From contig CAMBSD010000008.1 in NCBI GenBank assembly GCA_945870425.1, positions 62,001 to 126,000 on the forward strand: 64,000 bases of DNA. Direction: 5' to 3'. The stretch's first letter is position 1, and each line of letters opens with the position of its first letter. This stretch comes from Chitinophaga pinensis (GTDB lineage: Bacteria > Bacteroidota > Bacteroidia > UKL13-3). A program made the translations under genes and the position numbers. Positions 1 through 64,000 of this stretch are shown piece after piece. The notes under the pieces were generated by a model. The model was not told the DNA's origin, made no database searches, and saw nothing but the letters and a program-made list of their open reading frames with translations.

Positions 1-85
1 TACTAATCTTAGCAATTCCATTGTAGTATTGGAATAAGATTTCTTTGTACTCTTTTAAAGTTGTCCAGTTATAATTTGATTTCAT
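1..85 (-). CDS. menB: 1,4-dihydroxy-2-naphthoyl-CoA synthase, N-terminal fragment (runs off window)
   Basis: These are the first 28 codons of a minus-strand gene cut by the left edge of the window. The translation begins MKSNYNWTTLKEYKEI and goes on to YYNGIAKIS, which fits the N-terminus of the crotonase-fold naphthoate synthase that closes the second ring in menaquinone synthesis. The call rests on this short stretch and on its place downstream of menD on the same strand. No active-site residue is visible. A broken accessory gene lies between it and menD. Confidence 0.75.
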   Translation of the reverse strand, partial: MKSNYNWTTLKEYKEILFQYYNGIAKIS

Positions 86-94
86 GTTTTTATT

Positions 95-178
95 GGTTCA
101 CGATTGTTTAGTTCACGGTTCACAGTTTTTTATTTTGTTTGCAGTTTACTATGAACTGACAAACCGTGAACTGAACTA
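95..178. repeat. TTCACGGTTCAC-type repeats, left flank of the four-helix-bundle gene
   Basis: The spacer between menB and the broken four-helix-bundle gene carries several copies of a short motif read as GGTTCAC or, inverted, GTGAAC (for example near 97, 111-122 and 165-175). The same motif recurs on the other side of the gene at about 556-707. The two flanks bracket the gene like the ends of an inserted segment. No mechanism is implied by the sequence alone. Confidence 0.5.
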
Positions 179-184
179 CTCGAG

Positions 185-539
185 TTATCGTAATGTTTTT
201 CGTAAAGCTTGAATAGATGTAATTAGTTTTTCCGTTTTGTTATAGTATAATTCAAATTGTTTTTCGTCAATTAGTTTTCTTCGCTTCGCAATATACAATG
301 CAGAAATAATTTCTATACCTGATCTTAAACCATAACCTAAAAATCTTACAAATTCTGGCTTAGATTGTCCTGTTGAGCCTTCAGCAATATTTAAGGCAAT
401 AGAGTCGGCTGCTCTTTTCATTTGTGTTGCTAAAACAAACTTTTCTTCAGAGGAAAAATGTTTTGATTAAATTATTAATATCTCCAGTCAATTCAACATC
501 ATCTTGCCACACTCGCAATTTTTCAAAATTGAGAGCCAT
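185..539 (-). pseudogene. Four-helix-bundle protein (23S rRNA intervening-sequence type), frameshifted
   Basis: The intact part (185-421) reads MKRAADSIALNIAEG and then GYGLRSGIEIISALYIAKRR, the signature of the short four-helix-bundle proteins first described from 23S rRNA intervening sequences. An ATG at 539 opens MALNFEKLRVWQDDVELTG in another frame, which is the normal N-terminus of this family. The two parts would join if one base were removed from the A5 run at 454-458. With the shift the 5' frame stops at a TGA. The full product would be about 118 residues. The function of the family is unknown. The gene sits between menD and menB inside a spacer rich in GTGAAC repeats, so it looks like an insertion into the operon. 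A sequencing error in the homopolymer is possible. Confidence 0.75.
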
Positions 540-555
540 ACTTATTTGTGTTATA

Positions 556-707
556 GTTCACTGTTTTCAGTTCACCGATATTTGTTAATTAGATATTTTT
601 TCCCTTAAATTCTTTCCCTACATTCGATAACTGTCTAGATGTATAACGTCCAACTGTGAACCTTCCAACCGTTATCTGTCTTACTTTAAATCGAAAAACC
701 GTGAACC
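556..707. repeat. GTTCAC/GTGAAC repeats, right flank of the four-helix-bundle gene
   Basis: This AT-rich spacer between the broken four-helix-bundle gene and the end of menD carries GTTCAC and GTGAACC words at about 556, 571, 655 and 690-700. They match the words on the other flank (95-178). No gene is visible here. An 8-bp palindrome (723-740) overlaps the menD stop codon but has no T-tract in the transcribed direction, so it is not a clear terminator. Confidence 0.45.
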
Positions 708-728
708 GAACCAATGTCAACTGCCAAG

Positions 729-2399
729 CTAAAGCTTGGCACTCTTAAACTCCCTAAAAACCCTAGAGTTTTCTGCAATATCAGAGCTTATTTCAACAAT
801 TTTAGGTCTATCACTTGGCTCATAAAAGGTTTTCATTAATTCTTCTAGTTCGATTTGATTTTTGCAAAAGTAATAATCAAGCCCAAAATCTTCCGACATA
901 TTTTTAGCCGTTTGATGATGTGTTGTTAAGAAGAAATTTTCCAACTCTGGTTGTGAGTTTGGGCCATCTATCAAATTAAAAATGCCTCCTCCATGGTTGT
1001 TTAATAAAACTATCCTTAAATGGTTGGGCACATATTTGTTCCAAAAGGCATTTCTATCATAAAAGAAAGCCAAATCACCAGTAATAAGCGTTACGATTTC
1101 ATTACTCATTAAGGCAGCACCAATGGCAGTGCTAGTGCAGCCATCTATGCCACTTGTACCTCGGTTGCAAAAGGCACTAAGTTTCTTTTCAGGAAGCCCT
1201 AAATAACTAACATACCTAATAGAAGAACTATTAGCAATTTGCAGCTGAGAGCTTGATGGAAGTGCTGATAAAATAGTGTTTACGGATAGCAATTCACTCT
1301 TAAGACCATGCTGATTGCAGTTAACAATAAACTTTTGAATGGCCTTCTGCGCCTTTTTTTCAAACTTACTCCATACTTGTTGGTAGCTTTCTGTTTGGAT
1401 GCTTTGGGATTCAATAATATTTTCAATAATACTTGCTAATTGATTGGTGCTAACATAATCTGTTACGTTCCCATAAGTATCTACTAGGATACTATCATCC
1501 TGCAAGCGTATATGCTTGATCGGCTTTTGTTTCTTTAACCAAAGTTTCAGAGCCTTTGAAAGCACGGGGCCACCCATGCTAATTAACACTTGTGGCTCAA
1601 GTTCTTTAAGACAATCTGAATCTGTTTGACTAACGATATAATCAAAATGTTTGATGCTTGTGCTATTGTGTTGGTTTGATACCACATCGGCCAACACCAC
1701 CACATTGCTTCGATTGGCAAGGGATTTGATTTGCTTCGTTATGGCTGCATTAGGCAAGCATTGACCAATCAACACCATTATTTTTTCTTGGTTTAAATGC
1801 CCAAGATAATAGGGTGATTTTGTTAAAAGCGGTTTTGCTTCAACCGTATGGTTTTGTTCTATAACAGAATCTTCTTGACTAATTTGATACAATGGTTCCT
1901 TCAAAGGAACATTGACATGCACAGGTCCCCAAACAGGGTATAAGCATCTGTTCAATATCTCTGATAGATGTCGATTACTTTCGGTAGCCAACTGCCAACT
2001 GTCAACTAAAAATTGCATTTGTGCTCTCACATGTGAGCCATATACACCTTGTTGGTTGATCATTTGTCCATCTTGCTGATTTAGCAATGCTGCAGGTCTA
2101 TCTGCAGTTAAAACAAGCAAAGGAATTTTTTGATAAAAGGCCTCAGCTATGGCAGGATAAAAGTTAAGTGCTGCCGTTCCGCTTGTGCAGATTAGTGCAA
2201 CGGGTTTTTGCAATTGTTGTGCCATGCCCAGGGCTATATATCCTGCACTGCGTTCATCAACGATAACAAAGGTTTTGATATGTGGATGACGATTGAAGGC
2301 AAACACAAGTGGTGCAGAACGTGAACCCGGACAGATTACAGCATGTGTAACGCCAGCTTGGTAACATTGTTCGGCTAATTGTGCTAATTGTTGGTGCAT
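729..2399 (-). CDS. menD: 2-succinyl-5-enolpyruvyl-6-hydroxy-3-cyclohexene-1-carboxylate synthase (MenD)
   Basis: MenD is the thiamine-diphosphate enzyme that joins isochorismate and 2-oxoglutarate, the first committed step of menaquinone synthesis, in the cytoplasm. The N-terminus shows VICPGSRSAPL (about 21-31) and VDERSAGY with Glu49, matching the ThDP-activating region. The C-terminal part has ITGDLAFFYDRNAFW, the GDL...N cofactor-binding motif. The length of 556 residues is normal. I start at the ATG at 2399 (MHQQLAQLAEQ) rather than 12 codons upstream, because this ATG overlaps the stop of the upstream gene as TAATG, suggesting translational coupling to the DUF5686 gene. Confidence 0.95.
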   Translation of the reverse strand: MHQQLAQLAEQCYQAGVTHAVICPGSRSAPLVFAFNRHPHIKTFVIVDERSAGYIALGMAQQLQKPVALICTSGTAALNFYPAIAEAFYQKIPLLVLTADRPAALLNQQDGQMINQQGVYGSHVRAQMQFLVDSWQLATESNRHLSEILNRCLYPVWGPVHVNVPLKEPLYQISQEDSVIEQNHTVEAKPLLTKSPYYLGHLNQEKIMVLIGQCLPNAAITKQIKSLANRSNVVVLADVVSNQHNSTSIKHFDYIVSQTDSDCLKELEPQVLISMGGPVLSKALKLWLKKQKPIKHIRLQDDSILVDTYGNVTDYVSTNQLASIIENIIESQSIQTESYQQVWSKFEKKAQKAIQKFIVNCNQHGLKSELLSVNTILSALPSSSQLQIANSSSIRYVSYLGLPEKKLSAFCNRGTSGIDGCTSTAIGAALMSNEIVTLITGDLAFFYDRNAFWNKYVPNHLRIVLLNNHGGGIFNLIDGPNSQPELENFFLTTHHQTAKNMSEDFGLDYYFCKNQIELEELMKTFYEPSDRPKIVEISSDIAENSRVFREFKSAKL

Positions 2400-4906
2400 T
2401 AAAATTGAAATCTCAGTCCTAAATTTATTCCCCAATCCCTTGGCTTTTCAGCCATTCCAGGCATTTTATCTAAATAGGTCAAACGATGAACCATATTGAT
2501 AGAAAGCAACTTGAAAATATTTTCAATACCATAACCTACTTCTACATAAGGGATGCCTTCTTTGAAAGGGTTTACTTGTGTTAGAGGCTTACCCATCAGA
2601 TTATTTGCAGGTAAAATTTGTTTATCCTCATCACTCATGCTACCATATGCTGATTTAACAAAAGCGAAATTTCTAAGCTTCCAATTTTTTACAATTGGAA
2701 TTCGATTAAAAAACAAGCCTTCAAAATGTTGCACATAGGTGAAATGAACATATTCATCACTTACAAATTCATAAAAGTTAAGTAAGCTATAATTCAAATC
2801 AGAGTATAAAAAAGTTTGGTTACCTCTTGCCACGTCTAACAAAGGATAGGGCAATCTGCCCCAAATTTTGCCTGCCGTAATCCACATATCTCCTGTTCCT
2901 AGCACACCTGTATTGGCATGTTGAATGATACCCAATTGCAATTTGTTATAGTCAAAATTGCTGTTTAAAATTCCTTTGAAACCATGTGTATAGGTTAGCG
3001 TTAACTCGGGCAACCTTGATCTTTTCATCCTCAAACGACCATTACCTCTAAGTACCATCTCTTCTTTATACGCCCATCTTGCCTCAGCACTTGCTTGTGT
3101 ATTGCTGAATCTATCAAAAACTTCTCCCTTTTCGTCCTTATATGCAAAGACAAAATCGCCCAAAGGCTCAAAGGTATTATGTTGTATATTGAATCTAAAA
3201 CTCCAATCCCTTTTAGGGTTGGTAAAGTAGCTAATCTTGGTTTCGTGGGTGCTGTTAAATCGCATGCCATTTCCAAAGATGGCAATGGCTTGAAATAGGT
3301 TTGAATTATTGTTTCCTGATCCAAAATCATTGGTAACACCTATTACATCATAATCGTATTTGAATTGACCACTCAGTACACTCCATTTTTTTCGATTGGT
3401 GATGTAATCTGCTCCCAACGCATATTTCAATCTTTCATCTCTAAAACCATATGCTAAGTATGATTTGAGAATCCATCGTTTACTAAAAAAGTGATTGGTT
3501 ATAAATCCTAATCTTATTCTATTACCCTCATAGTTATTATATCCATAAAGGAAGACATAAGGACCCCAATCCAATCCACCAATGCGTTTATACCCTTCTA
3601 CAACAATTCGCACTACATCAATATAAGTTTGTATCACAGGTAGGTTTCTAATGGAGTCAACCATAGTAAACATTTGTTTTTCGATGCCTGTGAATGCTTC
3701 AGGTCTTTTGCTTGCCCAATAGGCGGTATCATTATTCTCAACGTTGGCAACCTGTTCTATTTGCACATCAAAAAAGGAGGAAGGCTTAGGTTCGTTAACT
3801 TTAATGTTGCTATATGAGTTGTATATCTTAGCAATCATACCCGCTGATTTTTCTGTTATTTGAGCAATATCAGCTACAAACCTATTTTTATATGCGATAA
3901 AGGGTCCATCGCTCGTTTGCACAAACTCCTGTTGTATTTTTAACCGATCAATAAAATTAATGTTGGCAGATTTTGATATTTCAACATCTATCCTCTTGAT
4001 AGCCCATGTGCTATCTTCAATCCACATATGACCCAAAAAGCCAAGGTCTTGTTCGCGTCTTAAGTTGAGTTTTAGTTTATAACATTTTTTGTGGTCGATG
4101 TCAACAGAGTCAAGCAATGTAAAGATATAATAAGTATGCGCCACATTTGAAAGTGGGGAAATAAAATCTTTGGCAAGTAGCCTAACAAAATTGCCATTGA
4201 AATTTATTTGTAACAAGCTTGCACCCATCAAATCTGTTATGAATGATTTGTCGCCAATACCAATTCCTGTGCTAGTTGAGGCCAATACCAATTCTTTGTT
4301 TTTGGAAGGTTCTTTATTAAAAAAATATTGTGAAAAAGTCTCGCTTATAAACATAGGAAGGATATATTTTCCTTCTTCATTTTTCATTTGATTGGCGGTA
4401 TCAAACAAACTTTTAAGTGGTTTAAAAACAGCTTTGTTTTTAATTTCCTCGCTGATGTTATTTATTGAAATGTCAACTTTGTTGTAACTATCGTATTGGT
4501 ATGAAGATAAATTGCCGACATCGTTCTTGTCCCGAAATTTTCTAGCGTTGTTCACAATGCGAAGGGCAGGATTTACCCCTGGTTTAATAATAACTTCCTT
4601 GAGTTCCGAACTAGATTCACTTAATTCGATAAGCAGGTTTTGAGATTGTCCTCGTTTGATGCTTCGGGTGTATTTTTTATATCCCACATAACTTACCACA
4701 ATACTATCAACAGCCTCTGTAGTTTTTAATTTAAAATTACCTTCAAAGTCGGTAGTCGTACCAATACGTGTTCCTTTAAATCCAACACTTACAAAGGGCA
4801 GTGCCTCTTTGTTTCTTTTGTCTTGAATTTTACCACTAATAAATGTTTCTTGCTGAGCAAGAGACAGAAAGGGAATCAACAAAAGTAGGGCTGCTAAAAA
4901 GCGCAT
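2399..4906 (-). CDS. DUF5686 family outer-membrane protein with carboxypeptidase-regulatory-like domain
   Basis: The protein has a signal peptide (MRFLAALLLLIPFLSLAQ), then a carboxypeptidase-regulatory-like beta-sandwich (ISGKIQDKRNKEALPFVSV...VVSYVGYKKY, about residues 25-110), then a long DUF5686 region that ends in GINLGLRFQF, an aromatic end typical of an outer-membrane barrel. The family is found in Bacteroidota and has no settled function; an outer-membrane role is inferred from the architecture. I chose the ATG at 4906 because the signal peptide begins there; an in-frame ATG at 4939 would add 11 residues before it. The stop overlaps the menD start. Confidence 0.85.
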   Translation of the reverse strand: MRFLAALLLLIPFLSLAQQETFISGKIQDKRNKEALPFVSVGFKGTRIGTTTDFEGNFKLKTTEAVDSIVVSYVGYKKYTRSIKRGQSQNLLIELSESSSELKEVIIKPGVNPALRIVNNARKFRDKNDVGNLSSYQYDSYNKVDISINNISEEIKNKAVFKPLKSLFDTANQMKNEEGKYILPMFISETFSQYFFNKEPSKNKELVLASTSTGIGIGDKSFITDLMGASLLQINFNGNFVRLLAKDFISPLSNVAHTYYIFTLLDSVDIDHKKCYKLKLNLRREQDLGFLGHMWIEDSTWAIKRIDVEISKSANINFIDRLKIQQEFVQTSDGPFIAYKNRFVADIAQITEKSAGMIAKIYNSYSNIKVNEPKPSSFFDVQIEQVANVENNDTAYWASKRPEAFTGIEKQMFTMVDSIRNLPVIQTYIDVVRIVVEGYKRIGGLDWGPYVFLYGYNNYEGNRIRLGFITNHFFSKRWILKSYLAYGFRDERLKYALGADYITNRKKWSVLSGQFKYDYDVIGVTNDFGSGNNNSNLFQAIAIFGNGMRFNSTHETKISYFTNPKRDWSFRFNIQHNTFEPLGDFVFAYKDEKGEVFDRFSNTQASAEARWAYKEEMVLRGNGRLRMKRSRLPELTLTYTHGFKGILNSNFDYNKLQLGIIQHANTGVLGTGDMWITAGKIWGRLPYPLLDVARGNQTFLYSDLNYSLLNFYEFVSDEYVHFTYVQHFEGLFFNRIPIVKNWKLRNFAFVKSAYGSMSDEDKQILPANNLMGKPLTQVNPFKEGIPYVEVGYGIENIFKLLSINMVHRLTYLDKMPGMAEKPRDWGINLGLRFQF

Positions 4907-4956
4907 TTCAAAACTAAGTACTTTGATTGTTTTAGACAATTTAAATTTCCTTTACC

Positions 4957-5877
4957 CTAATTTAGCATACGCATTTTCATTCTAATATTTTGCAAGGGTC
5001 TGTCAGATTGGCCTTTAGAAACGGAAGAAATTTTATCTAACACATCAAAACCTTCAACCAATTCGCCAAAAACAGTGTATTCACCGTCCAAATGAGGCGC
5101 GCCACCAATGGTCTCGTAGGTTTCAACTTGTGGTTCTTCGTAAACAAAATCACCCCCCGATTTTAAGTATAATTCTTCTACGCTTGGCTTTAAGGTTTCA
5201 ATAAACGCTGTTAGACCAGCTTTATCTTTAGCTGTTTGAAAGGCACTAATGGTTGAGTTGATTGAATCTTTTTGAATTAGGTCGTAGAATATTTTTTGTT
5301 TGCGATTCAAATTTTTCTGATTCATGGTGTTAGCCAATTGATCCCGTTTATATTTTTGTCCATCTACGATATAAAATTGACAACCGCTGCTAGCTTTTTC
5401 TGGGTTATTATCTCTAGCTGCAGCCAATGCCCCTCTTTTGTGCCATAAGCCATTCACGATTTCAGCAGGTATTTTATACCCCACATCCCCACCACCAAGC
5501 ATCGCAGATGAATCTGCATTTTTTGAAGTAGGGTCACCGCCTTGGATCATGAAACCTTTGATGATGCGGTGAAACAAAAGACTATCGTAAAAACGTTGTT
5601 CAACCAATTTAATGAAATTATCTCTGTGATTTGGGGTTTCATTGTATAACAAAACCTTCATGACTCCCAAATCAGTGTTTATTTCAACCATCCGGTTCGT
5701 ATTACTATCTCTAACCACCAATTTTTTAACCACTTTTTTCGTGATTTTCTTTTTCACCACTTTCCTTTTTTCCACTATTTTTACTGGTTTACCAGGTTGA
5801 ATGCTTGCTCTTTGCACTTGCGCTTGCCCTGTATACATCACACATAAGCAAATCATTACAGATAGTATTTTCGTCAT
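4957..5877 (-). CDS. Exported cyclophilin-type peptidyl-prolyl isomerase
   Basis: A signal peptide (MTKILSVMICLCVMYTGQAQ) is followed by a very basic linker (EKRKVVKKKITKKVVKK) and a cyclophilin domain: NFIKLVEQRFYDSLLFHRII, GFMIQGGDPT, and later VFGELVEGFDVLDKI. About 80 residues rich in Lys, Asn and Gln are inserted between SGCQFYIVDG and the last part of the domain, an arrangement I recognise from other Bacteroidota cyclophilins. It should help proline-limited folding in the periplasm. ATGs at 5877, 5895 and 5919 are in frame; 5877 gives the cleanest signal peptide, and the longer versions overlap the upstream gene that ends at 5882. Confidence 0.88.
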   Translation of the reverse strand: MTKILSVMICLCVMYTGQAQVQRASIQPGKPVKIVEKRKVVKKKITKKVVKKLVVRDSNTNRMVEINTDLGVMKVLLYNETPNHRDNFIKLVEQRFYDSLLFHRIIKGFMIQGGDPTSKNADSSAMLGGGDVGYKIPAEIVNGLWHKRGALAAARDNNPEKASSGCQFYIVDGQKYKRDQLANTMNQKNLNRKQKIFYDLIQKDSINSTISAFQTAKDKAGLTAFIETLKPSVEELYLKSGGDFVYEEPQVETYETIGGAPHLDGEYTVFGELVEGFDVLDKISSVSKGQSDRPLQNIRMKMRMLN

Positions 5878-5881
5878 TTTG

Positions 5882-6265
5882 TTATTGTTCTTCATTTTCA
5901 AATAATCCTTCATTTTCAAAATATTTTACAATTAGCTCTTTCAAATAATTTTCTTGGGTAGCTAAATCGGTAAATGGTATTTTTTTAAGTAAATTGTAAT
6001 GTGGCCAACCATGTTCATCCATGTTCTCAAAGGCATAATACCCATCATAACTTAATAATTTACATGTGGCAATATGCATTAAATCTACCTTTTCTTCTTT
6101 CTCGAACTTGCGATTTTGCCCTAATTCTCGCATACCTATGATATACAAAAGTCCATTCATATCAGGTTTCTTGCCAAATAGTTTTTTTAACTCAAACACC
6201 ACACGATACCATTTTGCCTTAGTTGCATCATCTAATGATGGGGCTTGTTGGTTTTCCAATTCCAT
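5882..6265 (-). CDS. Uncharacterised cytoplasmic protein of about 127 residues
   Basis: I do not recognise a named family. From the chosen ATG the product begins MELENQQAPSLDDATKAKWY and contains LFGKKPDMNGLLYIIGMRELGQ and IATCKLLSYDGYYAF; there is no signal peptide or membrane segment, and it ends in a Glu-rich tail. An in-frame ATG at 6316 would lengthen it by 17 residues, but a TACATTTG promoter element sits at 6272-6279, inside that extension, so 6265 is the more likely start. It is upstream of the cyclophilin gene and divergent from the PhoD-like gene. Confidence 0.6.
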   Translation of the reverse strand: MELENQQAPSLDDATKAKWYRVVFELKKLFGKKPDMNGLLYIIGMRELGQNRKFEKEEKVDLMHIATCKLLSYDGYYAFENMDEHGWPHYNLLKKIPFTDLATQENYLKELIVKYFENEGLFENEEQ

Positions 6266-6271
6266 AGATGG

Positions 6272-6302
6272 CAAATGTAAACAAGTTTTTTGCTTAGCAC
6301 AA
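6272..6302 (-). promoter_or_regulatory. Bacteroidota-type promoter for the gene at 5882-6265
   Basis: Read on the minus strand this is TTG, 20 bases, TACATTTG, a full match to the TAnnTTTG -7 element with a TTG -33 element. The last G of the -7 element is six bases from the ATG at 6265, so the transcript would have almost no leader. Confidence 0.6.
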
Positions 6303-6335
6303 TTACACATTCGCAAAATACATTATGTTTGAATC

Positions 6336-7709
6336 ATGAAAAAATATTTGATAGCCATTATTCTCCTTCTGCCATTTATAAAAGGAGAGGCTCAAACCAT
6401 AGTTGCCGGTCCCATGTTAGGCTATGCTGAAAATACCGAAAGCCTTATTTGGCTTCAAGTCAGAGATGTTCAGCAGGCTACAATTAGTTACACTGAAAAA
6501 GGAAAAAGTGATTGGAAAGAACTGACCTTAAGTGCCAAAAAATCTAGTGATGCCCAAGTAATAAAGTTTGTGTTAAGCGGTTTGAAAATGGGAGCTAGCT
6601 ATCAGTATAAAATTCTTTTAGATGCCAAAGAGCAGTCTTTTACCTACCCCCTTACATTTAAAACCAAAAAATTATGGGAATGGAGAGGCGATGCCCCCGA
6701 TTTTTCCTTTTTGTTAGGTTCATGTAATTATGTTAACGATACAGCTTATGATAGACCGGGAAAGCCATACGGACAAGGAACCAATATATTAATCTATATG
6801 GCCGAAACAGGTGCTGATTTTATGTTGTGGCTTGGCGATAACACCTATACACGAGAAGCGGATTATAGCAGTGAAAGTGGCATGAAATACCGATACCAGC
6901 ACACGCGAAGCGATGTGAATTTGCAAAAACTATTGGCTAGTATGAACCATTATGCCACTTGGGATGACCATGACTATGGGGATAATGATGCCAATAAAAA
7001 TTTTTGGTTTAAAGACCTTAGCCGAAAGTTATTTGTTGAATATTGGGGCAATAAAATTTTTGGTCAGAATGGAGAAGGCGTATATCAAAATTTTAAATGG
7101 AGTGATGCAGAATTTTTTATGTTGGATGATAGGTGGTTCAGAGATGAAAGCGAATTGGATGAAAAAAAGAATAACAAAACTCAATTAGGTGCCAAGCAAC
7201 TTGATTGGCTTAAACAAAGCCTAGTGCACAGCAGTGCTGTATTTAAATTTATTGCGGTTGGCGGTCAATTTTTAAATACCGAAACCGATAAAGAATCTTT
7301 CAATTTATATAAAAAAGAAAGAGCTGAATTGCTTAAATTTATAACAGATAATAAAATCAATGGGGTGGTATTTTTGTCGGGAGATAGACATCATACTGAA
7401 CTTTTGAAATATGAATCTAAACCGGATGATTCTGATGCTAGTGGAACTAAAAAATCTTATGCATTTAATTATCCTTTGTATGATTTGACGAGCTCTCCTA
7501 TCAGTGCAGGTCCTAGTAATGTCTTAAAAACCAAAGAAGCAAATAATCCCTACAGAGTGGAGAATACTTTGGTGGTTGACAATAATTATTGTGGTATAAA
7601 GATTAGCGGCAAAAAAGGCCAAAGGCAATTGACCATTTCATGTTATGATAAAACAGGTATTGTTAAATGGGGCTATACTATTAATGAATTAGATTTAAAG
7701 GGAAAATAG
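6336..7709 (+). CDS. PhoD-like metallophosphatase (alkaline phosphatase D family), exported
   Basis: A signal peptide (MKKYLIAIILLLPFIKGEAQ) leads into a fibronectin-like N-terminal domain and then a PhoD-type metallophosphatase core. Visible motifs are FLLGSCNYVND, DFMLWLGDNTYTREADY, HYATWDDHDYGDND and GVVFLSGDRHHTEL; the Asp, Asn and His residues in these are the expected metal ligands. PhoD enzymes are secreted phosphodiesterases/phosphomonoesterases that release phosphate from organic esters. The length of 457 residues fits. A TATGTTTG lies four bases before the ATG, but no -33 element stands at the right distance. Confidence 0.88.
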   Translation: MKKYLIAIILLLPFIKGEAQTIVAGPMLGYAENTESLIWLQVRDVQQATISYTEKGKSDWKELTLSAKKSSDAQVIKFVLSGLKMGASYQYKILLDAKEQSFTYPLTFKTKKLWEWRGDAPDFSFLLGSCNYVNDTAYDRPGKPYGQGTNILIYMAETGADFMLWLGDNTYTREADYSSESGMKYRYQHTRSDVNLQKLLASMNHYATWDDHDYGDNDANKNFWFKDLSRKLFVEYWGNKIFGQNGEGVYQNFKWSDAEFFMLDDRWFRDESELDEKKNNKTQLGAKQLDWLKQSLVHSSAVFKFIAVGGQFLNTETDKESFNLYKKERAELLKFITDNKINGVVFLSGDRHHTELLKYESKPDDSDASGTKKSYAFNYPLYDLTSSPISAGPSNVLKTKEANNPYRVENTLVVDNNYCGIKISGKKGQRQLTISCYDKTGIVKWGYTINELDLKGK

Positions 7710-7711
7710 AA

Positions 7712-8158
7712 CTACTCAGGTAGCTGTCCTTTATAACTTATTTCAACAATGGTATTACTTATACCTTCTTTAAAAACGGCTTTTTCTTTTTCTTGAAAGG
7801 TTCTTTCATCATCTAGGTAGTAAAACCTTTCAACTTCTCTTTTGATGGTTTTTCCTTGGAATATAAAAGCATATTTAACGGTTAGTTTAATGGAAGAGTT
7901 TTTCATGTTACTTCTTTTCACCCCGCTGAAATCCGTTAACTTATATTTTGCACGTACCTCCACATTTTCGTTGCTAAACAATACCCTTTCGTCAGTCATA
8001 GCATTTAGTTCTAAATTAAAATAACCTGAAGGGGCATCATATAGTTTGTCCTTAACCTTCACATGCATATCACTAATGTTTAGTTTAATGTTTTGAGCGT
8101 TTGTGCCAATAATGGTAAGTGTGAATAGGCAAGCGATAATTAGTTTACGTGCTTTCAT
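7712..8158 (-). CDS. Small exported protein of unknown function
   Basis: The product of about 148 residues starts with a signal peptide (MKARKLIIACLFTLTIIGTNAQ) and continues as a beta-rich domain with no motif I recognise (LNISDMHVKVKDKLYDAPSG, YAFIFQGKTIKREVERFYY). The ATG at 8158 is preferred over one 12 codons upstream because it begins the signal peptide and lies 17 bases after a good promoter. It is convergent with the PhoD-like gene, with two bases between the stops. Confidence 0.65.
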   Translation of the reverse strand: MKARKLIIACLFTLTIIGTNAQNIKLNISDMHVKVKDKLYDAPSGYFNLELNAMTDERVLFSNENVEVRAKYKLTDFSGVKRSNMKNSSIKLTVKYAFIFQGKTIKREVERFYYLDDERTFQEKEKAVFKEGISNTIVEISYKGQLPE

Positions 8159-8175
8159 TTTTTTGTTTATTATTT

Positions 8176-8206
8176 CAAAAGTAAATATTTTCACGACTTA
8201 ATTCAA
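8176..8206 (-). promoter_or_regulatory. Bacteroidota-type promoter for the gene at 7712-8158
   Basis: On the minus strand the sequence is TTG, 20 bases, TACTTTTG, matching the TTG / TAnnTTTG consensus. The -7 element ends 17 bases before the ATG at 8158. Confidence 0.55.
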
Positions 8207-8213
8207 AAAACTT

Positions 8214-8615
8214 ATGAAAAATCAAACAAACTTATTGACTACTTCATTATTGATAGTAGCAGGCGTTTTCGCCATTTTAGCTTTTAAACCATCTGAAAAA
8301 GCAGCCACTGTTTACGAATACAAGCAGTTTTCAACTGTTGAATCTTTAGTGGCTGGAGGTCTTGGTCGTTCGCGTATTTTAACTACTGATGAAAAAGGAG
8401 TAAGTGTTGAGAAAGACCTTATGAACTTTTTTAGTATGGTGGGAATTAATTTTGGTAATATCTCAAACAATGATAAATTAATTGTAGATAGAATTAACGA
8501 ATATTCAAACGAAGGATGGGAATTGGCTGAGGTTACTACTGGTGTTCAAAGCTCATCTAAAGACGCAGCAGGAATATTTATTACCCGCTATTTGTTCAGA
8601 AGAGTGAAGAAATAA
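8214..8615 (+). CDS. Small exported or membrane-anchored protein of unknown function
   Basis: The 133-residue product has an N-terminal hydrophobic segment (LLTTSLLIVAGVFAILAF) and then a soluble domain containing YEYKQFSTVES, LIVDRINEYSNEGWELAEV and ITRYLFRRVKK. The NEYSNEGWEL stretch resembles the small DUF4177-like proteins, but I would not press that. A clear terminator follows 17 bases after the stop. Confidence 0.6.
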   Translation: MKNQTNLLTTSLLIVAGVFAILAFKPSEKAATVYEYKQFSTVESLVAGGLGRSRILTTDEKGVSVEKDLMNFFSMVGINFGNISNNDKLIVDRINEYSNEGWELAEVTTGVQSSSKDAAGIFITRYLFRRVKK

Positions 8616-8632
8616 AAAGTCAATTATTCCTA

Positions 8633-8667
8633 AAAGGCTGTCATTAAAAAGACAGCCTTTCTTTTTT
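8633..8667 (+). terminator. Rho-independent terminator after the gene at 8214-8615
   Basis: A 10-bp perfect stem (AAAGGCTGTC at 8633-8642 with GACAGCCTTT at 8651-8660) has an 8-base loop and is followed by CTTTTTT. Confidence 0.85.
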
Positions 8668-8722
8668 AAGGTTATCGGTGTCATATTTGTTATGAATATA
8701 ATTTTATATTGCAGGCATTAAT

Positions 8723-11710
8723 ATGAAGAACACAATCAAAATTCACTTTCTTTTTTTGCTATCGTTTTTTCTAATAGCAAATTTTGCTAATGCTCAGCAG
8801 ACCTTCCCTGTTAATGGCCCGCATGATGATAAGCCAGAATATTATGCACTCACCAACGCAACTGTTTTTGTGGATGCCCAAACCAAACTTGTTAAGGCTA
8901 CTCTTATTATTAAAGATGGAAAAGTGGAGAGTGTAGGAATTGGAATTTCTGTGCCTAATGAAGCAAAAATCATAGATGTAAAAGGCCACTTTATTTACCC
9001 TTCTTTTATTGATTTATATAGCAATTACGGAATCAATTGGAAGAATGATTTGCAAGCACGGGGCCAACAATTTATCTCCAATAAAAAGGGAGCATATAAT
9101 TGGAATGAAGCCATGCGTGCTGAATTAAATGCAGCTGATTATTTTAACTATGATGAAAAGAAATCGAAGAATTACCTTGAAGCTGGATTTGGTGCTACAT
9201 TAAGCAGTGTGCAAGATGGTATTTGTCGTGGTAGTGCGGCATTGGTCTTAGTTGGAAATGGAAGAGAAAATGAGTTACTGTTGAATGCAAGGGCTGCCGC
9301 TAGCATGAGCTTTTACAAAGGAACATCTAGCCAAGATTACCCTGGATCAATGATGGGCACCATAGCTTTAATACGTCAAACATACTATGATGCCAAATGG
9401 TACAAAGGCCAAAACAAAGAAAGCAATTTAAGTCTTGAAGCCTTTCAAAACTTGCAATCTTTGCCACAAATTTTTGAGGCAGAGAATAAATTATCTGTAT
9501 TGCGTGCATATAAAATTGCTGCCGAATTTTCAAGCCAATACATCATTAAAGGTGCGGGTGATGAATACCAAAGAATCAATGAAATTGCTGCTACCAAATC
9601 ACCACTAATCATTCCTGTTAACTTCCCAAAACCAAATGATGTAGATGATCCTTTTGATGCCAATTATGTATCCTTAGCAGATTTGAAACATTGGGAATTG
9701 GCTCCCGCTAATCCTAAGTTTCTTAGTCAGGCAGGTATTGATTTTGCATTAACTTCTTCTGGTTGTTCTGATGCCAATGAGTTTTTGAAAAATTTACGTA
9801 AAGCTATAACATATGGCTTGCCCGAACAATCGGCCTTAAAGGCGTTGACAGAAACACCAGCTAGATTGATTAAGGCAAATCAACTAGGCTCTTTGAAGAA
9901 AGGAATGATCGCAAACTTTTTTATAAGCACTAAAAACATTTTTGATAAAGAAGCCATCATTACAGAAAACTGGGTAGCTGGAAAGAAATACAATATCAAT
10001 GAGCTTCCTGCCTTTGATGCAAGAGGCATTTATAAAATGGATATAAAGGGCTATGAAAACTATAGGCTCAAGATTGATGGAGAGACCAACAAACTACAAG
10101 TTAATATCTTAGGTAACGATACGTTAAAAGGAACCTACCAAAACCAACTTAATCTTATTACCATTACTTTTAAAGAAAATAAAAAATCAGAAAACAATAT
10201 TCGTTTGACTATTTGGCCAGATAAAATTGAGTCCTATGGTGATACTTTGCAACAAGTGAAAACGCTTGTGGGGCAAGCTCAATTGGCGGATGGTAGTTTT
10301 CAAAATTTTAGAGCTTTTTGGACTGAAGCACATAAGCATAAAGATAAAAAGGTTGATAGTGTGCCAAGCATTTCATTGGGTGATATTATCTTTCCCTTTA
10401 CCGATTATGGAACTAAAGAACTAGCCAAAGCAGAGACTGTTATTTTTAAAAATGCTAGCATTTGGACTAATGAAAGTGAAGGGATTTTAAGCGAAAGCGA
10501 TGTGGCTATTAGCAATGGAAAGATAGTGGCCATCGGTAAAAATATTTCAATAAAAGATGCTAAAATAATTGATGCAAAAGGCAAACACCTTACCAATGGT
10601 ATCATTGATGAACACTCCCATATTGCTATTTACAAAGGTGTGAATGAATGTACCCAAGCCTTGACAAGTGAGGTAAGAATAGGGGACGTGATTAATTGCG
10701 ATGACGTTAATATTTATCGCCAATTGTCGGGTGGCGTTACCTCTGCACAGCTGCTACATGGCAGCTGTAACCCTGTTGGTGGTCAAAGTGGATTGATAAA
10801 ACTGCGTTGGGGACTTGCACCTGAAAAGATGAAAATCGAACAAGCAGATGGTTTTATAAAATTTGCACTAGGCGAAAATGTAAAGCAGTCCAATGCAGGA
10901 GACCGCAGCACCTCGCGATATCCTCAAACCCGCATGGGTGTTGAGCAAGTTTACTATGATGCTTTTATCAGAGCTAAAGAATACGAAGCTAAAATGAAAA
11001 CTAATCCAGCATTGACTAGAAAAGATTTGGAACTAGATGCATTGGTGGAAATATTAAATAAAAAACGTTTCATCTCATGCCATAGTTATGTGCAAAGTGA
11101 AATCAATATGCTGATGCATGTGGCAGATAGCATGGGTTTCAAAGTGAATACCTTTACTCATATTCTTGAAGGTTACAAAGTAGCTGATAAAATGAAAGCT
11201 CATGGTGTATGTGCTTCTACCTTTGCTGATTGGTGGGCTTATAAATATGAAGTGATTGAAGCCATTCCATACAATGCAGCTATCATGATAAAGGCAGGTG
11301 TAACCGTTGCGATAAACAGCGATGATGCTGAAATGGGTCGTAGGTTAAACCAAGAAGCAGCTAAAACGATTAAGTATGGGAACATTAGTGAAGTTGAAGC
11401 TTGGAAAATGGTTACACTAAATCCTGCTAAAATGTTGCACTTAGATAACAGATTAGGTAGCATAAAAGTTGGAAAAGATGCAGACCTCGTGCTTTGGACA
11501 GATAATCCATTGAGTATTTATGCTAAGCCTGCTTACACATTTGTGGATGGTATCTGTTATTTTAGTTTAGAGAAAGATGAAATCTTAAGAATCCAAATTA
11601 AGCAAGAACGTCAGCGCATCATCAATAAAATGATGGCAGCCAAACAAGCAGGCGAAAAAACCGAAAAGAAAATTAGTGCCATTGATGTGGATTACCACTG
11701 CGAGGACTAA
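8723..11710 (+). CDS. Exported double amidohydrolase (imidazolonepropionase-like)
   Basis: The product of 995 residues has a signal peptide (FLFLLSFFLIANFANAQ) and two amidohydrolase-like units in tandem. The N-terminal unit keeps the beta-sandwich and the PSFIDLYSNYG strand, but the metal-binding HxH expected there is absent, so it is probably not catalytic. The C-terminal unit has NGIIDEHSHIAI (HxH near residue 628), SCHSYVQSEINM, NTFTHILEGYKVADKM and VAINSDDAEMGRR, the expected His, His and Asp metal ligands, and ends with LGSIKVGKDADLVLW. Such periplasmic amidohydrolases are common in Bacteroidota; the substrate cannot be read from the sequence, though a cyclic amide or peptide derivative is likely. 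Confidence 0.85.
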   Translation: MKNTIKIHFLFLLSFFLIANFANAQQTFPVNGPHDDKPEYYALTNATVFVDAQTKLVKATLIIKDGKVESVGIGISVPNEAKIIDVKGHFIYPSFIDLYSNYGINWKNDLQARGQQFISNKKGAYNWNEAMRAELNAADYFNYDEKKSKNYLEAGFGATLSSVQDGICRGSAALVLVGNGRENELLLNARAAASMSFYKGTSSQDYPGSMMGTIALIRQTYYDAKWYKGQNKESNLSLEAFQNLQSLPQIFEAENKLSVLRAYKIAAEFSSQYIIKGAGDEYQRINEIAATKSPLIIPVNFPKPNDVDDPFDANYVSLADLKHWELAPANPKFLSQAGIDFALTSSGCSDANEFLKNLRKAITYGLPEQSALKALTETPARLIKANQLGSLKKGMIANFFISTKNIFDKEAIITENWVAGKKYNINELPAFDARGIYKMDIKGYENYRLKIDGETNKLQVNILGNDTLKGTYQNQLNLITITFKENKKSENNIRLTIWPDKIESYGDTLQQVKTLVGQAQLADGSFQNFRAFWTEAHKHKDKKVDSVPSISLGDIIFPFTDYGTKELAKAETVIFKNASIWTNESEGILSESDVAISNGKIVAIGKNISIKDAKIIDAKGKHLTNGIIDEHSHIAIYKGVNECTQALTSEVRIGDVINCDDVNIYRQLSGGVTSAQLLHGSCNPVGGQSGLIKLRWGLAPEKMKIEQADGFIKFALGENVKQSNAGDRSTSRYPQTRMGVEQVYYDAFIRAKEYEAKMKTNPALTRKDLELDALVEILNKKRFISCHSYVQSEINMLMHVADSMGFKVNTFTHILEGYKVADKMKAHGVCASTFADWWAYKYEVIEAIPYNAAIMIKAGVTVAINSDDAEMGRRLNQEAAKTIKYGNISEVEAWKMVTLNPAKMLHLDNRLGSIKVGKDADLVLWTDNPLSIYAKPAYTFVDGICYFSLEKDEILRIQIKQERQRIINKMMAAKQAGEKTEKKISAIDVDYHCED

Positions 11711-11831
11711 ACCCTATCAGACGATTCTGATTTGGCTATTGCTGAGGTAGGCGTCAGACGGGTGACATGATTTCCCAATTTTCCAATCAAAATACCCCTC
11801 CTCCCTCTTGCCTAAATCCTTAATCTTCCTC
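11711..11831. other. Intergenic spacer with TCAGACG words
   Basis: This 121-bp spacer between two convergent genes holds two copies of a CAGACG word (about 11718 and 11755) and a pyrimidine-rich stretch. I see no clear terminator and no gene. Confidence 0.4.
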
Positions 11832-13772
11832 TTACTTCTTCAACTTATAATCTGTCCTAAGTACCCTGATGGTAGTTCTTCTGTTTTGTTGGTGTTCCTC
11901 ATCGCTACAATCTACCCCATCCGTACAATCGTTTACAAGCTTGGTTTCACCATAACCTACAGGCACTAATCGGTCTTTGGCTATGCCTTTTTGTACTAGA
12001 TAATCCACACAACTTTGGGCACGTTTTTTTGAAAGTTCTAAGTTGTAATCTGCAGGTGCACGGCTATCAGTGTGTGAAGCTAATTCAATAACAATATTAG
12101 GGTTGTATTTTAATATCACACTGAGCGAGTCTAATACCTTTTTTGATCCAATGCGAAGGTCATATTTGTCTAAATCATAAAATATTCCTTGAAGTGTAAA
12201 GTCCACTTCTGGTGCAGGTATTGGGTTCAGGTATAAAGTAATTTCAATTGTTGAATCTTTGCTAATTCCTTTACTCGATATGGCAGTTGTGGTACTTGAA
12301 AAATACTTTTCTTTGCTAGCAAAAACACTTAACAGATTGTTTAAAGGAAGCTCCCCTACGAACTCACCTTTTTCGTTTGATCTGATGCTGTATATATTTT
12401 TACCCATGCTATCATTCAATACCACTATGGCACTTGTAGGTTGGTTCTCGTCACGGTCGATGGTTTTAACCTTTAGCATAAACACATAAGGCTTAATGGT
12501 AACGCTGTAAATATCATCATCACCAAGGCCACCCTCTCTGTTTGAACTAATATAGGCTATAGGTTTGTCAGCTTGTCGTTTGTTTTTGGGTATAAAATTG
12601 ATACCAAAATCATCTCCACCTGAGTTGATGGGATATTGAATATTTACAGCCTTTTTAAAGGTACTTGAAGAGTCTTGCGTTTTAAAAACATCAAGACCGC
12701 CCATTCCTATGTTTCCTTTGCTTGAATAGTAAATTACACCCTCTTCATCAACAAAAGGAAACATATCATCTTCATTGGTATTTACATTGGGTCCAAGATT
12801 TACGGGTTTGCCCCATTTGTTTTTCACCTCATCATAAAAGCAATAGTATAAATCCTTTTCACCATAACCATCAGGCATATCGCTACTAAAAAACAAACGC
12901 TTGCCGTCTGCACTTAATGCGGGATGTCCACAGCTAAAGGAATCAGAATTGAAAGTTAATAGGGTAGGAGCTATCCAAGAATTATTTAGAAAATAACTTA
13001 CATAAATTTTGCAGTTCATTCCCTTTCCATCTATGCCATTGCATTGGGTAAAATACATAGTGCTAGCAGTGCTGTCAATCCAAGCGGTACCATCATTGAA
13101 ATTGCTATTTACTGCACCTTTCACATTGCTTGGTTTTGAAAAAGCATCGCTTACTAAATTGGCTTCAAAAAAATCACTGCACTTCTGACCAGTCCATTCA
13201 AATATTTCGTTGCCTTGAGCCTCTTTTCTTGAGGATGACCATATAAGTTTGTTGTTGTTGAAAAAAGGAGAGTAGTCACTAAATTCGGTATTGATTTCTT
13301 TAATATTTTTGATGGTGAATTTTTCTGGATTGGCTTTCCAAGTTTGTGCTTCTATGCAAGATTGTTGGGCTAGTTTACCTCTGGCATCAGCGGGTATTTC
13401 AAACAAAAAATCATAAAACTGCCTTCCTGCATCATCATACCGTTCAAAGTTTTTAAGCAATTGTCCGTAGCTGTAAAGAATATTTGGGTCGGGGTATTTT
13501 GAATTAATGGTCTCTTCAAACCATTTGATGGCTTGCTTGTAATTATTGCTTCTTCTATAACTTTCAGCTATGTTGAACAGTGTTTTTTGTTTGAGTTCCT
13601 CTTCTTTTATTTTGGCAAAAGCCTTTTTATAAAAACCTGCTGCAGTATTGTATTTCTTGGCAGCAAAGGCTGCATTGGCTTTATCCAGATCTAAGGTATA
13701 GGCTGGAGCAGGCGCTTGGGCTTTTGCAAAAAGGCAGTATAAAATGCTTATCAGTAGAAAACGGTATCTCAT
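11832..13772 (-). CDS. OmpA-family protein with TPR, PD40 propeller and carboxypeptidase-regulatory domain (PorE-like architecture)
   Basis: After a signal peptide (MRYRFLLISILYCLFAKAQ) come TPR-like helices (AAGFYKKAFAKIKEEELKQK, residues about 20-110), PD40/WD40-like beta-propeller repeats (NKLIWSSSRKEAQGN, GKRLFFSSDMPDGYGEKDLY, GVIYYSSKGNIGMGGLDVFK), a carboxypeptidase-regulatory-like domain, and a C-terminal OmpA domain (IVIELASHTDSRAPADYN, LSKKRAQSCVDYLV) that should bind peptidoglycan. This order equals that described for the type IX secretion protein PorE, but Bacteroidota carry many paralogues with the same layout, so I do not assign the symbol. The start at 13772 is chosen for the signal peptide; 13787 adds five residues. 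Confidence 0.85.
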   Translation of the reverse strand: MRYRFLLISILYCLFAKAQAPAPAYTLDLDKANAAFAAKKYNTAAGFYKKAFAKIKEEELKQKTLFNIAESYRRSNNYKQAIKWFEETINSKYPDPNILYSYGQLLKNFERYDDAGRQFYDFLFEIPADARGKLAQQSCIEAQTWKANPEKFTIKNIKEINTEFSDYSPFFNNNKLIWSSSRKEAQGNEIFEWTGQKCSDFFEANLVSDAFSKPSNVKGAVNSNFNDGTAWIDSTASTMYFTQCNGIDGKGMNCKIYVSYFLNNSWIAPTLLTFNSDSFSCGHPALSADGKRLFFSSDMPDGYGEKDLYYCFYDEVKNKWGKPVNLGPNVNTNEDDMFPFVDEEGVIYYSSKGNIGMGGLDVFKTQDSSSTFKKAVNIQYPINSGGDDFGINFIPKNKRQADKPIAYISSNREGGLGDDDIYSVTIKPYVFMLKVKTIDRDENQPTSAIVVLNDSMGKNIYSIRSNEKGEFVGELPLNNLLSVFASKEKYFSSTTTAISSKGISKDSTIEITLYLNPIPAPEVDFTLQGIFYDLDKYDLRIGSKKVLDSLSVILKYNPNIVIELASHTDSRAPADYNLELSKKRAQSCVDYLVQKGIAKDRLVPVGYGETKLVNDCTDGVDCSDEEHQQNRRTTIRVLRTDYKLKK

Positions 13773-13917
13773 AAATCTTATAACCATTCAAATTAAACGA
13801 AAAGTGAATATAAAATGGCATAAAATAATTTTAATCTTGGAGCCAATGTATCAGACACATTTTATTATTCATGGATAATGAATGAAATATTGGATTATCA
13901 CTAAAAAAATAGGATAA

Positions 13918-14505
13918 TTGTGTTGTACAAAAACCTCATTTTTGGTAAAATCATTCAGTACATATAGCAATGAAAAAACATTGGTTGATGCCCTAAAGGC
14001 ACAAGACAAACAAGCGTTTAGCTATTTGTATGATAATTATTCAGATGCTTTGTATGGTGTTATCAATCGCATCGTTTTGAGTGATGAAATTGCGGGAGAT
14101 GTATTACAGGAGGTATTTGTAAAAATTTGGAAGAATATTGATAATTATTCAAGGGAGAAAGGAAGCATTTTTACTTGGATGATGAACATTAGCCGCAGTG
14201 CAGCTATAGATCAGATTCGTTCTAGGCAATATCAGAATGAGGCTCAAAACCAAAACATTGAAGATTTCGTATATGATATTGATAAGACTGAGCAAACTAA
14301 TTCACAAGTAGATCATATTGGATTGAAAGAGGTTTTAACAAAGTTGAAACCTGAGCATAAAATTTTGATTGATAAAGTATATTTTGAAGGCTATACCCAA
14401 GAAGAAATTTCACATGAATTAGATATGCCTTTGGGAACAGTTAAAACCAGAATTCGTGCTGCTATGCAGCATTTACGACAAGTATTAAACGTACAGAAAA
14501 CGTGA
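13918..14505 (+). CDS. ECF-family RNA polymerase sigma factor
   Basis: The protein has sigma region 2 (AFSYLYDNYSDALYGVINRI, DVLQEVFVKIWKN, TWMMNISRSAAIDQIRSRQ) and region 4 (LKPEHKILIDKVYFEGYTQ, EEISHELDMPLGTVKTRIR), so it is an extracytoplasmic-function sigma factor. It overlaps the following anti-sigma gene by four bases and is surely regulated by it. There is no in-frame ATG near the front: TTG at 13918, TTG at 13942 and a later TTG are the candidates. The conserved part begins around TLVDALKAQDKQ, so the true start may be 13942. Confidence 0.9.
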   Translation: MCCTKTSFLVKSFSTYSNEKTLVDALKAQDKQAFSYLYDNYSDALYGVINRIVLSDEIAGDVLQEVFVKIWKNIDNYSREKGSIFTWMMNISRSAAIDQIRSRQYQNEAQNQNIEDFVYDIDKTEQTNSQVDHIGLKEVLTKLKPEHKILIDKVYFEGYTQEEISHELDMPLGTVKTRIRAAMQHLRQVLNVQKT

Positions 14506-15326
14506 ATATAGAAGCATACATAGAATCGGGTTTTTTAGAAGGTTATGCCTTGGGTCTTTGCGATGAAGCAGAGCAAATGGATGTTGTAAGACTTTGTAAA
14601 ATGTACCCTGAGTTACAAGCCGAGTTGGATCGTATCCAAGCTAACCTTGCCTTCTATGCCCAAAGCCATGCTAAGAAATCCCCAGCCCACATCAAACAAG
14701 CCATTTTTGTTGAGATTGACGCAATCGAAAAGCCTGTCACTAAAATTAAAATACATAGCAAAAACGAAGTTTATCAGGAAGAAGAAAAGCCATCTATGTT
14801 TAACAACAAATGGTTGATAGCGGCTTCGGTAACTATGTTTGTTTTGAGTAGCATCACCAATGTGATATTGTATAGCAAGTGGAAAGATGCAAATCAACAG
14901 ATGATTGCTTTAAATACTGAAAAAAGTTTGCTTGCTGAAAACACCAAAAACAATCAAGTTAAAATGGACTTGATGAAAAACGAGATGGAAATTATAAGCA
15001 GCCCTGAAGTCACAAAAGTGATGATGAAAGGCATGGAAAAATCTCCTGAAAGCATGGCCATGGTATATTGGAACAAAAATACACGTGAGGTATTTATTGA
15101 AGTAAAAAAACTACCACCACCTGCCGATGGTATGCAATACCAATTATGGGCCATTGTTGACGGAAAGCCAATGGATGCTGGAATGTTACCCATGGAGTCA
15201 ACAGACTCAAGCTTAATAAAAATGAAAGACTTTGGCGAAGCCCAAGCCTTTGCTATCACACAAGAAAAAATGGGGGGCAGCCCAAGCCCTAACATGACCG
15301 AAATGCTGGTGATGGGTGGGATATAG
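14502..15326 (+). CDS. Membrane anti-sigma factor (RskA-like)
   Basis: The N-terminal part (EAYIESGFLEGYALGLCDEAEQ) is the cytoplasmic zinc-finger-like anti-sigma segment in degenerate form. One transmembrane helix follows near residues 103-126 (WLIAASVTMFVLSSITNVIL), then a coiled stretch and a periplasmic RskA-type domain (YWNKNTREVFIEVKKLPPPA, YQLWAIVDGKPMDAGM, FAITQEKMGGSPSP). It should hold the upstream sigma factor at the inner membrane until an envelope signal arrives. The start is GTG, overlapping the sigma-factor stop as GTGA, which indicates translational coupling. Confidence 0.88.
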   Translation: MNIEAYIESGFLEGYALGLCDEAEQMDVVRLCKMYPELQAELDRIQANLAFYAQSHAKKSPAHIKQAIFVEIDAIEKPVTKIKIHSKNEVYQEEEKPSMFNNKWLIAASVTMFVLSSITNVILYSKWKDANQQMIALNTEKSLLAENTKNNQVKMDLMKNEMEIISSPEVTKVMMKGMEKSPESMAMVYWNKNTREVFIEVKKLPPPADGMQYQLWAIVDGKPMDAGMLPMESTDSSLIKMKDFGEAQAFAITQEKMGGSPSPNMTEMLVMGGI

Positions 15327-15592
15327 TCAGATAGTAGTAATGATGTATTGGATTCAAACAAATTTTTTATCCTTGGTTTGAGTCCCCGCAAACCAAACCA
15401 ATTTACAGAAGGATTGGAACGGATAGCAAGTATGGACAAAAATTAATGCAAATCTTTTTGTAATTCGGATAGCTGTATATCCAGTCCTTTTCGGCCTTTG
15501 TTGGTATTCCCTCAACAACAAGTATATTCATTTCGTTTAAATAATTTTTTCGCTCTATTTACCTTTAGCTAACAAGCGAAGGTTTTTTATTC

Positions 15593-16621
15593 ATGCCTTA
15601 TTCCTACATTGCAAAGGTGCTTAAAATATATGCTTTCCTCTTGTTGTCTCTTATTGGTGCCCTGCAAGTATTGGCGCAAAACCTGCAAATGCTTACCAGC
15701 CCACGATTCATGCTTTCTTACAACCATTTGGGCAATCAAAAGTACGATAGCAGTGCCCATACTTTTGGCTTGGGGCAAAGCAGCCTTTCTTTAAACCTCC
15801 CTCTCTATCATAGCAATTATGCAAAAAGTGAATATGGCCTTAATCACTTCTTATACCTAGGTTTTCAACCTAGTATTGTTTTAAGTTCAGCTAATTTTGA
15901 AAACACGTCTTTAGACAGAAAGCTCATCAACCTATCACTAGGTATAAATGGCATTTATACTTCAGGTATAAAAAACATGTATTTGCTAAGTATAAGACCT
16001 ATGTTAAACGAAGATGAATACACCATCAACAATCCTACATGGCGATACAATGCAAGTTTTTTATATAGTAGAATGGTCAACACAAAGTTTAAATACCGCT
16101 TTGGTCTTACTTATACCTATCTGTTTGGTGAGGGTAATTTACTTCCTATTGTGGGCGGTACCTATCGTTTTAACCAAAAAAATATATTGCTTGTTAACCT
16201 GCCCTACAACATCACATACCGACATGTTTTCAATTCCAATTTGAGTGCTGGTTTTTTCCTAAAACCCAACGGGAGCATGAACAGATTTATGAACCGCAAT
16301 TATTTTGATAGTTCCTACAATACCGTATTGTTTAGAAGAAGCAGTTATTTACTCGGTGCCAATGTTATATACAAAATAAGCCCCAAGTTCAGGTTGATGG
16401 CTGATTTGGCTATGAGTAGCAAACAGCAATTGCGTTTTACTCAAGATGCTGAAAGAGATGGAAAATCATATTATGAAGCAAGCGTGAAGCCTACTTTCTA
16501 TTTATCCATTAAACTACTGTGGATGCCCTTTGTGGCTGCAAAAGCCAAGAAGAATATTAATACAGAGAAGGAAAATGATGCAGAGGAATACCTGAATGAT
16601 GATAACTTTCTACCGTTTTAA
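15593..16621 (+). CDS. Predicted outer-membrane beta-barrel protein (DUF6268-like)
   Basis: A signal peptide (IYAFLLLSLIGALQVLAQ) is followed by alternating hydrophobic strands over the whole 342 residues (LSLNLPLYHSNYAKSEYG, FRFGLTY-like strands, MADLAMSSKQQLRFTQDAE), with an acidic C-terminal tail (ENDAEEYLNDDNFLPF). The pattern is that of a beta-barrel outer-membrane protein and resembles DUF6268; function unknown. The 266-bp spacer upstream holds an 8-bp inverted repeat (15373-15396) but no clear promoter. Confidence 0.65.
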   Translation: MPYSYIAKVLKIYAFLLLSLIGALQVLAQNLQMLTSPRFMLSYNHLGNQKYDSSAHTFGLGQSSLSLNLPLYHSNYAKSEYGLNHFLYLGFQPSIVLSSANFENTSLDRKLINLSLGINGIYTSGIKNMYLLSIRPMLNEDEYTINNPTWRYNASFLYSRMVNTKFKYRFGLTYTYLFGEGNLLPIVGGTYRFNQKNILLVNLPYNITYRHVFNSNLSAGFFLKPNGSMNRFMNRNYFDSSYNTVLFRRSSYLLGANVIYKISPKFRLMADLAMSSKQQLRFTQDAERDGKSYYEASVKPTFYLSIKLLWMPFVAAKAKKNINTEKENDAEEYLNDDNFLPF

Positions 16622-16677
16622 AATAATAAGAATAAATTAAGTAAGAACTTCGTTAAACTAAATAATTTTGCAATACC

Positions 16678-17352
16678 ATGAAGCCCTTAATTAAAGTCTT
16701 TATTTTGTGTTTGGCATTATTTACCCGTCAGGCAAGCTTGGCACAAACAGAAGCCGACAGCTTACAATACGATGATGATGAAAAAATAGCCAAACCTGAA
16801 CCCGATGGAGAATATCGTTTAGGTGTGATTATGGGCTTTCAGATGAATACACTCACAGGCAGCGAAGCCGATAGAGCCCAAGCTTCCTATGGATTAAATG
16901 GTGGTATGTATGTGAAGAGAAAATTAGGTAAACATACCGCTTTGCAGGCGGAATTAACAGGCTCTTTCAGAGGAAGTAATTTCAAATACATTAATGTAGA
17001 TACACAATACACCACCATTCGTTTGATGTATATTGATTTGCCTGTTATGTTTATGTATATGCCTTATAAAAACAGCAATAATGTGAGGTTATTGATTGGT
17101 CCTTATTATTCCACCTTAATCAATTCCTCATTGTATTTAAATAACAATCCTTTGCCGGAGGGCAACAAACCCAAAGTAGCAGATTATGACTATGGCATTG
17201 CTGCTGCCTATCATTATCATACACCTTTTGTGGGCTTTCAAATAAAGAGCAAAGTAGGGCTAAATAACATTAATAATGGGGTGTATGCCAACACAAATTC
17301 TAATGGAAAAACATTGAATACTTTTGTACTTGAATTTAACTTAATATTTTAG
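16678..17352 (+). CDS. PorT-family outer-membrane beta-barrel protein
   Basis: The 224-residue product has a signal peptide ([19 protein letters not shown]) and a small barrel of the outer-membrane beta-barrel family: [53 protein letters not shown] and a terminal [12 protein letters not shown] strand. PorT itself takes part in type IX secretion, but most such proteins are paralogues of unknown role. pyrF starts four bases after the stop, so the two are probably co-transcribed. A TAATTTTG element sits seven bases before the ATG (16663-16670) without a recognisable -33 partner. Confidence 0.75.
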
Positions 17353-17356
17353 CTGC

Positions 17357-18157
17357 ATGAATCGTGAGCAGTTAATTAGTGAAATTCGCCAAAAGAAAAG
17401 TTTCCTATGTGTTGGTTTAGACACAGATATAAAGAAAATACCCACCCATTTATTAGACACAGAAGACCCTGTTTTTGAGTTTAACAAAGCCATTATTGAT
17501 GCTACCAAAGATTATTGCGTAGCCTATAAAATCAATACTGCCTTTTTTGAAGCCAATGGAGCCAAAGGTTGGATAAGCATGGAAAAAACCTTGCAATACA
17601 TTCCTAAAAATATTTTCACCATTGCAGATGCCAAAAGAGGCGATATAGGCAATACCAGTCACATGTATGCCCGTGCTTTTTTCGAAACCCTTTCTTTTGA
17701 TTCGATAACCCTTGCACCATACATGGGCAAAGATTCAATAGAGCCATTTTTTCAATACAAAGACAAGTGGGGCATTGTATTAGCCCTAACTTCAAACGAA
17801 GGAAGTAAAGACTATGAGCAAGAAAAAATGGGTGACGATTTCTTATACGAACGTGTGCTAAAAACCACCTCTGCATTTACAAATATTGGCAATGCCATGT
17901 TTGTGGTAGGTGCCACCAAAGCTGAAGAATTTTTGAGAATAAGAAAAATTGTACCTGATCATTTTTTATTGGTACCTGGTGTAGGAGCCCAAGGTGGAAG
18001 TTTAGCGGAGGTAGTAAAATACGGTATGAACCCTGATATTGGTTTATTGATTAATGCTTCTAGAAGTATTATTTACGCTTCTTCCAATACAGACTTTGCA
18101 GAAAAAGCCAAAGAAGAAGCCAAGAAAATGGCTGATGAAATGGCGAGTTACTTGTAG
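17357..18157 (+). CDS. pyrF: Orotidine 5'-phosphate decarboxylase
   Basis: This enzyme turns OMP into UMP, the last step of pyrimidine synthesis. The motif [14 protein letters not shown] holds the catalytic Asp-x-Lys-x-x-Asp set; [14 protein letters not shown] near the N-terminus and [11 protein letters not shown] and [10 protein letters not shown] near the C-terminus form the phosphate-binding part. The length of 266 residues fits the longer type-2 enzymes. It follows the PorT-like gene by four bases. carB, from the same pathway, lies at 20675 but is a separate unit. Confidence 0.95.
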
Positions 18158-18187
18158 TTTATTTTGTTAACAACATCAGGAAGCTAG

Positions 18188-18233
18188 TCGGGATTTGCAA
18201 TCACGACATATAAACTTTGGATTTGTAATCCAA
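18188..18233. repeat. Two GGATTTGCAATCC-type short palindromes
   Basis: Between pyrF and the convergent aldolase gene stand two short palindromes: an imperfect one centred on GGATTTGCAATC (18188-18206) and a perfect 17-base one, TTGGATTTGTAATCCAA (18217-18233). The same GGATT-TGCA-AATCC core occurs several times at 61.6-61.8 kb, so this is a dispersed repeat family. Confidence 0.6.
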
Positions 18234-18243
18234 TAGATCATGC

Positions 18244-19272
18244 TTAAACCAACTTCAAATCCATGCTTTCAATCACATGAAGCAGTGCGTCAAAATCGTT
18301 TTGTGTGATATCAAGATGCATCACAAATCTTACTTTGTTTTTACCCATACTCACTGCTTTGATATGCTGCTGCTGCAATACTGCCAAGAAATTTTCAACT
18401 AAAAATTCATCTTTAATTTTAAAGATAACAATATTGGTTTCAACGGGAAGGATGCTTTCAATAAAAGATTTTTTCGATAAGGCTTCAGCAATTATTGCAG
18501 CACGCTTATTATCAATCTCAAGTCTATCAATATTATTTTGAAGGGCATACAAGCCCGCAGCAGCAAGAAAACCGGCCTGTCTCATACCGCCACCAAATAC
18601 TTTACGAATGCGTTTGGCTTTGTAAATATGCTCCTTGCTTCCCAATAATAGCGAGCCAACTGGAGCGCCTAAGCCTTTAGACAAGCAAATAGAAATGGTA
18701 TTAAAAATAGTTCCAAATAACCTTGGGTCCTGGTTTTTGGCCACCAAGGCATTAAACAACCTAGCACCATCTAAGTGCAAAGCTAAATTATGATCGGTAC
18801 AAACCTGTTTAATCTTTTTAAGTTCATCCAAATCCCAACAAGCACCACCACCTTTGTTTACAGTATTTTCAATACAAACTAAGCGTGTTCGAGGAAAATG
18901 AATATCCTCTTTGTTGATGTTTTCTTCTACATCCTTGGCAGTGAACCTTCCATTATTACCTGTTATCAAACGTACTGAGCAGCCCGAATTAAAGGCAATT
19001 CCACCACCTTCATATAAATACACGTGCGCCAAATCATGACAGATAATTTCCTCGCCAGCTTGTGTATGAATTTTAATAGCTATCTGATTGGTCATGGTGC
19101 CACTCGGGCAGAATAAGGCTGCTTCCATTCCAAACATATCAGCTGCATATAGCTGCAATGCATTCACTGTTTCATCTTCGGCAAATACATCATCACCTAC
19201 TTTGGCCTGCATCATGGCTTCAAGCATGGCTGGGCTTGGTCGGGTTACAGTATCACTTCTTAAATCAATCAT
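18244..19272 (-). CDS. ltaE: Low-specificity L-threonine aldolase
   Basis: A PLP enzyme of the beta-eliminating lyase family that splits threonine and allo-threonine into glycine and acetaldehyde. It opens with IDLRSDTVTRPSPAMLEAM and GDDVFAEDETVNALQ, has LFCPSGTMTNQIAIK, HLDGARLFNALVA, and the PLP-lysine motif SICLSKGLGAPVGSLLLGS, then RKVFGGGMRQAGFLAAAGL. The length of 342 residues is normal. The next gene upstream ends at 19277, four bases before this start. Confidence 0.92.
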   Translation of the reverse strand: MIDLRSDTVTRPSPAMLEAMMQAKVGDDVFAEDETVNALQLYAADMFGMEAALFCPSGTMTNQIAIKIHTQAGEEIICHDLAHVYLYEGGGIAFNSGCSVRLITGNNGRFTAKDVEENINKEDIHFPRTRLVCIENTVNKGGGACWDLDELKKIKQVCTDHNLALHLDGARLFNALVAKNQDPRLFGTIFNTISICLSKGLGAPVGSLLLGSKEHIYKAKRIRKVFGGGMRQAGFLAAAGLYALQNNIDRLEIDNKRAAIIAEALSKKSFIESILPVETNIVIFKIKDEFLVENFLAVLQQQHIKAVSMGKNKVRFVMHLDITQNDFDALLHVIESMDLKLV

Positions 19273-19276
19273 ACTT

Positions 19277-19801
19277 CTAGTTCAATTCGTCTAATAGTTC
19301 TTTGGCCTTGTTCTTAAACGGGGCGTTTACATTAATAATTTCATTCAAAAGTTTTTTGCACTCTTTGTTTCGCTCACTCTTGAGGTATGCCAAGGCTAGG
19401 TACCATTTGGCTGTATATATATTATTAAACTCTTTAAAACTATCAACAGCGGTATACAAATGTATTTCGGCTAAATTATCAAAACCAGTTTGGATATATG
19501 AAATACCTAAATACAAATTGTAATTTCCATCATCTGCCTTTTCGGGTTCAAAGCGGTGAAAGGTTTCAATTGCTAGGTTATAGTCTTTGGTATCATAATA
19601 TTTCATGGCTATCACCTCAAAATGATTGGTGTCGCTCTCAATTAAGTTATTGGTCCAGTAATTTGAGTAGGGTTTATAGTATTTTTCAAAGAGAGCAACA
19701 TGGTTACCATTTTTTTGAATATCGTAGAAACGATAGGCCACATAACCCAATCCCGAAATAAAAATAAATAAAAGAATCAAATAGATTGTTTTTCTAATCA
19801 T
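19277..19801 (-). CDS. Membrane-anchored TPR-like protein
   Basis: One N-terminal transmembrane helix (IYLILLFIFISGLGYVAYRF) is followed by helices with TPR character: YYDTKDYNLAIETFHRFEPE, NYNLYLGISYIQTGFDNLAE and AKWYLALAYLKSERNKECKK. The product likely faces the periplasm and binds proteins; the partner is unknown. I use the ATG at 19801 rather than 19810, because a strong promoter (19808-19837) covers the upstream ATG. Confidence 0.7.
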   Translation of the reverse strand: MIRKTIYLILLFIFISGLGYVAYRFYDIQKNGNHVALFEKYYKPYSNYWTNNLIESDTNHFEVIAMKYYDTKDYNLAIETFHRFEPEKADDGNYNLYLGISYIQTGFDNLAEIHLYTAVDSFKEFNNIYTAKWYLALAYLKSERNKECKKLLNEIINVNAPFKNKAKELLDELN

Positions 19802-19807
19802 GATGCA

Positions 19808-19837
19808 CAAATGTAAAAGTTCTAAGGCTTTTTCAAA
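19808..19837 (-). promoter_or_regulatory. Bacteroidota-type promoter for the TPR-like gene
   Basis: On the minus strand this reads TTTG, 18 bases, TACATTTG. Its -7 element ends six bases before the ATG at 19801, giving a nearly leaderless transcript that may continue into ltaE. Confidence 0.65.
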
Positions 19838-19966
19838 CTAAAATATTAAACAGTTTTGAATTATTGGTTCTAACAATTCAATAGGATTAAACATACAACT
19901 TTGATATTTTTTAAGTGTAGGCTAAAATACTACTTTTTATTATTAGGTTTCAATTTAAGTTTTTTT

Positions 19967-20508
19967 ATGGATAGATATAAAAACAAGTATCGCATATCTT
20001 CAACTAGGTTGCAAACTTGGAACTATGCAAACGAGGGTGCCTATTTTATTACCATTTGTACCAAAAATAGGGAGCATTTTTTCGGAGAAATAATTGAAGG
20101 AAAAATGATATTGAATGAGATTGGAAGGTTAACTGAAATAGAATGGGCTAAAACTATTGAAATACGACAAGATATGAATCTGGAATTGGGTGCATTTGTA
20201 GTTATGCCAAATCACTTTCACGCAATTGTCATAATTAAAGAAAATGAATTTAACAACTCAAACAATAATGATGGAATGTCAAACAAACCTCAAAATCAAT
20301 TTGGACCTCAATCTAAAAACTTGGCAGCTAAATTAGAGGTTTCAAATCAGCAGTAACAGCGCAAGCCCGCAAATTGGGTAATTCAGAATTTGCTTGGCAA
20401 ACACTTTATCATGACCACATTATTCGCAATAATCAATCATTTGAGAATATCCAAAACTATATTTTGAATAATCCTGAAAAATGGGATGAGGATAATTTTA
20501 ATAAATAA
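19967..20508 (+). pseudogene. REP-associated tyrosine transposase (Y1/HUH family), frameshifted
   Basis: The product begins MDRYKNKYRISSTRLQTWNY and has YFITICTKNREHFFGEI and the HUH-type motif MPNHFHAIVII. The frame stops at 20354-20356, but the next frame continues IRGFKSAVTAQARKLGN, FAWQTLYHDHIIRN (with the expected catalytic Tyr) and ILNNPEKWDEDNF to a TAA at 20506-20508. One base appears to be missing near 20327-20335. Intact RAYTs mobilise short palindromes, and one lies three bases downstream (20511-20538). The break should abolish activity. Confidence 0.85.
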
Positions 20509-20510
20509 TT

Positions 20511-20538
20511 GTGGAGACACATTGCAATGCGTCTCCAC
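20511..20538. repeat. 28-bp imperfect palindrome next to the transposase remnant
   Basis: GTGGAGAC at one end pairs with GTCTCCAC at the other; the centre, CATTGCAATG, is itself palindromic, and only one base pair (A/C) is mismatched. The position just behind a RAYT gene and the likeness to the palindrome at 44345-44374 mark it as a REP-like repeat. It could also act as a weak terminator, though it lacks a T-tract. Confidence 0.75.
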
Positions 20539-20674
20539 TCTATTCATAAATCATTTTTAAAGAATATTTCAACATCATGCTTATGTTTGGGGTGATGTAT
20601 ATATCTTTGCCCAATTTTAAGATGCTGCATTTAAACTGTGCATCCTCACAATCATTTATTTACACCTTGGAAAC

Positions 20675-23494
20675 ATGCCAAAAGACAATAGCATAAAATC
20701 GGTACTAATTATTGGAAGCGGACCTATCATTATTGGTCAGGCTTGCGAGTTTGATTATTCAGGTAGTCAAGCTTCACGCTCACTTAAGGAAGAAGGAATT
20801 GAGGTTTCTCTGATAAACTCAAACCCTGCAACCATTATGACCGACAATGTTACTGCCGACCATGTTTATTTATGGCCATTAACAAGTGATTCAATAGAAA
20901 AAATCCTTCAAGAAAGACAAATAGATGCAGTATTGCCAACCATGGGTGGTCAAACTGCCTTGAACCTTGCTATTGAATGTGAAGAAATTGGACTTTGGCA
21001 AAAATACAATGTGCGCATGATTGGTGTAGATACCAAAGCCATAGATACTGTAGAAAATAGAGAGCTTTTCAGACAAAAAATGATTGAAATAGGCATTGGC
21101 GTGGCACCTAGCCGCACGGCCAATTCATTTTTAGAAGGAAAAGAAATTGCACAAGAAATAGGTTTTCCATTGGTTATCCGCCCTTCATACACCCTTGGTG
21201 GTACTGGAGGAGGATTTGTTTGGAAAAAAGAAGAATTAGATGCGGCTCTGCAAAGAGGTTTAACCGCGTCACCTACCCATGAAGTATTGGTTGAGAAGGC
21301 CGTTTTTGGATGGAAAGAGTATGAACTTGAATTGCTTCGCGACAAAAACGATAATGTGGCGGTGATATGTGTGATTGAAAACTTTGATCCAATGGGTGTT
21401 CATACGGGTGATTCGATAACTGTAGCACCTGCCATGACGTTAAGCGATTCATGTTACCAACGCATGCGTGATATGGCCATCCACATGATGCGTAGCATTG
21501 GTAATTTCCATGGTGGATGTAATGTGCAGTTTGCTGTTAATCCTGCTGACGAAGATATCATAGCAGTAGAAATCAATCCTCGTGTTTCACGTTCTTCTGC
21601 TTTGGCAAGTAAGGCTACTGGTTACCCAATTGCTAAAATTGCCGCTAAATTAGCTATTGGTTATAGCTTAGATGAGTTGAAAAACCCAGTAACCAAAACT
21701 ACTTCAGCTTACTTTGAACCTGCCATTGATTATGTGATTGTAAAAATACCTAGGTTTAATTTTGATAAATTTAAAGGTGCAAACAAAACCTTAGGACTTC
21801 AAATGAAAGCCGTTGGAGAGGTTATGGGCATAGGTAGAACCTTTATTGAAGCATTACAGAAAGCTACACAAAGTTTAGAAATAAAGCGCAATGGATTAGG
21901 TGCAGATGGTTACCAAAACAGAAATCTTGAAGACATTATTGAAAAATTAACCAACCCCAGTTGGGATAGAATTTTTGCTGTTAAAGACGCTTTAAGCCTT
22001 GGAGTTCCTATTTCTTCTATCGAGAAAATAACCAAAATCGACAGATGGTTTTTGACCCAAATAAACGAAATGGTGAGGATTGAAACTGAAGCTAAACGCT
22101 TTAGTTTAAAAAATATTCCTCACGAATTATTGGTTGAGTTAAAAGAAAAAGGCTATAGCGATGAGCAGATTGCTTTTCTTTTAGGTTCAGATGCAACCGA
22201 TGCAGACGTAAAAGCATTGCGTGACGCAACAGGAGTTAAACGTGTTTTCAAAACGGTCGATACTTGTGCCGCTGAGTTTCCATCACCAACCAATTATTTC
22301 TACTCAACTTTTGATGGGGAGAATGAAAGTATCCCAACAAATAATAAAAAAATCATTGTATTAGGTTCGGGACCAAACCGCATTGGACAGGGTATAGAGT
22401 TTGACTATTGCTGCGTGCATGGATTGTTAGCTGCCAAAGAAAGCGGCTACGAAGCCATTATGATTAATTGCAACCCTGAAACGGTTTCAACCGATTTTGA
22501 CATGGCAGACAAATTGTATTTTGAGCCCGTATTTTGGGAGCATTTATTAGAGATTATTGAGCTTGAAAAACCTGAAGGTGTTATTGTTCAATTAGGTGGT
22601 CAAACAGCGCTGAAATTGGCCAAAAAACTACACCAAAAAGGTATTAAAATTATTGGAACCAGTTTCACCGATATGGATATTTCTGAAGACCGTGGACAGT
22701 TTTCGGATTTATTAAAAGAATTAAATATTCCATACCCTAACTATGGTGTGGCTATGGATGCTGATGAAGCCATAGCTGTAGCCAAAAAAGTGGGATACCC
22801 TGTGCTTGTTAGACCCAGTTATGTGCTAGGCGGACAAGGTATGAAAATCGTAATTAACGATGAGGAATTGGAAAAAGCAGTTATTGACCTTTTGGGTGAT
22901 TTGCCAGGCAATAGCATTCTTATTGACCATTTCTTAGACAGAGCTGAAGAAGCTGAAATAGATTTAATTTGTGATGGCGAAGATGTGCATATCATTGGTA
23001 TGATGGAACATATTGAACCTGCAGGTATTCACAGTGGTGACTCAAGTGCAGTATTACCACCATTTAGTTTAAGTGCAAACGTGCAACAGCAAATGGAATC
23101 TTATGCGATTAACCTTGCACATAAAATGAATATCCGAGGCTTGTTAAACATTCAGTTTGCTATCAAAAACGAGAAAGTGTATGTGATTGAAGCAAATCCT
23201 CGTGCCAGTCGCACTGTGCCTTTTATAGCCAAAGCCTACCAAATACCTTTCATCAATATTGCCACCAAAATAATGATGGGAACACATAAGTTGAAAGACT
23301 TTACATTTGAAAGAAAGTTGGTTGGATATGCCATTAAAGAACCTGTTTTCTCATTTGAAAAATTCCCGGGTGTGAACAAAGAATTAGGTCCAGAAATGAA
23401 AAGTACAGGTGAAGCCATTCGTTTCATCAAAGACCTTCACGACCCTCTTTTCCGTCAATATATGAAAGAGAAGAGTATGTTTTTGAGTAGGTAA
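20675..23494 (+). CDS. carB: Carbamoyl-phosphate synthase, large subunit (no MGS domain)
   Basis: CarB makes carbamoyl phosphate from bicarbonate, ammonia (delivered by CarA) and two ATP for pyrimidine and arginine synthesis. Two homologous ATP-grasp halves are visible: VLIIGSGPIIIGQACEFDYS with RPSYTLGGTGGGFV in the first, and IIVLGSGPNRIGQGIEFDYC with RPSYVLGGQGMKIVI in the second; the ligand-binding EINPRVSRSSALASKATGYP and EANPRASRTVPFIAKAYQIP also occur in both. The 939-residue chain ends at about the point where the allosteric MGS domain begins in the E. coli enzyme, as I recall for other Bacteroidota. A TATCTTTG at 20602 may be its -7 element, with a poor -33. carA is not in the window. 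Confidence 0.95.
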   Translation: MPKDNSIKSVLIIGSGPIIIGQACEFDYSGSQASRSLKEEGIEVSLINSNPATIMTDNVTADHVYLWPLTSDSIEKILQERQIDAVLPTMGGQTALNLAIECEEIGLWQKYNVRMIGVDTKAIDTVENRELFRQKMIEIGIGVAPSRTANSFLEGKEIAQEIGFPLVIRPSYTLGGTGGGFVWKKEELDAALQRGLTASPTHEVLVEKAVFGWKEYELELLRDKNDNVAVICVIENFDPMGVHTGDSITVAPAMTLSDSCYQRMRDMAIHMMRSIGNFHGGCNVQFAVNPADEDIIAVEINPRVSRSSALASKATGYPIAKIAAKLAIGYSLDELKNPVTKTTSAYFEPAIDYVIVKIPRFNFDKFKGANKTLGLQMKAVGEVMGIGRTFIEALQKATQSLEIKRNGLGADGYQNRNLEDIIEKLTNPSWDRIFAVKDALSLGVPISSIEKITKIDRWFLTQINEMVRIETEAKRFSLKNIPHELLVELKEKGYSDEQIAFLLGSDATDADVKALRDATGVKRVFKTVDTCAAEFPSPTNYFYSTFDGENESIPTNNKKIIVLGSGPNRIGQGIEFDYCCVHGLLAAKESGYEAIMINCNPETVSTDFDMADKLYFEPVFWEHLLEIIELEKPEGVIVQLGGQTALKLAKKLHQKGIKIIGTSFTDMDISEDRGQFSDLLKELNIPYPNYGVAMDADEAIAVAKKVGYPVLVRPSYVLGGQGMKIVINDEELEKAVIDLLGDLPGNSILIDHFLDRAEEAEIDLICDGEDVHIIGMMEHIEPAGIHSGDSSAVLPPFSLSANVQQQMESYAINLAHKMNIRGLLNIQFAIKNEKVYVIEANPRASRTVPFIAKAYQIPFINIATKIMMGTHKLKDFTFERKLVGYAIKEPVFSFEKFPGVNKELGPEMKSTGEAIRFIKDLHDPLFRQYMKEKSMFLSR

Positions 23495-23547
23495 TATTTA
23501 GTAAACTTGAGGTTTGTGCGGACGTTTAATTAAACGCCTTTAAATAA

Positions 23548-24069
23548 TTAATTAACTAGGTAGCTAACACTTTCAGTTAATATCAATTTAAACCAAATTG
23601 TATAGAGGTTGGGGTTTTGTTCAATATCATTAAGCAGCCATGCCATATCCACCCATTTGTAATTATGAACTTCGTCCTTGTTTGGAAGAATATCTCCTTG
23701 GTAAAAACCTTTTAAAACATAATCCAATTCATGCTCAGTTAGTCCATTGCTGAAAGAAGCCTTGTATATGAATTTATGCATGGTTTTTAAGTCGCAATCA
23801 AAACCCATTTCCTCCATCAATCTACGATGCGCTGCATCACTTATGGTTTCATGCTCACGTGGGTGACTGCAACAGGTGTTGGTCCAAAGTCCAGCAGAAT
23901 GATATTTTCCAAGCGCTCTTTGTTGAAGCAACAATTCATTTTTATCATTAAATATAAAAACTGAAAAAGCGCGATGCAAAACGGCTTTAACATGAGCCTC
24001 TTCCTTTTCCATTAAACCAATTTGGTTATCCTTTTCATCAACTAATATGACATATTCTTTTTCGCTCAT
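23548..24069 (-). CDS. idi: Isopentenyl-diphosphate delta-isomerase, type I (Nudix)
   Basis: The enzyme interconverts IPP and DMAPP, the C5 precursors of carotenoids and menaquinone side chains. The catalytic motif GLWTNTCCSHPREHE carries the active-site Cys and a metal-binding His; AAHRRLMEEMGF is the Nudix-like helix, and LTEHELDYVL carries the acidic catalytic and metal-binding residues. The start at 24069 (MSEKEYV) is preferred to 24078. It is the last gene of the crtI-crtB-unknown-idi set, 26 bases after the previous stop. Confidence 0.93.
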   Translation of the reverse strand: MSEKEYVILVDEKDNQIGLMEKEEAHVKAVLHRAFSVFIFNDKNELLLQQRALGKYHSAGLWTNTCCSHPREHETISDAAHRRLMEEMGFDCDLKTMHKFIYKASFSNGLTEHELDYVLKGFYQGDILPNKDEVHNYKWVDMAWLLNDIEQNPNLYTIWFKLILTESVSYLVN

Positions 24070-24095
24070 GTTGTTCAAATTGCTTCGTTATTTAA

Positions 24096-24560
24096 TTATG
24101 GCTTTTCAGCTGTTTTTAAATAATTACTAATTCTAGATTTTAAATCTTGATCTTTTAGGTTGTTGATGGACAATAATAGGATTTTTTTATCTGATGCTAT
24201 CGAATTGTTGTATTGTAAAAAAGAAGGAGAGTTTTTTTGAATCATATATCTCAAAAAAATCAATTCAATATTATTTGGCTCAATTTGAATGGCTGTTTCC
24301 AATTGCCCTTTGCCTAAATTAAATGTCTGTAGCTTTTTCCAAGGGTTAAAATAAAATTTAGCCATTATCATTTGGGTTGCCGCTTTGTATCCCAATAAAG
24401 TGTTTTTTTCAATATCATTACTTGCTGATTGTTGAAGCAATAATTTTGCAGATTGTTCATTCTTAATGGCCCTATCAAACAAGCGCCTGAGGTCCTCAAT
24501 GGGTGAGGCAAACAAAATACTGCTCATGAATACAAACAGAAATAAAAAGCGTAAGTTCAT
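24096..24560 (-). CDS. Exported helical protein of unknown function in the carotenoid operon
   Basis: The 154-residue product has a signal peptide (MNLRFLFLFVFMSSILFAS) and then amphipathic helices with a TPR-like look (LETAIQIEPNNIELIFLRYM). I do not recognise the family. Its ATG overlaps the crtB stop as TAATG, so it is translated together with phytoene synthase, and idi follows 26 bases later. A link to carotenoid synthesis or placement in the envelope is suggested only by position. Confidence 0.65.
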   Translation of the reverse strand: MNLRFLFLFVFMSSILFASPIEDLRRLFDRAIKNEQSAKLLLQQSASNDIEKNTLLGYKAATQMIMAKFYFNPWKKLQTFNLGKGQLETAIQIEPNNIELIFLRYMIQKNSPSFLQYNNSIASDKKILLLSINNLKDQDLKSRISNYLKTAEKP

Positions 24561-25399
24561 TAAAGCAAATTAAAGCTGTGACGCAAATAAGAACCAAAAA
24601 ACAAGGCATATTTCTTTTTATCTGATATCCTAATTCGTTCTTCAAATAATGCCTTAGGTGGCATATCAATAATCTTATTCAATAATTGAGAATAATATAT
24701 ATAGGCTACATACACCCCAAAACGGGCATTTTTAGGAAGTTTCTTAATACCTTCGTAGCCAAAATCAAAATCTTTTAAGATGTCATCTTCAATCTCTTTT
24801 TTGGTTTTGCGATCAAAGCTGCCACCGTTCCTCAATTGAGGGAAATATATACGACCCAATGCATCTGAATCTGCTTTGAAATCACGCAAGAAATTGATTT
24901 TTTGAAATGCCGATCCTAATTTCATGGCATAGTGCTTCAATTTGTTATATTCGTCTTCATCCCCTTCCACAAAAACCTTCAAACACATGAGTCCAACCAC
25001 TTCTGCCGAACCTAAAATATATTCTTCATAGCCATTTTGATCATAAGTATGCAAATCCAAATCCATTTCCATACTCTTAAAAAATGTTTTAATAGTCCAT
25101 GGATCAATATGGTATTCATTTACAACCTGCGCAAAGTTATTTAAAATAGGGTTGAGGCTGATTCCTTTTTCGATAGCCTTGTAAGTATCTTGTTTAAATT
25201 CATCCAATAGGGTGCGCTTATCATATCCGTGAAAGGAATCAACAATTTCGTCAGCAAACCTCACAAATCCATATACTGCATAAATAGGATTATGGAATTT
25301 ATTTGCTAAAAAACGAATGCCTAATGAGAAAGACGTGCTATAGGCCTTTGTCACCATTTCGCTGCTTTTTTTAGATATGTCATCGAAAAGTTGTTTCAT
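24560..25399 (-). CDS. crtB: Phytoene synthase
   Basis: CrtB joins two geranylgeranyl diphosphates head to head to phytoene. Both aspartate-rich motifs are present: RFADEIVDSFHGYD (Asp50 to Asp54) and FLRDFKADSDALGRIYFPQ (near residues 170-185). The length of about 279 residues is normal for the family. The start at 25399 (MKQLFDDISKK) is preferred; 25408 adds three residues. It lies 55 bases downstream of crtI and overlaps the next gene by the TAATG arrangement. Confidence 0.94.
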   Translation of the reverse strand: MKQLFDDISKKSSEMVTKAYSTSFSLGIRFLANKFHNPIYAVYGFVRFADEIVDSFHGYDKRTLLDEFKQDTYKAIEKGISLNPILNNFAQVVNEYHIDPWTIKTFFKSMEMDLDLHTYDQNGYEEYILGSAEVVGLMCLKVFVEGDEDEYNKLKHYAMKLGSAFQKINFLRDFKADSDALGRIYFPQLRNGGSFDRKTKKEIEDDILKDFDFGYEGIKKLPKNARFGVYVAYIYYSQLLNKIIDMPPKALFEERIRISDKKKYALFFGSYLRHSFNLL

Positions 25400-25453
25400 T
25401 GATAGCAATTCTAATTTTTATTAATGAAAAAAGAAGCTTTTTGTTTTAAATGT

Positions 25454-26932
25454 TTAAAAAATTTCTTTTTTGATAAGGTTAGCTACCACATTACCACTAA
25501 TAATACTAGGAGGAACCCCAGGACCAGGGACGGTTAATTGCCCTGCATAGTACAAATTTGTTAGCTTTTTTGACTTTATTCTTGGTTTCAAAAGGGCTGT
25601 TTGAGTTAAAGTATTGGCCAAACCATATGCATTTCCCTTAAACGAGTAATAATCACTTTTAAAATCACTAATTGAGTAACTTCGTTTATAGACAATATTT
25701 TCAGTAATATTTTGTCCCGTATGTTTTTCTATTCTGTCTATCATGGTTTGTAAATAATGATCTCGAGTTGCTTCCCTATCCTCAGACAGTTCAGTAGAAA
25801 TTGGGACTAATAAAAACAAATTTTCACATCCTTCAGGTGCTTGGCTGATATCAGTTTTGGTAGTAATACAAGCATAAAACAATGGATCACTTGGCCATTT
25901 GATATCTGTATAAATTTCTTCAGCATGTTTTTCAAAATCAGCATCAAAAAATAAATTATGATGCTGTAAGCCTTTGATTTTTTTATTCAATCCCAAATAA
26001 TACAAGACACAGCTGGGTGCCAATTTGCGACCTTCCCAGTATGATTTAGTATATTGTCTGTTTTCAGGTTTTAACAGCTTTTGTTCGATATGATGATAAT
26101 CTCCAGCACCCACAATGGCATCAGCTATATATTCTTTCCCATTAACGGTTACACTCTTGACAGTTGAACCCGACACATTAATTTCACTTACATCTGAATT
26201 ACAAATAATCTTAACTCCGTTTTCTAAAGCAATGGATTCAAAAGCCTCAATTATTTTATGCATACCACCCATTGGATACCAGGTGCCAAGGCTCATATCT
26301 GCATAATTCATCAAGCTATACAGAGCAGGGGTGTTCTTGGCTAAGGCTCCTAAGAAAAGGATAGGGAATTCCATAAGTTCAATTAAAAAGGGATGTGAAA
26401 CAAATTGGCGAATATGCTTTTTCATACTGGTTAAAACATCCATTTTCATCAAGCCATTTAGCAAACGCATGTCTGCAAACTCCAAAAGACTCAAACTAGG
26501 CTTGTAAACCAAATCATTGATTCCTACTTCATATTTGTAGGCTGCCTCCTTCAAAAATTGTTGTAATTTAACTGCGCTGCCCTTTTCAAATCTTTCAAAC
26601 AATGCCTCCAATTCCGCCATATTTGATGGCACATCAATACCTTCATTGTTTTTCCAAACTACCTTGTATGAAGGGTCCAGTCGCTTTAGTTCATAAAAGT
26701 CAGAGCATGTCTTGCCAAAATCATTATAAAATTTCTCGAAAACATCAGGCATCCAATACCAACTGGGTCCCATGTCGAAGGTAAATCCTTCTGCTTCAAA
26801 TTTGCGTGCACGACCTCCTATATGGCTATTTTTTTCAAAAATGGTCACCTCATATCCGTCTTTAGCAAGATAGGAGGCTGCGCTTAATCCTGCTATGCCA
26901 GCCCCAATAACGATAATTTTCTTTTTGCTCAC
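25454..26932 (-). CDS. crtI: Phytoene desaturase
   Basis: A FAD-dependent desaturase of the CrtI type that converts phytoene to lycopene. The N-terminal Rossmann motif IVIGAGIAGLSAASYLAKDG is followed by FEKNSHIGGRARKF and TFDMGPSWYWMPDVFEKFY; the C-terminal signature is NLYYAGQLTVPGPGVPPSI. The length of 492 residues is normal. It heads the carotenoid operon. No lycopene cyclase or hydroxylase gene is in the window, so the final pigment cannot be inferred. Confidence 0.95.
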   Translation of the reverse strand: MSKKKIIVIGAGIAGLSAASYLAKDGYEVTIFEKNSHIGGRARKFEAEGFTFDMGPSWYWMPDVFEKFYNDFGKTCSDFYELKRLDPSYKVVWKNNEGIDVPSNMAELEALFERFEKGSAVKLQQFLKEAAYKYEVGINDLVYKPSLSLLEFADMRLLNGLMKMDVLTSMKKHIRQFVSHPFLIELMEFPILFLGALAKNTPALYSLMNYADMSLGTWYPMGGMHKIIEAFESIALENGVKIICNSDVSEINVSGSTVKSVTVNGKEYIADAIVGAGDYHHIEQKLLKPENRQYTKSYWEGRKLAPSCVLYYLGLNKKIKGLQHHNLFFDADFEKHAEEIYTDIKWPSDPLFYACITTKTDISQAPEGCENLFLLVPISTELSEDREATRDHYLQTMIDRIEKHTGQNITENIVYKRSYSISDFKSDYYSFKGNAYGLANTLTQTALLKPRIKSKKLTNLYYAGQLTVPGPGVPPSIISGNVVANLIKKEIF

Positions 26933-26943
26933 AATTTCTTAAA

Positions 26944-26971
26944 CAAGGTAATTTGTTGTTTGTTTCATCAA
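26944..26971 (-). promoter_or_regulatory. Probable promoter of the carotenoid operon
   Basis: On the minus strand the sequence is TTG, 18 bases, TACCTTG, one base short of the TAnnTTTG consensus. The element ends 11 bases before the crtI ATG, so the leader would be very short. Confidence 0.45.
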
Positions 26972-27020
26972 TAAACCCGAACTACAATAATATAGAATTA
27001 TAGATAAGTGATTGTAATTT

Positions 27021-27051
27021 TTTGCGACCTGCATCGTTAGTCATACATTTG
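27021..27051 (+). promoter_or_regulatory. Bacteroidota-type promoter for the DUF4292 gene
   Basis: TTTG at 27021-27024, then 19 bases, then TACATTTG at 27044-27051: a full match to the consensus. The ATG at 27077 is 25 bases downstream. Confidence 0.75.
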
Positions 27052-27076
27052 TGAAATATTATACTACCCAATAAAA

Positions 27077-27874
27077 ATGAATAAAATCCACTTTGTCATT
27101 ATAAGTTTGATAGCTATTGCGTTTTTAGGTTCATGTAAAAGTAAAAAAAATTTATCAAATACCGGCAACAATACTGCCGTAATAACAGGTAAAGCCTCTA
27201 TTGAAGAAACTGAAAACACCCTCAGACTCATAAAACAAAATCGTAATGACTATGACTATGTAAAAGTAGATGCTTTTGCGGCTTATAATGATGGGAAAAA
27301 TGCCTATGATTTAGATGTAGAACTTGTTTGTGAAAAAGACAAATACATCTGGATGAAAGTTACAGCCATATTTGGCATTGAAGCCGCTAGGTTGATGTTA
27401 ACACCTGATAAAATACAGTTATTGGATAGACTCAATCGAAAACATATTACCGCTAATTATACCTACTTAAAAAACTTTACAGATATTCCTCTCACCTTTG
27501 TTCAATTACAAAATATGATTGCTGGTAATGCTTTGTTCGATGCAGATGCAAAGCAATCAAACATTGAAAATGCAGGTGCCGAAAAGCTTTTGACTTACCT
27601 ATTTAATCAAAATATCCAAACCAATATTTACAATACTACAAATTACAAAAATCGAAAGAGCATTGTGGCAGATACCATCAAAAACCAAAGCCTAGAAGTT
27701 GACTATAGTGATTATATAGCAAATGGTACAAATACAGTGCCTTCTAACATTTCTATTAACATTAAGGGCGAAAAAAATGTTGCCTGTCAATTTAAACTAA
27801 GCAATTTTGCATTTGATAAAAAAGGAGAAGTTCAATTTAGTGTTCCAAAAAGTTACCAAGAAATTCAGTATTAA
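27077..27874 (+). CDS. DUF4292 lipoprotein
   Basis: The signal sequence ends in a lipobox (IAIAFLGSCKSKKN), so the mature protein is lipid-anchored. The body (YDYVKVDAFAAYNDGKNAYDL, YIWMKVTAIFGIEAARLMLT, IQLLDRLNRKHITANYTYLK) fits DUF4292, a LolA/LppX-like fold of Bacteroidota, which suggests a role in lipoprotein or lipid handling in the periplasm. Its end overlaps the start of the next gene by 68 bases. Confidence 0.85.
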   Translation: MNKIHFVIISLIAIAFLGSCKSKKNLSNTGNNTAVITGKASIEETENTLRLIKQNRNDYDYVKVDAFAAYNDGKNAYDLDVELVCEKDKYIWMKVTAIFGIEAARLMLTPDKIQLLDRLNRKHITANYTYLKNFTDIPLTFVQLQNMIAGNALFDADAKQSNIENAGAEKLLTYLFNQNIQTNIYNTTNYKNRKSIVADTIKNQSLEVDYSDYIANGTNTVPSNISINIKGEKNVACQFKLSNFAFDKKGEVQFSVPKSYQEIQY

Positions 27875-29165
27875 GTTTATTTTGTTAATAGCTTTTAGCT
27901 GCGGGCTAATGGCTATGCCTATATATGCCCAAAAATACAGCAAAAAGAAGCAAGAATTAGAGCAAAAAAGAAAAGAATTACAACAGAAAATTGAAGAAAC
28001 CAAAAGGGTTTTAGAAGAAACTAAAAAGAAACAAAATACGAGTCTTCAAACCTTGAATACTATTTCGGCTCAAATAAAAACCCGCGAAAAAGTAATAAAT
28101 AACATCGGTCAACAAATATTTGAGTTAGCCCTAGAAATTGATGAAAGTAGAAAGCAAGTTGAGGTATTAAAGGCCGATGTGGTTAACCTCAAAAAAGACT
28201 ATGCTGATAACATTCTTTTGGCATACAAAAGCCACTCTTCTATAGACAAAATCATTTTCATATTTAACGCTAAAGATTTTAACCAAGCAGTTAAACGAAT
28301 CAAATATCTGCAACAATTTAACGACTACCGAAGGCAACAAGCGCACTTAATCCTAAACACTCAAAAGTCGATTATTGAAACCATCAATGAAATGATTGCA
28401 CTTAAAAGGCAGAAGATGGATTTGGCGGGGATAAAAGAAGAAGAGAAAAAAGAACTAGAAGTCGATAAAAAAGAAGAAAATCAAGTATTAAATCAACTCT
28501 CAGCCAAAGAAAGCGATCTGAGAAAAGAGATTAGCAATAACGAAAAAGCTGCCAATAAATTAACACAGGCACTTGCCCAATTAATTGCTAAAGAAATTGA
28601 AGAAGCCCGCGCACGAGAAGAAGCTAGGCGTGGAGCAGAAGAAGAACGCTTGGCAAAATTGAATGCTAAGAAAAACGGCACATCCATTAAAAAGGATACC
28701 AAAAAAACAGAAACAAATACATTTGTTCAATCGCCTGAATCCTTAAAACTCAGCAACGATTTTATAAGTAATAAAGGTCGTTTGCCTTGGCCTGTTGACA
28801 ATGGTTATATAAGCGAAGGCTTTGGTGTGCATGCCCATTCCACATTAAAAGGAGTTAAAACAAATAATAACGGGGTTAATATATCTGTTAGAAAAGGTTC
28901 GAATGCCCGTACCATTTTTGGAGGTACAGTTAAAGCCATTTTCACCGTTCCAGGCATGGAAAAGGTTGTGTTAATTAATCATGGTGAGTATTATTCAGTG
29001 TATGCAAACTTGCAAAATGTAAGTGTGAAGATTGGAGAAAAAGTTAACACTAAGCAAATTATTGGTGTGGTATATACCAATGAACAAGAAGATAAAACCG
29101 AGATACATATAGAAATTTACAAACAAAAACAGATGCAAAATCCTGAATTGTGGCTAAGAGATTAA
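27807..29165 (+). CDS. EnvC-like coiled-coil protein with degenerate M23 (LytM) domain
   Basis: A signal peptide (FILLIAFSCGLMAMPIYAQ) leads into long coiled coils (residues about 45-300, rich in Lys, Glu and Gln) and a C-terminal M23 domain. That domain lacks the usual zinc ligands: the first motif reads TNNNGVNISVRKGS, and the end reads EIHIEIYKQKQ. This matches EnvC-type activators of amidases rather than an active endopeptidase, so a role in septal peptidoglycan splitting is inferred. The ATG at 27807 gives a 68-base overlap with the upstream gene; an in-frame GTG at 27840 would shorten it. Confidence 0.85.
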   Translation: MHLIKKEKFNLVFQKVTKKFSIKFILLIAFSCGLMAMPIYAQKYSKKKQELEQKRKELQQKIEETKRVLEETKKKQNTSLQTLNTISAQIKTREKVINNIGQQIFELALEIDESRKQVEVLKADVVNLKKDYADNILLAYKSHSSIDKIIFIFNAKDFNQAVKRIKYLQQFNDYRRQQAHLILNTQKSIIETINEMIALKRQKMDLAGIKEEEKKELEVDKKEENQVLNQLSAKESDLRKEISNNEKAANKLTQALAQLIAKEIEEARAREEARRGAEEERLAKLNAKKNGTSIKKDTKKTETNTFVQSPESLKLSNDFISNKGRLPWPVDNGYISEGFGVHAHSTLKGVKTNNNGVNISVRKGSNARTIFGGTVKAIFTVPGMEKVVLINHGEYYSVYANLQNVSVKIGEKVNTKQIIGVVYTNEQEDKTEIHIEIYKQKQMQNPELWLRD

Positions 29166-29231
29166 GTCAAAGCAGCAGGTATGCAAACTTTACAGAAAAT
29201 TTTACATCTTTGAAGAAAAATTTAAGTATAT

Positions 29232-30026
29232 ATGAAACAAATCGTTAACGCATTATTTTTGGTAGCCCTTTTTATCATTGGCTCAATTACCATTTCAACT
29301 TCGAGTCCAACTGGGACCCCTACCAAAGCGTCTGGTGGACCAGCCGAAAATGGAGCAACATGCTCTCAGGGTGGTTGTCACAGTGGACCGGCTACTGCAA
29401 GGCCCAACGTGATATCTAGTGATATACCGCCAACTGGTTATGTAGCTGGAACTACTTACAATATTACTGTATCTGTTACAGGTTCAGGGAAAAAGGGATT
29501 TCAAGTATCTGCACAAAAACCGGATAAATCATACGCGGGTGTTTTCACTGCTGATGCAGGTAGCCAAATATATGAAACCAACTATGTAACCCATAGTGCT
29601 CAAAAAACTACCACGCCTGCTACCTGGACATTCAAATGGACTGCCCCTGCTAAAGGAGCAGGTGCAGTTGATTTCTATGGTGCATTTGCTGTTACAAGAT
29701 CAGCAACATATACAGACAAGTATACGGTTCAAGAAAGCGCTTCAACTGGAATATCTGAATTTGTAGCTAATATTAACCTGAATGTGTATCCAAATCCGTT
29801 ACAAGAAAACATCAACTTATGCTTTGATTTGCAAGAAAATGCAGCTGTTTCAGCACAACTAATTAGCATGGATGGTAAATCTTCGTTTGATTTATATAAC
29901 TCAAATTTGCTTGCTGGTAAACATAATTTGAACCTATCAAAACCTGAAGCATTGCAAGCGGGTATTTATTTTTTACAACTTAATTTAGACAATAAGCAAG
30001 TAGTGAAAAAAGTATTTGTGGATTAA
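29232..30026 (+). CDS. Secreted choice-of-anchor V protein with type IX sorting tail
   Basis: A signal segment (IVNALFLVALFIIGSITIS) is followed by TGTPTKASGGPAENGATCSQ and GGCHSGPA, then a beta-sandwich (YNITVSVTGSGKKGFQVSA, PATWTFKWTAP) typical of the choice-of-anchor V domain. The end (LNVYPNPLQENINLCF ... GIYFLQLNLDNKQVVKKVFV) is a type A type IX sorting domain, so the protein should reach the cell surface. The Cys-X4-Cys-His in CSQGGCH resembles a c-type haem site with an atypical four-residue spacing. Function unknown. A strong terminator follows. Confidence 0.85.
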   Translation: MKQIVNALFLVALFIIGSITISTSSPTGTPTKASGGPAENGATCSQGGCHSGPATARPNVISSDIPPTGYVAGTTYNITVSVTGSGKKGFQVSAQKPDKSYAGVFTADAGSQIYETNYVTHSAQKTTTPATWTFKWTAPAKGAGAVDFYGAFAVTRSATYTDKYTVQESASTGISEFVANINLNVYPNPLQENINLCFDLQENAAVSAQLISMDGKSSFDLYNSNLLAGKHNLNLSKPEALQAGIYFLQLNLDNKQVVKKVFVD

Positions 30027-30046
30027 TAATATTATTATTTATGAGG

Positions 30047-30088
30047 TGCCATGTTGTAATTTGCCATTGCAACATGGCATTTTTATTT
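30047..30088 (+). terminator. Rho-independent terminator between the anchor-V gene and meaB
   Basis: A 10-bp perfect stem (TGCCATGTTG at 30047-30056, CAACATGGCA at 30070-30079) is followed by TTTTTATTTT. It ends right at the likely TTG start of meaB, so meaB must be reached by read-through or by a promoter inside this hairpin region. Confidence 0.85.
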
Positions 30089-30990
30089 TGGAGAAATTAG
30101 ATATCATACCAAAACTAATAGAAGGGGATAGGCGGGCTTTAGCCCGCGTCATTTCATGGGTTGAAAACGAAAGCCAAGGCTATGACGAGCTGCTTCAGCA
30201 GCTTCATTTCAACAAAAACATTCCTATCATTGGCATAACAGGCCCGCCAGGTGCAGGTAAAAGCACTTTAATAAATGCCTACACCAAATACCTTGTAGAA
30301 CAAAATAAAAAAGTAGCCATCATTGCGGTTGACCCAAGTTCACCCTTCAACAAAGGCGCGCTAATGGGAGACCGCTTGCGCATGAGTGAGCATTTTTTGC
30401 ATCCCAATGTATTCATTAGAAGTATGGCTACCAGAGGAAGTCTTGGTGGTCTAGCACCAAAAATATTTGAAGTAGCAGATGTTATTCGTTCTTCAAATTT
30501 TGATTGTATCATCATCGAAACGGTAGGGGTAGGCCAAAGTGAAGTGGAGATAGCAGCCCTTGCAGATACTACCGTTTTGGTGCTGGTGCCAGAGGCTGGT
30601 GACGATATACAAACCATTAAAAGTGGTGTGATGGAGGTGGCTGATATTTATGTGTTAAACAAAGCCGATAGAGATGGTGCTAATACCTTTTTTAAAAATT
30701 TAACCTTACTGGCCCAAAACAACATGAGCGAGTTTTGGGAGGCACCCGTAGTGAAAACCATAGCATCAAAGTACGAGGGTATAAAAGAGTTGGATGAAGC
30801 CATCAATAAACATTTCATATCACAACATAACACCCAAAGACGCTTGCATTTATTAGCAGAAAAGGCGTTGTTATTTATTAAAAACCTTCGCAGCAAAGAT
30901 GTTCATATAGAACAAATAGCAATAGAATTAGAAGAAGTTTACCAAAACGAAAACTTTAATATCTATCGCTTTGTTAATAAATACATATAA
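30088..30990 (+). CDS. meaB: Methylmalonyl-CoA mutase-associated GTPase MeaB (ArgK family)
   Basis: MeaB is a G3E P-loop GTPase that protects and loads the B12 cofactor of methylmalonyl-CoA mutase. Motifs: GITGPPGAGKSTLINA (G1), VDPSSPFNKGALMGDRLRM, IIETVGVGQSEVEIA (G3 region) and YVLNKADRDGA (G4). A longer reading frame from 30016 would cross the terminator hairpin at 30047-30079, so I place the start at the TTG at 30088, giving EKLDIIPKLIEGDRRALAR as the N-terminus, as usual in the family. The mutase genes are not in the window. An inverted repeat (GCGGGCT and AGCCCGC) lies in codons near 30133-30149. Confidence 0.9.
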   Translation: MEKLDIIPKLIEGDRRALARVISWVENESQGYDELLQQLHFNKNIPIIGITGPPGAGKSTLINAYTKYLVEQNKKVAIIAVDPSSPFNKGALMGDRLRMSEHFLHPNVFIRSMATRGSLGGLAPKIFEVADVIRSSNFDCIIIETVGVGQSEVEIAALADTTVLVLVPEAGDDIQTIKSGVMEVADIYVLNKADRDGANTFFKNLTLLAQNNMSEFWEAPVVKTIASKYEGIKELDEAINKHFISQHNTQRRLHLLAEKALLFIKNLRSKDVHIEQIAIELEEVYQNENFNIYRFVNKYI

Positions 30991-30998
30991 ATTTATAC

Positions 30999-31571
30999 AT
31001 GAAAATAGCCATTCTTTCGGGCTCTGCAAGAGCCAATAACAATACATTGCGAGTAGCCAAAGCACTTTCAAATACCCTAGTATCCCATGATTTAAGCATT
31101 ATTGATTTTACTCAATATGATATTCCTTTAATAGTTCAGGGCACTTTAAACAAAGAAACATTAACTGGATTCCAAAGTCAATTGATTCAAGCATTAGATG
31201 AGGCACAAATTGTGATTACACTTTCACCTGAATACAATTGGAGTATCACCCCTGAATTGCTAAACATGTACCATGCCTTAGGGGTTAAAGATTTTGCCCA
31301 TTTATTTCATAATAAAGTTTTTGCCTTTGTGGGTGTTTCTGCCGGTCGCGGAGGAAAAGCTCCTTGTCTACAAATGATGCAAATTTGTAATAAAATAGTT
31401 AGCTTCACAGGTGGCCTTTCAGTGGTTTCATCTAAGATATTTGAATCACATGAAACCAAAAATGTATTGGATGAAAATGGTAACTCAACTGGAAATGTCA
31501 TATACGATAAAGGTTTGCAAGACTTCACCAATTATACACTAGCAGTAGCAAATAGATGGTTTAACCAATAA
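30999..31571 (+). CDS. NAD(P)H-dependent FMN reductase family protein
   Basis: A flavodoxin-like oxidoreductase of 190 residues. [19 protein letters not shown] is the FMN-phosphate loop, and [21 protein letters not shown] is the signature of NADPH-dependent FMN/quinone/azo reductases. The start lies eight bases after the meaB stop, so it is probably in the same transcript. The natural acceptor cannot be read from the sequence. Confidence 0.85.
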
Positions 31572-31622
31572 ATCAATATCTAGAGTTTGGGCTAAAAGTC
31601 AAAAACTGAACAAAAATCATCA

Positions 31623-31651
31623 TTGCACTTTTCGGTATTCTGTTAATTTTG
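31623..31651 (+). promoter_or_regulatory. Bacteroidota-type promoter for fumC
   Basis: TTG at 31623-31625, 18 bases, TAATTTTG at 31644-31651, matching the consensus. The fumC ATG is 23 bases downstream. Confidence 0.65.
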
Positions 31652-31674
31652 TCAACTTTATATACTTAAACAAA

Positions 31675-33069
31675 ATGACATACAGAATAGAACACGATAC
31701 CATGGGCGAAGTGAAAGTGCCTGTTGAAAAATATTGGGGAGCACAAACAGAACGCAGTCGCCAAAATTTTAAGATAGGTCCTGAGGCTAGCATGCCCAAA
31801 GAAATCATTTATGCTTTTGCCTATTTGAAAAAAGCCGCAGCACACGCCAATACTGAATTAGGTGTTTTACCTAATGAAAAATGTGAGCTAATCAGCAAGG
31901 TATGTGACGAAATATTAAACGGTATGCACGATGGCGAATTTCCGTTGGTTATCTGGCAAACAGGCAGCGGTACACAAAGCAACATGAATAGCAATGAAGT
32001 GATTGCTAACCGCGCACATGTTATCAATGGTGGCAATTTGATAGACGACAAGAAGGTACTTCATCCAAATGATGATGTAAACAAATCTCAATCATCAAAC
32101 GATACGTACCCCACTGCTATGCACATTGCAGCCTACAAACAAACGGTTGAAATTACCATTCCAGGTATGGAATTGTTGCGTGATACTTTGGACAAAAAAG
32201 CCAAAGACTTCATGCAAATAGTAAAAACAGGTCGTACCCATTTTATGGATGCAACACCTCTTACATTGGGCCAAGAATTTTCGGGTTATGTGCAACAAAT
32301 CAATAACTCAATTAGAGCCATTAAAAACGCCCTTGAGATGGTTTTAGAATTGGCTTTAGGAGGCACTGCAGTTGGTACTGGATTGAATGCACCAAAAGGA
32401 TATGATGTACTAGTAGCTAAAAAAATTGCTGAGTTTACAGGCTATCCTTTTGTAACTGCTCCTAACAAGTTTGAAGCATTGGCAGCGCATGATGCCATGG
32501 TAGAATTGAGTGGTGCTTTAAAACGCAGTGCGGTAGCATTGATGAAAATTGCCAATGATATCAGAATGCTATCAAGCGGACCTCGCAGTGGAATTGGAGA
32601 AATCGTTATACCAGATAATGAACCAGGTTCGAGTATTATGCCAGGCAAAGTGAATCCAACCCAACCAGAAGCCATGACCATGGTTTGTGCGCAAGTAATG
32701 GGCAATGATGTAGCAGTTAGTGTTGGTGGGATGAGCGGTCATTTTGAATTAAATGTTTTCAAACCAGTAATTGCCTATAATGTATTACAAAGCGCCCGAT
32801 TAATTGGTGATGCTTGTGTGAGTTTTAATGATAAATGTGCAGTGGGTATTGAACCTAATACAGATATTATCAAACGTCATTTAGAAAACAGTTTGATGCT
32901 TGTTACCGCATTAAACCCTCATATCGGTTACGAAAATGCAGCAAAAATTGCAAAGAAAGCACACAAAGAAAACAAAACCTTGCGCGAAGCAGCAGTAGAA
33001 TTAGGCTTGCTAACAAGCGAACAATTTACCGAATGGGTAAGACCAGAAAACATGGTTGGTAACCTTTAG
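31675..33069 (+). CDS. fumC: Class II fumarate hydratase
   Basis: FumC hydrates fumarate to malate in the TCA cycle as an iron-independent tetramer. Motifs: [19 protein letters not shown], the signature [17 protein letters not shown] with the mobile catalytic loop, and [17 protein letters not shown]. The length of 464 residues is normal. It has its own promoter and is followed by a 417-bp spacer, so it is likely monocistronic. A weak imperfect hairpin lies at 33083-33116. Confidence 0.96.
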
Positions 33070-33398
33070 GAATATTTTTATAGGAAAGCTTGCCAATTTA
33101 TATCGGCAGCTTTTCCATAATTAATAATATATGCCTAACTTCAGTGTGCAGAAGTTATTAATGAAATTAGCAAACAAGGCCTTAGATATCATTCTATCTG
33201 CAGCTGAATTGTTTGATTCTTTTGTAACAAATCTAGCAACCCCTCTAAAATAAATGGATAAATTTAGATTTGTTTTTAGCAAGTTTTACTCTAATTAATA
33301 ATGATAATCATGCTCCGTAAATTATAGATGAACTTATTATTTATTAAAATCTGTATGCTGCTAAATGGAATTATTCTGAGGCTTATTTCAACAAAAAC
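33070..33398. other. Spacer between fumC and the rimP promoter
   Basis: The stretch has an imperfect hairpin (33083-33094 with 33105-33116) without a T-tract, which may end fumC transcripts, and AT-rich sequence. One 40-codon frame (33131-33253, MPNFSVQKLLMKLANKALDI) is present, but I see no promoter or other support for it. No RNA gene is recognised. Confidence 0.4.
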
Positions 33399-33428
33399 TT
33401 GCCTATTAAGAACTTAATAATATATTTG
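33399..33428 (+). promoter_or_regulatory. Promoter of the rimP-nusA-infB operon
   Basis: TTG at 33399-33401, 19 bases, TATATTTG at 33421-33428: an excellent match to the Bacteroidota housekeeping consensus. Transcription would start about 33432-33434 and pass through the hairpin at 33451-33477 before reaching the rimP ATG at 33487. Confidence 0.75.
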
Positions 33429-33450
33429 TGGCGAAGAATCTAACAAATGA

Positions 33451-33482
33451 AAAGAGGGGACAGCAAGTCCCCTCTTTCTTTT
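33451..33482 (+). promoter_or_regulatory. Terminator-like hairpin in the rimP leader (possible attenuator)
   Basis: An 11-bp perfect stem (AAAGAGGGGAC with GTCCCCTCTTT) has the 5-base loop AGCAA and is followed by CTTTT, ending five bases before the rimP ATG. It lies after the promoter, so it is part of the operon's own leader and not a leftover from fumC. It could end transcription early or hide the ribosome site. Because nusA, whose product acts on hairpin termination, is the second gene, autoregulation is a reasonable guess. Confidence 0.65.
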
Positions 33483-33486
33483 ACTA

Positions 33487-33948
33487 ATGGATATTGTAAA
33501 ACAAATAAAAGCCTGGGGATTAGAGCATTTGCCTTCCGAACTATTTATAGTGGAGGTAGATTGGAAGCCTGCTGGGCAAAAAGTTATCGTATATTTGGAT
33601 GGGGATGAGGGGGTTAATATTGAAGCCTGCCGCACATTAAACAGATATTTGTCAGAAAAATTGGATGAGGTAGAGTTTACTGAAACCGCTTACACGTTAG
33701 AGGTTTCATCACCAGGGGCGGATAGGCCTTTGCTCATGCATCGTCAATACCATAAGCACATGCGTAGGGTATTGGAAGTGAAATTGAACGATGGAACTTT
33801 GGTTGAAGGAAAATTGGATGAAATTAATGAAGAAAAAATCAGTCTTCAATTACGCGATAAAAAGAAAAGATACAGCCCTTCATCAACATACAGAGAAGTT
33901 GCTTTTGCTGATATAGCAAGCACTTTGGTTCAAATAAGTTTTAAATAA
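33487..33948 (+). CDS. rimP: Ribosome maturation factor RimP
   Basis: RimP helps assemble the 30S subunit. The 153-residue product has the N-terminal part with VEVDWKPAGQKVIVYLDGDE and GVNIEACRTLNRYLSEKLDE, then YTLEVSSPGADRPL, the family signature, and a C-terminal SH3-like domain (LNDGTLVEGKLDEINEEKIS). The order rimP-nusA-infB is conserved in most bacteria. The stop is 28 bases before nusA. Confidence 0.93.
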   Translation: MDIVKQIKAWGLEHLPSELFIVEVDWKPAGQKVIVYLDGDEGVNIEACRTLNRYLSEKLDEVEFTETAYTLEVSSPGADRPLLMHRQYHKHMRRVLEVKLNDGTLVEGKLDEINEEKISLQLRDKKKRYSPSSTYREVAFADIASTLVQISFK

Positions 33949-33976
33949 TATAGAGTAACAAAACAATAAATATAAA

Positions 33977-35215
33977 ATGCAAAGTGTAGGATTAATCGAC
34001 TCGTTTAGCGAGTTTAAAGAATTTAAAAACATCGACCGCGCAACCATGCAACGCGTTTTGGAGGATGTTTTTCGTGGAATGTTGCGCAAAAAATATGGCA
34101 CAGACGATAACTTTGACGTAATTATCAATGATAACAGTGGGGATTTAGAGATATGGCAAAACAGAAACATCGTTCACGATGGTGAAGTTGAAAATTCTCG
34201 TTCACAAATTGCTTACTCAGACGCAATTAAAATTGAGCCTGATTTTGAAATTGGTGAAGATGTTACTGAAGAGGTAGGATTAGCCGTTTTCGGTCGTAGA
34301 GCCATATTATCTGCTCGTCAAACTTTGTTATCAAAAATTCTTGAGCTTGAAAAAGACGAGTTGTACAAGAAATACAAAGACCGTGTGGGTGAGATTATTA
34401 CAGGAGAGGTTTATCAGCTTTGGAAAAAAGAAATCATGGTTTTGGATGATGATGGAAACGAGTTGTTATTGCCCAAAACTGAAATGATACCTGCTGATTT
34501 CTACAAAAAAGGTGATAGCATACGCGCTATTGTTTTAAAAGTAGAAATGTTCAACGGTAGCCCAAGAATTATTTTATCTAGAACGTCTCCTGTGTTCTTA
34601 GAAAGATTATTTGAACTTGAAGTTCCTGAGATTATTGATGGTTTAATTAATATTAAGAAAATTATTCGTGAGCCAGGTGAAAGAGCTAAAGTGGCAGTAG
34701 AAAGCTATGATGATAGAATTGACCCAGTAGGCGCATGTGTGGGTATGAAAGGCAGCCGTATTCATGGTATTGTAAGGGAATTGCGTAACGAAAACATTGA
34801 TGTTATCAATTACACTAATAACTTACAACTATTGGTACAAAGAGCTTTAAGTCCGGCTAAAGTCTCAAATATTAAAATTGAAGAAGCTGAAAAACGTGTG
34901 GCCGTGTTCTTAAAACCAGACCAAGTGAGTTTGGCCATTGGTAAAGGTGGTCATAACATTAAACTGGCTGGTAAGTTAGTTGGATACGAAATTGATGTAT
35001 ACAGAGATACTGAAGAGATAGACAATGAGGATATCGATTTAGAAGAATTTTCAGATGAGATTGACAGTTGGATTATTGACGAGTTGAAAGGAATAGGTTG
35101 TGATACGGCTAAGTCTGTATTGGCAATTGAAACAAATGAGTTGGTAAGAAGAACTGAATTAGAAGAAGAAACAGTGATTGAGGTTCGCAAAATATTGCAA
35201 GCCGAATTTGAATAA
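33977..35215 (+). CDS. nusA: Transcription termination/antitermination factor NusA
   Basis: NusA binds RNA polymerase and modulates pausing, termination and antitermination. The 412-residue chain has the N-terminal polymerase-binding part (ATMQRVLEDVFRGMLRKKYG), an S1 domain (GEIITGEVYQLWKKEIMV), two KH domains (VGACVGMKGSRIHGIVREL, and VSLAIGKGGHNIKLAGKLVG) and an acidic C-terminal part with a helix-hairpin-helix look (LKGIGCDTAKSVLAIE). The length is usual for Bacteroidota. Confidence 0.96.
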   Translation: MQSVGLIDSFSEFKEFKNIDRATMQRVLEDVFRGMLRKKYGTDDNFDVIINDNSGDLEIWQNRNIVHDGEVENSRSQIAYSDAIKIEPDFEIGEDVTEEVGLAVFGRRAILSARQTLLSKILELEKDELYKKYKDRVGEIITGEVYQLWKKEIMVLDDDGNELLLPKTEMIPADFYKKGDSIRAIVLKVEMFNGSPRIILSRTSPVFLERLFELEVPEIIDGLINIKKIIREPGERAKVAVESYDDRIDPVGACVGMKGSRIHGIVRELRNENIDVINYTNNLQLLVQRALSPAKVSNIKIEEAEKRVAVFLKPDQVSLAIGKGGHNIKLAGKLVGYEIDVYRDTEEIDNEDIDLEEFSDEIDSWIIDELKGIGCDTAKSVLAIETNELVRRTELEEETVIEVRKILQAEFE

Positions 35216-35239
35216 ATAAATAAATTAATAAACAAAAAA

Positions 35240-35337
35240 GAAAACGCGAGAAATCCATTTTATGAAGTAGCAGTCGGCCATATCATATTGAAGCTTTGCC
35301 TATTTGCGCTTAACAGTAAAATGTTTCTCGTGCTTTC
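35240..35337 (+). promoter_or_regulatory. Long-range inverted repeat in the nusA-infB spacer
   Basis: The 189-bp spacer holds two arms that pair with few mismatches: 35240-35262 (core GCGAGAAA, then CATTTTA) and 35317-35337 (TAAAATG, then TTTCTCG). The arms enclose about 54 bases. A 67-base stretch follows before the infB ATG. The layout suggests a folded leader for infB or an RNA processing site in the operon transcript; no known riboswitch class is recognised. Confidence 0.45.
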
Positions 35338-35404
35338 GTAACAATTATTAGTGCGTAATACACGATATTTGCGCAAATAATTATTACAAGACTTAACAAA
35401 TTTA

Positions 35405-38400
35405 ATGAGCGAAGCTACAGGCAAAAGATTAAACGCAGTTTGGAAAGAACTCAATGTGGGTATGCAAACCCTTGTGGACACCTTGTCAAAAAAGGGTCAT
35501 AAGGTAGATGCGAAACCTACAACTAAGCTCACTGACGAGCAGTACCAAATATTATTAAACGAATTTCAAGCTGATAAAAAAGCCAAAGAAGCTGCAAGCT
35601 CACTTAGCAAGGATAAGCCTGCCAAGCTAAAAGAAATTACCATTGAAAGTCAAAAACCAAAATCGGTTTTTAAGGAAGATGACGATTACGAAGATGTTGG
35701 AATGATTATCAAATCAGAACAACTATCTAACAAAACTGCTCCCAAACCAGTTGCTAAAACTACTCCTGTAGTTGAGGAAACTAAGATGGTAGCGCCAATT
35801 ATTGAGCCTAAGGTAGAAGAGCCTATAGTGGTTGCTCCAATTGAAGTAGTGAAACAGGATCCCATTGCTGAAGCTAAAACCACACCTGAGCCCAATTTAG
35901 AAGTGAAACAAGCCGAAGAATCTCAAGATGAAGAAGACGGCAAATTAGGTTTGAAAGTAAAGGGAAAAATAGATTTAGGTGCTTTAAACACTAAAACCCG
36001 TCCTGATAAAAAGACCAAAAAAGAAAAGGAAGTCGAGAAAGAAACTTCAAAAACTACCAAAGCTAAGAAAACAACCAAGGTCCTTGAGAAGGAAGTTGAA
36101 AAAGTAGTTGAAGAGAAAGTTATTGATACTCCTGTTGTTATTGAAACAACAGTTGTAGAGCTAAAAACCGATACTATAGATGAAGTACCTGAAACAGTTG
36201 AAGAGCTAAAATTAATTGAGCCAAACTTCCAACAATTATCAGGTTTGAAAGTAATGGGTAAAATTGCCTTACCGGTTGATGCTCCCAAAAAACCTCTGCC
36301 TGTTGCTTCGAGTGATAATGCCAATGCAGGCAGCAAGAAAAAACGCAAGCGCAACAATTTCGTAGGCGGTAGCGACAATGCATCAAAATTCAAAGATTTT
36401 AAAGGAGATAAGCCAGCTACGCCAGCCTCACAAAGGCCGATAGTAACAGTAGCAAATCCTAGCCGACCGAATTCGGGAGGCAATAGAGACAATCGTTTTG
36501 GAAAAGGTAGACCTACAGGAAAACCTGAGCCGAAAGGAGAAATCAGCGATAAGGAAATTCAAGATAAGCTCAAAGAAACCCTTGCAAGGCTTACTCCTGG
36601 AAGTAAAAACCCTAATATCGGAGCTGTTCGTTCTAAATTACGTAAACAAAAACGTACAGATGCCCGAACTGAGCGTGAGGAAGCAGAACAAGAAGCAGAA
36701 TTACAATCAAAAATATTAAAAGTTACTGAGTTTGTAACAGCAAATGAACTTGCTAAAATGATGGATTTGCAAATCACGCAAATTATCAGTGCATGTATGA
36801 GTTTAGGTATGATGGTGTCTATCAATCAAAGGTTAGATGCTGAGACCATAGCCATCGTAGCGAGTGAATTTGGATATGAAGTAGAGTTTGTTTCGGCCGA
36901 GGTGGTTGAAACAGTGGAAGAGGATTTAGATGAACCAGAAGATTTATTACCAAGAGCTCCAATCGTAACCGTTATGGGTCACGTAGATCATGGTAAAACA
37001 TCTTTATTGGATTATATCCGTAAAGCCAATGTAATTGCTGGTGAGGCTGGAGGAATTACCCAGCACGTAGGTGCTTATGAGGTAACCCTTGAAAATGGCA
37101 AAAAAATAGCCTTCTTAGATACACCTGGTCACGAAGCTTTTACCGCTATGCGTGCTCGTGGTGCTAAAATTACAGATATTGTTATTGTTGTTATTGCAGC
37201 TGATGACAGTGTGATGCCACAAACCAAAGAGGCTATCAGCCATGCTTTGGCAGCAGGTGTGCCTATCGTTTTTGCTATCAACAAAATTGATAGAGAAGGT
37301 GCAAACCCTGAAAAAATTAAAGAGCAGTTAGCTGCAATGGATATATTAGTTGAAGATTGGGGTGGTAAATACCAATGCCAAGAAATTTCAGCGAAAAAAG
37401 GATTGAACATTGAGTTATTGCTTGAAAAAGTATTATTGGAAGCAGAGATATTAGAGCTTAAAGCCAATCCAGATAAACGTGCTGTGGGAAGTGTGATTGA
37501 GGCTACATTGGACAAAGGACGTGGTATTGTTGCCACAGTGATGATACAGGCTGGTACTTTAAAAGTAGGAGATCCAATTATTGCTGGTATTCATTCTGGT
37601 AGGGTAAGGGCTATGTTTGACGAAAGAGGTAAAAAACTTCAAAAAGCTGGTCCGTCTACACCTTGTGTAATATTAGGTTTCAATGGTGCGCCTCAGGCAG
37701 GTGACAAGTTGATTGCAACTAAAAATGAGCAAGAAGCTAGAGAAATTTCTAGCAAGCGTCAACAATTGCAGCGCGAACAAGGAATTAGAACACATAAACA
37801 TATTACACTTGATGAGATTGGTCGTAGGTTGGCAATTGGTAACTTTAAAGAACTTAAGGTTATCGTTAAAGGTGACGTGGATGGATCAGTTGAAGCATTA
37901 AGTGATTCATTGATAAAACTATCTACTGAAGAAGTTCAAGTGGGTGTTATATTTAAAGGTGTTGGACAGATTTCAGAAAGTGATGTGATGTTGGCTTCTG
38001 CTTCTGATGCTATTGTAATTGGGTTCCAAGTGCGTCCTTCGCCACAAGCGCGCAGGTTAGCAGAACAAGAGGCTATTGAGATTAGAACTTATTCTATCAT
38101 CTACGATGCTATCGATCAAATTAAGGCAGCTATCGAAGGAATGCATACACCTAAAACGGAAGAGAAAGTTACTGGTAATGCTGAGATTCGTGAGGTATTT
38201 AAAGTATCCAAAGTTGGTGTGGTTGCAGGCTGTATGGTTACTGATGGTAAGTTAACGCGTAATGCTAAGGTAAGGTTGATTCGTGATGGTGTAGTAGTTT
38301 ATTCAGGTGAACTTTCATCATTAAAACGTTTCAAAGACGATGCAAAAGAAGTGGCAACAGGATATGATTGCGGATTGCAGATTGGAAGTTATAATGATTT

Positions 38401-38455
38401 GCAAGTGGGTGATTATGTTGAGGCATACGAAGACGTTGAAATCAAAAGAAAATAA
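35405..38455 (+). CDS. infB: Translation initiation factor IF-2
   Basis: IF-2 is the GTPase that places initiator tRNA on the 30S subunit. The N-terminal 430 residues are low-complexity, rich in Lys, Glu, Pro and Val, as usual for the variable N-domain. An IF2-N helical domain follows (VTEFVTANELAKMMDLQITQ), then the G domain: VTVMGHVDHGKTSLLDYIRK (G1, about residue 524), FLDTPGHEAFTAMRARG (G3) and FAINKIDREGANPEK (G4). The C-terminal domains end in GDYVEAYEDVEIKRK. The length of 1016 residues fits Bacteroidota. A strong terminator follows. Confidence 0.97.
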   Translation: MSEATGKRLNAVWKELNVGMQTLVDTLSKKGHKVDAKPTTKLTDEQYQILLNEFQADKKAKEAASSLSKDKPAKLKEITIESQKPKSVFKEDDDYEDVGMIIKSEQLSNKTAPKPVAKTTPVVEETKMVAPIIEPKVEEPIVVAPIEVVKQDPIAEAKTTPEPNLEVKQAEESQDEEDGKLGLKVKGKIDLGALNTKTRPDKKTKKEKEVEKETSKTTKAKKTTKVLEKEVEKVVEEKVIDTPVVIETTVVELKTDTIDEVPETVEELKLIEPNFQQLSGLKVMGKIALPVDAPKKPLPVASSDNANAGSKKKRKRNNFVGGSDNASKFKDFKGDKPATPASQRPIVTVANPSRPNSGGNRDNRFGKGRPTGKPEPKGEISDKEIQDKLKETLARLTPGSKNPNIGAVRSKLRKQKRTDARTEREEAEQEAELQSKILKVTEFVTANELAKMMDLQITQIISACMSLGMMVSINQRLDAETIAIVASEFGYEVEFVSAEVVETVEEDLDEPEDLLPRAPIVTVMGHVDHGKTSLLDYIRKANVIAGEAGGITQHVGAYEVTLENGKKIAFLDTPGHEAFTAMRARGAKITDIVIVVIAADDSVMPQTKEAISHALAAGVPIVFAINKIDREGANPEKIKEQLAAMDILVEDWGGKYQCQEISAKKGLNIELLLEKVLLEAEILELKANPDKRAVGSVIEATLDKGRGIVATVMIQAGTLKVGDPIIAGIHSGRVRAMFDERGKKLQKAGPSTPCVILGFNGAPQAGDKLIATKNEQEAREISSKRQQLQREQGIRTHKHITLDEIGRRLAIGNFKELKVIVKGDVDGSVEALSDSLIKLSTEEVQVGVIFKGVGQISESDVMLASASDAIVIGFQVRPSPQARRLAEQEAIEIRTYSIIYDAIDQIKAAIEGMHTPKTEEKVTGNAEIREVFKVSKVGVVAGCMVTDGKLTRNAKVRLIRDGVVVYSGELSSLKRFKDDAKEVATGYDCGLQIGSYNDLQVGDYVEAYEDVEIKRK

Positions 38456-38472
38456 AAGCACAAATACAACAT

Positions 38473-38510
38473 AAAAAAATCCCGTTTCAGAAATGAAGCG
38501 GGATTTTTTG
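38473..38510. terminator. Bidirectional terminator after infB (copy 1 of a repeated hairpin)
   Basis: An A7 run, ATCCCG, TTTCA, a short loop, TGAAG, CGGGAT and T6 form a strong hairpin with A- and T-tracts on its two sides, so it can stop transcription from either side. A 44-bp segment around it (38470-38513) recurs at 40737-40780 with one mismatch. Confidence 0.85.
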
Positions 38511-38525
38511 TTTATTTATTCTGTC

Positions 38526-38821
38526 TGTTGTTGGGTCTCCAGACCAACAACATAAGTGAAACTCCTCTTTTTGTGTATGCTGCCATATAATTGGTATAAG
38601 TATTCGTTTTTGTGGGATGTTTGTGGGTGGGGTGGTTTGTGGGCTTGCGGTTAAAAGCTTGTTGGTGGAAACCTAAAAGAATAGATGAGTTACAAACTCA
38701 TTTTTCATTTATTTATTCGGAGTCAGCTACGCAATTGCCCAGCACACAAGACTCCGAACAGTGGGGGTTTGGGGGTTAGGTGGTTTATGGGCATGGGGTT
38801 ATATGTTGGTGATGGAAACCT
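38526..38821. repeat. Non-coding repeat stretch left of the duplicated cassette (copies A and B)
   Basis: No gene is visible between the infB terminator and 38869. The stretch holds a hairpin near 38526-38551 (GTTGTTGG with CCAACAAC), repeat copy A (about 38572-38673, from TGTGTATGCTGCCA to GGTGGAAACC), the 9-bp inverted repeat TTCGGAGTC / GACTCCGAA (38716-38724 with 38750-38758), and repeat copy B (about 38762-38820, matching the second half of A). A third copy, C, lies right of the cassette at 40590-40691 in the same orientation. The G-rich core reads GGGGTTAGGTGGTTTATG in B. Confidence 0.65.
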
Positions 38822-38868
38822 ATAAGTAATGAACGGACGTAATGAGGATTCAAATCCTTTTTTATCTG

Positions 38869-39120
38869 TTACTCTACATGCGCTGCGCTAACATGTCGAG
38901 TAGCGGGTGCGACCCAATTGACAATGGTATCTATTATCCATCCGAATATTTGTTTATGCTCTTTCACCTGTTTCCTAAACTCGGCTTTGCTTAAATAGTC
39001 GGCTTCAAAGCCTTGTAGTTCTTTGTTTAGTACTTGTGTGTTTTCAACTTCTATTGTTTTTGTTTTTGCAAAGCCAAAACCTAACAATAGCATTAAAATG
39101 GTTAGTAATTTTATTCTCAT
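38869..39120 (-). CDS. Small exported peptide of unknown function, cassette copy 1
   Basis: The 83-residue product has a signal peptide-like N-terminus (MRIKLLTILMLLLGFGFAK) and a conserved core LSKAEFRKQVKEHKQIFGWI followed by IDTIVNWVA. The core is nearly identical in the paralogue at 39683-39973, while the C-terminal tails differ completely (PATRHVSAAHVE here). The IFGWIIDTIVNWVA part is an amphipathic or membrane-active helix. I know no family for it. It follows the broken lipoprotein copy by 11 bases on the same strand. Confidence 0.65.
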   Translation of the reverse strand: MRIKLLTILMLLLGFGFAKTKTIEVENTQVLNKELQGFEADYLSKAEFRKQVKEHKQIFGWIIDTIVNWVAPATRHVSAAHVE

Positions 39121-39131
39121 ATTTATTTGCT

Positions 39132-39673
39132 TTAAGGTATTAATTCGAAAATATCATTCCCTGATTTAAATTTAATCATACCTTTTTGCGCAAATTGGTA
39201 ATAGAAAAAATAATTTGTATTTTCAAGGTATACAATATTTTTATATTGAACTCCTATTATATTTACTGAATCTCTTGGAGCATCTATAATGTCAGCCCCA
39301 GAGCTAACTATGGAGTTATTAATTTTGATAAGAAAATTAGTATAAAAAACACTGTTAATATATAGTTGTAGTAAAAAATTATCTCCATTTACACTGTCCA
39401 TAAATATCAAATATTTATTTTCTAATGGTATTTTGGTTGGGCAGTCATCTTGGGTGCTAGTGTATTGGTATAAAGTTTTTATTCCTTGACCATAGAAAGA
39501 TACTGTATCTAAACCGTTTTTTAAAAAATTTAACTTTTCGTCTCCTTTATATGGTATTATTGCATCAAGGTTTGTTTTAGATATTGTGTATGCAGATTGT
39601 GTATTTTCTTTGCACTCTCTTTTACACCCAAAAAAGAAAGAAAAAATAAAAATAAGTAGTTTGCTTTTTTCAT
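39132..39673 (-). pseudogene. Lipoprotein of unknown function, cassette copy 1, frameshifted in the signal peptide
   Basis: The ATG at 39673 opens MKKANYLFLFFLSF, then the frame runs out of the signal peptide. One extra T in the T6 run just before GGGTGTAAA would restore FFGCKRECKENTQSAY, a lipobox and a mature part that continues without a stop to 39132. The restored chain is collinear with the intact paralogue at 39977-40525 (FLKNGLDTVSFYGQG here, FLKNGIDTVFFYGQG there; both end GNDIFELIP or ENDIFELIP). An internal ATG at 39410 gives only the last 92 residues. Loss by mutation, phase variation in the T-run and a sequencing error are all possible. Confidence 0.75.
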
Positions 39674-39682
39674 AATGTTGTA

Positions 39683-39973
39683 TTAGTGTATTAAATTAAA
39701 AAATCCTTCAGTATTCATAGTATCATCATTATATTCACCATAGCTATCACTAAACAATGAAGCTACCCAATTAACAATGGTATCTATTATCCATCCGAAT
39801 ATTTGTTTATGTTCTTTTACCTGTTTTCTAAACTCAGCTTTGGTCAAATAAACAGCCTCCAGCCCATTAAGGTCTTTGCTTAGAATGGTTATTTCTTCAA
39901 CTTTTTTTGTTTCTGATTTTGTGGTGCCAAGGGCTAACAAAAGCATTAAAAGGAATAATAATTTTATTTTCAT
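39683..39973 (-). CDS. Small exported peptide of unknown function, cassette copy 2
   Basis: The 96-residue paralogue of 38869-39120: signal peptide (MKIKLLFLLMLLLALGTTKS), then ILSKDLNGLEAVYLTKAEF and the shared core RKQVKEHKQIFGWIIDTIVN, then a different, acidic tail (SLFSDSYGEYNDDTMNTEGF). It starts three bases after the stop of the lipoprotein gene upstream, so the two must be expressed together. A conserved core with a divergent tail recalls paired effector/partner proteins, but nothing here proves it. Confidence 0.7.
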   Translation of the reverse strand: MKIKLLFLLMLLLALGTTKSETKKVEEITILSKDLNGLEAVYLTKAEFRKQVKEHKQIFGWIIDTIVNWVASLFSDSYGEYNDDTMNTEGFFNLIH

Positions 39974-39976
39974 TTT

Positions 39977-40525
39977 TTAGGGGATTAATTCAAAGATATC
40001 GTTCTCTGTTTTAAATTTAAGCATTCCAACACTATTTGTTTTATAGTATAAATAATTATTCTGTTTTTCTTTGTACGAAATTGAATCGTATTTTGTTCCT
40101 AAAACATCAATGGATTGATATGGTTTAGTTATAATACTAAAGTCTCCATTATATAATATCTTATCATTTATCTTAAATAAACAACAATTACTAAATTCAG
40201 AATTTAAATTTAATTGTATAAGAAAATTATCTCTATTAATAGAATCAAGAAAAACCAAGTATTTGTTTTCCAGAGGTATTTTATCGGGACATGTTTCTTC
40301 TTGGGCGGATGTGTATTGAAATTCCGTTCTAGTGCCTTGCCCGTAAAAAAAAACGGTATCAATCCCATTTTTTAAAAACCTTAACTTTTCATTCCCTTTA
40401 TAAACTAGAATATGCGCTATTACATTTTTATCTATTGTTTCAGGCTCTTTAGTAGTTTGTGTACAATCTCTTTTACATGCAACAATAATGAATGATAAAA
40501 TAAATAAGTAGTAGATTTTCTTCAT
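39977..40525 (-). CDS. Lipoprotein of unknown function, cassette copy 2
   Basis: The 182-residue product has a lipoprotein signal (FILSFIIVACKRDCTQ) and a beta-rich mature domain: AHILVYKGNEKLRFLKNGID, TVFFYGQGTRTEFQYTSAQ, CPDKIPLENKYLVFLDS, ending ENDIFELIP. Four Cys residues (in ACKRDC, TCPDK and NCC) could form disulphides. I know no family for it. It heads the cassette; on the minus strand a TTG, 20 bases, TAATATTTG stands upstream as a weak promoter candidate. Confidence 0.75.
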   Translation of the reverse strand: MKKIYYLFILSFIIVACKRDCTQTTKEPETIDKNVIAHILVYKGNEKLRFLKNGIDTVFFYGQGTRTEFQYTSAQEETCPDKIPLENKYLVFLDSINRDNFLIQLNLNSEFSNCCLFKINDKILYNGDFSIITKPYQSIDVLGTKYDSISYKEKQNNYLYYKTNSVGMLKFKTENDIFELIP

Positions 40526-40589
40526 AATGTATAGTTATAAGTGTTTAACAAATATTAAAAATACAATAGCACGAAAGCAAGTTATATTT

Positions 40590-40691
40590 TTGTGTATACT
40601 GCCAAAATATAAGTTTAAGTATTCGTTTTTGAGTGGTGTTTGGGGGTTAGGTGGTTTATGCGCTTGGGGTTAAATGTTGGTGGTGGGGACA
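40590..40691. repeat. Non-coding repeat copy C, right of the duplicated cassette
   Basis: The stretch begins TGTGTATACTGCCA and ends TTGGTGGTGGGGAC, and aligns over its whole length with copy A at 38572-38673 and with copy B over its second half. It is in the same orientation as both. A, B and C plus the two identical terminators frame the cassette as direct repeats. Confidence 0.65.
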
Positions 40692-40736
40692 CACAACAAC
40701 GGCTGCCATTGCGCGGTCAGCCCGCAGGAATAAAAG

Positions 40737-40780
40737 CATAAAAAAATCCCGTTTCAGACATGAAGCGGGATTTTTTGTTT
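40737..40780. terminator. Bidirectional terminator (copy 2 of the infB terminator)
   Basis: This 44-bp segment equals 38470-38513 except for one base in the loop (ACA for AAA). On the minus strand it stands 17 bases after the stop of the SDR gene and should end that transcript. AATAAAAGCA just before it also matches the sequence around the infB stop, which suggests that this copy derives from the infB 3' end. Confidence 0.85.
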
Positions 40781-40796
40781 TAGTCCTATATTGAAA

Positions 40797-41486
40797 TTAT
40801 CTTAATGCACTCATACCCCCATCTATATGCATGATTTGACCTGTCATCCAATTTGCATTTAGTAAAAACTCCACCGCTTGACTCATATCTGAACTTGACC
40901 CAATTTTCTTTAATGGATGTCTATCTTCTGATGCTTTTAGCTTACTTTCATTATTAATTAGTTTATCAGCTAGAGGCGTAGCTGTAAGGGATGGAGCAAT
41001 TGCATTTACACGTATTTTTGGAGCAAATTCAGCTGCTAAACTTCTTGTCAATCCTTCAATGGCACCTTTTGCAGAAGCAATGCTTGCATGAAAACTCATA
41101 CCCGTTTGTACAGCCACAGTGCTAAATAATACAATACTTGGGAACTCACCCAATTGTAAGTTGGGTAAATATTGCTTGATACTTTTTACAGCACCCATGA
41201 AGTTAATGTTATATTCATTCAAAAAGTCCTCAGCTTTGAGTGCCCTAAATGGTTTTAAATTAATAGTTCCTGGGCAATAAATGAGTCCATCAATGGCACC
41301 TTCTATATTTGGAAAATTGGGTATTTCCATTGCAATATCCACTTCATGAAATTGGCAATTGGGTATGGAATCTAAATCTACTTTATTTCGATTTAAAGCA
41401 TAAATAGTATGCCCTTTTTCACTCAAATTTTTTGCTAATTGAAAACCGATTCCTGAACTAGCTCCTACAATAATAAACTTACTCAT
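40797..41486 (-). CDS. Short-chain dehydrogenase/reductase family protein with altered active site
   Basis: The Rossmann start FIIVGASSGIGFQLAKNLSE is typical of SDRs, as are VLFSTVAVQTGMSFHAS and AAEFAPKIRVNAIAPSLTAT. The catalytic Tyr of YxxxK is absent: the segment reads HASIASAKGAIEG, with Ile where Tyr should be, four residues before Lys. I recall similar FHAS...KGA proteins from other Bacteroidota, often near photolyase genes, as here. It may not be an ordinary dehydrogenase. The length of 229 residues is normal. Confidence 0.85.
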   Translation of the reverse strand: MSKFIIVGASSGIGFQLAKNLSEKGHTIYALNRNKVDLDSIPNCQFHEVDIAMEIPNFPNIEGAIDGLIYCPGTINLKPFRALKAEDFLNEYNINFMGAVKSIKQYLPNLQLGEFPSIVLFSTVAVQTGMSFHASIASAKGAIEGLTRSLAAEFAPKIRVNAIAPSLTATPLADKLINNESKLKASEDRHPLKKIGSSSDMSQAVEFLLNANWMTGQIMHIDGGMSALR

Positions 41487-41529
41487 ACTATAGAAAACGA
41501 GCTTCGTTCAATATTGTTTGTTAAGTAAA

Positions 41530-42600
41530 TTAATTTATCCTTTGTAATAATATACCTGGTATTTTATCCATGAAGGAAGAAACCTTTTCAAATGCTTTGG
41601 GCGAATTAAACCTCATACCAAAATAAAAAGTACCATTGCCCATTAAGTAATTAAGCTTTTCGTTTGCACCAAGAGGCAAAGTGTAATTATCACCAATGGC
41701 TGCAAGTCCTGCATAAAAGCGTTTGCCATTATAACCAAGCCCAATGCGGGCACTGGCCTTTGGTGCCACAATGAATTTATTTTTATCACTTATTTCCATG
41801 CCAACATAATATTGTTGTTGTTGGAAATTAGCACCTAAAAACGCTGACAAAGTGATAAAAAACTTTTCTTTGATAACGAAAGTATGCGCATAACCAGGCA
41901 TTAAGCAAAGGCTGTAAAAATCTCCTTTGCGAAGACTAGCATCCGCATCAATCTTGTTGGGCTTGTCTAAGTTTGTTGGCACGATACTACTATCTGCATT
42001 GATGTTGTAATAAGAGAAAGCACCATTAACCAAAAAAGACCCCGCACTGTGTTTTTGGATTTCGTTTTGTAAAAAGGTGGATCTATAGGAGTATTTTTTA
42101 TGGTTAAAAATGTAGTACAAATTGCTCCCGATACTGGTAGTAGAAATATCAGGCCTAATCACGTAGGGTTTGTTGTTGTTTTTGAGTTCTGGTATTTGAT
42201 TGGTATTGGCTATATAGTAACCATCGTAATTGAGGTAATAAAAATCCATTCCTATTTTTTTACCATAACTATTCAATGTAAAATTGCTGTATTTGGTGGT
42301 GCCTTTTGATTTTTCTTGCAAATTGGTAGGGGCGTATACGTATGCCAATCCAAGCCATTTATGCATTACTTTTATTCCTATTCCTAAATATTCATTAGGT
42401 TGGTAATCTATTTTGCCCTTGCTATCATAGGAAAAACTATTCTTAGCATTATAGGTAAACAATGATATATTAATCTTTGAAGTAAGATCTTCCACATAAT
42501 AGTCGCGACTGCGATTTGTCAATTTGCTCGAATCGGTTTGACCCATTGATTCGAAAGAGAGAAATAATAGAAATATGTAAAGTATAAATTTGTTCACCAA
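41530..42600 (-). CDS. DUF4421 family predicted outer-membrane protein
   Basis: A signal peptide (FILYIFLLFLSFESMGQ) is followed by YYVEDLTSKINISLFTYNAK and YQPNEYLGIGIKVMHKWLGL, which fit DUF4421, and by repeated barrel-like strands up to GNGTFYFGMRF. The family is probably an outer-membrane beta-barrel of Bacteroidota with unknown function. Length 356 residues. Confidence 0.78.
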   Translation of the reverse strand: MVNKFILYIFLLFLSFESMGQTDSSKLTNRSRDYYVEDLTSKINISLFTYNAKNSFSYDSKGKIDYQPNEYLGIGIKVMHKWLGLAYVYAPTNLQEKSKGTTKYSNFTLNSYGKKIGMDFYYLNYDGYYIANTNQIPELKNNNKPYVIRPDISTTSIGSNLYYIFNHKKYSYRSTFLQNEIQKHSAGSFLVNGAFSYYNINADSSIVPTNLDKPNKIDADASLRKGDFYSLCLMPGYAHTFVIKEKFFITLSAFLGANFQQQQYYVGMEISDKNKFIVAPKASARIGLGYNGKRFYAGLAAIGDNYTLPLGANEKLNYLMGNGTFYFGMRFNSPKAFEKVSSFMDKIPGILLQRIN

Positions 42601-42666
42601 TGTATTCGACTGATTTGCCTTGAAAAGGTTTAAGGCAAGGTTAGCAAATATTTCTTTATCTTAACT

Positions 42667-42674
42667 TAGATTTG
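42667..42674 (+). promoter_or_regulatory. -7 element (TAGATTTG) upstream of the amidohydrolase gene
   Basis: A full match to TAnnTTTG, but there is no convincing TTG at 18-20 bases upstream. It overlaps an in-frame GTG at 42674, so it argues for the ATG at 42692 as the true start. Confidence 0.4.
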
Positions 42675-42691
42675 TGTCAAATTACTTTCTT

Positions 42692-44317
42692 ATGATAAAA
42701 AAATGTCTATCTCTTATTTTTATTGCTTTTGTATTGATTTCATGTAGCAAGCGAAAGGCTGATTTACTATTGTATAATGGATATATCTGCACACTTGATT
42801 CTTTGTCGACTATGGCAGAGGCTGTCTTAGTAAAAGATGGAAAAATTGTAGCCACAGGAACTACCAAACAATTGCAGGAGGCATATGACATTGCCGAAAA
42901 AACAGATTTAAAGGGAGCTTACGTATACCCGGGATTTATTGATGCTCATTCGCATTTTTATGGGTTAGGCACTTTTAATTATGCTGTTAGCTTGTTTGAT
43001 GTGAAAAGCACGGAAGAATTACTACGCCTATGCAAAGAATTTTATAAGCTAAACCCAAAACCCTATTTGATAGGTAGGGGTTGGGATCAAAACAAGTTTT
43101 ACAACAAACAATATCCGGATAATGAAAGCTTGAGTGCCGCTTTTCCTGATATTCCTGTACTTTTAAAACGTATTGATGGTCATGCAGCTCTGGCAAATAA
43201 GAAGGCTTTAGAAATGGCCAATCTGAATATTCAAAGCAAAATAGATGGGGGAGAGCTATTGAGCAAAAATGGTAAATTAACAGGTGTATTAATTGATAAT
43301 GCGGTTGAATATGTTGAGCGAATCATGCCAACATTCAGTACACATGAAAAAATTGAGGCTCTTAAAGAAGCACAGAAAATTTGTTTTGAAAATGGATTAT
43401 CTTCTGTTTGTGATGCAGGCCTTGAACCAGAAACCATTCTGTTAATAGATTCATTGCAAAAGGCTGGAACACTTGATATACGTATCTATGCCATGATAGC
43501 AGCGAATGATAAAAATGTATCAGAATGGGTAAACAAATCAGCTATTAAGACAGATAAACTAAATGCAGGAAGTTTTAAAATGTATTGTGATGGTGCATTG
43601 GGATCACGTGGAGCCATGTTGAAAAAACCTTATTCAGATGCCCATAATCACTTTGGTTTATTTGTTACCAATGCTGCTAAAGCTGAAGAATACATAAACA
43701 AAATTATTAAAAGTAAATACCAGCTAAACACGCATTGTATAGGCGATTCGGCTAATAAATTGATACTTGATTTGTATGCCAAATATCTAAAAACAGGTAA
43801 TGATAGGCGTTGGAGAATTGAGCATGCGCAGGTGCTTGATGTTTCTGATTTTGAAAAATTTGCCAAGTATCATATCATACCATCCGTGCAACCAACACAT
43901 GCCACAAGTGATATGTATTGGGCAACAGAAAGGTTAGGGAAAGAAAGAATCAAATATGCTTATGCCTACAAAAAACTATTGGATCAAAACCATTGGATGC
44001 CTCTTGGTACAGATTTTCCTGTGGAATACGTTAATCCAATGTATACTTTTTATGCTGCAGTATCACGAAAAGATGCCAAAGGATTTCCAGATAAAGGTTT
44101 CGAATCAGAAAATGCTTTGAGTCGTGATGAGGCATTGAAAGGCATGACGATTTGGGCGGCCAAGGCAGCTTTTGAAGAGCATGAAAAAGGAAGCATTGAA
44201 CCTGGTAAATTTGCCGATTTCACCATTCTTTCACTTGATTTGATGCATGCACCTTTAATTGAAATAAGAAATACAAAGGCACTTGCTGTATATGTGGCGG
44301 GGAAGAAAAAATTATAA
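42692..44317 (+). CDS. YtcJ-like amidohydrolase, lipoprotein
   Basis: The N-terminus MIKKCLSLIFIAFVLISCSK is a lipoprotein signal with lipobox. The body is an amidohydrolase of the YtcJ/exoenzyme-regulatory type: YVYPGFIDAHSHFYGLG (HxH metal site), YLIGRGWDQNKF, FKMYCDGALGSRGAMLK, LNTHCIGDSANKLIL, RWRIEHAQVLDVSDFEKF, and PLGTDFPVEYVNP with the terminal metal Asp. It should hydrolyse an amide or cyclic compound outside the cytoplasm; the substrate is unknown. The start at 42692 is preferred over the GTG at 42674, which lies in a promoter element. Confidence 0.88.
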   Translation: MIKKCLSLIFIAFVLISCSKRKADLLLYNGYICTLDSLSTMAEAVLVKDGKIVATGTTKQLQEAYDIAEKTDLKGAYVYPGFIDAHSHFYGLGTFNYAVSLFDVKSTEELLRLCKEFYKLNPKPYLIGRGWDQNKFYNKQYPDNESLSAAFPDIPVLLKRIDGHAALANKKALEMANLNIQSKIDGGELLSKNGKLTGVLIDNAVEYVERIMPTFSTHEKIEALKEAQKICFENGLSSVCDAGLEPETILLIDSLQKAGTLDIRIYAMIAANDKNVSEWVNKSAIKTDKLNAGSFKMYCDGALGSRGAMLKKPYSDAHNHFGLFVTNAAKAEEYINKIIKSKYQLNTHCIGDSANKLILDLYAKYLKTGNDRRWRIEHAQVLDVSDFEKFAKYHIIPSVQPTHATSDMYWATERLGKERIKYAYAYKKLLDQNHWMPLGTDFPVEYVNPMYTFYAAVSRKDAKGFPDKGFESENALSRDEALKGMTIWAAKAAFEEHEKGSIEPGKFADFTILSLDLMHAPLIEIRNTKALAVYVAGKKKL

Positions 44318-44344
44318 ATTAATTCTTGGTATATTTTGAGCTAA

Positions 44345-44374
44345 TGTAGAAGCGCGATTAATCGCGCTTCTACA
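44345..44374. repeat. 30-bp perfect palindrome (REP-like), between convergent genes
   Basis: The left arm TGTAGAAGCGCGATT is the exact reverse complement of the right arm. It resembles the palindrome at 20511-20538 in length and layout (GTRGARRC at the ends). It sits between the amidohydrolase stop and the stop of the convergent TIGR03643-type gene, and could also serve both as a terminator, although T-tracts are weak. Confidence 0.8.
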
Positions 44375-44375
44375 A

Positions 44376-44678
44376 TTATCTTTTTGAAATTTTATTTCCA
44401 GTTGATCTTTGTCTACTGCATTTAAATCGTTTGATGTCTTCTTCTCTGAGGGCTGTATGTTTTGTAGCACGCGATTTCATTCTTTTACGCCACATGCGAA
44501 AACTTGATGGAAGTGAGTTTTTTCTCATGAATTCAATGACATCTTTTTCTTTTAAGCCAAACTGAAATTCAATGGCTTCAAAAGGCGTGCGGTCTTCCCA
44601 TGCCATTTGAATAATTCTGTCTATATCTGCATCTGTGAATGATTGCTTGTTTGTATCTTTTACATTTTGTTCAGCCAT
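44376..44678 (-). CDS. TIGR03643/DUF2805 family protein
   Basis: A 100-residue protein with FTDADIDRIIQMAWEDRTPF and FEAIEFQFGLKEKDVIEFMR, then LPSSFRMWRKRMKSRATKHT, the features of the TIGR03643 family, a helix-turn-helix-like small protein that often stands next to cryptochrome/photolyase genes. The function is unknown; DNA binding is plausible from the basic C-terminal half. It overlaps the DASH cryptochrome gene by 19 bases and is the last gene of the operon. Confidence 0.85.
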   Translation of the reverse strand: MAEQNVKDTNKQSFTDADIDRIIQMAWEDRTPFEAIEFQFGLKEKDVIEFMRKNSLPSSFRMWRKRMKSRATKHTALREEDIKRFKCSRQRSTGNKISKR

Positions 44679-45955
44679 AAATTTCTATATGTTTTATTGT
44701 TATCGTATTCGTTTGCTTGCTTTTCAATATTAAACACCCTGCTTTCTCTAGGGTCATTTCCAACACCTGCTATATAAGCCCAATTGCCCCAATTGCTGCA
44801 TACATCATAGTCTATCAATTGTTGCTCAAAATAAGCCGCACCATACCGCCAATCTTGTTTTAAGTTATGGCACAAATAACTGGCTACATTCTGACGACCT
44901 CTGTTACTCATAAATCCACTTAACTTTAACTCTAGCATATTGGCATCAATAAAATCATTTCCTGTTTGTCCATTTGTCCATTTTTCAAAAAGTGTAGGAT
45001 TATGCTTGTGGGTTAGTATGCCTGATTTTTTTATGCCATTTGGCATAAAAAAATGATGCTTATACTTTTTCATCATAAACCTAAAATAGTCTCTCCATAT
45101 GAGCTCAAATACCAACCAATAACTCGACTCATTGGCGGTATATTTTGCTTCGTATTTTTTTATCTCATGGTATATTTTTCTTGCAGATAGACAGCCCATG
45201 CTTAACCATGCGGAGAATTTGGATGAGTAGTTTTCACCTACCAGTCCGTTTCGGGTTTGTTTGTAATTGGCTATGGCTTTGCTTTGGTATAAATAATAAT
45301 GGAGTCTATTAAGTCCATCTGTTTCTCCACCTTTAAAATGAATGGCAGCGCGACTATCCTGTTCTATATTTTTTAATCCCAATATTTCCAAATCAGGTAA
45401 TTGAAGTGGTTCTATACTAGGTGAATTAATGGATATGGGTTTAGCAAATACTTCTCTGATGCTGCATTCTTTTTCGATATGTTTTCTAAAATTGGTAAAC
45501 ACATCTGGAATATCTTTTAAGGCAAATGGTAAATCTTGTGCATGGTATAAAGTGCTTGTGCTAAAAGTTTCTAAATAGCAGTTTATGTTCCATAATTCTT
45601 TTTCTACCAAGTCTTGTGTTTGTAATTCTTCAAAAGCCACCTCTTTTTTAGAAAACACTTTTTGCACCTTGTATTGTTGCGCTAGCTTAACAATTTCAAT
45701 TTCGGGTCTTCCTTTTACTACGATTAATCCTGAGCCTAATTCCCTTAAATTTTTATCTAAATCTATTAACGATTCAATTAAAAATTGCGTTCTAAAGTTA
45801 CCCGTTTTCTTGAACCCAAGCTCGCTTGAATTAAAATGATTTTCATCAAAACAATAAACAGGGATTATTTCATCGCTATGCTTGATAGCTGCTACCAAGG
45901 TTTCATTATCTTGCAAACGCAAATCTGTCTTAAACCAAACAATCGCTCTTTTCAT
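44660..45955 (-). CDS. DASH-family cryptochrome
   Basis: The N-terminal photolyase domain opens AIVWFKTDLRLQDNETLVAA; the C-terminal FAD domain has NYKQTRNGLVGENYSSKFSA, WLSMGCLSARKIYHEI, ELIWRDYFRFMMKKYKHHFF, DANMLELKLSGFMSNRGRQN and DWRYGAAYFEQQLIDYDVCS with NWGNWAYIAGVGNDPR. These are the marks of the DASH type, which repairs CPDs mainly in single-stranded DNA and may signal light. Length 431 residues, normal. It begins one base before the stop of the upstream FeS photolyase gene ends, so the genes are tightly linked. Confidence 0.92.
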   Translation of the reverse strand: MKRAIVWFKTDLRLQDNETLVAAIKHSDEIIPVYCFDENHFNSSELGFKKTGNFRTQFLIESLIDLDKNLRELGSGLIVVKGRPEIEIVKLAQQYKVQKVFSKKEVAFEELQTQDLVEKELWNINCYLETFSTSTLYHAQDLPFALKDIPDVFTNFRKHIEKECSIREVFAKPISINSPSIEPLQLPDLEILGLKNIEQDSRAAIHFKGGETDGLNRLHYYLYQSKAIANYKQTRNGLVGENYSSKFSAWLSMGCLSARKIYHEIKKYEAKYTANESSYWLVFELIWRDYFRFMMKKYKHHFFMPNGIKKSGILTHKHNPTLFEKWTNGQTGNDFIDANMLELKLSGFMSNRGRQNVASYLCHNLKQDWRYGAAYFEQQLIDYDVCSNWGNWAYIAGVGNDPRESRVFNIEKQANEYDNNKTYRNLWLNKM

Positions 45956-47506
45956 TTATAAGTCGTTGATATGTGAAAGGTAGTATTCGGCCTGGGTTAA
46001 TAGCTCTGCTTTTGCCTCAGGTTGCATTCTTCGCCAAACATTATACATCATGCCAATACGTGGATTCTTAGCTAATTTGTTTTCATGCCTGTCATAAAAG
46101 TTCCAATACAAACTATTAAACGGACACGCTTTATCACCTGTTTTTTTTGATTTATCATAATAACAGCCACTACAATAAGAACTCATTTTGTGTATGTATG
46201 TAGCAGAGCTTACATAAGGCTTTGTGCCTACTATTCCTCCATCTGCAAACTGGCTCATGCCTCTGGTATTGGTTATTTCAACCCATTCCAATGCATCAAT
46301 ATAAATACCTAAATACCATGCATCAACCGCATCAGGATCAACACCTGCCAATAAAGCAAAATTGCCAGTTATCATTAAGCGCTGTATGTGATGTGCATAG
46401 GCATATTGAAGCGATTGTTGAATGGCATTTTTCAAACAATTCATTTTGGTTTTACCTGTCCAAAACCATTCAGGTAGAGGGTTCGAGTGCTCCAAATAAT
46501 TGAGAGTAGCATAGCTAGGCATTTTTGCCCAATAAATACCACGCATGTATTCTCGCCAACCAATTATTTGCCTCACAAAACCTTCCAATTGATGAAAGGC
46601 TATATGTTCTTTTTTTTCGTAATACCTTTCAATAGCTTTATTAACCACTTCCTCTGGTGAAATTAATTTTATGTTTAATGAAAACGATAAACGCGAATGA
46701 TATAGCGACCATTCATGGGGAGCCATTGCATCTTGAAATGTGCCAAATAAGGGTAAACAATTTGCTACAAAAAAGTCGAGTAAGGCCAAAGATTGTTCTC
46801 TGTTAATGGGCCAAACAAAATGTTTGCTATCCACACTACCAATGGTTTTTATAGAAGCTTTGTTTATTTCGATAGATATATGTTCTAAGTTGTTATTGAA
46901 CAGTAAGGGAGAGATGGGTTTATGTGCCTTGGGTAATTTTTCTCTGTTGTCTTCATCAAAATTCCATTTACCATTTAGTGGCTTATCTCCATCTTCAATC
47001 AATACTCCGTGCTTCTTACGCATATGGCGATAAAAAGTTTCCATCAAATATGTTTTTTTGCCTGCAAACAAATCTTTCAATTCATTTCTTGTGCTATAAA
47101 AATGTTCGGTATCAAATGCAGTGCATGGTATTTCTAATTGTTTGGTAAATTGTTTTAAATTTTCATCTACACGGTACTCATCAGGTAACTGGTATTCAAA
47201 TTTGGTGAATGTATGTTTAGCAATTAAGGCACCGCAATTTTTATCAAAACTTTGTAAATTATGGGTATCGTTTAAATGTAAATAGATTACTTGGTGACCT
47301 TTTGCCTGAAGCTCTTTAGCAAAGTGTTGCATGGCCGCAAAAAACCCTATGAGCTTTTGAATGTGGTGTTGTGCATAATCGGTTTCGCTTCGTATTTCCA
47401 TTAACACATAGCTTACCGATTCATCCACCGTTTTGTACCAGCTATGGTTTACGTTGAGTTGATCACCCAATAGTAGTCGTAATGTTTTTTGATGCTTAGT
47501 GGTCAT
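45956..47506 (-). CDS. Cryptochrome/photolyase of the FeS-BCP (prokaryotic 6-4) type
   Basis: The N-terminal part ([20 protein letters not shown]) is typical of the bacterial FeS photolyases rather than the classical kind. Further marks are [38 protein letters not shown] and [19 protein letters not shown]. Cys residues in [20 protein letters not shown], with one more upstream, can hold the 4Fe-4S cluster. Such enzymes repair (6-4) photoproducts. Length 516 residues, normal. It overlaps the DUF2256 gene by four bases. Confidence 0.92.
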
Positions 47507-47646
47507 ATATTTTTATTATTTCTGCACCTATCGCTGCAATATTTTACTTCGCTCCAATTCTTTTCCCATTTCTTTCTCCAAGTAAATGTTTTGTTGCATA
47601 CTATACAAATTTTAACGGGTAAATTTTCTTTTTTAACGCCTTTCAT
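47503..47646 (-). CDS. DUF2256 small Cys-rich protein
   Basis: A 47-residue gene, easily missed: ATG at 47646, TGA at 47503-47505, overlapping the ATG of the FeS photolyase as ATGA. The product [20 protein letters not shown] continues [20 protein letters not shown] and ends CRNNKNI. Two Cys-x2-Cys/Cys-x3-Cys pairs would form a small zinc ribbon, the form of DUF2256, which is commonly encoded beside cryptochrome/photolyase genes. Function unknown. Confidence 0.88.
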
Positions 47647-47657
47647 TCAAATGGATT

Positions 47658-48371
47658 CTAAAAGTTTACACGTTTCCAATCAACACTAATGCCTGAGCCT
47701 TCTGCAAGCATAACAGAATGAGGTTTGGCTGTATTAAGTGACGCAAAATCGTTTCCATAAAAAGCTTCAAAATCGCATTTAATTTCATGGTGATGTATGG
47801 TGTTGATTTCCCAGCTCGGGTGATTTATTTTATATTCAATACTGTGCTGCTCATTTACTTTTGTATATCCATAGTAATGCTCAAAAATAAATTCTTCCAC
47901 GCTTCCAGTTTCCATTTTATGTTTGGTGGCAGAAGCCTCTACCTTCATATGATTCCACTTCGATTTTACTTTCCATTGGTATTGTATTTCTTTTAAATGG
48001 CTATTTAATACCCATTTGTGTTTGGTGGGAATGGCTGTATAATGTTCTTTGTAAAGTTTATTGGCTACCCATGCTACTATTTTATTGGGTACCGTTTCAT
48101 TGATAAAAACCACACCACGTCTTGTTTCATTTCCCACTTTTCGTAATACATAAAAACGGAGATTTACTTCCTCAAAAGTTCCCATTAAGGGTACGGGTAT
48201 ATTAAAAATCGAGCTGTCCTTAAATAAAAAACCAACCAAACTTACATATACTTTTCCATTGTGATAGTCTAACTCAACACCTTTTGGCAAATAGGGTAAT
48301 AATACAGCAGGCTCTATCTCATAGTTTACCATGATTAAATTTTGCCATTGGGCCTTCAAGAAAGTTTTCAT
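47658..48371 (-). CDS. DUF2071 (YqjF-like) family protein
   Basis: The 237-residue protein opens [20 protein letters not shown] and has the DUF2071 pattern: [52 protein letters not shown] and [20 protein letters not shown]. The family resembles acetoacetate decarboxylase in fold; its role is unknown. Here it stands inside the photolyase operon, overlapping the upstream photolyase by four bases (ATGA), with DUF2256 11 bases downstream. Confidence 0.85.
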
Positions 48372-49891
48372 AGTAAGTGGGTTTGTTGGTTTTGTTTTTT
48401 GCTTTGTTTTTTTTGCGTTAAATGTGATTTTGGATTGTTTACATGTTTGGCTAAAATGCGCTGTCCTTCTTGTTTAACCTCATCGTTTTTCCTAAAACTC
48501 CATACTATATCACTTGCTTTTTTTCTAGTATATTCTAAATCAACAATAGGAGCTGGATAATGTTTTCCTATTTCGCACGCATACAATTGCTGTTCAATTA
48601 AACTAAGTCTATGTGGCTCATGAATTAAATCAGCTGGAACCATACTCAGCTCAGGAACCCATTGTTTTATAAACAAACCCTCAGGGTCATGGTCCTCTGA
48701 ATTTTTAATGGGGTTATATATTCGAATGGTATTAATGCCTGTTGTGCCACTTTGCATTTGTAATTGTGGGTAATGTATGCCTGGCTCGTAATCTAAAAAC
48801 TGACGTGCTAAGAAATGCAATTCACGCCAATCTTGCCAAAGGTTAAAAACAAAAAAAGAAACAAGCATGGCACGCATTCTGAAATTGATATAACCCGTTG
48901 CCACCAAACAGCGCATGCAGGCATCTACAATTGGGATACCTGTTTCTCCATTTTGCCAGGCTCTTATATAGGATTCGTTTTTAGGTTTGATTAATTGGTT
49001 ATAAGCGCGATTTATATTTTCTGTTTCATAACGACATTCATCTTCAAATTTTTGAATAAAATGGCAGTGCCAGTGCAGCCTTGAAATAAAATTGGCCAAG
49101 GCTCTTTTGTTGGGAGAGCTGTTATAATGTTGTCTGGTATACTGGTACACCATACGCATACTAATATTACCATAAGATAAATATGGCGATAAGCGACTGC
49201 ATCCTGTTCTGCTTAATAATGGCTTGCTTATATGTTTACTGTAATTAACATGTCGTTCTTTTGTAAAGTTGTCTAAATAACGCCAAGCCCAGTATTCTCC
49301 ACCTTCCTGAAAGTTTTTATTCCGGGTAGTGATATCTGTGTTTAATTCAACTCCTTTTAGGGGGGAATAAATCTTACTATTTAAATGAATAATATTCAAA
49401 TTTTGTTCATCCACTAATTTGGGTGGTGCTGTCATTTGTGCTTCCCACATTTTCTCCCAAAGCTTACGGTTTTTTAACCTGCGTACAATACCATTTGTTT
49501 GGTATTCATGCCAGTTTATGTTGTGGCTGTTAAAGAGATTTTTCATGGCTTTGTCTCTTTCATAGGCAAGGCCATTGCCAATTTCTTCAGATGAAAAAAT
49601 GTTTTCTATAGTGTAATGTTGAATAAGTGCTTCAAAAACAATTTGGGCTTCATTGTGAAATAGGTGAATTTCTGCTCGATGCTTTTTCAACTTTTCGTTC
49701 ATTTCCTTCAGCGATTCATAAACAAAACGCCAATGCCTTATATCGCTGTCATGATATTTCATAACCGATGGTTCGAAAATGTATATTAATAACAATGGAA
49801 GACCTGATTGTTGCGCAAAATATAAAGGCTCATGGTCTGTAAAACGCAGATCGCGTTTATACCAAACGATGTTTATCTTTTGCTTTTCCAT
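48368..49891 (-). CDS. Deoxyribodipyrimidine photolyase / cryptochrome family protein
   Basis: The N-terminal antenna domain opens [20 protein letters not shown]; the FAD domain has [72 protein letters not shown] and [20 protein letters not shown], with [20 protein letters not shown] near the end. It is a classical-type member distinct from the other two in the operon; repair of CPDs is likely but a signalling role cannot be excluded. The Lys/Gln-rich tail ([20 protein letters not shown]) is unusual. Length 507 residues. Confidence 0.9.
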
Positions 49892-49899
49892 GCTTGTTA

Positions 49900-50541
49900 T
49901 TATTTTAATTCTTCAGATAGTTTATCTGGCTTAGCATAACTAAGACGTGATAACAGTTGCGTGCTATGGTATCCATCTAATCCCGAAATAGCAATGGTTT
50001 CAGCCTTTTCAATATCAATACCTCCATGCGGCAAAAGGCAATTTTTTGGAATGATAATCTCTTCAATTTTCCCTATGATAAGAATGGTATCATTTATTTT
50101 TAGCTCATGTTTTTCAGCAAAGCTCAGTCCATATTTGATGTGACTTTCTTTTACATAGGGAGCTTGTAACAAAGTTGTGTATTCTTCAGTGAGGCCTGTA
50201 GCTTCAAATTCTGAAACTTGTTTTGGATAACGAGCAGAAGTTTGATGAGCAAGCAAGTAAATGTCCTTGTTGATATGGTTGATGGTATAAAATTTTGTTT
50301 CGAGGATATTATCTAAGGTATGTCTTTCTGCACTATCAGGTCGGCTGATAAAACCTACCAAGGCCGGGTTGGCACCAAGGTGAAACACCGAGTTAAAAAT
50401 GGCTAAATTGGTTTTTCCTTTTGCATCTATGGTACCTATTAATGAGGCACTTTTAAAACCATGTAATGAGTTTATAAAAGCAGCCCTGCTGCGGCTTTCC
50501 ATTTGTAAAATATCTTTTTCCGAAAAATGAGTAGCTTTCAT
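49900..50541 (-). CDS. Flavin reductase family protein
   Basis: A split-barrel FMN-binding protein: [60 protein letters not shown] and [20 protein letters not shown]. It is the first gene of the photolyase operon, eight bases upstream of the first photolyase. Supplying reduced flavin to the photolyases is an attractive but unproven idea. An unassigned 200-bp AT-rich spacer lies upstream, without a clear promoter. Confidence 0.85.
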
Positions 50542-50743
50542 TATCTGTTGATTTACTAATTTAGTAACAATGAAGCTTCAGAATTGTTGTAAGTGATTTG
50601 GGTTTTGTTTTCGATTACTTGAATCTGATTTGCAAATTCGATCTATGAACCCTTTGAGATTTTATTACTCCAGCATGCAATTGTTACCCTAAATGAATAG
50701 AATTAGATTTAGAGACCTTTCAACAGTCATCCTCAACCACCCA

Positions 50744-53700
50744 CTACTTATAATACTCCTGAGTAAAGTTGCACCATTTACAGTCTTCTTTGCCGCAGCC
50801 TTGCGCAAATTCTTTTTGGCTAATTTTGGCATAGCTATCAGTTATCTGTTGGCGCACCACTTCCATATCTGAAGGTACAATGGCTACCTTTTCTTTAAAG
50901 AATTCACCACTATCTTTATTTGGTTCTATAAAGTCAAACTCACTGCTTCGACATTCCCAACTTTTGGTTTTATCATAGTCTAATAAAATCTTATAAAACA
51001 CCGCTTGTCGCCAATAATCGCCACCATGCAAGTCTTCAAAACTAGGCTCTTTATTAGCGCTTATGGCCTTCTCTACAGCATCCTGATCAGGGCGTTTAAA
51101 TTTCTTTTTGGCATTTTCATATTTACCTGTTTTGTAATCCACCACATTCACAAAATTGCCATCAAACTCAAGCTTATCAAGCTTACCATTTAGGGGCACA
51201 CCATCCACCACCACATTACGCATCTGTCTTTCTATGCTCGTTATTTTGTTCCACTCATGTATATAGCGGTTGTAGTAGGCAGGAATAATTTTTTCGCCAT
51301 ATTCCAACCTACGCTTATATTCCATTTCGGTAAAGCTATCTTCATTTCTGCGTATAAACCATTTGAAATCTTTTACCACTTCTTCCACATCTGCAAATTG
51401 CTTGGTTTCGCTTGCATTCATGTTTTTGAACAATCGCTCAAGGGCATAGTGAACAGCACTTCCAAAGGTGGCACTGGCACTTTTTGGCGAAGGTACTTTT
51501 ATGAAATTTTCAAAATAAAAAGCAGTTGGGCAATACAAATATTTATTAAGATGAGTAACGCTTAAGGTATATTTCTGCAAGAGTTCATCTACAAAAGTAT
51601 TGTTAAACAAATCCTTGTTTTGCGAAGCCGGCAAAGGCGCTAACACAAGCTTTTGAAATGCTATTAGGCTATCAGCATCTGCAATACATTTTTGCACTTC
51701 CAAGTTTCCATTGCTTTCTAATTCGGCTACAAAACAGCTTTTTTCAATTTCCTTTTCATTCTCGTCTCGCTCTGCATAGCTAATTTGCAGTAGTCGCTTA
51801 GCCCTTGTCATGGCTACATAAAATAGCCTTCGTACTTCTTCAATATCATTTTTTGAATGTATATCAAACAAGGTATCTGGTAATTTAAAGTCGAAATTGT
51901 TAGATGATTTTTCCCAAGCACGACTGGTGCAGCCCATTACAAAAACATATTCAAACTCTAATCCTTTTGAAGAGTGAGTTGTGATAAAATTAACACCATC
52001 ATCGCTGTAGATAAGCCTTTCCGCTGGCAACGACACGCCTTCGGTTTTCATCAAATCAAGTGTTTGGATGATATCGCCTAATTGAGTCTTGCTATTTCTA
52101 GAGCATTCTGCTTTCACAAAATCAAAAAAGGTATTGAGCAATTGCATGTTCCAGTTTTTGTCATCAGCGGTTAATGCGTTAAATAAAATACCGCTTTCTG
52201 AAATGATTTTTTCAATCAATTGCTGTATGGTAAGATTGGCACAATCTTTTATCCAAGATTCAAGCAAAACACTTGCTTTTTCTATTTGTTGTGAGGGTCT
52301 AATATCCGAGAATAAATCAGCTTTTTGTCCATGAAATTCTTTTAGTTCTTCGCGCCATGAGGTGGCTCTTTCATTGAAATTTTTACTGGCTATTTTTACT
52401 GATATTTTCGCAATATCAATGGGTTCAATGTTTAAAAAATCATAGTGTAATAGTTCGAATAAATAAGGCTCACCTGAATGTGCCTTTTTGTTTTCTGCCT
52501 GCACATATTGTAGGATATTGATAATTTTTTTTATCAAAGGTTCTTGTAAAATATCTACCCTTCGTTTGGTATTTACAGGAATGTTTTTTGCTTGAAGGTA
52601 CTTGATGATGAGCTCTGCTTGAGCGTGCTTTCTATATAAAACTGCAATCTCATTCAGTTTTATACCTGACATTTGCAAGGCTTCAATTTCAGAAGCAATG
52701 CCCACTATCTCATGAAAAGAATTATGATAGCCTTTCAACAAAGGTTTTTCATCCAAAGATGCATACGTTTCATTTTTTGCTGTGAGTTGCTTGTTGGGGT
52801 TTATTCTCGAATTGTTCTGTTTTATTAAGCAACTTGCAGCATCCAATATATGTTGACTGCTTCGGTAGTTTTCTTCAAGACTTATTATTTGTATGCCTTT
52901 GTATCTTTTTTCAAACTGTTGAATATTCTCCACATTAGCACCCTGAAAGCGATAAATACTTTGGTCATCGTCTCCTACGGCAAACACATTGGGTTCATCC
53001 CAATAGTCAAGTAGGTCATTTAGCAATTGGTTTTGTGAACCACTCGTATCTTGAAACTCATCAACCAATAAGTATAGGTACCTTTCTTGATAGTTTCTCA
53101 ATAGTTCGGGCATTTTTGAAAATGCATCAATCACCCAAATGATCATATCGGCAAAGTCGTAGCGGTTGCTATTCTTTAGTTTTTCTTGGTATTGATTAAA
53201 GGATTCGGAAGCAGCTTTTAGTTGTATCATGCGCTTCACCTCTTCATAGTAGCTTGGTTTCTTTTCGCCTTTTTTGCCATACTTGCTATCCTTTTTATAG
53301 ATGTATTCATCGCGGGTTTCAATATCCACGATGTATTCATCACACTTTTTATTGATATGCTCAGCCGACCAATTTTCACGCTTCATGTTTTGGTATAAGT
53401 TGAGCAATTTTCCAGTTTCGTAGTACACATCACCCGTGTATCTTTTGAGAGGATGCTCTTTCCCAAAATCATCAATAATGTCGTGCACCAATTGAATTTG
53501 CTCCAATTCGCTGATGGCATCAATGCCCCGCAAACCAAAATAATCAAGGTTTTCTTGAATGACCATGTTACAAAAAGCATGAAAAGTGAAAATTTCTAGT
53601 CTGTAGGCATCAGGTCCGATAAACTCAAACAGACGTTTCCGCATGGCTATGGTTCCTGCATCAGTGTAGGTTAGGCAAAGTATATTTTCGGGTAGGGCAT

Positions 53701-53863
53701 CGGTTTTTTCCAAAATATTGGCGATGCGTGCCGCCAAAATTTGGGTTTTGCCTGTTCCTGGTCCTGCAATTACCAAAACTGGCCCTTCAATATATTCTAC
53801 CGCTTTTTTTTGTGCAGGGTTTAAAGTTTCTAAAATATCTTCAAGTGATTTATTCTTAGGCAT
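50744..53863 (-). CDS. UvrD-type superfamily 1 helicase fused to a PD-(D/E)XK nuclease with Cys cluster
   Basis: The N-terminal two thirds are a UvrD/PcrA helicase: LVIAGPGTGKTQILAARI (Walker A, residues 34-41), LLVDEFQDTSGSQNQLL, FAVGDDDQSIYRFQGANVEN, FITTHSSKGLEFEYVFVMGC and RLFYVAMTRAKRLLQI. The C-terminal part is a PD-(D/E)XK nuclease: TFGSAVHYALERLFKNMN, GKLDKLEF and VNVVDYKTGKYE. One Cys before the nuclease core (KYLYCPTAFYF) and three after it (CGKEDCKWC) match the layout of the iron-sulphur nuclease of AddB and Cas4. A role in recombination or damaged-DNA processing is inferred. The start at 53863 (MPKNKSLED) is preferred to 53902. Confidence 0.9.
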   Translation of the reverse strand: MPKNKSLEDILETLNPAQKKAVEYIEGPVLVIAGPGTGKTQILAARIANILEKTDALPENILCLTYTDAGTIAMRKRLFEFIGPDAYRLEIFTFHAFCNMVIQENLDYFGLRGIDAISELEQIQLVHDIIDDFGKEHPLKRYTGDVYYETGKLLNLYQNMKRENWSAEHINKKCDEYIVDIETRDEYIYKKDSKYGKKGEKKPSYYEEVKRMIQLKAASESFNQYQEKLKNSNRYDFADMIIWVIDAFSKMPELLRNYQERYLYLLVDEFQDTSGSQNQLLNDLLDYWDEPNVFAVGDDDQSIYRFQGANVENIQQFEKRYKGIQIISLEENYRSSQHILDAASCLIKQNNSRINPNKQLTAKNETYASLDEKPLLKGYHNSFHEIVGIASEIEALQMSGIKLNEIAVLYRKHAQAELIIKYLQAKNIPVNTKRRVDILQEPLIKKIINILQYVQAENKKAHSGEPYLFELLHYDFLNIEPIDIAKISVKIASKNFNERATSWREELKEFHGQKADLFSDIRPSQQIEKASVLLESWIKDCANLTIQQLIEKIISESGILFNALTADDKNWNMQLLNTFFDFVKAECSRNSKTQLGDIIQTLDLMKTEGVSLPAERLIYSDDGVNFITTHSSKGLEFEYVFVMGCTSRAWEKSSNNFDFKLPDTLFDIHSKNDIEEVRRLFYVAMTRAKRLLQISYAERDENEKEIEKSCFVAELESNGNLEVQKCIADADSLIAFQKLVLAPLPASQNKDLFNNTFVDELLQKYTLSVTHLNKYLYCPTAFYFENFIKVPSPKSASATFGSAVHYALERLFKNMNASETKQFADVEEVVKDFKWFIRRNEDSFTEMEYKRRLEYGEKIIPAYYNRYIHEWNKITSIERQMRNVVVDGVPLNGKLDKLEFDGNFVNVVDYKTGKYENAKKKFKRPDQDAVEKAISANKEPSFEDLHGGDYWRQAVFYKILLDYDKTKSWECRSSEFDFIEPNKDSGEFFKEKVAIVPSDMEVVRQQITDSYAKISQKEFAQGCGKEDCKWCNFTQEYYK

Positions 53864-53925
53864 ATAGCGTATTTTTAATGGTTTGTGACCCAATTGATGC
53901 AACTAAAATGGGCAATAATTTCGAC

Positions 53926-53955
53926 TTTGCTAAATAAAATCTATTTATATATTTG
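53926..53955 (+). promoter_or_regulatory. Bacteroidota-type promoter for the DUF4397 gene
   Basis: TTTG at 53926-53929, 18 bases, TATATTTG at 53948-53955; the ATG at 53984 follows 28 bases later. The promoter lies inside an upstream extension of the frame, so it also fixes the start. Confidence 0.75.
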
Positions 53956-53983
53956 TCGTTTCAGCAAAACAATACAATTACTT

Positions 53984-55837
53984 ATGAAATATTTCAACTT
54001 TTTAAAAACAAAACTGATAATGTGGGCAGTACTTTTTGTATCTGTGGTTACGTTGTCTAATGCTCAAACCGCAAAAATCCAATTGGTGCATAACGCAGCT
54101 GATCCGCTTTTGAATATTGTGGACGTGTATTGGAATGATATGAAATTGGACAATGTGAGCTTTAGAAAAGCAAGTCCATTAATGACAGTGAATTCAGGTG
54201 CTAGTATTTTAACAATTTGTGATTCGTCAAGTACCGATTCAGGTACAATGGTTCTAGCTAAATTAAATGTTAGCTTAGCCAGTAGCAGTCAAAATATCGC
54301 TATGCTTTCAGGTGTGCTTGATAACACCCAATTTCTTGCCAATCCAAGTGGATTAAGCACCAAATTGAATGTGTATTTGCAAAGTGATGTGAATTATTCT
54401 GCTACTGCTGGAAATTGTTTCTTGAATATTGCTCACGGTGTTACTGATGCACCAGCTGTAGATATCAATGCAAAAATTGGTTCAAGTGTACTTAAAAATG
54501 CTGCTTATGGTGCTGTTAGTAATAGCCTGCTTATTCCTGCCAAAAATGTCATGCTAGAGATTCGCGAACATGACTCTGTAGCTATATTAAAAACCTATTA
54601 TGCACCTATTAGTTTTGTGGAAGGTAGAAGCGGATTTATTTTCGCATCAGGATTTTTAAATACTACCAATAATAACAATGGTTCAGGTTTTGGTCTGTTT
54701 GGTGTTGATACCGCTGGATTGGTTGCCTCGTTTGGAGAGGGCGGAATGGTTCAGTTTGTTCATAACTCACCTGATGCTGCTGTAGGTAACGTAGACGTGT
54801 ATTTAAATGGTCAGAATTCTGCTACTTTAGGTTTTAGGAATGCCACCAAATTAATGGCTTTGCCTGCAGGTACTGCTACTATCGAAATTAAAAAAGCGGG
54901 CACATCACAGGTATTATATACCATACCAAATTTCCCTGTTACTAAAGACAACAACAGTATTGCTATGATTCATGGATTGTTGGATACTTCGTTTGTAAAG
55001 AATGTAACCTCAAGTATTGATACCATCAATAAAGTAGCTACAAGAGTGGTTATAAATGCACTTACTTACGACAGAAACCCTGATGGTAAAGACAGAAGTT
55101 TTAAAGTGACTACCAAAGATATTCAAACCTCGGCTTCATTGTTTGGTAATAACCAAATTATGTTGTTCCAAGGTATTACCGGATTAAATGCAGCTGATGT
55201 AAAAGGAGAAGGTGAAGCATTATACATTGCGCAAGGCATTTCTTATGGCGAGTTTGGTGAATATAGGTATACCAAAGCAAATGCTAGTACAAAATACTTG
55301 TTTACCAAGGCTAATACAAGTGTTTCAATTGGAGAGTTCACTTATAATTTTACAGGTAAAGATAGCCTTTCAGGTGTATTGTTCACTTCAGGATTCTCAA
55401 GAGTAGCAGACACTGTTTACATCAAAAAATCTTTGAACCAAACCAATGATATTGATTCGTTAATTTATAATACGTATAATAAATTTGGTAGTGCTGGTTT
55501 GGCATTAATCGTTTGGCCTGATGGTACTGTTGATACTTTAAAAACAGAGAAAAAATATGTAAACTCTGTGAAATCAATTGAAGGAAGCTTAGATGTAACT
55601 GTTTATCCTAATCCTGCAAACGATAGATTATTTGTATCATTTGATAATGCTAAAAACGAAAGCACTTCTTTACAATTGTTCAACCTACAAGGAAAAGAAT
55701 TTGCAGTTGATTATAACAATGCAGATTTGCGTAATGGCAGAGCAGAGCTTAATCTTCAATCATTAAGCAAAGGCATGTATTTCTTGAGCATTCAGATTGG
55801 CGACAAAAAAGGTGTTCAAAAGCTAATTGTTGAGTAA
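53984..55837 (+). CDS. Secreted DUF4397 protein with type IX sorting tail
   Basis: The signal peptide (LIMWAVLFVSVVTLSNAQ) is followed by at least two DUF4397 units (AKIQLVHNAADPLLNIVDVY near residue 30; GMVQFVHNSPDAAVGNVDVY near 255) and a C-terminal type A type IX sorting domain (VTVYPNPANDRLFVSF ... GMYFLSIQIGDKKGVQKLIV). It should be exported and attached to, or released from, the cell surface. The role is unknown; such proteins are often adhesins. The reading frame extends upstream to 53885, but the promoter and signal peptide put the start at 53984. Length 617 residues. Confidence 0.85.
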   Translation: MKYFNFLKTKLIMWAVLFVSVVTLSNAQTAKIQLVHNAADPLLNIVDVYWNDMKLDNVSFRKASPLMTVNSGASILTICDSSSTDSGTMVLAKLNVSLASSSQNIAMLSGVLDNTQFLANPSGLSTKLNVYLQSDVNYSATAGNCFLNIAHGVTDAPAVDINAKIGSSVLKNAAYGAVSNSLLIPAKNVMLEIREHDSVAILKTYYAPISFVEGRSGFIFASGFLNTTNNNNGSGFGLFGVDTAGLVASFGEGGMVQFVHNSPDAAVGNVDVYLNGQNSATLGFRNATKLMALPAGTATIEIKKAGTSQVLYTIPNFPVTKDNNSIAMIHGLLDTSFVKNVTSSIDTINKVATRVVINALTYDRNPDGKDRSFKVTTKDIQTSASLFGNNQIMLFQGITGLNAADVKGEGEALYIAQGISYGEFGEYRYTKANASTKYLFTKANTSVSIGEFTYNFTGKDSLSGVLFTSGFSRVADTVYIKKSLNQTNDIDSLIYNTYNKFGSAGLALIVWPDGTVDTLKTEKKYVNSVKSIEGSLDVTVYPNPANDRLFVSFDNAKNESTSLQLFNLQGKEFAVDYNNADLRNGRAELNLQSLSKGMYFLSIQIGDKKGVQKLIVE

Positions 55838-55860
55838 TATCCAGTTTAAAATAAAATTCA

Positions 55861-55893
55861 AGCCTTCGTTAATCAATAACGAAGGCTTTTTTA
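55861..55893 (+). terminator. Rho-independent terminator after the DUF4397 gene
   Basis: An 11-bp perfect stem (AGCCTTCGTTA with TAACGAAGGCT) with loop ATCAA is followed by TTTTTTATT. Confidence 0.88.
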
Positions 55894-56015
55894 TTACGCA
55901 TAGTCTTAAACCGAATAATTAGTGTACCTTTACGGCCTGAATTTTTTCAACTGCCTATACTTTTTAAAGCCTAAGCCCTGAAATTATGAAGGCAAACAAT
56001 ACACAATAACAAACA

Positions 56016-56543
56016 ATGGCTAAATCACAAGAAACATTAAGTAAAAAAGAAAAAGAAAAGGCTAAACTTAAAAAGAGAAAAGAAAAAGCAGAAAAAAGGG
56101 AAGAGCGCAAAGCCAGTGCTGTGAAGGGACAGAGCTTGGAGGATATGTTGGCTTATGTGGATGAAAATGGTAATATTACCTCAACACCACCTGATTTAAA
56201 AAAACGTAGAGAAGTCAATGCCGAAGACATGGTAATTGGTGTTGCCAAAAAAGCTGCTCCTGAGCCTGAAGAATTGCTTCGTAAAGGTGTTATTAGCTTC
56301 TTTAACGAATCAAAAGGATATGGTTTTATAAAAGATTTAAAAAACCAAGCCAGTGTGTTTGTGCATATCAATGGATTATTAGAGCAAGTGAAAGAAAACG
56401 ATAAAGTTACTTTCGAAATAGAAATGACCCACAAGGGTGCTAGCGCTACCAAGGTGCAAATTGATAGAGGTGATAAAGTGGTTGCAGCCCCAGTTGCTGA
56501 AGCCAAAGTAGAAGAGCCTAAGACTGATGAAACGGTTTCATAA
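56016..56543 (+). CDS. Cold-shock-domain protein with basic N-terminal extension
   Basis: Residues 1-35 are almost only Lys, Glu, Arg and Ala (KKEKEKAKLKKRKEKAEKRE), probably a charged helix. The cold-shock domain follows at about 92-150: GVISFFNESKGYGFIKDLKN (RNP1, KGYGFI), QASVFVHINGL (RNP2, VFVHI) and VTFEIEMTHKGASATKVQID. It should bind single-stranded RNA or DNA. Length 175 residues, larger than minimal CspA. A TACCTTTA near 55927 may be part of a promoter, giving an 80-base leader. It is convergent with the PAP2 gene, six bases apart. Confidence 0.85.
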   Translation: MAKSQETLSKKEKEKAKLKKRKEKAEKREERKASAVKGQSLEDMLAYVDENGNITSTPPDLKKRREVNAEDMVIGVAKKAAPEPEELLRKGVISFFNESKGYGFIKDLKNQASVFVHINGLLEQVKENDKVTFEIEMTHKGASATKVQIDRGDKVVAAPVAEAKVEEPKTDETVS

Positions 56544-56549
56544 AACCGG

Positions 56550-57260
56550 TTAAAATGTATACAAAAAGCCCATTTGATTTGAATGAATAATGGGCGTAAC
56601 TTTCTTCTCCATTTTCCATTTATAGGAATGTGTAGCGTATATGAGTTTGGTTGCCGCCAAGCCAATTCCTGCACCCACCAAAACATCACTAAACCAATGT
56701 TTGTTATTAAGTATGCGCATACCGGTAACGCTTGCTGCAGCGACATATCCACTCACATATATCCAAGGCTTATTTTTAAACTCTTGATGTAAAACTTCAG
56801 CCAAGGTAAAAGCAGCCGCTGAATGCCCGCTTGCAAATGAGTTATCGGCACTTCCATCTGGTCTTGCTACTTGGCTGCTATATTTTAAAATATTGATGAT
56901 ACCAAGACTAAGTGCCATTGATTTACCTGTTAACAGCCCTTGATTGAGCAAATCGCTTTTGCTTTTTACCTTACATACATCTAAGGCAATAAGAGCCACT
57001 CCTGGTGCAAATACCAAATAGTCATCAATGGATGTATTAAAGTTTTTATATTGCTCATTTCTGAAGGTATAAATGTCTTTACTGCTTGGCCAGCCATTAT
57101 CGCCCCAACAAATGAGGCCATAAGCAACTAAACTGGCAGGTACTATGTAAGATTTGTAAGAAGGATTTTTTTTTATAGAATTGGAATCAGTTTGAGCAAA
57201 GGAAATTGTCAATCCAATGCAAAAAATAAGTACCAAGGAAGTGATTGGTTTAATGAACAT
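56550..57260 (-). CDS. PAP2-family phosphatase
   Basis: The signal peptide (LVLIFCIGLTISFAQ) and the three PAP2 motifs are present: KYSSQVARPDGS (K-x6-RP), FASGHSAAAF (PSGH-like, with Ala for Pro) and MRILNNKHWFSDVLVGAGIG (R-x5-H-x3-D). The enzyme should hydrolyse lipid phosphates such as undecaprenyl diphosphate or phosphatidic acid at the membrane or periplasm. Length 236 residues. Confidence 0.88.
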   Translation of the reverse strand: MFIKPITSLVLIFCIGLTISFAQTDSNSIKKNPSYKSYIVPASLVAYGLICWGDNGWPSSKDIYTFRNEQYKNFNTSIDDYLVFAPGVALIALDVCKVKSKSDLLNQGLLTGKSMALSLGIINILKYSSQVARPDGSADNSFASGHSAAAFTLAEVLHQEFKNKPWIYVSGYVAAASVTGMRILNNKHWFSDVLVGAGIGLAATKLIYATHSYKWKMEKKVTPIIHSNQMGFLYTF

Positions 57261-57426
57261 GCGCCTTTTTTGTTAGTACAAGCTTAAGACTTCTTTTAGT
57301 CTAGGTAATCTGGTTTATTATTTTTTAATCTAACACATCCTTTCTTAACCACTGCCAAGGGGTATAAAAAGTGAATGAAATGCTGAAAAATAGGTGAATC
57401 GAAAACGATAAAATTATACCTTAGGT

Positions 57427-57957
57427 TTAGTTAAGCTCAATGGCTCTTTTTATAGCTACCAATCCTTCATCAAATGACTTGGCTGTATTACCAGTAACAT
57501 AACTCATCATGTATCTTTTAAATGGGTTATAGCCAACATCTCCTTCATCTACCCAACTCAACTTGGTTCTACCATTCATAGCACTAAACATAAAGGATGC
57601 TTTGGCTGTGATATAGCCTTCGTTGATACTTAATAAATAGGATATTTTCTCATTTGAAATAGCTTCTGTAATGGTGAAACTACCTACCCCAACAAGGTTG
57701 CCTCCTATGTATTGTTTGGCACCAATTTGGTTTGTTTGTTTGGTATAGAATGTATAGAAAGTACTATCAATACTGCTGTTCCAAGGGCTCCATTTTTTCC
57801 AATTGCGTATGTCGCTCATGAAGGCATATGACTCATAAACAGGTTTATTAACCATTACCATTCTCTCCACTTTATAGGTACGCGGAAACAATAAGGACAC
57901 TAAAAAAAATAACAGGATAAACCCAAGAATGCCTGCAAAAACTTTAAATAATTTCAT
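57427..57957 (-). CDS. SRPBCC (START-like) family protein with N-terminal membrane anchor
   Basis: A transmembrane helix (VFAGILGFILLFFLVSLLF) leads into an SRPBCC domain: VNKPVYESYAFMSDIRNWKK, WSPWNSSIDSTFYTFY, GVGSFTITEAISNEKISYLL and TKLSWVDEGDVGYNPFKR. Such proteins bind small hydrophobic ligands; the ligand is unknown. The start at 57957 is preferred; an ATG at 57996 would overlap the upstream gene. Last gene of the birA-coaX-OMP set. Confidence 0.75.
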   Translation of the reverse strand: MKLFKVFAGILGFILLFFLVSLLFPRTYKVERMVMVNKPVYESYAFMSDIRNWKKWSPWNSSIDSTFYTFYTKQTNQIGAKQYIGGNLVGVGSFTITEAISNEKISYLLSINEGYITAKASFMFSAMNGRTKLSWVDEGDVGYNPFKRYMMSYVTGNTAKSFDEGLVAIKRAIELN

Positions 57958-57968
57958 TTTGAAAAAGA

Positions 57969-59285
57969 TTAATCGTAACGGTATCGAACAAACCACCTAT
58001 CGGCAAAAGTAATTCCTAAGATCAATCGGTAGTAGTCTTCTTGTATCAAATTGTTAGAAGTGGTACCACGTTTCAAATATTCAAAACTTACATTCACCTT
58101 CGATCGGCTTTTACCCATGGGTAAGCCAATGCCAGCAGAGATTCCCATCAAATCTACTCCATTGTTATTGATAATGATATTGCTTTGTTCGTATCTAAAA
58201 CCCGCTCTGTATTCTACACGTTTCAAAAAATTATTATAATCATTTACATCTTGTGTATAGCTTCCTCCAAAGGCAAAAGCCAAGCTGTTTCTAAGGGCAT
58301 CTCCCGAAGAACCTGAACTAGGCCAAGTGGTTTTATAAGCACTCCATTCGGTATATTCCACATCAGCTGCTAACAAAAATTTATCGTTATGGTTTACAGA
58401 CAAGCCAGCTTTCAGACCCATTGGTAATGTCATAGAACCTGATTCATTATCTGTGCTTAGTGCAGTATCTCTGCCATTACGAGAGCCACCGCCAATTGCT
58501 AAGGATCTTAATACATATTGCCTTGTTGAACTAAGTTCTGTTCTGACATTCATGCTAGCACCAACAACAGCGCTTGTTTTTTTGCCAATCTTTTGCTCAA
58601 ATTGAAGTCCATAATCAAATACCAAGCCCCCCGTGTATCTATTGTTCGATTCTTCGATATTAAACTTTAAGTAATCTATCGGAAATAATGCTTGGGTGGT
58701 TGAATTCAAATTGCCAAAAATATAACCTACGTTTACACCCAGTGATAAGGAGCGAAGGCTGTCTTTATATATTTTATATCCCATGCCAATATAAAACTTG
58801 GTGAGGCCACCTTTGCCTAGGAAAGTGCTTGTTTTGGCCATGTTGAAAGTATCTTGTGGAATACTATCTACTGCCACTACTTTATAGCCAATGGAAGAAT
58901 AAGGCATCAATCCAAACGACAAACCCCAACCCCTTTTTTCTGATAATGGAATTCCAAAGTTTACATAAGAAAAGCCAACCGTAGTGACTTCTGCCGAAGA
59001 GCTTGCACTTTTAATTGTTCCATTGTTTTGAGCAAATCCCGCTTCGATGATGGTATTTTTTAGGGCACTGTAAGAGGCAGGGTTTAATGAATTGATTTCA
59101 TAAGGCCTGCGAATACCCTGACTAACGCGGCCCTTGGCAAGGTTAGAGGCATTCCCCATAAATTGTAACTCACCTGGTCCAAAAATAGAGTAGGGTGAGA
59201 GTGTTAAGTTCTGCGAAATAGCTGTTTGCAATACACAAAATAGGATTAAACAAACAGTTATAAGCCTTTTGGCTTTTTTATACAT
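57969..59285 (-). CDS. Predicted outer-membrane barrel (OmpP1/FadL-like) protein
   Basis: The signal peptide (LITVCLILFCVLQTAISQ) is followed by LTLSPYSIFGPGELQFMGNA and NSLNPASYSALKNTIIEAGF, a pattern of Bacteroidota OmpP1/FadL-like barrels, then many beta strands and a C-terminal ITFADRWFVRYRYD. A role in uptake of hydrophobic compounds is possible but not shown. It overlaps coaX by eight bases and is followed by the SRPBCC gene at 11 bases. Confidence 0.75.
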   Translation of the reverse strand: MYKKAKRLITVCLILFCVLQTAISQNLTLSPYSIFGPGELQFMGNASNLAKGRVSQGIRRPYEINSLNPASYSALKNTIIEAGFAQNNGTIKSASSSAEVTTVGFSYVNFGIPLSEKRGWGLSFGLMPYSSIGYKVVAVDSIPQDTFNMAKTSTFLGKGGLTKFYIGMGYKIYKDSLRSLSLGVNVGYIFGNLNSTTQALFPIDYLKFNIEESNNRYTGGLVFDYGLQFEQKIGKKTSAVVGASMNVRTELSSTRQYVLRSLAIGGGSRNGRDTALSTDNESGSMTLPMGLKAGLSVNHNDKFLLAADVEYTEWSAYKTTWPSSGSSGDALRNSLAFAFGGSYTQDVNDYNNFLKRVEYRAGFRYEQSNIIINNNGVDLMGISAGIGLPMGKSRSKVNVSFEYLKRGTTSNNLIQEDYYRLILGITFADRWFVRYRYD

Positions 59286-60009
59286 TGATTTTCAAAATTT
59301 TATTAAGTCCGAATAGTAATAAATTGGGCTCTGCAAATACGTTATTTTTTAAGTGTTTAACTAATTTAGGCGCATCACCGCCTGTAATTATCACTTTCAA
59401 ATCGCCAAAAGCCTCATCATAACGAGCAATAAATCCATTTATTTCATTCACCATGCCCCATATTACACCCGTTAACATGGATGTTTGTGTGTCTTTACCA
59501 ATCCAATCCTCGATTTCTTGGTAGGTTAAAAGTGGTAATTTTCCGGTAAATTCATGCATGGCCTTTAGCCTCATGTGTAGGCCTGGACTGATGCTACCTC
59601 CTTGGTAAATACCTTCTTTTGATACAAAATCATAGGTGATACAAGTACCTGCATCTATCACTAAACAATGGGTGTTTGAAAAAAAATGCAAAGCTCCTGC
59701 TATGCCCGCCACTCGGTCCATGCCTAGCGTTTGCGGGGTTTTGTATGTATTAGTAAAAGGTAATTTACTTTGATGGTTTATTAAAAAAGTTTTCGCATAT
59801 AATTTAAACATCTCCATTCGGTTGGTATTGGTTTCTAATACGCTACATACCACTATTTTATTTATTTGAGATTTTGTTAAATACTCATTTAAACCATTTG
59901 GAGCAGCATCGCTTGACCTTAAAAACTGAGATGTTTCTTGCAAAATATCATCATCAAACAAACCTGTCTTAACTAGTGTGTTACCAATATCTACAGCTAA
60001 AACTTTCAT
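59278..60009 (-). CDS. coaX: Type III pantothenate kinase
   Basis: CoaX phosphorylates pantothenate in the first step of CoA synthesis. Motifs of the ASKHA fold: VLAVDIGNTLVKTGLFDDDI (phosphate 1), TLGMDRVAGIAGALHFF, CLVIDAGTCITYDFVSKEGI (catalytic Asp), and YQGGSISPGLHMRLKAMHEF. Length 243 residues, normal. It overlaps birA by four bases, a common pairing in Bacteroidota. Confidence 0.94.
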   Translation of the reverse strand: MKVLAVDIGNTLVKTGLFDDDILQETSQFLRSSDAAPNGLNEYLTKSQINKIVVCSVLETNTNRMEMFKLYAKTFLINHQSKLPFTNTYKTPQTLGMDRVAGIAGALHFFSNTHCLVIDAGTCITYDFVSKEGIYQGGSISPGLHMRLKAMHEFTGKLPLLTYQEIEDWIGKDTQTSMLTGVIWGMVNEINGFIARYDEAFGDLKVIITGGDAPKLVKHLKNNVFAEPNLLLFGLNKILKINV

Positions 60010-60752
60010 GTATTCTCATTTATTAATTGTACTTCTTTGTTCGAAAAGGTTTTTGTTTCACCACCATCAAAGATAATAAGCAATTGGCCAACTTTATTTA
60101 CTCCTGTTATTTTTCCGTGTGCTAATTGATTGTCATAACTAAATTTAGCACGCACATTTTTTAAATATAAAGCTTCATGGTAGTCCTGAAAGATCGCTTG
60201 TTTTTGTGTTTTCAGTTGTTTGTATCGCTTTGAGAAACATTTTTCAAATAGCTTTAATTCTTCAAACAAGTCATAGCTTTTGTCCGTTATCAAAGCCAAT
60301 GAATTGGCTTGTGTCGTATAAAAGTCAGTTTGGTTGATGTTGATACCAATGCCAATAAAAGCCACTTTTATTTGGTTCTGCGAAATGCTATTTTCTATTA
60401 AAATGCCTGATACTTTTTTATGATTCACCATGATGTCGTTGGGCCACTTAATAAAGCACTCGCTGATGTTTTTATTTGTGAAATAATCATACACAGCAAG
60501 GCTTACAGCCATATTCAGAAACACCTGTTCTTCAATTTTTAAAAAATCAGGGGATACCACGATGGTAAACAATAGGTTCTTGTCAGCCTCACTTTCCCAT
60601 ACATTGTTTTGCTGCCCTTTTCCTTGGTTTTGGTAGGATGCAGACACAAGGGTATGGGCCTTTATTTTAGCATCTGACCATAGCTTTTTAGCTAAGTCGT
60701 TGCTAGAACTGATCTCGTTAAAATGCAGATGAAAAAAATGATTATCAGACAA
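60006..60752 (-). CDS. birA: Biotin--[acetyl-CoA-carboxylase] ligase
   Basis: Monofunctional BirA without the N-terminal DNA-binding domain. Motifs: ISSSNDLAKKLW, SYQNQGKGQQNNVWESEADK, NLLFTIVVSPDF, CFIKWPNDIMVNHKKVSGIL and FIGIGININQTDF; it activates biotin as biotinyl-AMP and attaches it to carboxylases. There is no ATG near the front, so the start is TTG at 60752 (SDNHFFHLHFNE). A TATATTTG on the minus strand at 60789-60796, with TTTG 16 bases farther, may be its promoter; it lies in the region just before rsfS. Confidence 0.93.
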   Translation of the reverse strand: MSDNHFFHLHFNEISSSNDLAKKLWSDAKIKAHTLVSASYQNQGKGQQNNVWESEADKNLLFTIVVSPDFLKIEEQVFLNMAVSLAVYDYFTNKNISECFIKWPNDIMVNHKKVSGILIENSISQNQIKVAFIGIGININQTDFYTTQANSLALITDKSYDLFEELKLFEKCFSKRYKQLKTQKQAIFQDYHEALYLKNVRAKFSYDNQLAHGKITGVNKVGQLLIIFDGGETKTFSNKEVQLINENT

Positions 60753-60808
60753 AATAAGGGATTAAGACTTTTATAGTTTATTTTGCGCCAAATATATTAA
60801 ACAAAAGC

Positions 60809-61405
60809 ATGGCAAAAACACCAGCTAAAAAAACAGCAGTAAAAAAAGTAGCTGCTAAGAAAGCAATTACAGCGGCAAAGAAGACAGCTACAAAAACAGC
60901 CGCACCAAAAAAGGTGGCTGTAAAGAAAACAGCCGCTAAGAAAACGGCCGTTAAAAAAACCGCAGCTAAAAAAGTAAGCATTCCAAAAGATATAGACGAA
61001 GTAGTAAAACCTGCAGCTAAAAAACGCCCAGCCAAGCGAATTTCGGTGATGGAGGATGGCATGGCTTTAGCGCTATTGGTAGCACAAGGTATGTACGAAA
61101 AGAAGGCAGAAAATATTAAAATTTTGGACATGCGTGCCATTCCTACTGCATCGGCTGATTATTTTGTAATAAGCCATGCAGCTAGCGATAAGCAAGTAGA
61201 AGCCATTGCAGATTCAGCAGAAGACTTTGTGCAAAAAAGCATTAACGAGTGGCCTTGGCATACTGAAGGTTACGAGAATTGCGAATGGATACTGTTAGAT
61301 TATATTGATGTGGTAGCCCATGTTTTTAAAGAAGACCTGCGCGAATTCTATGGTTTAGAAGAACTATGGGGCGATGCTGTGGATGTGTCTTTTAAAGGGA
61401 AATAG
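60809..61405 (+). CDS. rsfS: Ribosomal silencing factor RsfS with histone-H1-like N-terminal extension
   Basis: The C-terminal part (about residues 82-195) is RsfS, which binds ribosomal protein uL14 and blocks subunit joining in starvation: ALALLVAQGMYEKKAENIKI, IPTASADYFVISHAASDKQV, WPWHTEGYENCEWILLDYID and VVAHVFKEDLREFYGLEELW. The first 80 residues are almost only Lys, Ala, Thr, Val and Pro (KTPAKKTAVKKVAAKKAITA and more), the composition of histone H1-like and Hc1-like proteins. Usual RsfS proteins are about 105-125 residues, so the extension is a clear addition in the same frame. The basic tail might hold rRNA or DNA. Confidence 0.92.
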   Translation: MAKTPAKKTAVKKVAAKKAITAAKKTATKTAAPKKVAVKKTAAKKTAVKKTAAKKVSIPKDIDEVVKPAAKKRPAKRISVMEDGMALALLVAQGMYEKKAENIKILDMRAIPTASADYFVISHAASDKQVEAIADSAEDFVQKSINEWPWHTEGYENCEWILLDYIDVVAHVFKEDLREFYGLEELWGDAVDVSFKGK

Positions 61406-61417
61406 AAAAAAAATTAT

Positions 61418-61447
61418 TGGCCGGTTACGATACCGGCCATTTTTTTG
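61418..61447 (+). terminator. Rho-independent terminator after rsfS
   Basis: An 8-bp stem (TGGCCGGT with ACCGGCCA) with a 6-base loop is followed by TTTTTTT. Confidence 0.88.
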
Positions 61448-61860
61448 TTACGTCAGGTGTTTTGCGATGTCAGGTATTTCCACCTTTGTTTTTTGATGTC
61501 AGGTGTTTCTACCTGACATTTGTTTTATGAAGTGATTCTAAATAGCACGATACTATGCTTGGTGACGCATCCTTAAACAACAAGCATAGGCAAATCATGC
61601 TGTTGGTCGGGAGACACAACAACGGTCCGCTGCTTCGGATTTGCAATCCGAAGTAATTACTACAAGGATTTGTAATCCGGTACTTATATCATTGATGAGG
61701 CCTTGCTAGAACACCAAGCATAGGTTGATTTTTATATATTTGGATTGCAAATCCAAAGCTAAAAGTTCGGGGATTGCAAATCCCGAACGGCAGATGGTTG
61801 CAAATCCGAATTAGCGGAAAATCTGAACCAACGGTACGAGCGGACGCTCGCACCAGCATG
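61448..61860. repeat. Repeat-rich non-coding stretch
   Basis: No convincing gene is visible. The stretch holds three copies of GTCAGGT, the last with its inverse ACCTGACA (61449-61525); the 12-bp inverted pair CTATGCTTGGTG (61553-61564) and CACCAAGCATAG (61712-61723); at least four palindromes with the core GGATT-TGCA-AATCC (about 61636-61655, 61664-61678, 61740-61760 and 61768-61791), related to those at 18188-18233; a GGGAGACACAACAACGG word shared in part with 40685-40700; and GAGCGGACGCTC (about 61839-61850). The mixture suggests a sink for short mobile repeats. Confidence 0.65.
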
Positions 61861-61990
61861 GGTTTTTTGAAACTAAACTTAGTTTCTTTTGACTGTATAA
61901 AAATAAATGAATTAAGTAATAGATAAGATAAAACAGTCCAGAAATTATAAGAAATTGTCTTATCAAGAAAAAATATGGTACCAATTTTAT

Positions 61991-62311
61991 TTAAAACATC
62001 CAACTTGCTGCCCCATAGGTATGCGAAATCATTATAAAAAGTGCAAATACTTGCAATATTCTATCTGGTAGGAAATAACCAATTGACAAAAAGGTAATTA
62101 TCCAAATTAATGTAAAGATGAATATTCCATAAGGACTATTAATCATAAAATAATTAATTAATTCATTTCCTTCCTTTGCAGCTGATAAATTTCCACTCCA
62201 GTAGTCATCTGATTGGCCATTAACAGTCATAAATAAGTCTATAATACAGGCCCATAAACTTGGCAAAAAAATTTGCAAAACATCTGTAAACTTTCGCTTA
62301 CTGGCATTCAT
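61991..62311 (-). CDS. Small membrane protein of unknown function
   Basis: The 106-residue product has about three transmembrane segments (LQIFLPSLWACIIDLFMTV, GIFIFTLIWIITFLSIGYF, ILQVFALFIMISHTYGAA) and a short polar loop (NGQSDDYWSGNLSAAKEGNE). I recognise no family. It is the last of a run of small minus-strand genes next to the integrative element edge. Confidence 0.55.
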   Translation of the reverse strand: MNASKRKFTDVLQIFLPSLWACIIDLFMTVNGQSDDYWSGNLSAAKEGNELINYFMINSPYGIFIFTLIWIITFLSIGYFLPDRILQVFALFIMISHTYGAASWMF

Positions 62312-62326
62312 TTTATCTGATATGGG

Positions 62327-62548
62327 TTATAATCGTTCATTATCTTCGATTTTATTTTTTTCTCTTTGAGAATTAATTTTAGCATCCCAAGATAGATTCT
62401 TTTTACCAAGCTCGTCAATAATTTTAGGAATATTAGTTTCTAATTCAGAATTCTCTCTCGATTCCTTGAATGAATTTTCTATTGACTCTTGAATTCTTGC
62501 AGATGTCCTTATCTGCCAAACTCTAAAGAAATTGTCCCAGAATCCCAT
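62327..62548 (-). CDS. Small charged protein of unknown function
   Basis: A 73-residue product, MGFWDNFFRVWQIRTSARIQ and then a charged, helical body (SIENSFKESRENSELETNIP, SQREKNKIEDNERL). No family is recognised. It sits between two small membrane-protein genes with short spacers (8 and 15 bases), so all are likely one transcript. Confidence 0.5.
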   Translation of the reverse strand: MGFWDNFFRVWQIRTSARIQESIENSFKESRENSELETNIPKIIDELGKKNLSWDAKINSQREKNKIEDNERL

Positions 62549-62556
62549 TTTAGTTT

Positions 62557-63018
62557 TTATTTGTAAGAAGTTAAGGTTGATTCAACTTTTGCTACAAATT
62601 CGGCAACTTCCTCACTATTTGTGCTAGTTTTATCAAATTGAAAATCCCTATTGCCTCCATTCATCATTAATCTGACTGCTGACATTAAAGTTGGTTCCTC
62701 ATTTTTGTTTAAAAGGGTAAAACCAAAGATAATAACTCCAATACCAATCAAGGCTACTAAAACGTTTGATTCTTCACCAGCAAAGCCAGATATAATTAAT
62801 ATTACACCTGGAGCAAATATAGCATAAGCTGTCTGTGCACTCTTTTTATGCTCCGTCAATGCTTTATTATAATCATCAACCAAGTCAATTACTCCTATTC
62901 CATTTAAAGACCTAAGAGCAAATGACTCACTTGAGGCTGGTGAGTTAATAATTAGTTTTTCATTTGTTAGCTTGATGTCAAGACTATCTAAATTGAATTG
63001 TGATAATATATTCTCCAT
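62557..63018 (-). CDS. Small membrane protein with N-terminal beta-strand domain (DUF6232-like at best)
   Basis: The 153-residue product has a beta-rich front (LDIKLTNEKLIINSPASSES, FALRSLNGIGVIDLVDDY), two transmembrane helices (YAIFAPGVILIISGFAG and LVALIGIGVIIFGFTLL), and an amphipathic end (DKTSTNSEEVAEFVAKVEST). The plan resembles DUF6232-type small PH-like membrane proteins, but this is weak. Function unknown. Confidence 0.55.
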   Translation of the reverse strand: MENILSQFNLDSLDIKLTNEKLIINSPASSESFALRSLNGIGVIDLVDDYNKALTEHKKSAQTAYAIFAPGVILIISGFAGEESNVLVALIGIGVIIFGFTLLNKNEEPTLMSAVRLMMNGGNRDFQFDKTSTNSEEVAEFVAKVESTLTSYK

Positions 63019-63036
63019 AAAATATCATTTATTTAA

Positions 63037-63251
63037 TTATCTCTTACTTTTTGCTTTCAAAGCATCTCTAATTGCTTGTTTGAGTTTTTCCTTTTCCTCT
63101 TTCTCGTTTTCTGAAACATACTCATCAACAATTTCTCTTTCAACTTTGGTTAAGTGTTTTTTGTTTAATTTTCCATCTCTTGTGTAGGGAACTTTACGAC
63201 CATTGATTTCTTCATAACCATGCTCGAATTTTTTTCATCTATTTTTTTCAT
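63037..63251 (-). pseudogene. Short charged protein, apparently frameshifted
   Basis: An ATG at 63251 opens MKKIDEK; the frame with the good coding look then continues as FEHGYEEINGRKVPYTRDGK, LNKKHLTKVEREIVDEYVSE and a Lys/Glu-rich helix to a TAA at 63037-63039. The two frames join only if one A is added to the A7 run (63229-63235 on the plus strand). As written, the ATG frame ends after 28 codons. No family is recognised. The product would have about 71 residues. Confidence 0.45.
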
Positions 63252-63298
63252 GATTGATATTGATTCAAATATATTCTTTTCAATCAATTTCAATAATG

Positions 63299-63356
63299 GT
63301 TTAATGTGAATAATTGAAGTTTGATGTGAAAAGATTAGGGTTTGATGTGAAAAGAT
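63299..63356. repeat. Direct repeats (two 17-bp exact, one imperfect) at 20-21-bp spacing
   Basis: GTTTGATGTGAAAAGAT stands at 63319-63335 and again at 63340-63356; a degenerate copy, GTTTAATGTGAATAAT, stands at 63299-63314. The spacing of about two helical turns puts them on one face of DNA, as for binding sites of an integrase, an excisionase or a repressor. Confidence 0.65.
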
Positions 63357-63410
63357 GATTAATTATTTACAAAAAAAATTGAAAATGTTTTACACTTTTG
63401 TTTTACACCC

Positions 63411-63460
63411 ATAAAAGAAAAAACCTCTTAAACGATTGATATTTAATCATTTAAGAGGTT
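63411..63460 (-). terminator. Strong hairpin terminator, minus-strand direction
   Basis: A 16-bp stem (63422-63437 with 63445-63460; one G-U pair on the minus strand; AACCTCTTAAA at the base) with a 7-base loop is followed on the minus strand by TTTTTTCTTTT. It stands where the terminator of a tRNA or other gene to the right would be, but no complete gene lies directly upstream of it in the window. Confidence 0.65.
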
Positions 63461-63467
63461 GTAAATT

Positions 63468-63480
63468 GTGGTGAGGGAGG
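63468..63480 (-). other. Possible attachment site: remnant of a tRNA 3' end
   Basis: On the minus strand CCTCCCTCACCAC stands eight bases before a strong terminator, as the 3' end of a tRNA would, but no tRNA body follows to the right; instead a tyrosine-recombinase gene starts 170 bases away. This is what is left when an element integrates into a tRNA 3' end. Only 13 bases support it, so it is a suggestion. Confidence 0.3.
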
Positions 63481-63599
63481 TAACACAACTATTATATTCA
63501 AATATTCTTAAATACCATTAAAACCTATACAAATATAGCATTTAAAGCTATTTAGGAAATAATAATGAAAGTAATTGAATGTAATTAAATGAAGAAAAT

Positions 63600-63639
63600 G
63601 TTTCAGTATTGTTTCAGTAAGTGTATTTTTGTTTCAGTA
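63600..63639. repeat. Three GTTTCAGTA direct repeats before the integrase gene
   Basis: GTTTCAGTA occurs at 63600-63608, 63611-63619 and 63631-63639, with spacings of 11 and 20 bases. The last ends 13 bases before the integrase ATG. They could be arm-type integrase sites or operators for the integrase promoter. Confidence 0.55.
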
Positions 63640-63652
63640 AAAATCAAAAATC

Positions 63653-64000
63653 ATGGCAATAACTTACAAACTTGAACTGAATAGCAAACCAAAAGATGAT
63701 AATACTTGTGGCATCTTATTAAGGATAACTGAAAACAGAAAACACAAAAGAATTTCAACTGGTGTATTTGTTCCAGCAAAAGACTTCAACAAAAAGGCTG
63801 AAGTAGACAAATGGATAAGAAGAAGCAACCCTGAACATGCAAGCCTTAATGAAACCTTATCAAATAAGATAAAGGAAGCTAAGGAAGCAGCAAGCAAACT
63901 TTCAAATAATAATCAAGTTTCAAACCCAAAAAATATAATTTATGAAGTAAAGAATCAAAATACTGGAAGCTACATTAAATTCTATGAAGAAAAGCTGGAA
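63653..64000 (+). CDS. Tyrosine recombinase/integrase, N-terminal part (runs off window)
   Basis: The first 116 codons of a plus-strand gene cut by the right edge. The translation MAITYKLELNSKPKDDNTCG, ILLRITENRKHKRISTGVFV and PAKDFNKKAEVDKWIRR matches the arm-DNA-binding N-terminal domain of Bacteroidota phage/conjugative-element integrases, followed by helices (LNETLSNKIKEAKEAASKL) that lead to the SAM-like core-binding domain. The catalytic domain is outside the window. The gene marks the left part of an integrative element that lies mostly beyond 64000. Confidence 0.85.
   Translation, partial: MAITYKLELNSKPKDDNTCGILLRITENRKHKRISTGVFVPAKDFNKKAEVDKWIRRSNPEHASLNETLSNKIKEAKEAASKLSNNNQVSNPKNIIYEVKNQNTGSYIKFYEEKLE

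Follow-up and report, generated by a model that had tools for sequence, protein, structure and literature searches.

A histone H1-like basic tail on the ribosomal silencing factor RsfS recurs in Bacteroidota

Results

A tailed rsfS gene and its surroundings

Near the end of the window, by which we mean the whole 64,000-nucleotide stretch of DNA that was analyzed, lies an rsfS gene for a tailed ribosome silencing factor (positions 60809 to 61405, plus strand) that runs from ATG to stop and encodes 198 amino acids. Codons 1 to 80 (60809 to 61048, plus strand) form a histone H1-like tail of lysine, alanine, threonine and valine, delimited by composition, dN/dS, predicted disorder and the HC2 profile, and codons 81 to 198 (61049 to 61402, plus strand) form the end of a linker and the folded RsfS domain, as judged by pLDDT, Foldseek and residue mapping. 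The RsfS profile PF02410 matches residues 91 to 187 (E-value 3.5e-29; 101.3 bits against a cut-off of 21.6) over profile positions 3 to 98 of 98, and TIGR00090 also matches (1.1e-27; 96.1 bits against 56.9). The preliminary description of this DNA, in which about 80 residues of KKTA/KKVA-type sequence and a normal RsfS domain share one open frame, is thereby confirmed, and a profile search found this gene to be the sole RsfS match of the genome.

A promoter-like box, TATTTTG (60779 to 60785, plus strand), lies 30 nt 5′ of the rsfS ATG, and a terminator-like hairpin of undefined strand, flanked on both sides by a T-run, lies directly 3′ of the gene (61418 to 61439). Upstream is a divergent birA-like gene for a biotin--protein ligase (60006 to 60752, minus strand; TTG start as listed; TIGR00121, 4e-38), beyond which lies a gene for type III pantothenate kinase. 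Beyond the hairpin we observed two copies of a 29-bp tandem repeat (61458 to 61514) and, at 61838 to 61861, the element GAGCGGACGCTCGCACCAGCATGG, which has four genome places when up to two mismatches are allowed and a near copy of which also lies 3′ of rsfS in a congener (locus L034, at about 1969). An integrase-like open reading frame begins at 63653 and is cut by the window end at 64000 (Arm-DNA-bind_5, 3.4e-11).

Residues 1 to 80 of the protein include 25 lysines, 20 alanines, nine threonines and nine valines, and the tail carries a net charge of +22 across 86 residues. The HC2 profile (PF07382) matches residues 3 to 85 (8.9e-9) with 36.2 bits, which is below its curated cut-off of 40; the tail is H1-like by composition and is no called HC2 member. 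An H1-like tail is a descriptive kind that has no model; of its features, repeats rich in K and in A or P, predicted disorder and strong basicity are present here. Tandem 15-bp repeats occur within the tail DNA. Only two HC2-like places were found at E-values up to 1 in the 2.96-Mb genome, the RsfS tail being the stronger.

Evidence that the tail is translated

Judged by its pattern of sequence change, the tail is translated. In a congener whose genome is 70% complete (L034), the same rsfS gene is present without indels, and codons 1 to 85 differ from those of the window at 26 codons, 22 of them synonymously (dN/dS 0.039), while the remainder of the gene has a dN/dS of 0.010. Eleven further close pairs gave tail values from 0.011 to 0.62 (computable in ten). 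Across all 12 close pairs, tail dN/dS exceeded domain dN/dS in nine of the ten for which both are defined, and low tail values accompanied by many synonymous changes were found in three (0.039, 0.036 and 0.011). An antisense open reading frame at 60778 to 61140 was set aside as shadowing the tail because dN/dS is 0.108 in that frame, compared with 0.039 in the sense frame.

Upstream sequences point the same way. Of 44 tailed genes, 31 have the box TA-N1-3-TTTG within 60 nt 5′ of the tail ATG, whereas shuffled sequences gave a mean of 4.8, a contrast inflated by our having defined the box after viewing the upstream sequences; within the tail-coding stretches of the same 44 genes the box is never found. 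In the window's family, 22 of 24 tailed members carry it, at -26 to -45. Spacing follows the strict form TAnnTTTG in 22 of the 31 boxed genes and is shorter in nine, the window included, whose TATTTTG is one base short of the Bacteroidetes -7 box, TAnnTTTG. A scan for sigma-70 promoters returned two against 1.8 expected, no excess over chance.

The preliminary description had also noted that the tail would go untranslated if transcription or translation began just ahead of the RsfS domain, for instance at codon 81, the Met of ISVMEDGMA. The window does have ATG at codons 81 and 85, so that translation from either, or a transcription start within the tail, might mean that the tail is never made. 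However, 30 of the 44 tailed genes lack any ATG from codon 6 up to the domain, and seven lack ATG, GTG and TTG altogether in the tail. Together with the tail dN/dS of 0.039 between window and congener and the confinement of the box to upstream sequence, these counts leave the codon-81 start unsupported and make an unmade tail very improbable, although rare internal starts may occur in tailed genes other than those seven.

An ordinary RsfS domain behind a tail predicted to be disordered

The AlphaFold model has pLDDT below 50 at residues 1 to 3 and 14 to 79, which predicts a disordered tail, and block means of 75 to 97 from residue 81 onward. Its folded part is that of RsfS, matching 4wcw, 2o5a and 6sj6 with TM-scores by target of 0.86 to 0.89; the best Foldseek matches are RsfS of M. 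tuberculosis, B. halodurans and S. aureus, followed by MALSU1 (for example, 4wcw_C at an E-value of 4e-11, and 6sj6_9 at a TM-score by target of 0.88). No DNA-binding domain was found in the tailed RsfS by Pfam and TIGR profile searches.

The account of S. aureus RsfS in PMC9503621 gives E70, W77, D81 and Y98 as residues of the interface with uL14, of which only E70A and Y98A were testable as mutants, the other two being insoluble. All four are present in the window protein, as E153, W160, D164 and Y181, and their equivalents occur in 43, 44, 44 and 44 of the 44 tailed domains, respectively. The S. aureus domain also adjoins H95, and Q49, R53 and K56 may touch 23S rRNA (as described in PMC7125091). 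At these three places the window protein has E, D and E. All 44 tailed domains and 61 of 75 untailed ones have a negative summed charge there (means -1.91 and -1.17), which is suggestive of a tail that might compensate for lost rRNA-contacting residues, but acidic residues at these places are common in untailed proteins too, and the three independent pairs on supported branches are too few to link them to the tail. In a paired test, overall domain charge does not follow the tail.

Distribution and history of tailed RsfS

We read 120 loci of the class and counted as a tail at least 35 residues with at least 18% lysine; 44 loci pass, a proportion that is no rate because 18 loci outside the window's family were picked for their long open frames. 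A search for N-terminal basic extensions on RsfS, as the preliminary description had proposed, and their mapping show that they are recurrent in Bacteroidota. In the window's family (35 genomes, one without an RsfS match), 24 of 34 RsfS genes carry a tail, as do eight of 71 class-wide family representatives, and in two more families a tailed member stands beside an untailed representative. The tails of all 44 genes read range from 39 to 191 amino acids and are variable in sequence, yet in every one of them the open frame and a positive charge are preserved (+11 to +54 overall; +11 to +29 in the 24 of the window's family). One tailed member (G022) sits in a complete chromosome, and hence the tail is not an artifact of fragmented assembly.

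A tree of RsfS domains (119 rows, 113 columns) unites the family's 24 tailed genes in a single clade (support 99/99) within which no tail has been lost. With so few columns, and with the family's untailed members scattered over three positions, the tree is weak in its deep forks. Nine changes of the tail label are required on the best tree, of which supported branches force only three. An AU test disfavors a single clade of all tails (p = 0.023). A single early gain of the tail with later losses may nevertheless have occurred.

Beyond the class, we surveyed 148 genomes of the phylum and fetched 20 loci of other classes, again picked for long frames. Four of these (L201, L203, L205 and L207) have lysine-rich N-terminal RsfS segments, although two of the four have no in-frame ATG before the domain, which makes their starts unsure. 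In two genomes of one other-class family the basic tail is C-terminal (L208, 926 to 1450, minus strand, and L209), being K/A-rich in L208. Most of the remaining other-class loci among the 20 have no such tail.

We also considered whether tail gain is linked to exit from an ftsH operon. An FtsH-type Walker motif downstream of rsfS is absent in the window and in all 24 tailed members of its family, and is present in four of the eight untailed rsfS of that family with enough DNA (six of the 120 rows were dropped from these counts because their downstream DNA was too short). However, among tailed genes from outside this family 19 of 20 keep the motif, as do 50 of 70 untailed genes, and the link was rejected.

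Similar tails elsewhere in the genome

A DNA pattern for three KK pairs at five-residue spacing occurs 15 times, in five places of the genome, against three occurrences of the reversed control pattern. Two of these five K/A-repeat places are C-terminal, on TopA and on a DUF5606 protein, and two others are the RsfS tail and the N-terminal tail of a DksA-like protein. The fifth is a stand-alone open reading frame of 63 amino acids (contig C19, L115, 1403 to 1594, minus strand), which is nearly all K, A, P and T and has no Pfam match. Given also its recurrence in Bacteroidota, this kind of tail is neither unique nor confined to RsfS.

TopA (contig C18, L073, 34 to 1632, plus strand) has a KKTA-type C-terminal tail with a close likeness to that of RsfS. 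A search of 21 family genomes, one without a match and two not fetched, left 18 TopA ends to read, and all 18 bear a lysine-rich C-tail (13 of these genomes have a tailed RsfS and five an untailed one); the RsfS-tailed genomes G044 and G046 have only short TopA ends. Because the TopA tail is kept with and without an RsfS tail, genome-wide lysine drift was rejected as the source of the latter, and the two tails are not locked together. The DksA/TraR-like zinc-finger protein (contig C2, L102, 1198 to 2322, plus strand; PF01258, 6.7e-07) bears a K/A-rich N-terminal tail of about 246 amino acids. Of 15 family genomes with tailed RsfS, 14 have this tail and the fifteenth (G020) is truncated where its contig stops; of six with untailed RsfS, three have it. 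RsfS and DksA-like tails co-occur only loosely.

Discussion

The RsfS family and H1-like appendages are both known, and as far as our searches reach, the repeated presence of such an appendage on RsfS is apparently undescribed: a full-text literature search, with subscription papers and preprints outside its scope, showed no description of RsfS tails among the papers it listed. What is directly supported is that the tail is translated, conserved in the genus, retained across the clade and disordered by prediction, and that the RsfS domain is intact. The preliminary description is thus upheld in part: its H1-like tail in frame with RsfS is confirmed, whereas the roles it suggested, tethering to rRNA or to the nucleoid or an aid to hibernation, are conjectural.

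The tail probably improves the grip of RsfS on nucleic acid. We tentatively favor, at a little short of an even chance, a uL14-binding silencer whose flexible polycationic arm strengthens its hold on large-subunit rRNA. A normal RsfS would thus bear a long, flexible and strongly basic N-terminal arm. To go by its conserved interface residues, the folded domain would bind the free 50S subunit at uL14 and keep the 30S subunit from joining, as it does in other bacteria, and the arm would add electrostatic contacts that are not sequence-specific, most likely with 23S rRNA near the uL14/bL19/H95 site. RsfS with its arm might bind more tightly, stay longer or bind immature or damaged 50S subunits, and selection would favor the charge and flexibility of the tail over its exact sequence. 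The low tail dN/dS of the genus pair (0.039), a sign of purifying selection, is consistent with this role. Moreover, given E, D and E at the places of Q49, R53 and K56, a basic arm could replace that rRNA contact, and the C-terminal tails in two other-class genomes would be expected if the essential feature is a tethered polycation. On the other side, tail dN/dS reaches 0.62 in some pairs, and this type of tail is known for DNA binding and is borne also by TopA of this genome. Charge-changing substitutions are fewer than expected in tails (79 of 242, with 108.6 expected; some pairs share a sequence), but because domains show a matching excess of charge-keeping changes (34 of 136 changing charge, with 51.6 expected), this excess is not peculiar to tails.

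The main rival to an rRNA-binding arm, rather unlikely in our estimation, is that the tail tethers RsfS to the nucleoid, binding DNA as the tails of HupB and TopA do and holding RsfS there, perhaps together with the 50S subunit, or storing it until starvation. The C-terminal PAKK/KAAK tail of HupB is required for its DNA binding, as reported in PMC5676037, and in the present genome TopA has the same type of K/A repeat and the DksA-like protein a tail of similar kind. However, the intact uL14-facing residues point the domain to the ribosome, the profile searches gave no DNA-binding domain, and RNA binding is also reported for lysine-rich disordered segments (PMC6821194). Next comes a weakly constrained low-complexity expansion, likewise unlikely and a shade more so, in which repeat slippage would lengthen a short basic N-terminus to a tail that is tolerated and has little function. 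Many relatives begin MAKKKK, and the 15-bp repeats, the wide range of tail lengths, the ten of 34 family members without a tail and the nine of ten pairs with a higher dN/dS in the tail than in the domain would all fit such slippage. Hard to reconcile with it are the low dN/dS of the three pairs rich in synonymous changes, the retention of the tail in 24 of 24 members of the clade, and the intact frame and persistently positive charge of every tailed gene among the 44 read.

Two further proposals are more remote. RsfS may repeatedly have been made a two-ended linker in Bacteroidota, with its domain on idle 50S subunits via uL14 and its arm on DNA, which would couple stored ribosomes to a compacting nucleoid in starvation and would place RsfS, with the tailed TopA and DksA-like proteins, in a regulon-like set of H1-tailed shut-down factors; we consider this distinctly improbable. 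Less probable still, the tail may bind polyphosphate or drive RNA condensates in starvation, so gathering or sequestering RsfS. The predicted disorder of the tail would suit this role, and the general chemistry of lysine-rich disordered arms is compatible with polyphosphate binding or RNA condensates.

The anti-association factor RsfS is close to universal, and the question of how firmly the 50S subunit holds or releases it is still open; in S. aureus, the mechanism of RsfS dissociation is called elusive by the study in PMC7125091. A lineage that has added and varied a polycationic arm, with sister genera that lack it, offers a natural comparison of full-length with tail-less RsfS in one and the same background. 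In addition, H1-like tails, familiar mainly from DNA-binding proteins of bacteria, are here seen on a ribosome factor, and if the arm does bind DNA, ribosome silencing would be linked to the nucleoid.

Among known systems, the window protein shares with the RsfS/YbeB/Iojap family the complete domain, the fold and the residues of the S. aureus uL14 interface. The bacterial RsfS chains in the PDB that match by sequence are 105 to 152 amino acids long and have no such arm in the matched part, whereas the window protein has an H1-like arm of 80 residues. MALSU1, the human mitochondrial RsfS, also has a long N-terminal region, its domain matching at 118 to 194 of a 234-residue chain. A mitochondrial targeting signal forms part of this region of MALSU1, and the resemblance to the window tail drawn here is one of length. 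As described in PMC8316566, MALSU1 binds L0R8F8 and mt-ACP as a module, in which it differs from the window RsfS. HC2/Hc1-type histone H1-like proteins resemble the tail in composition, but the window tail scores below the HC2 cut-off and is fused to an RsfS domain. HupB of mycobacteria, with its H1-like PAKK/KAAK tail (PMC5676037), and the lysine-repeat TopA of actinobacteria (PMC7398561) are each, like the window RsfS, a conserved bacterial protein with a basic tail. However, HupB and TopA are DNA-binding proteins with C-terminal tails, whereas the window RsfS is a ribosome factor with its tail at the N-terminus.
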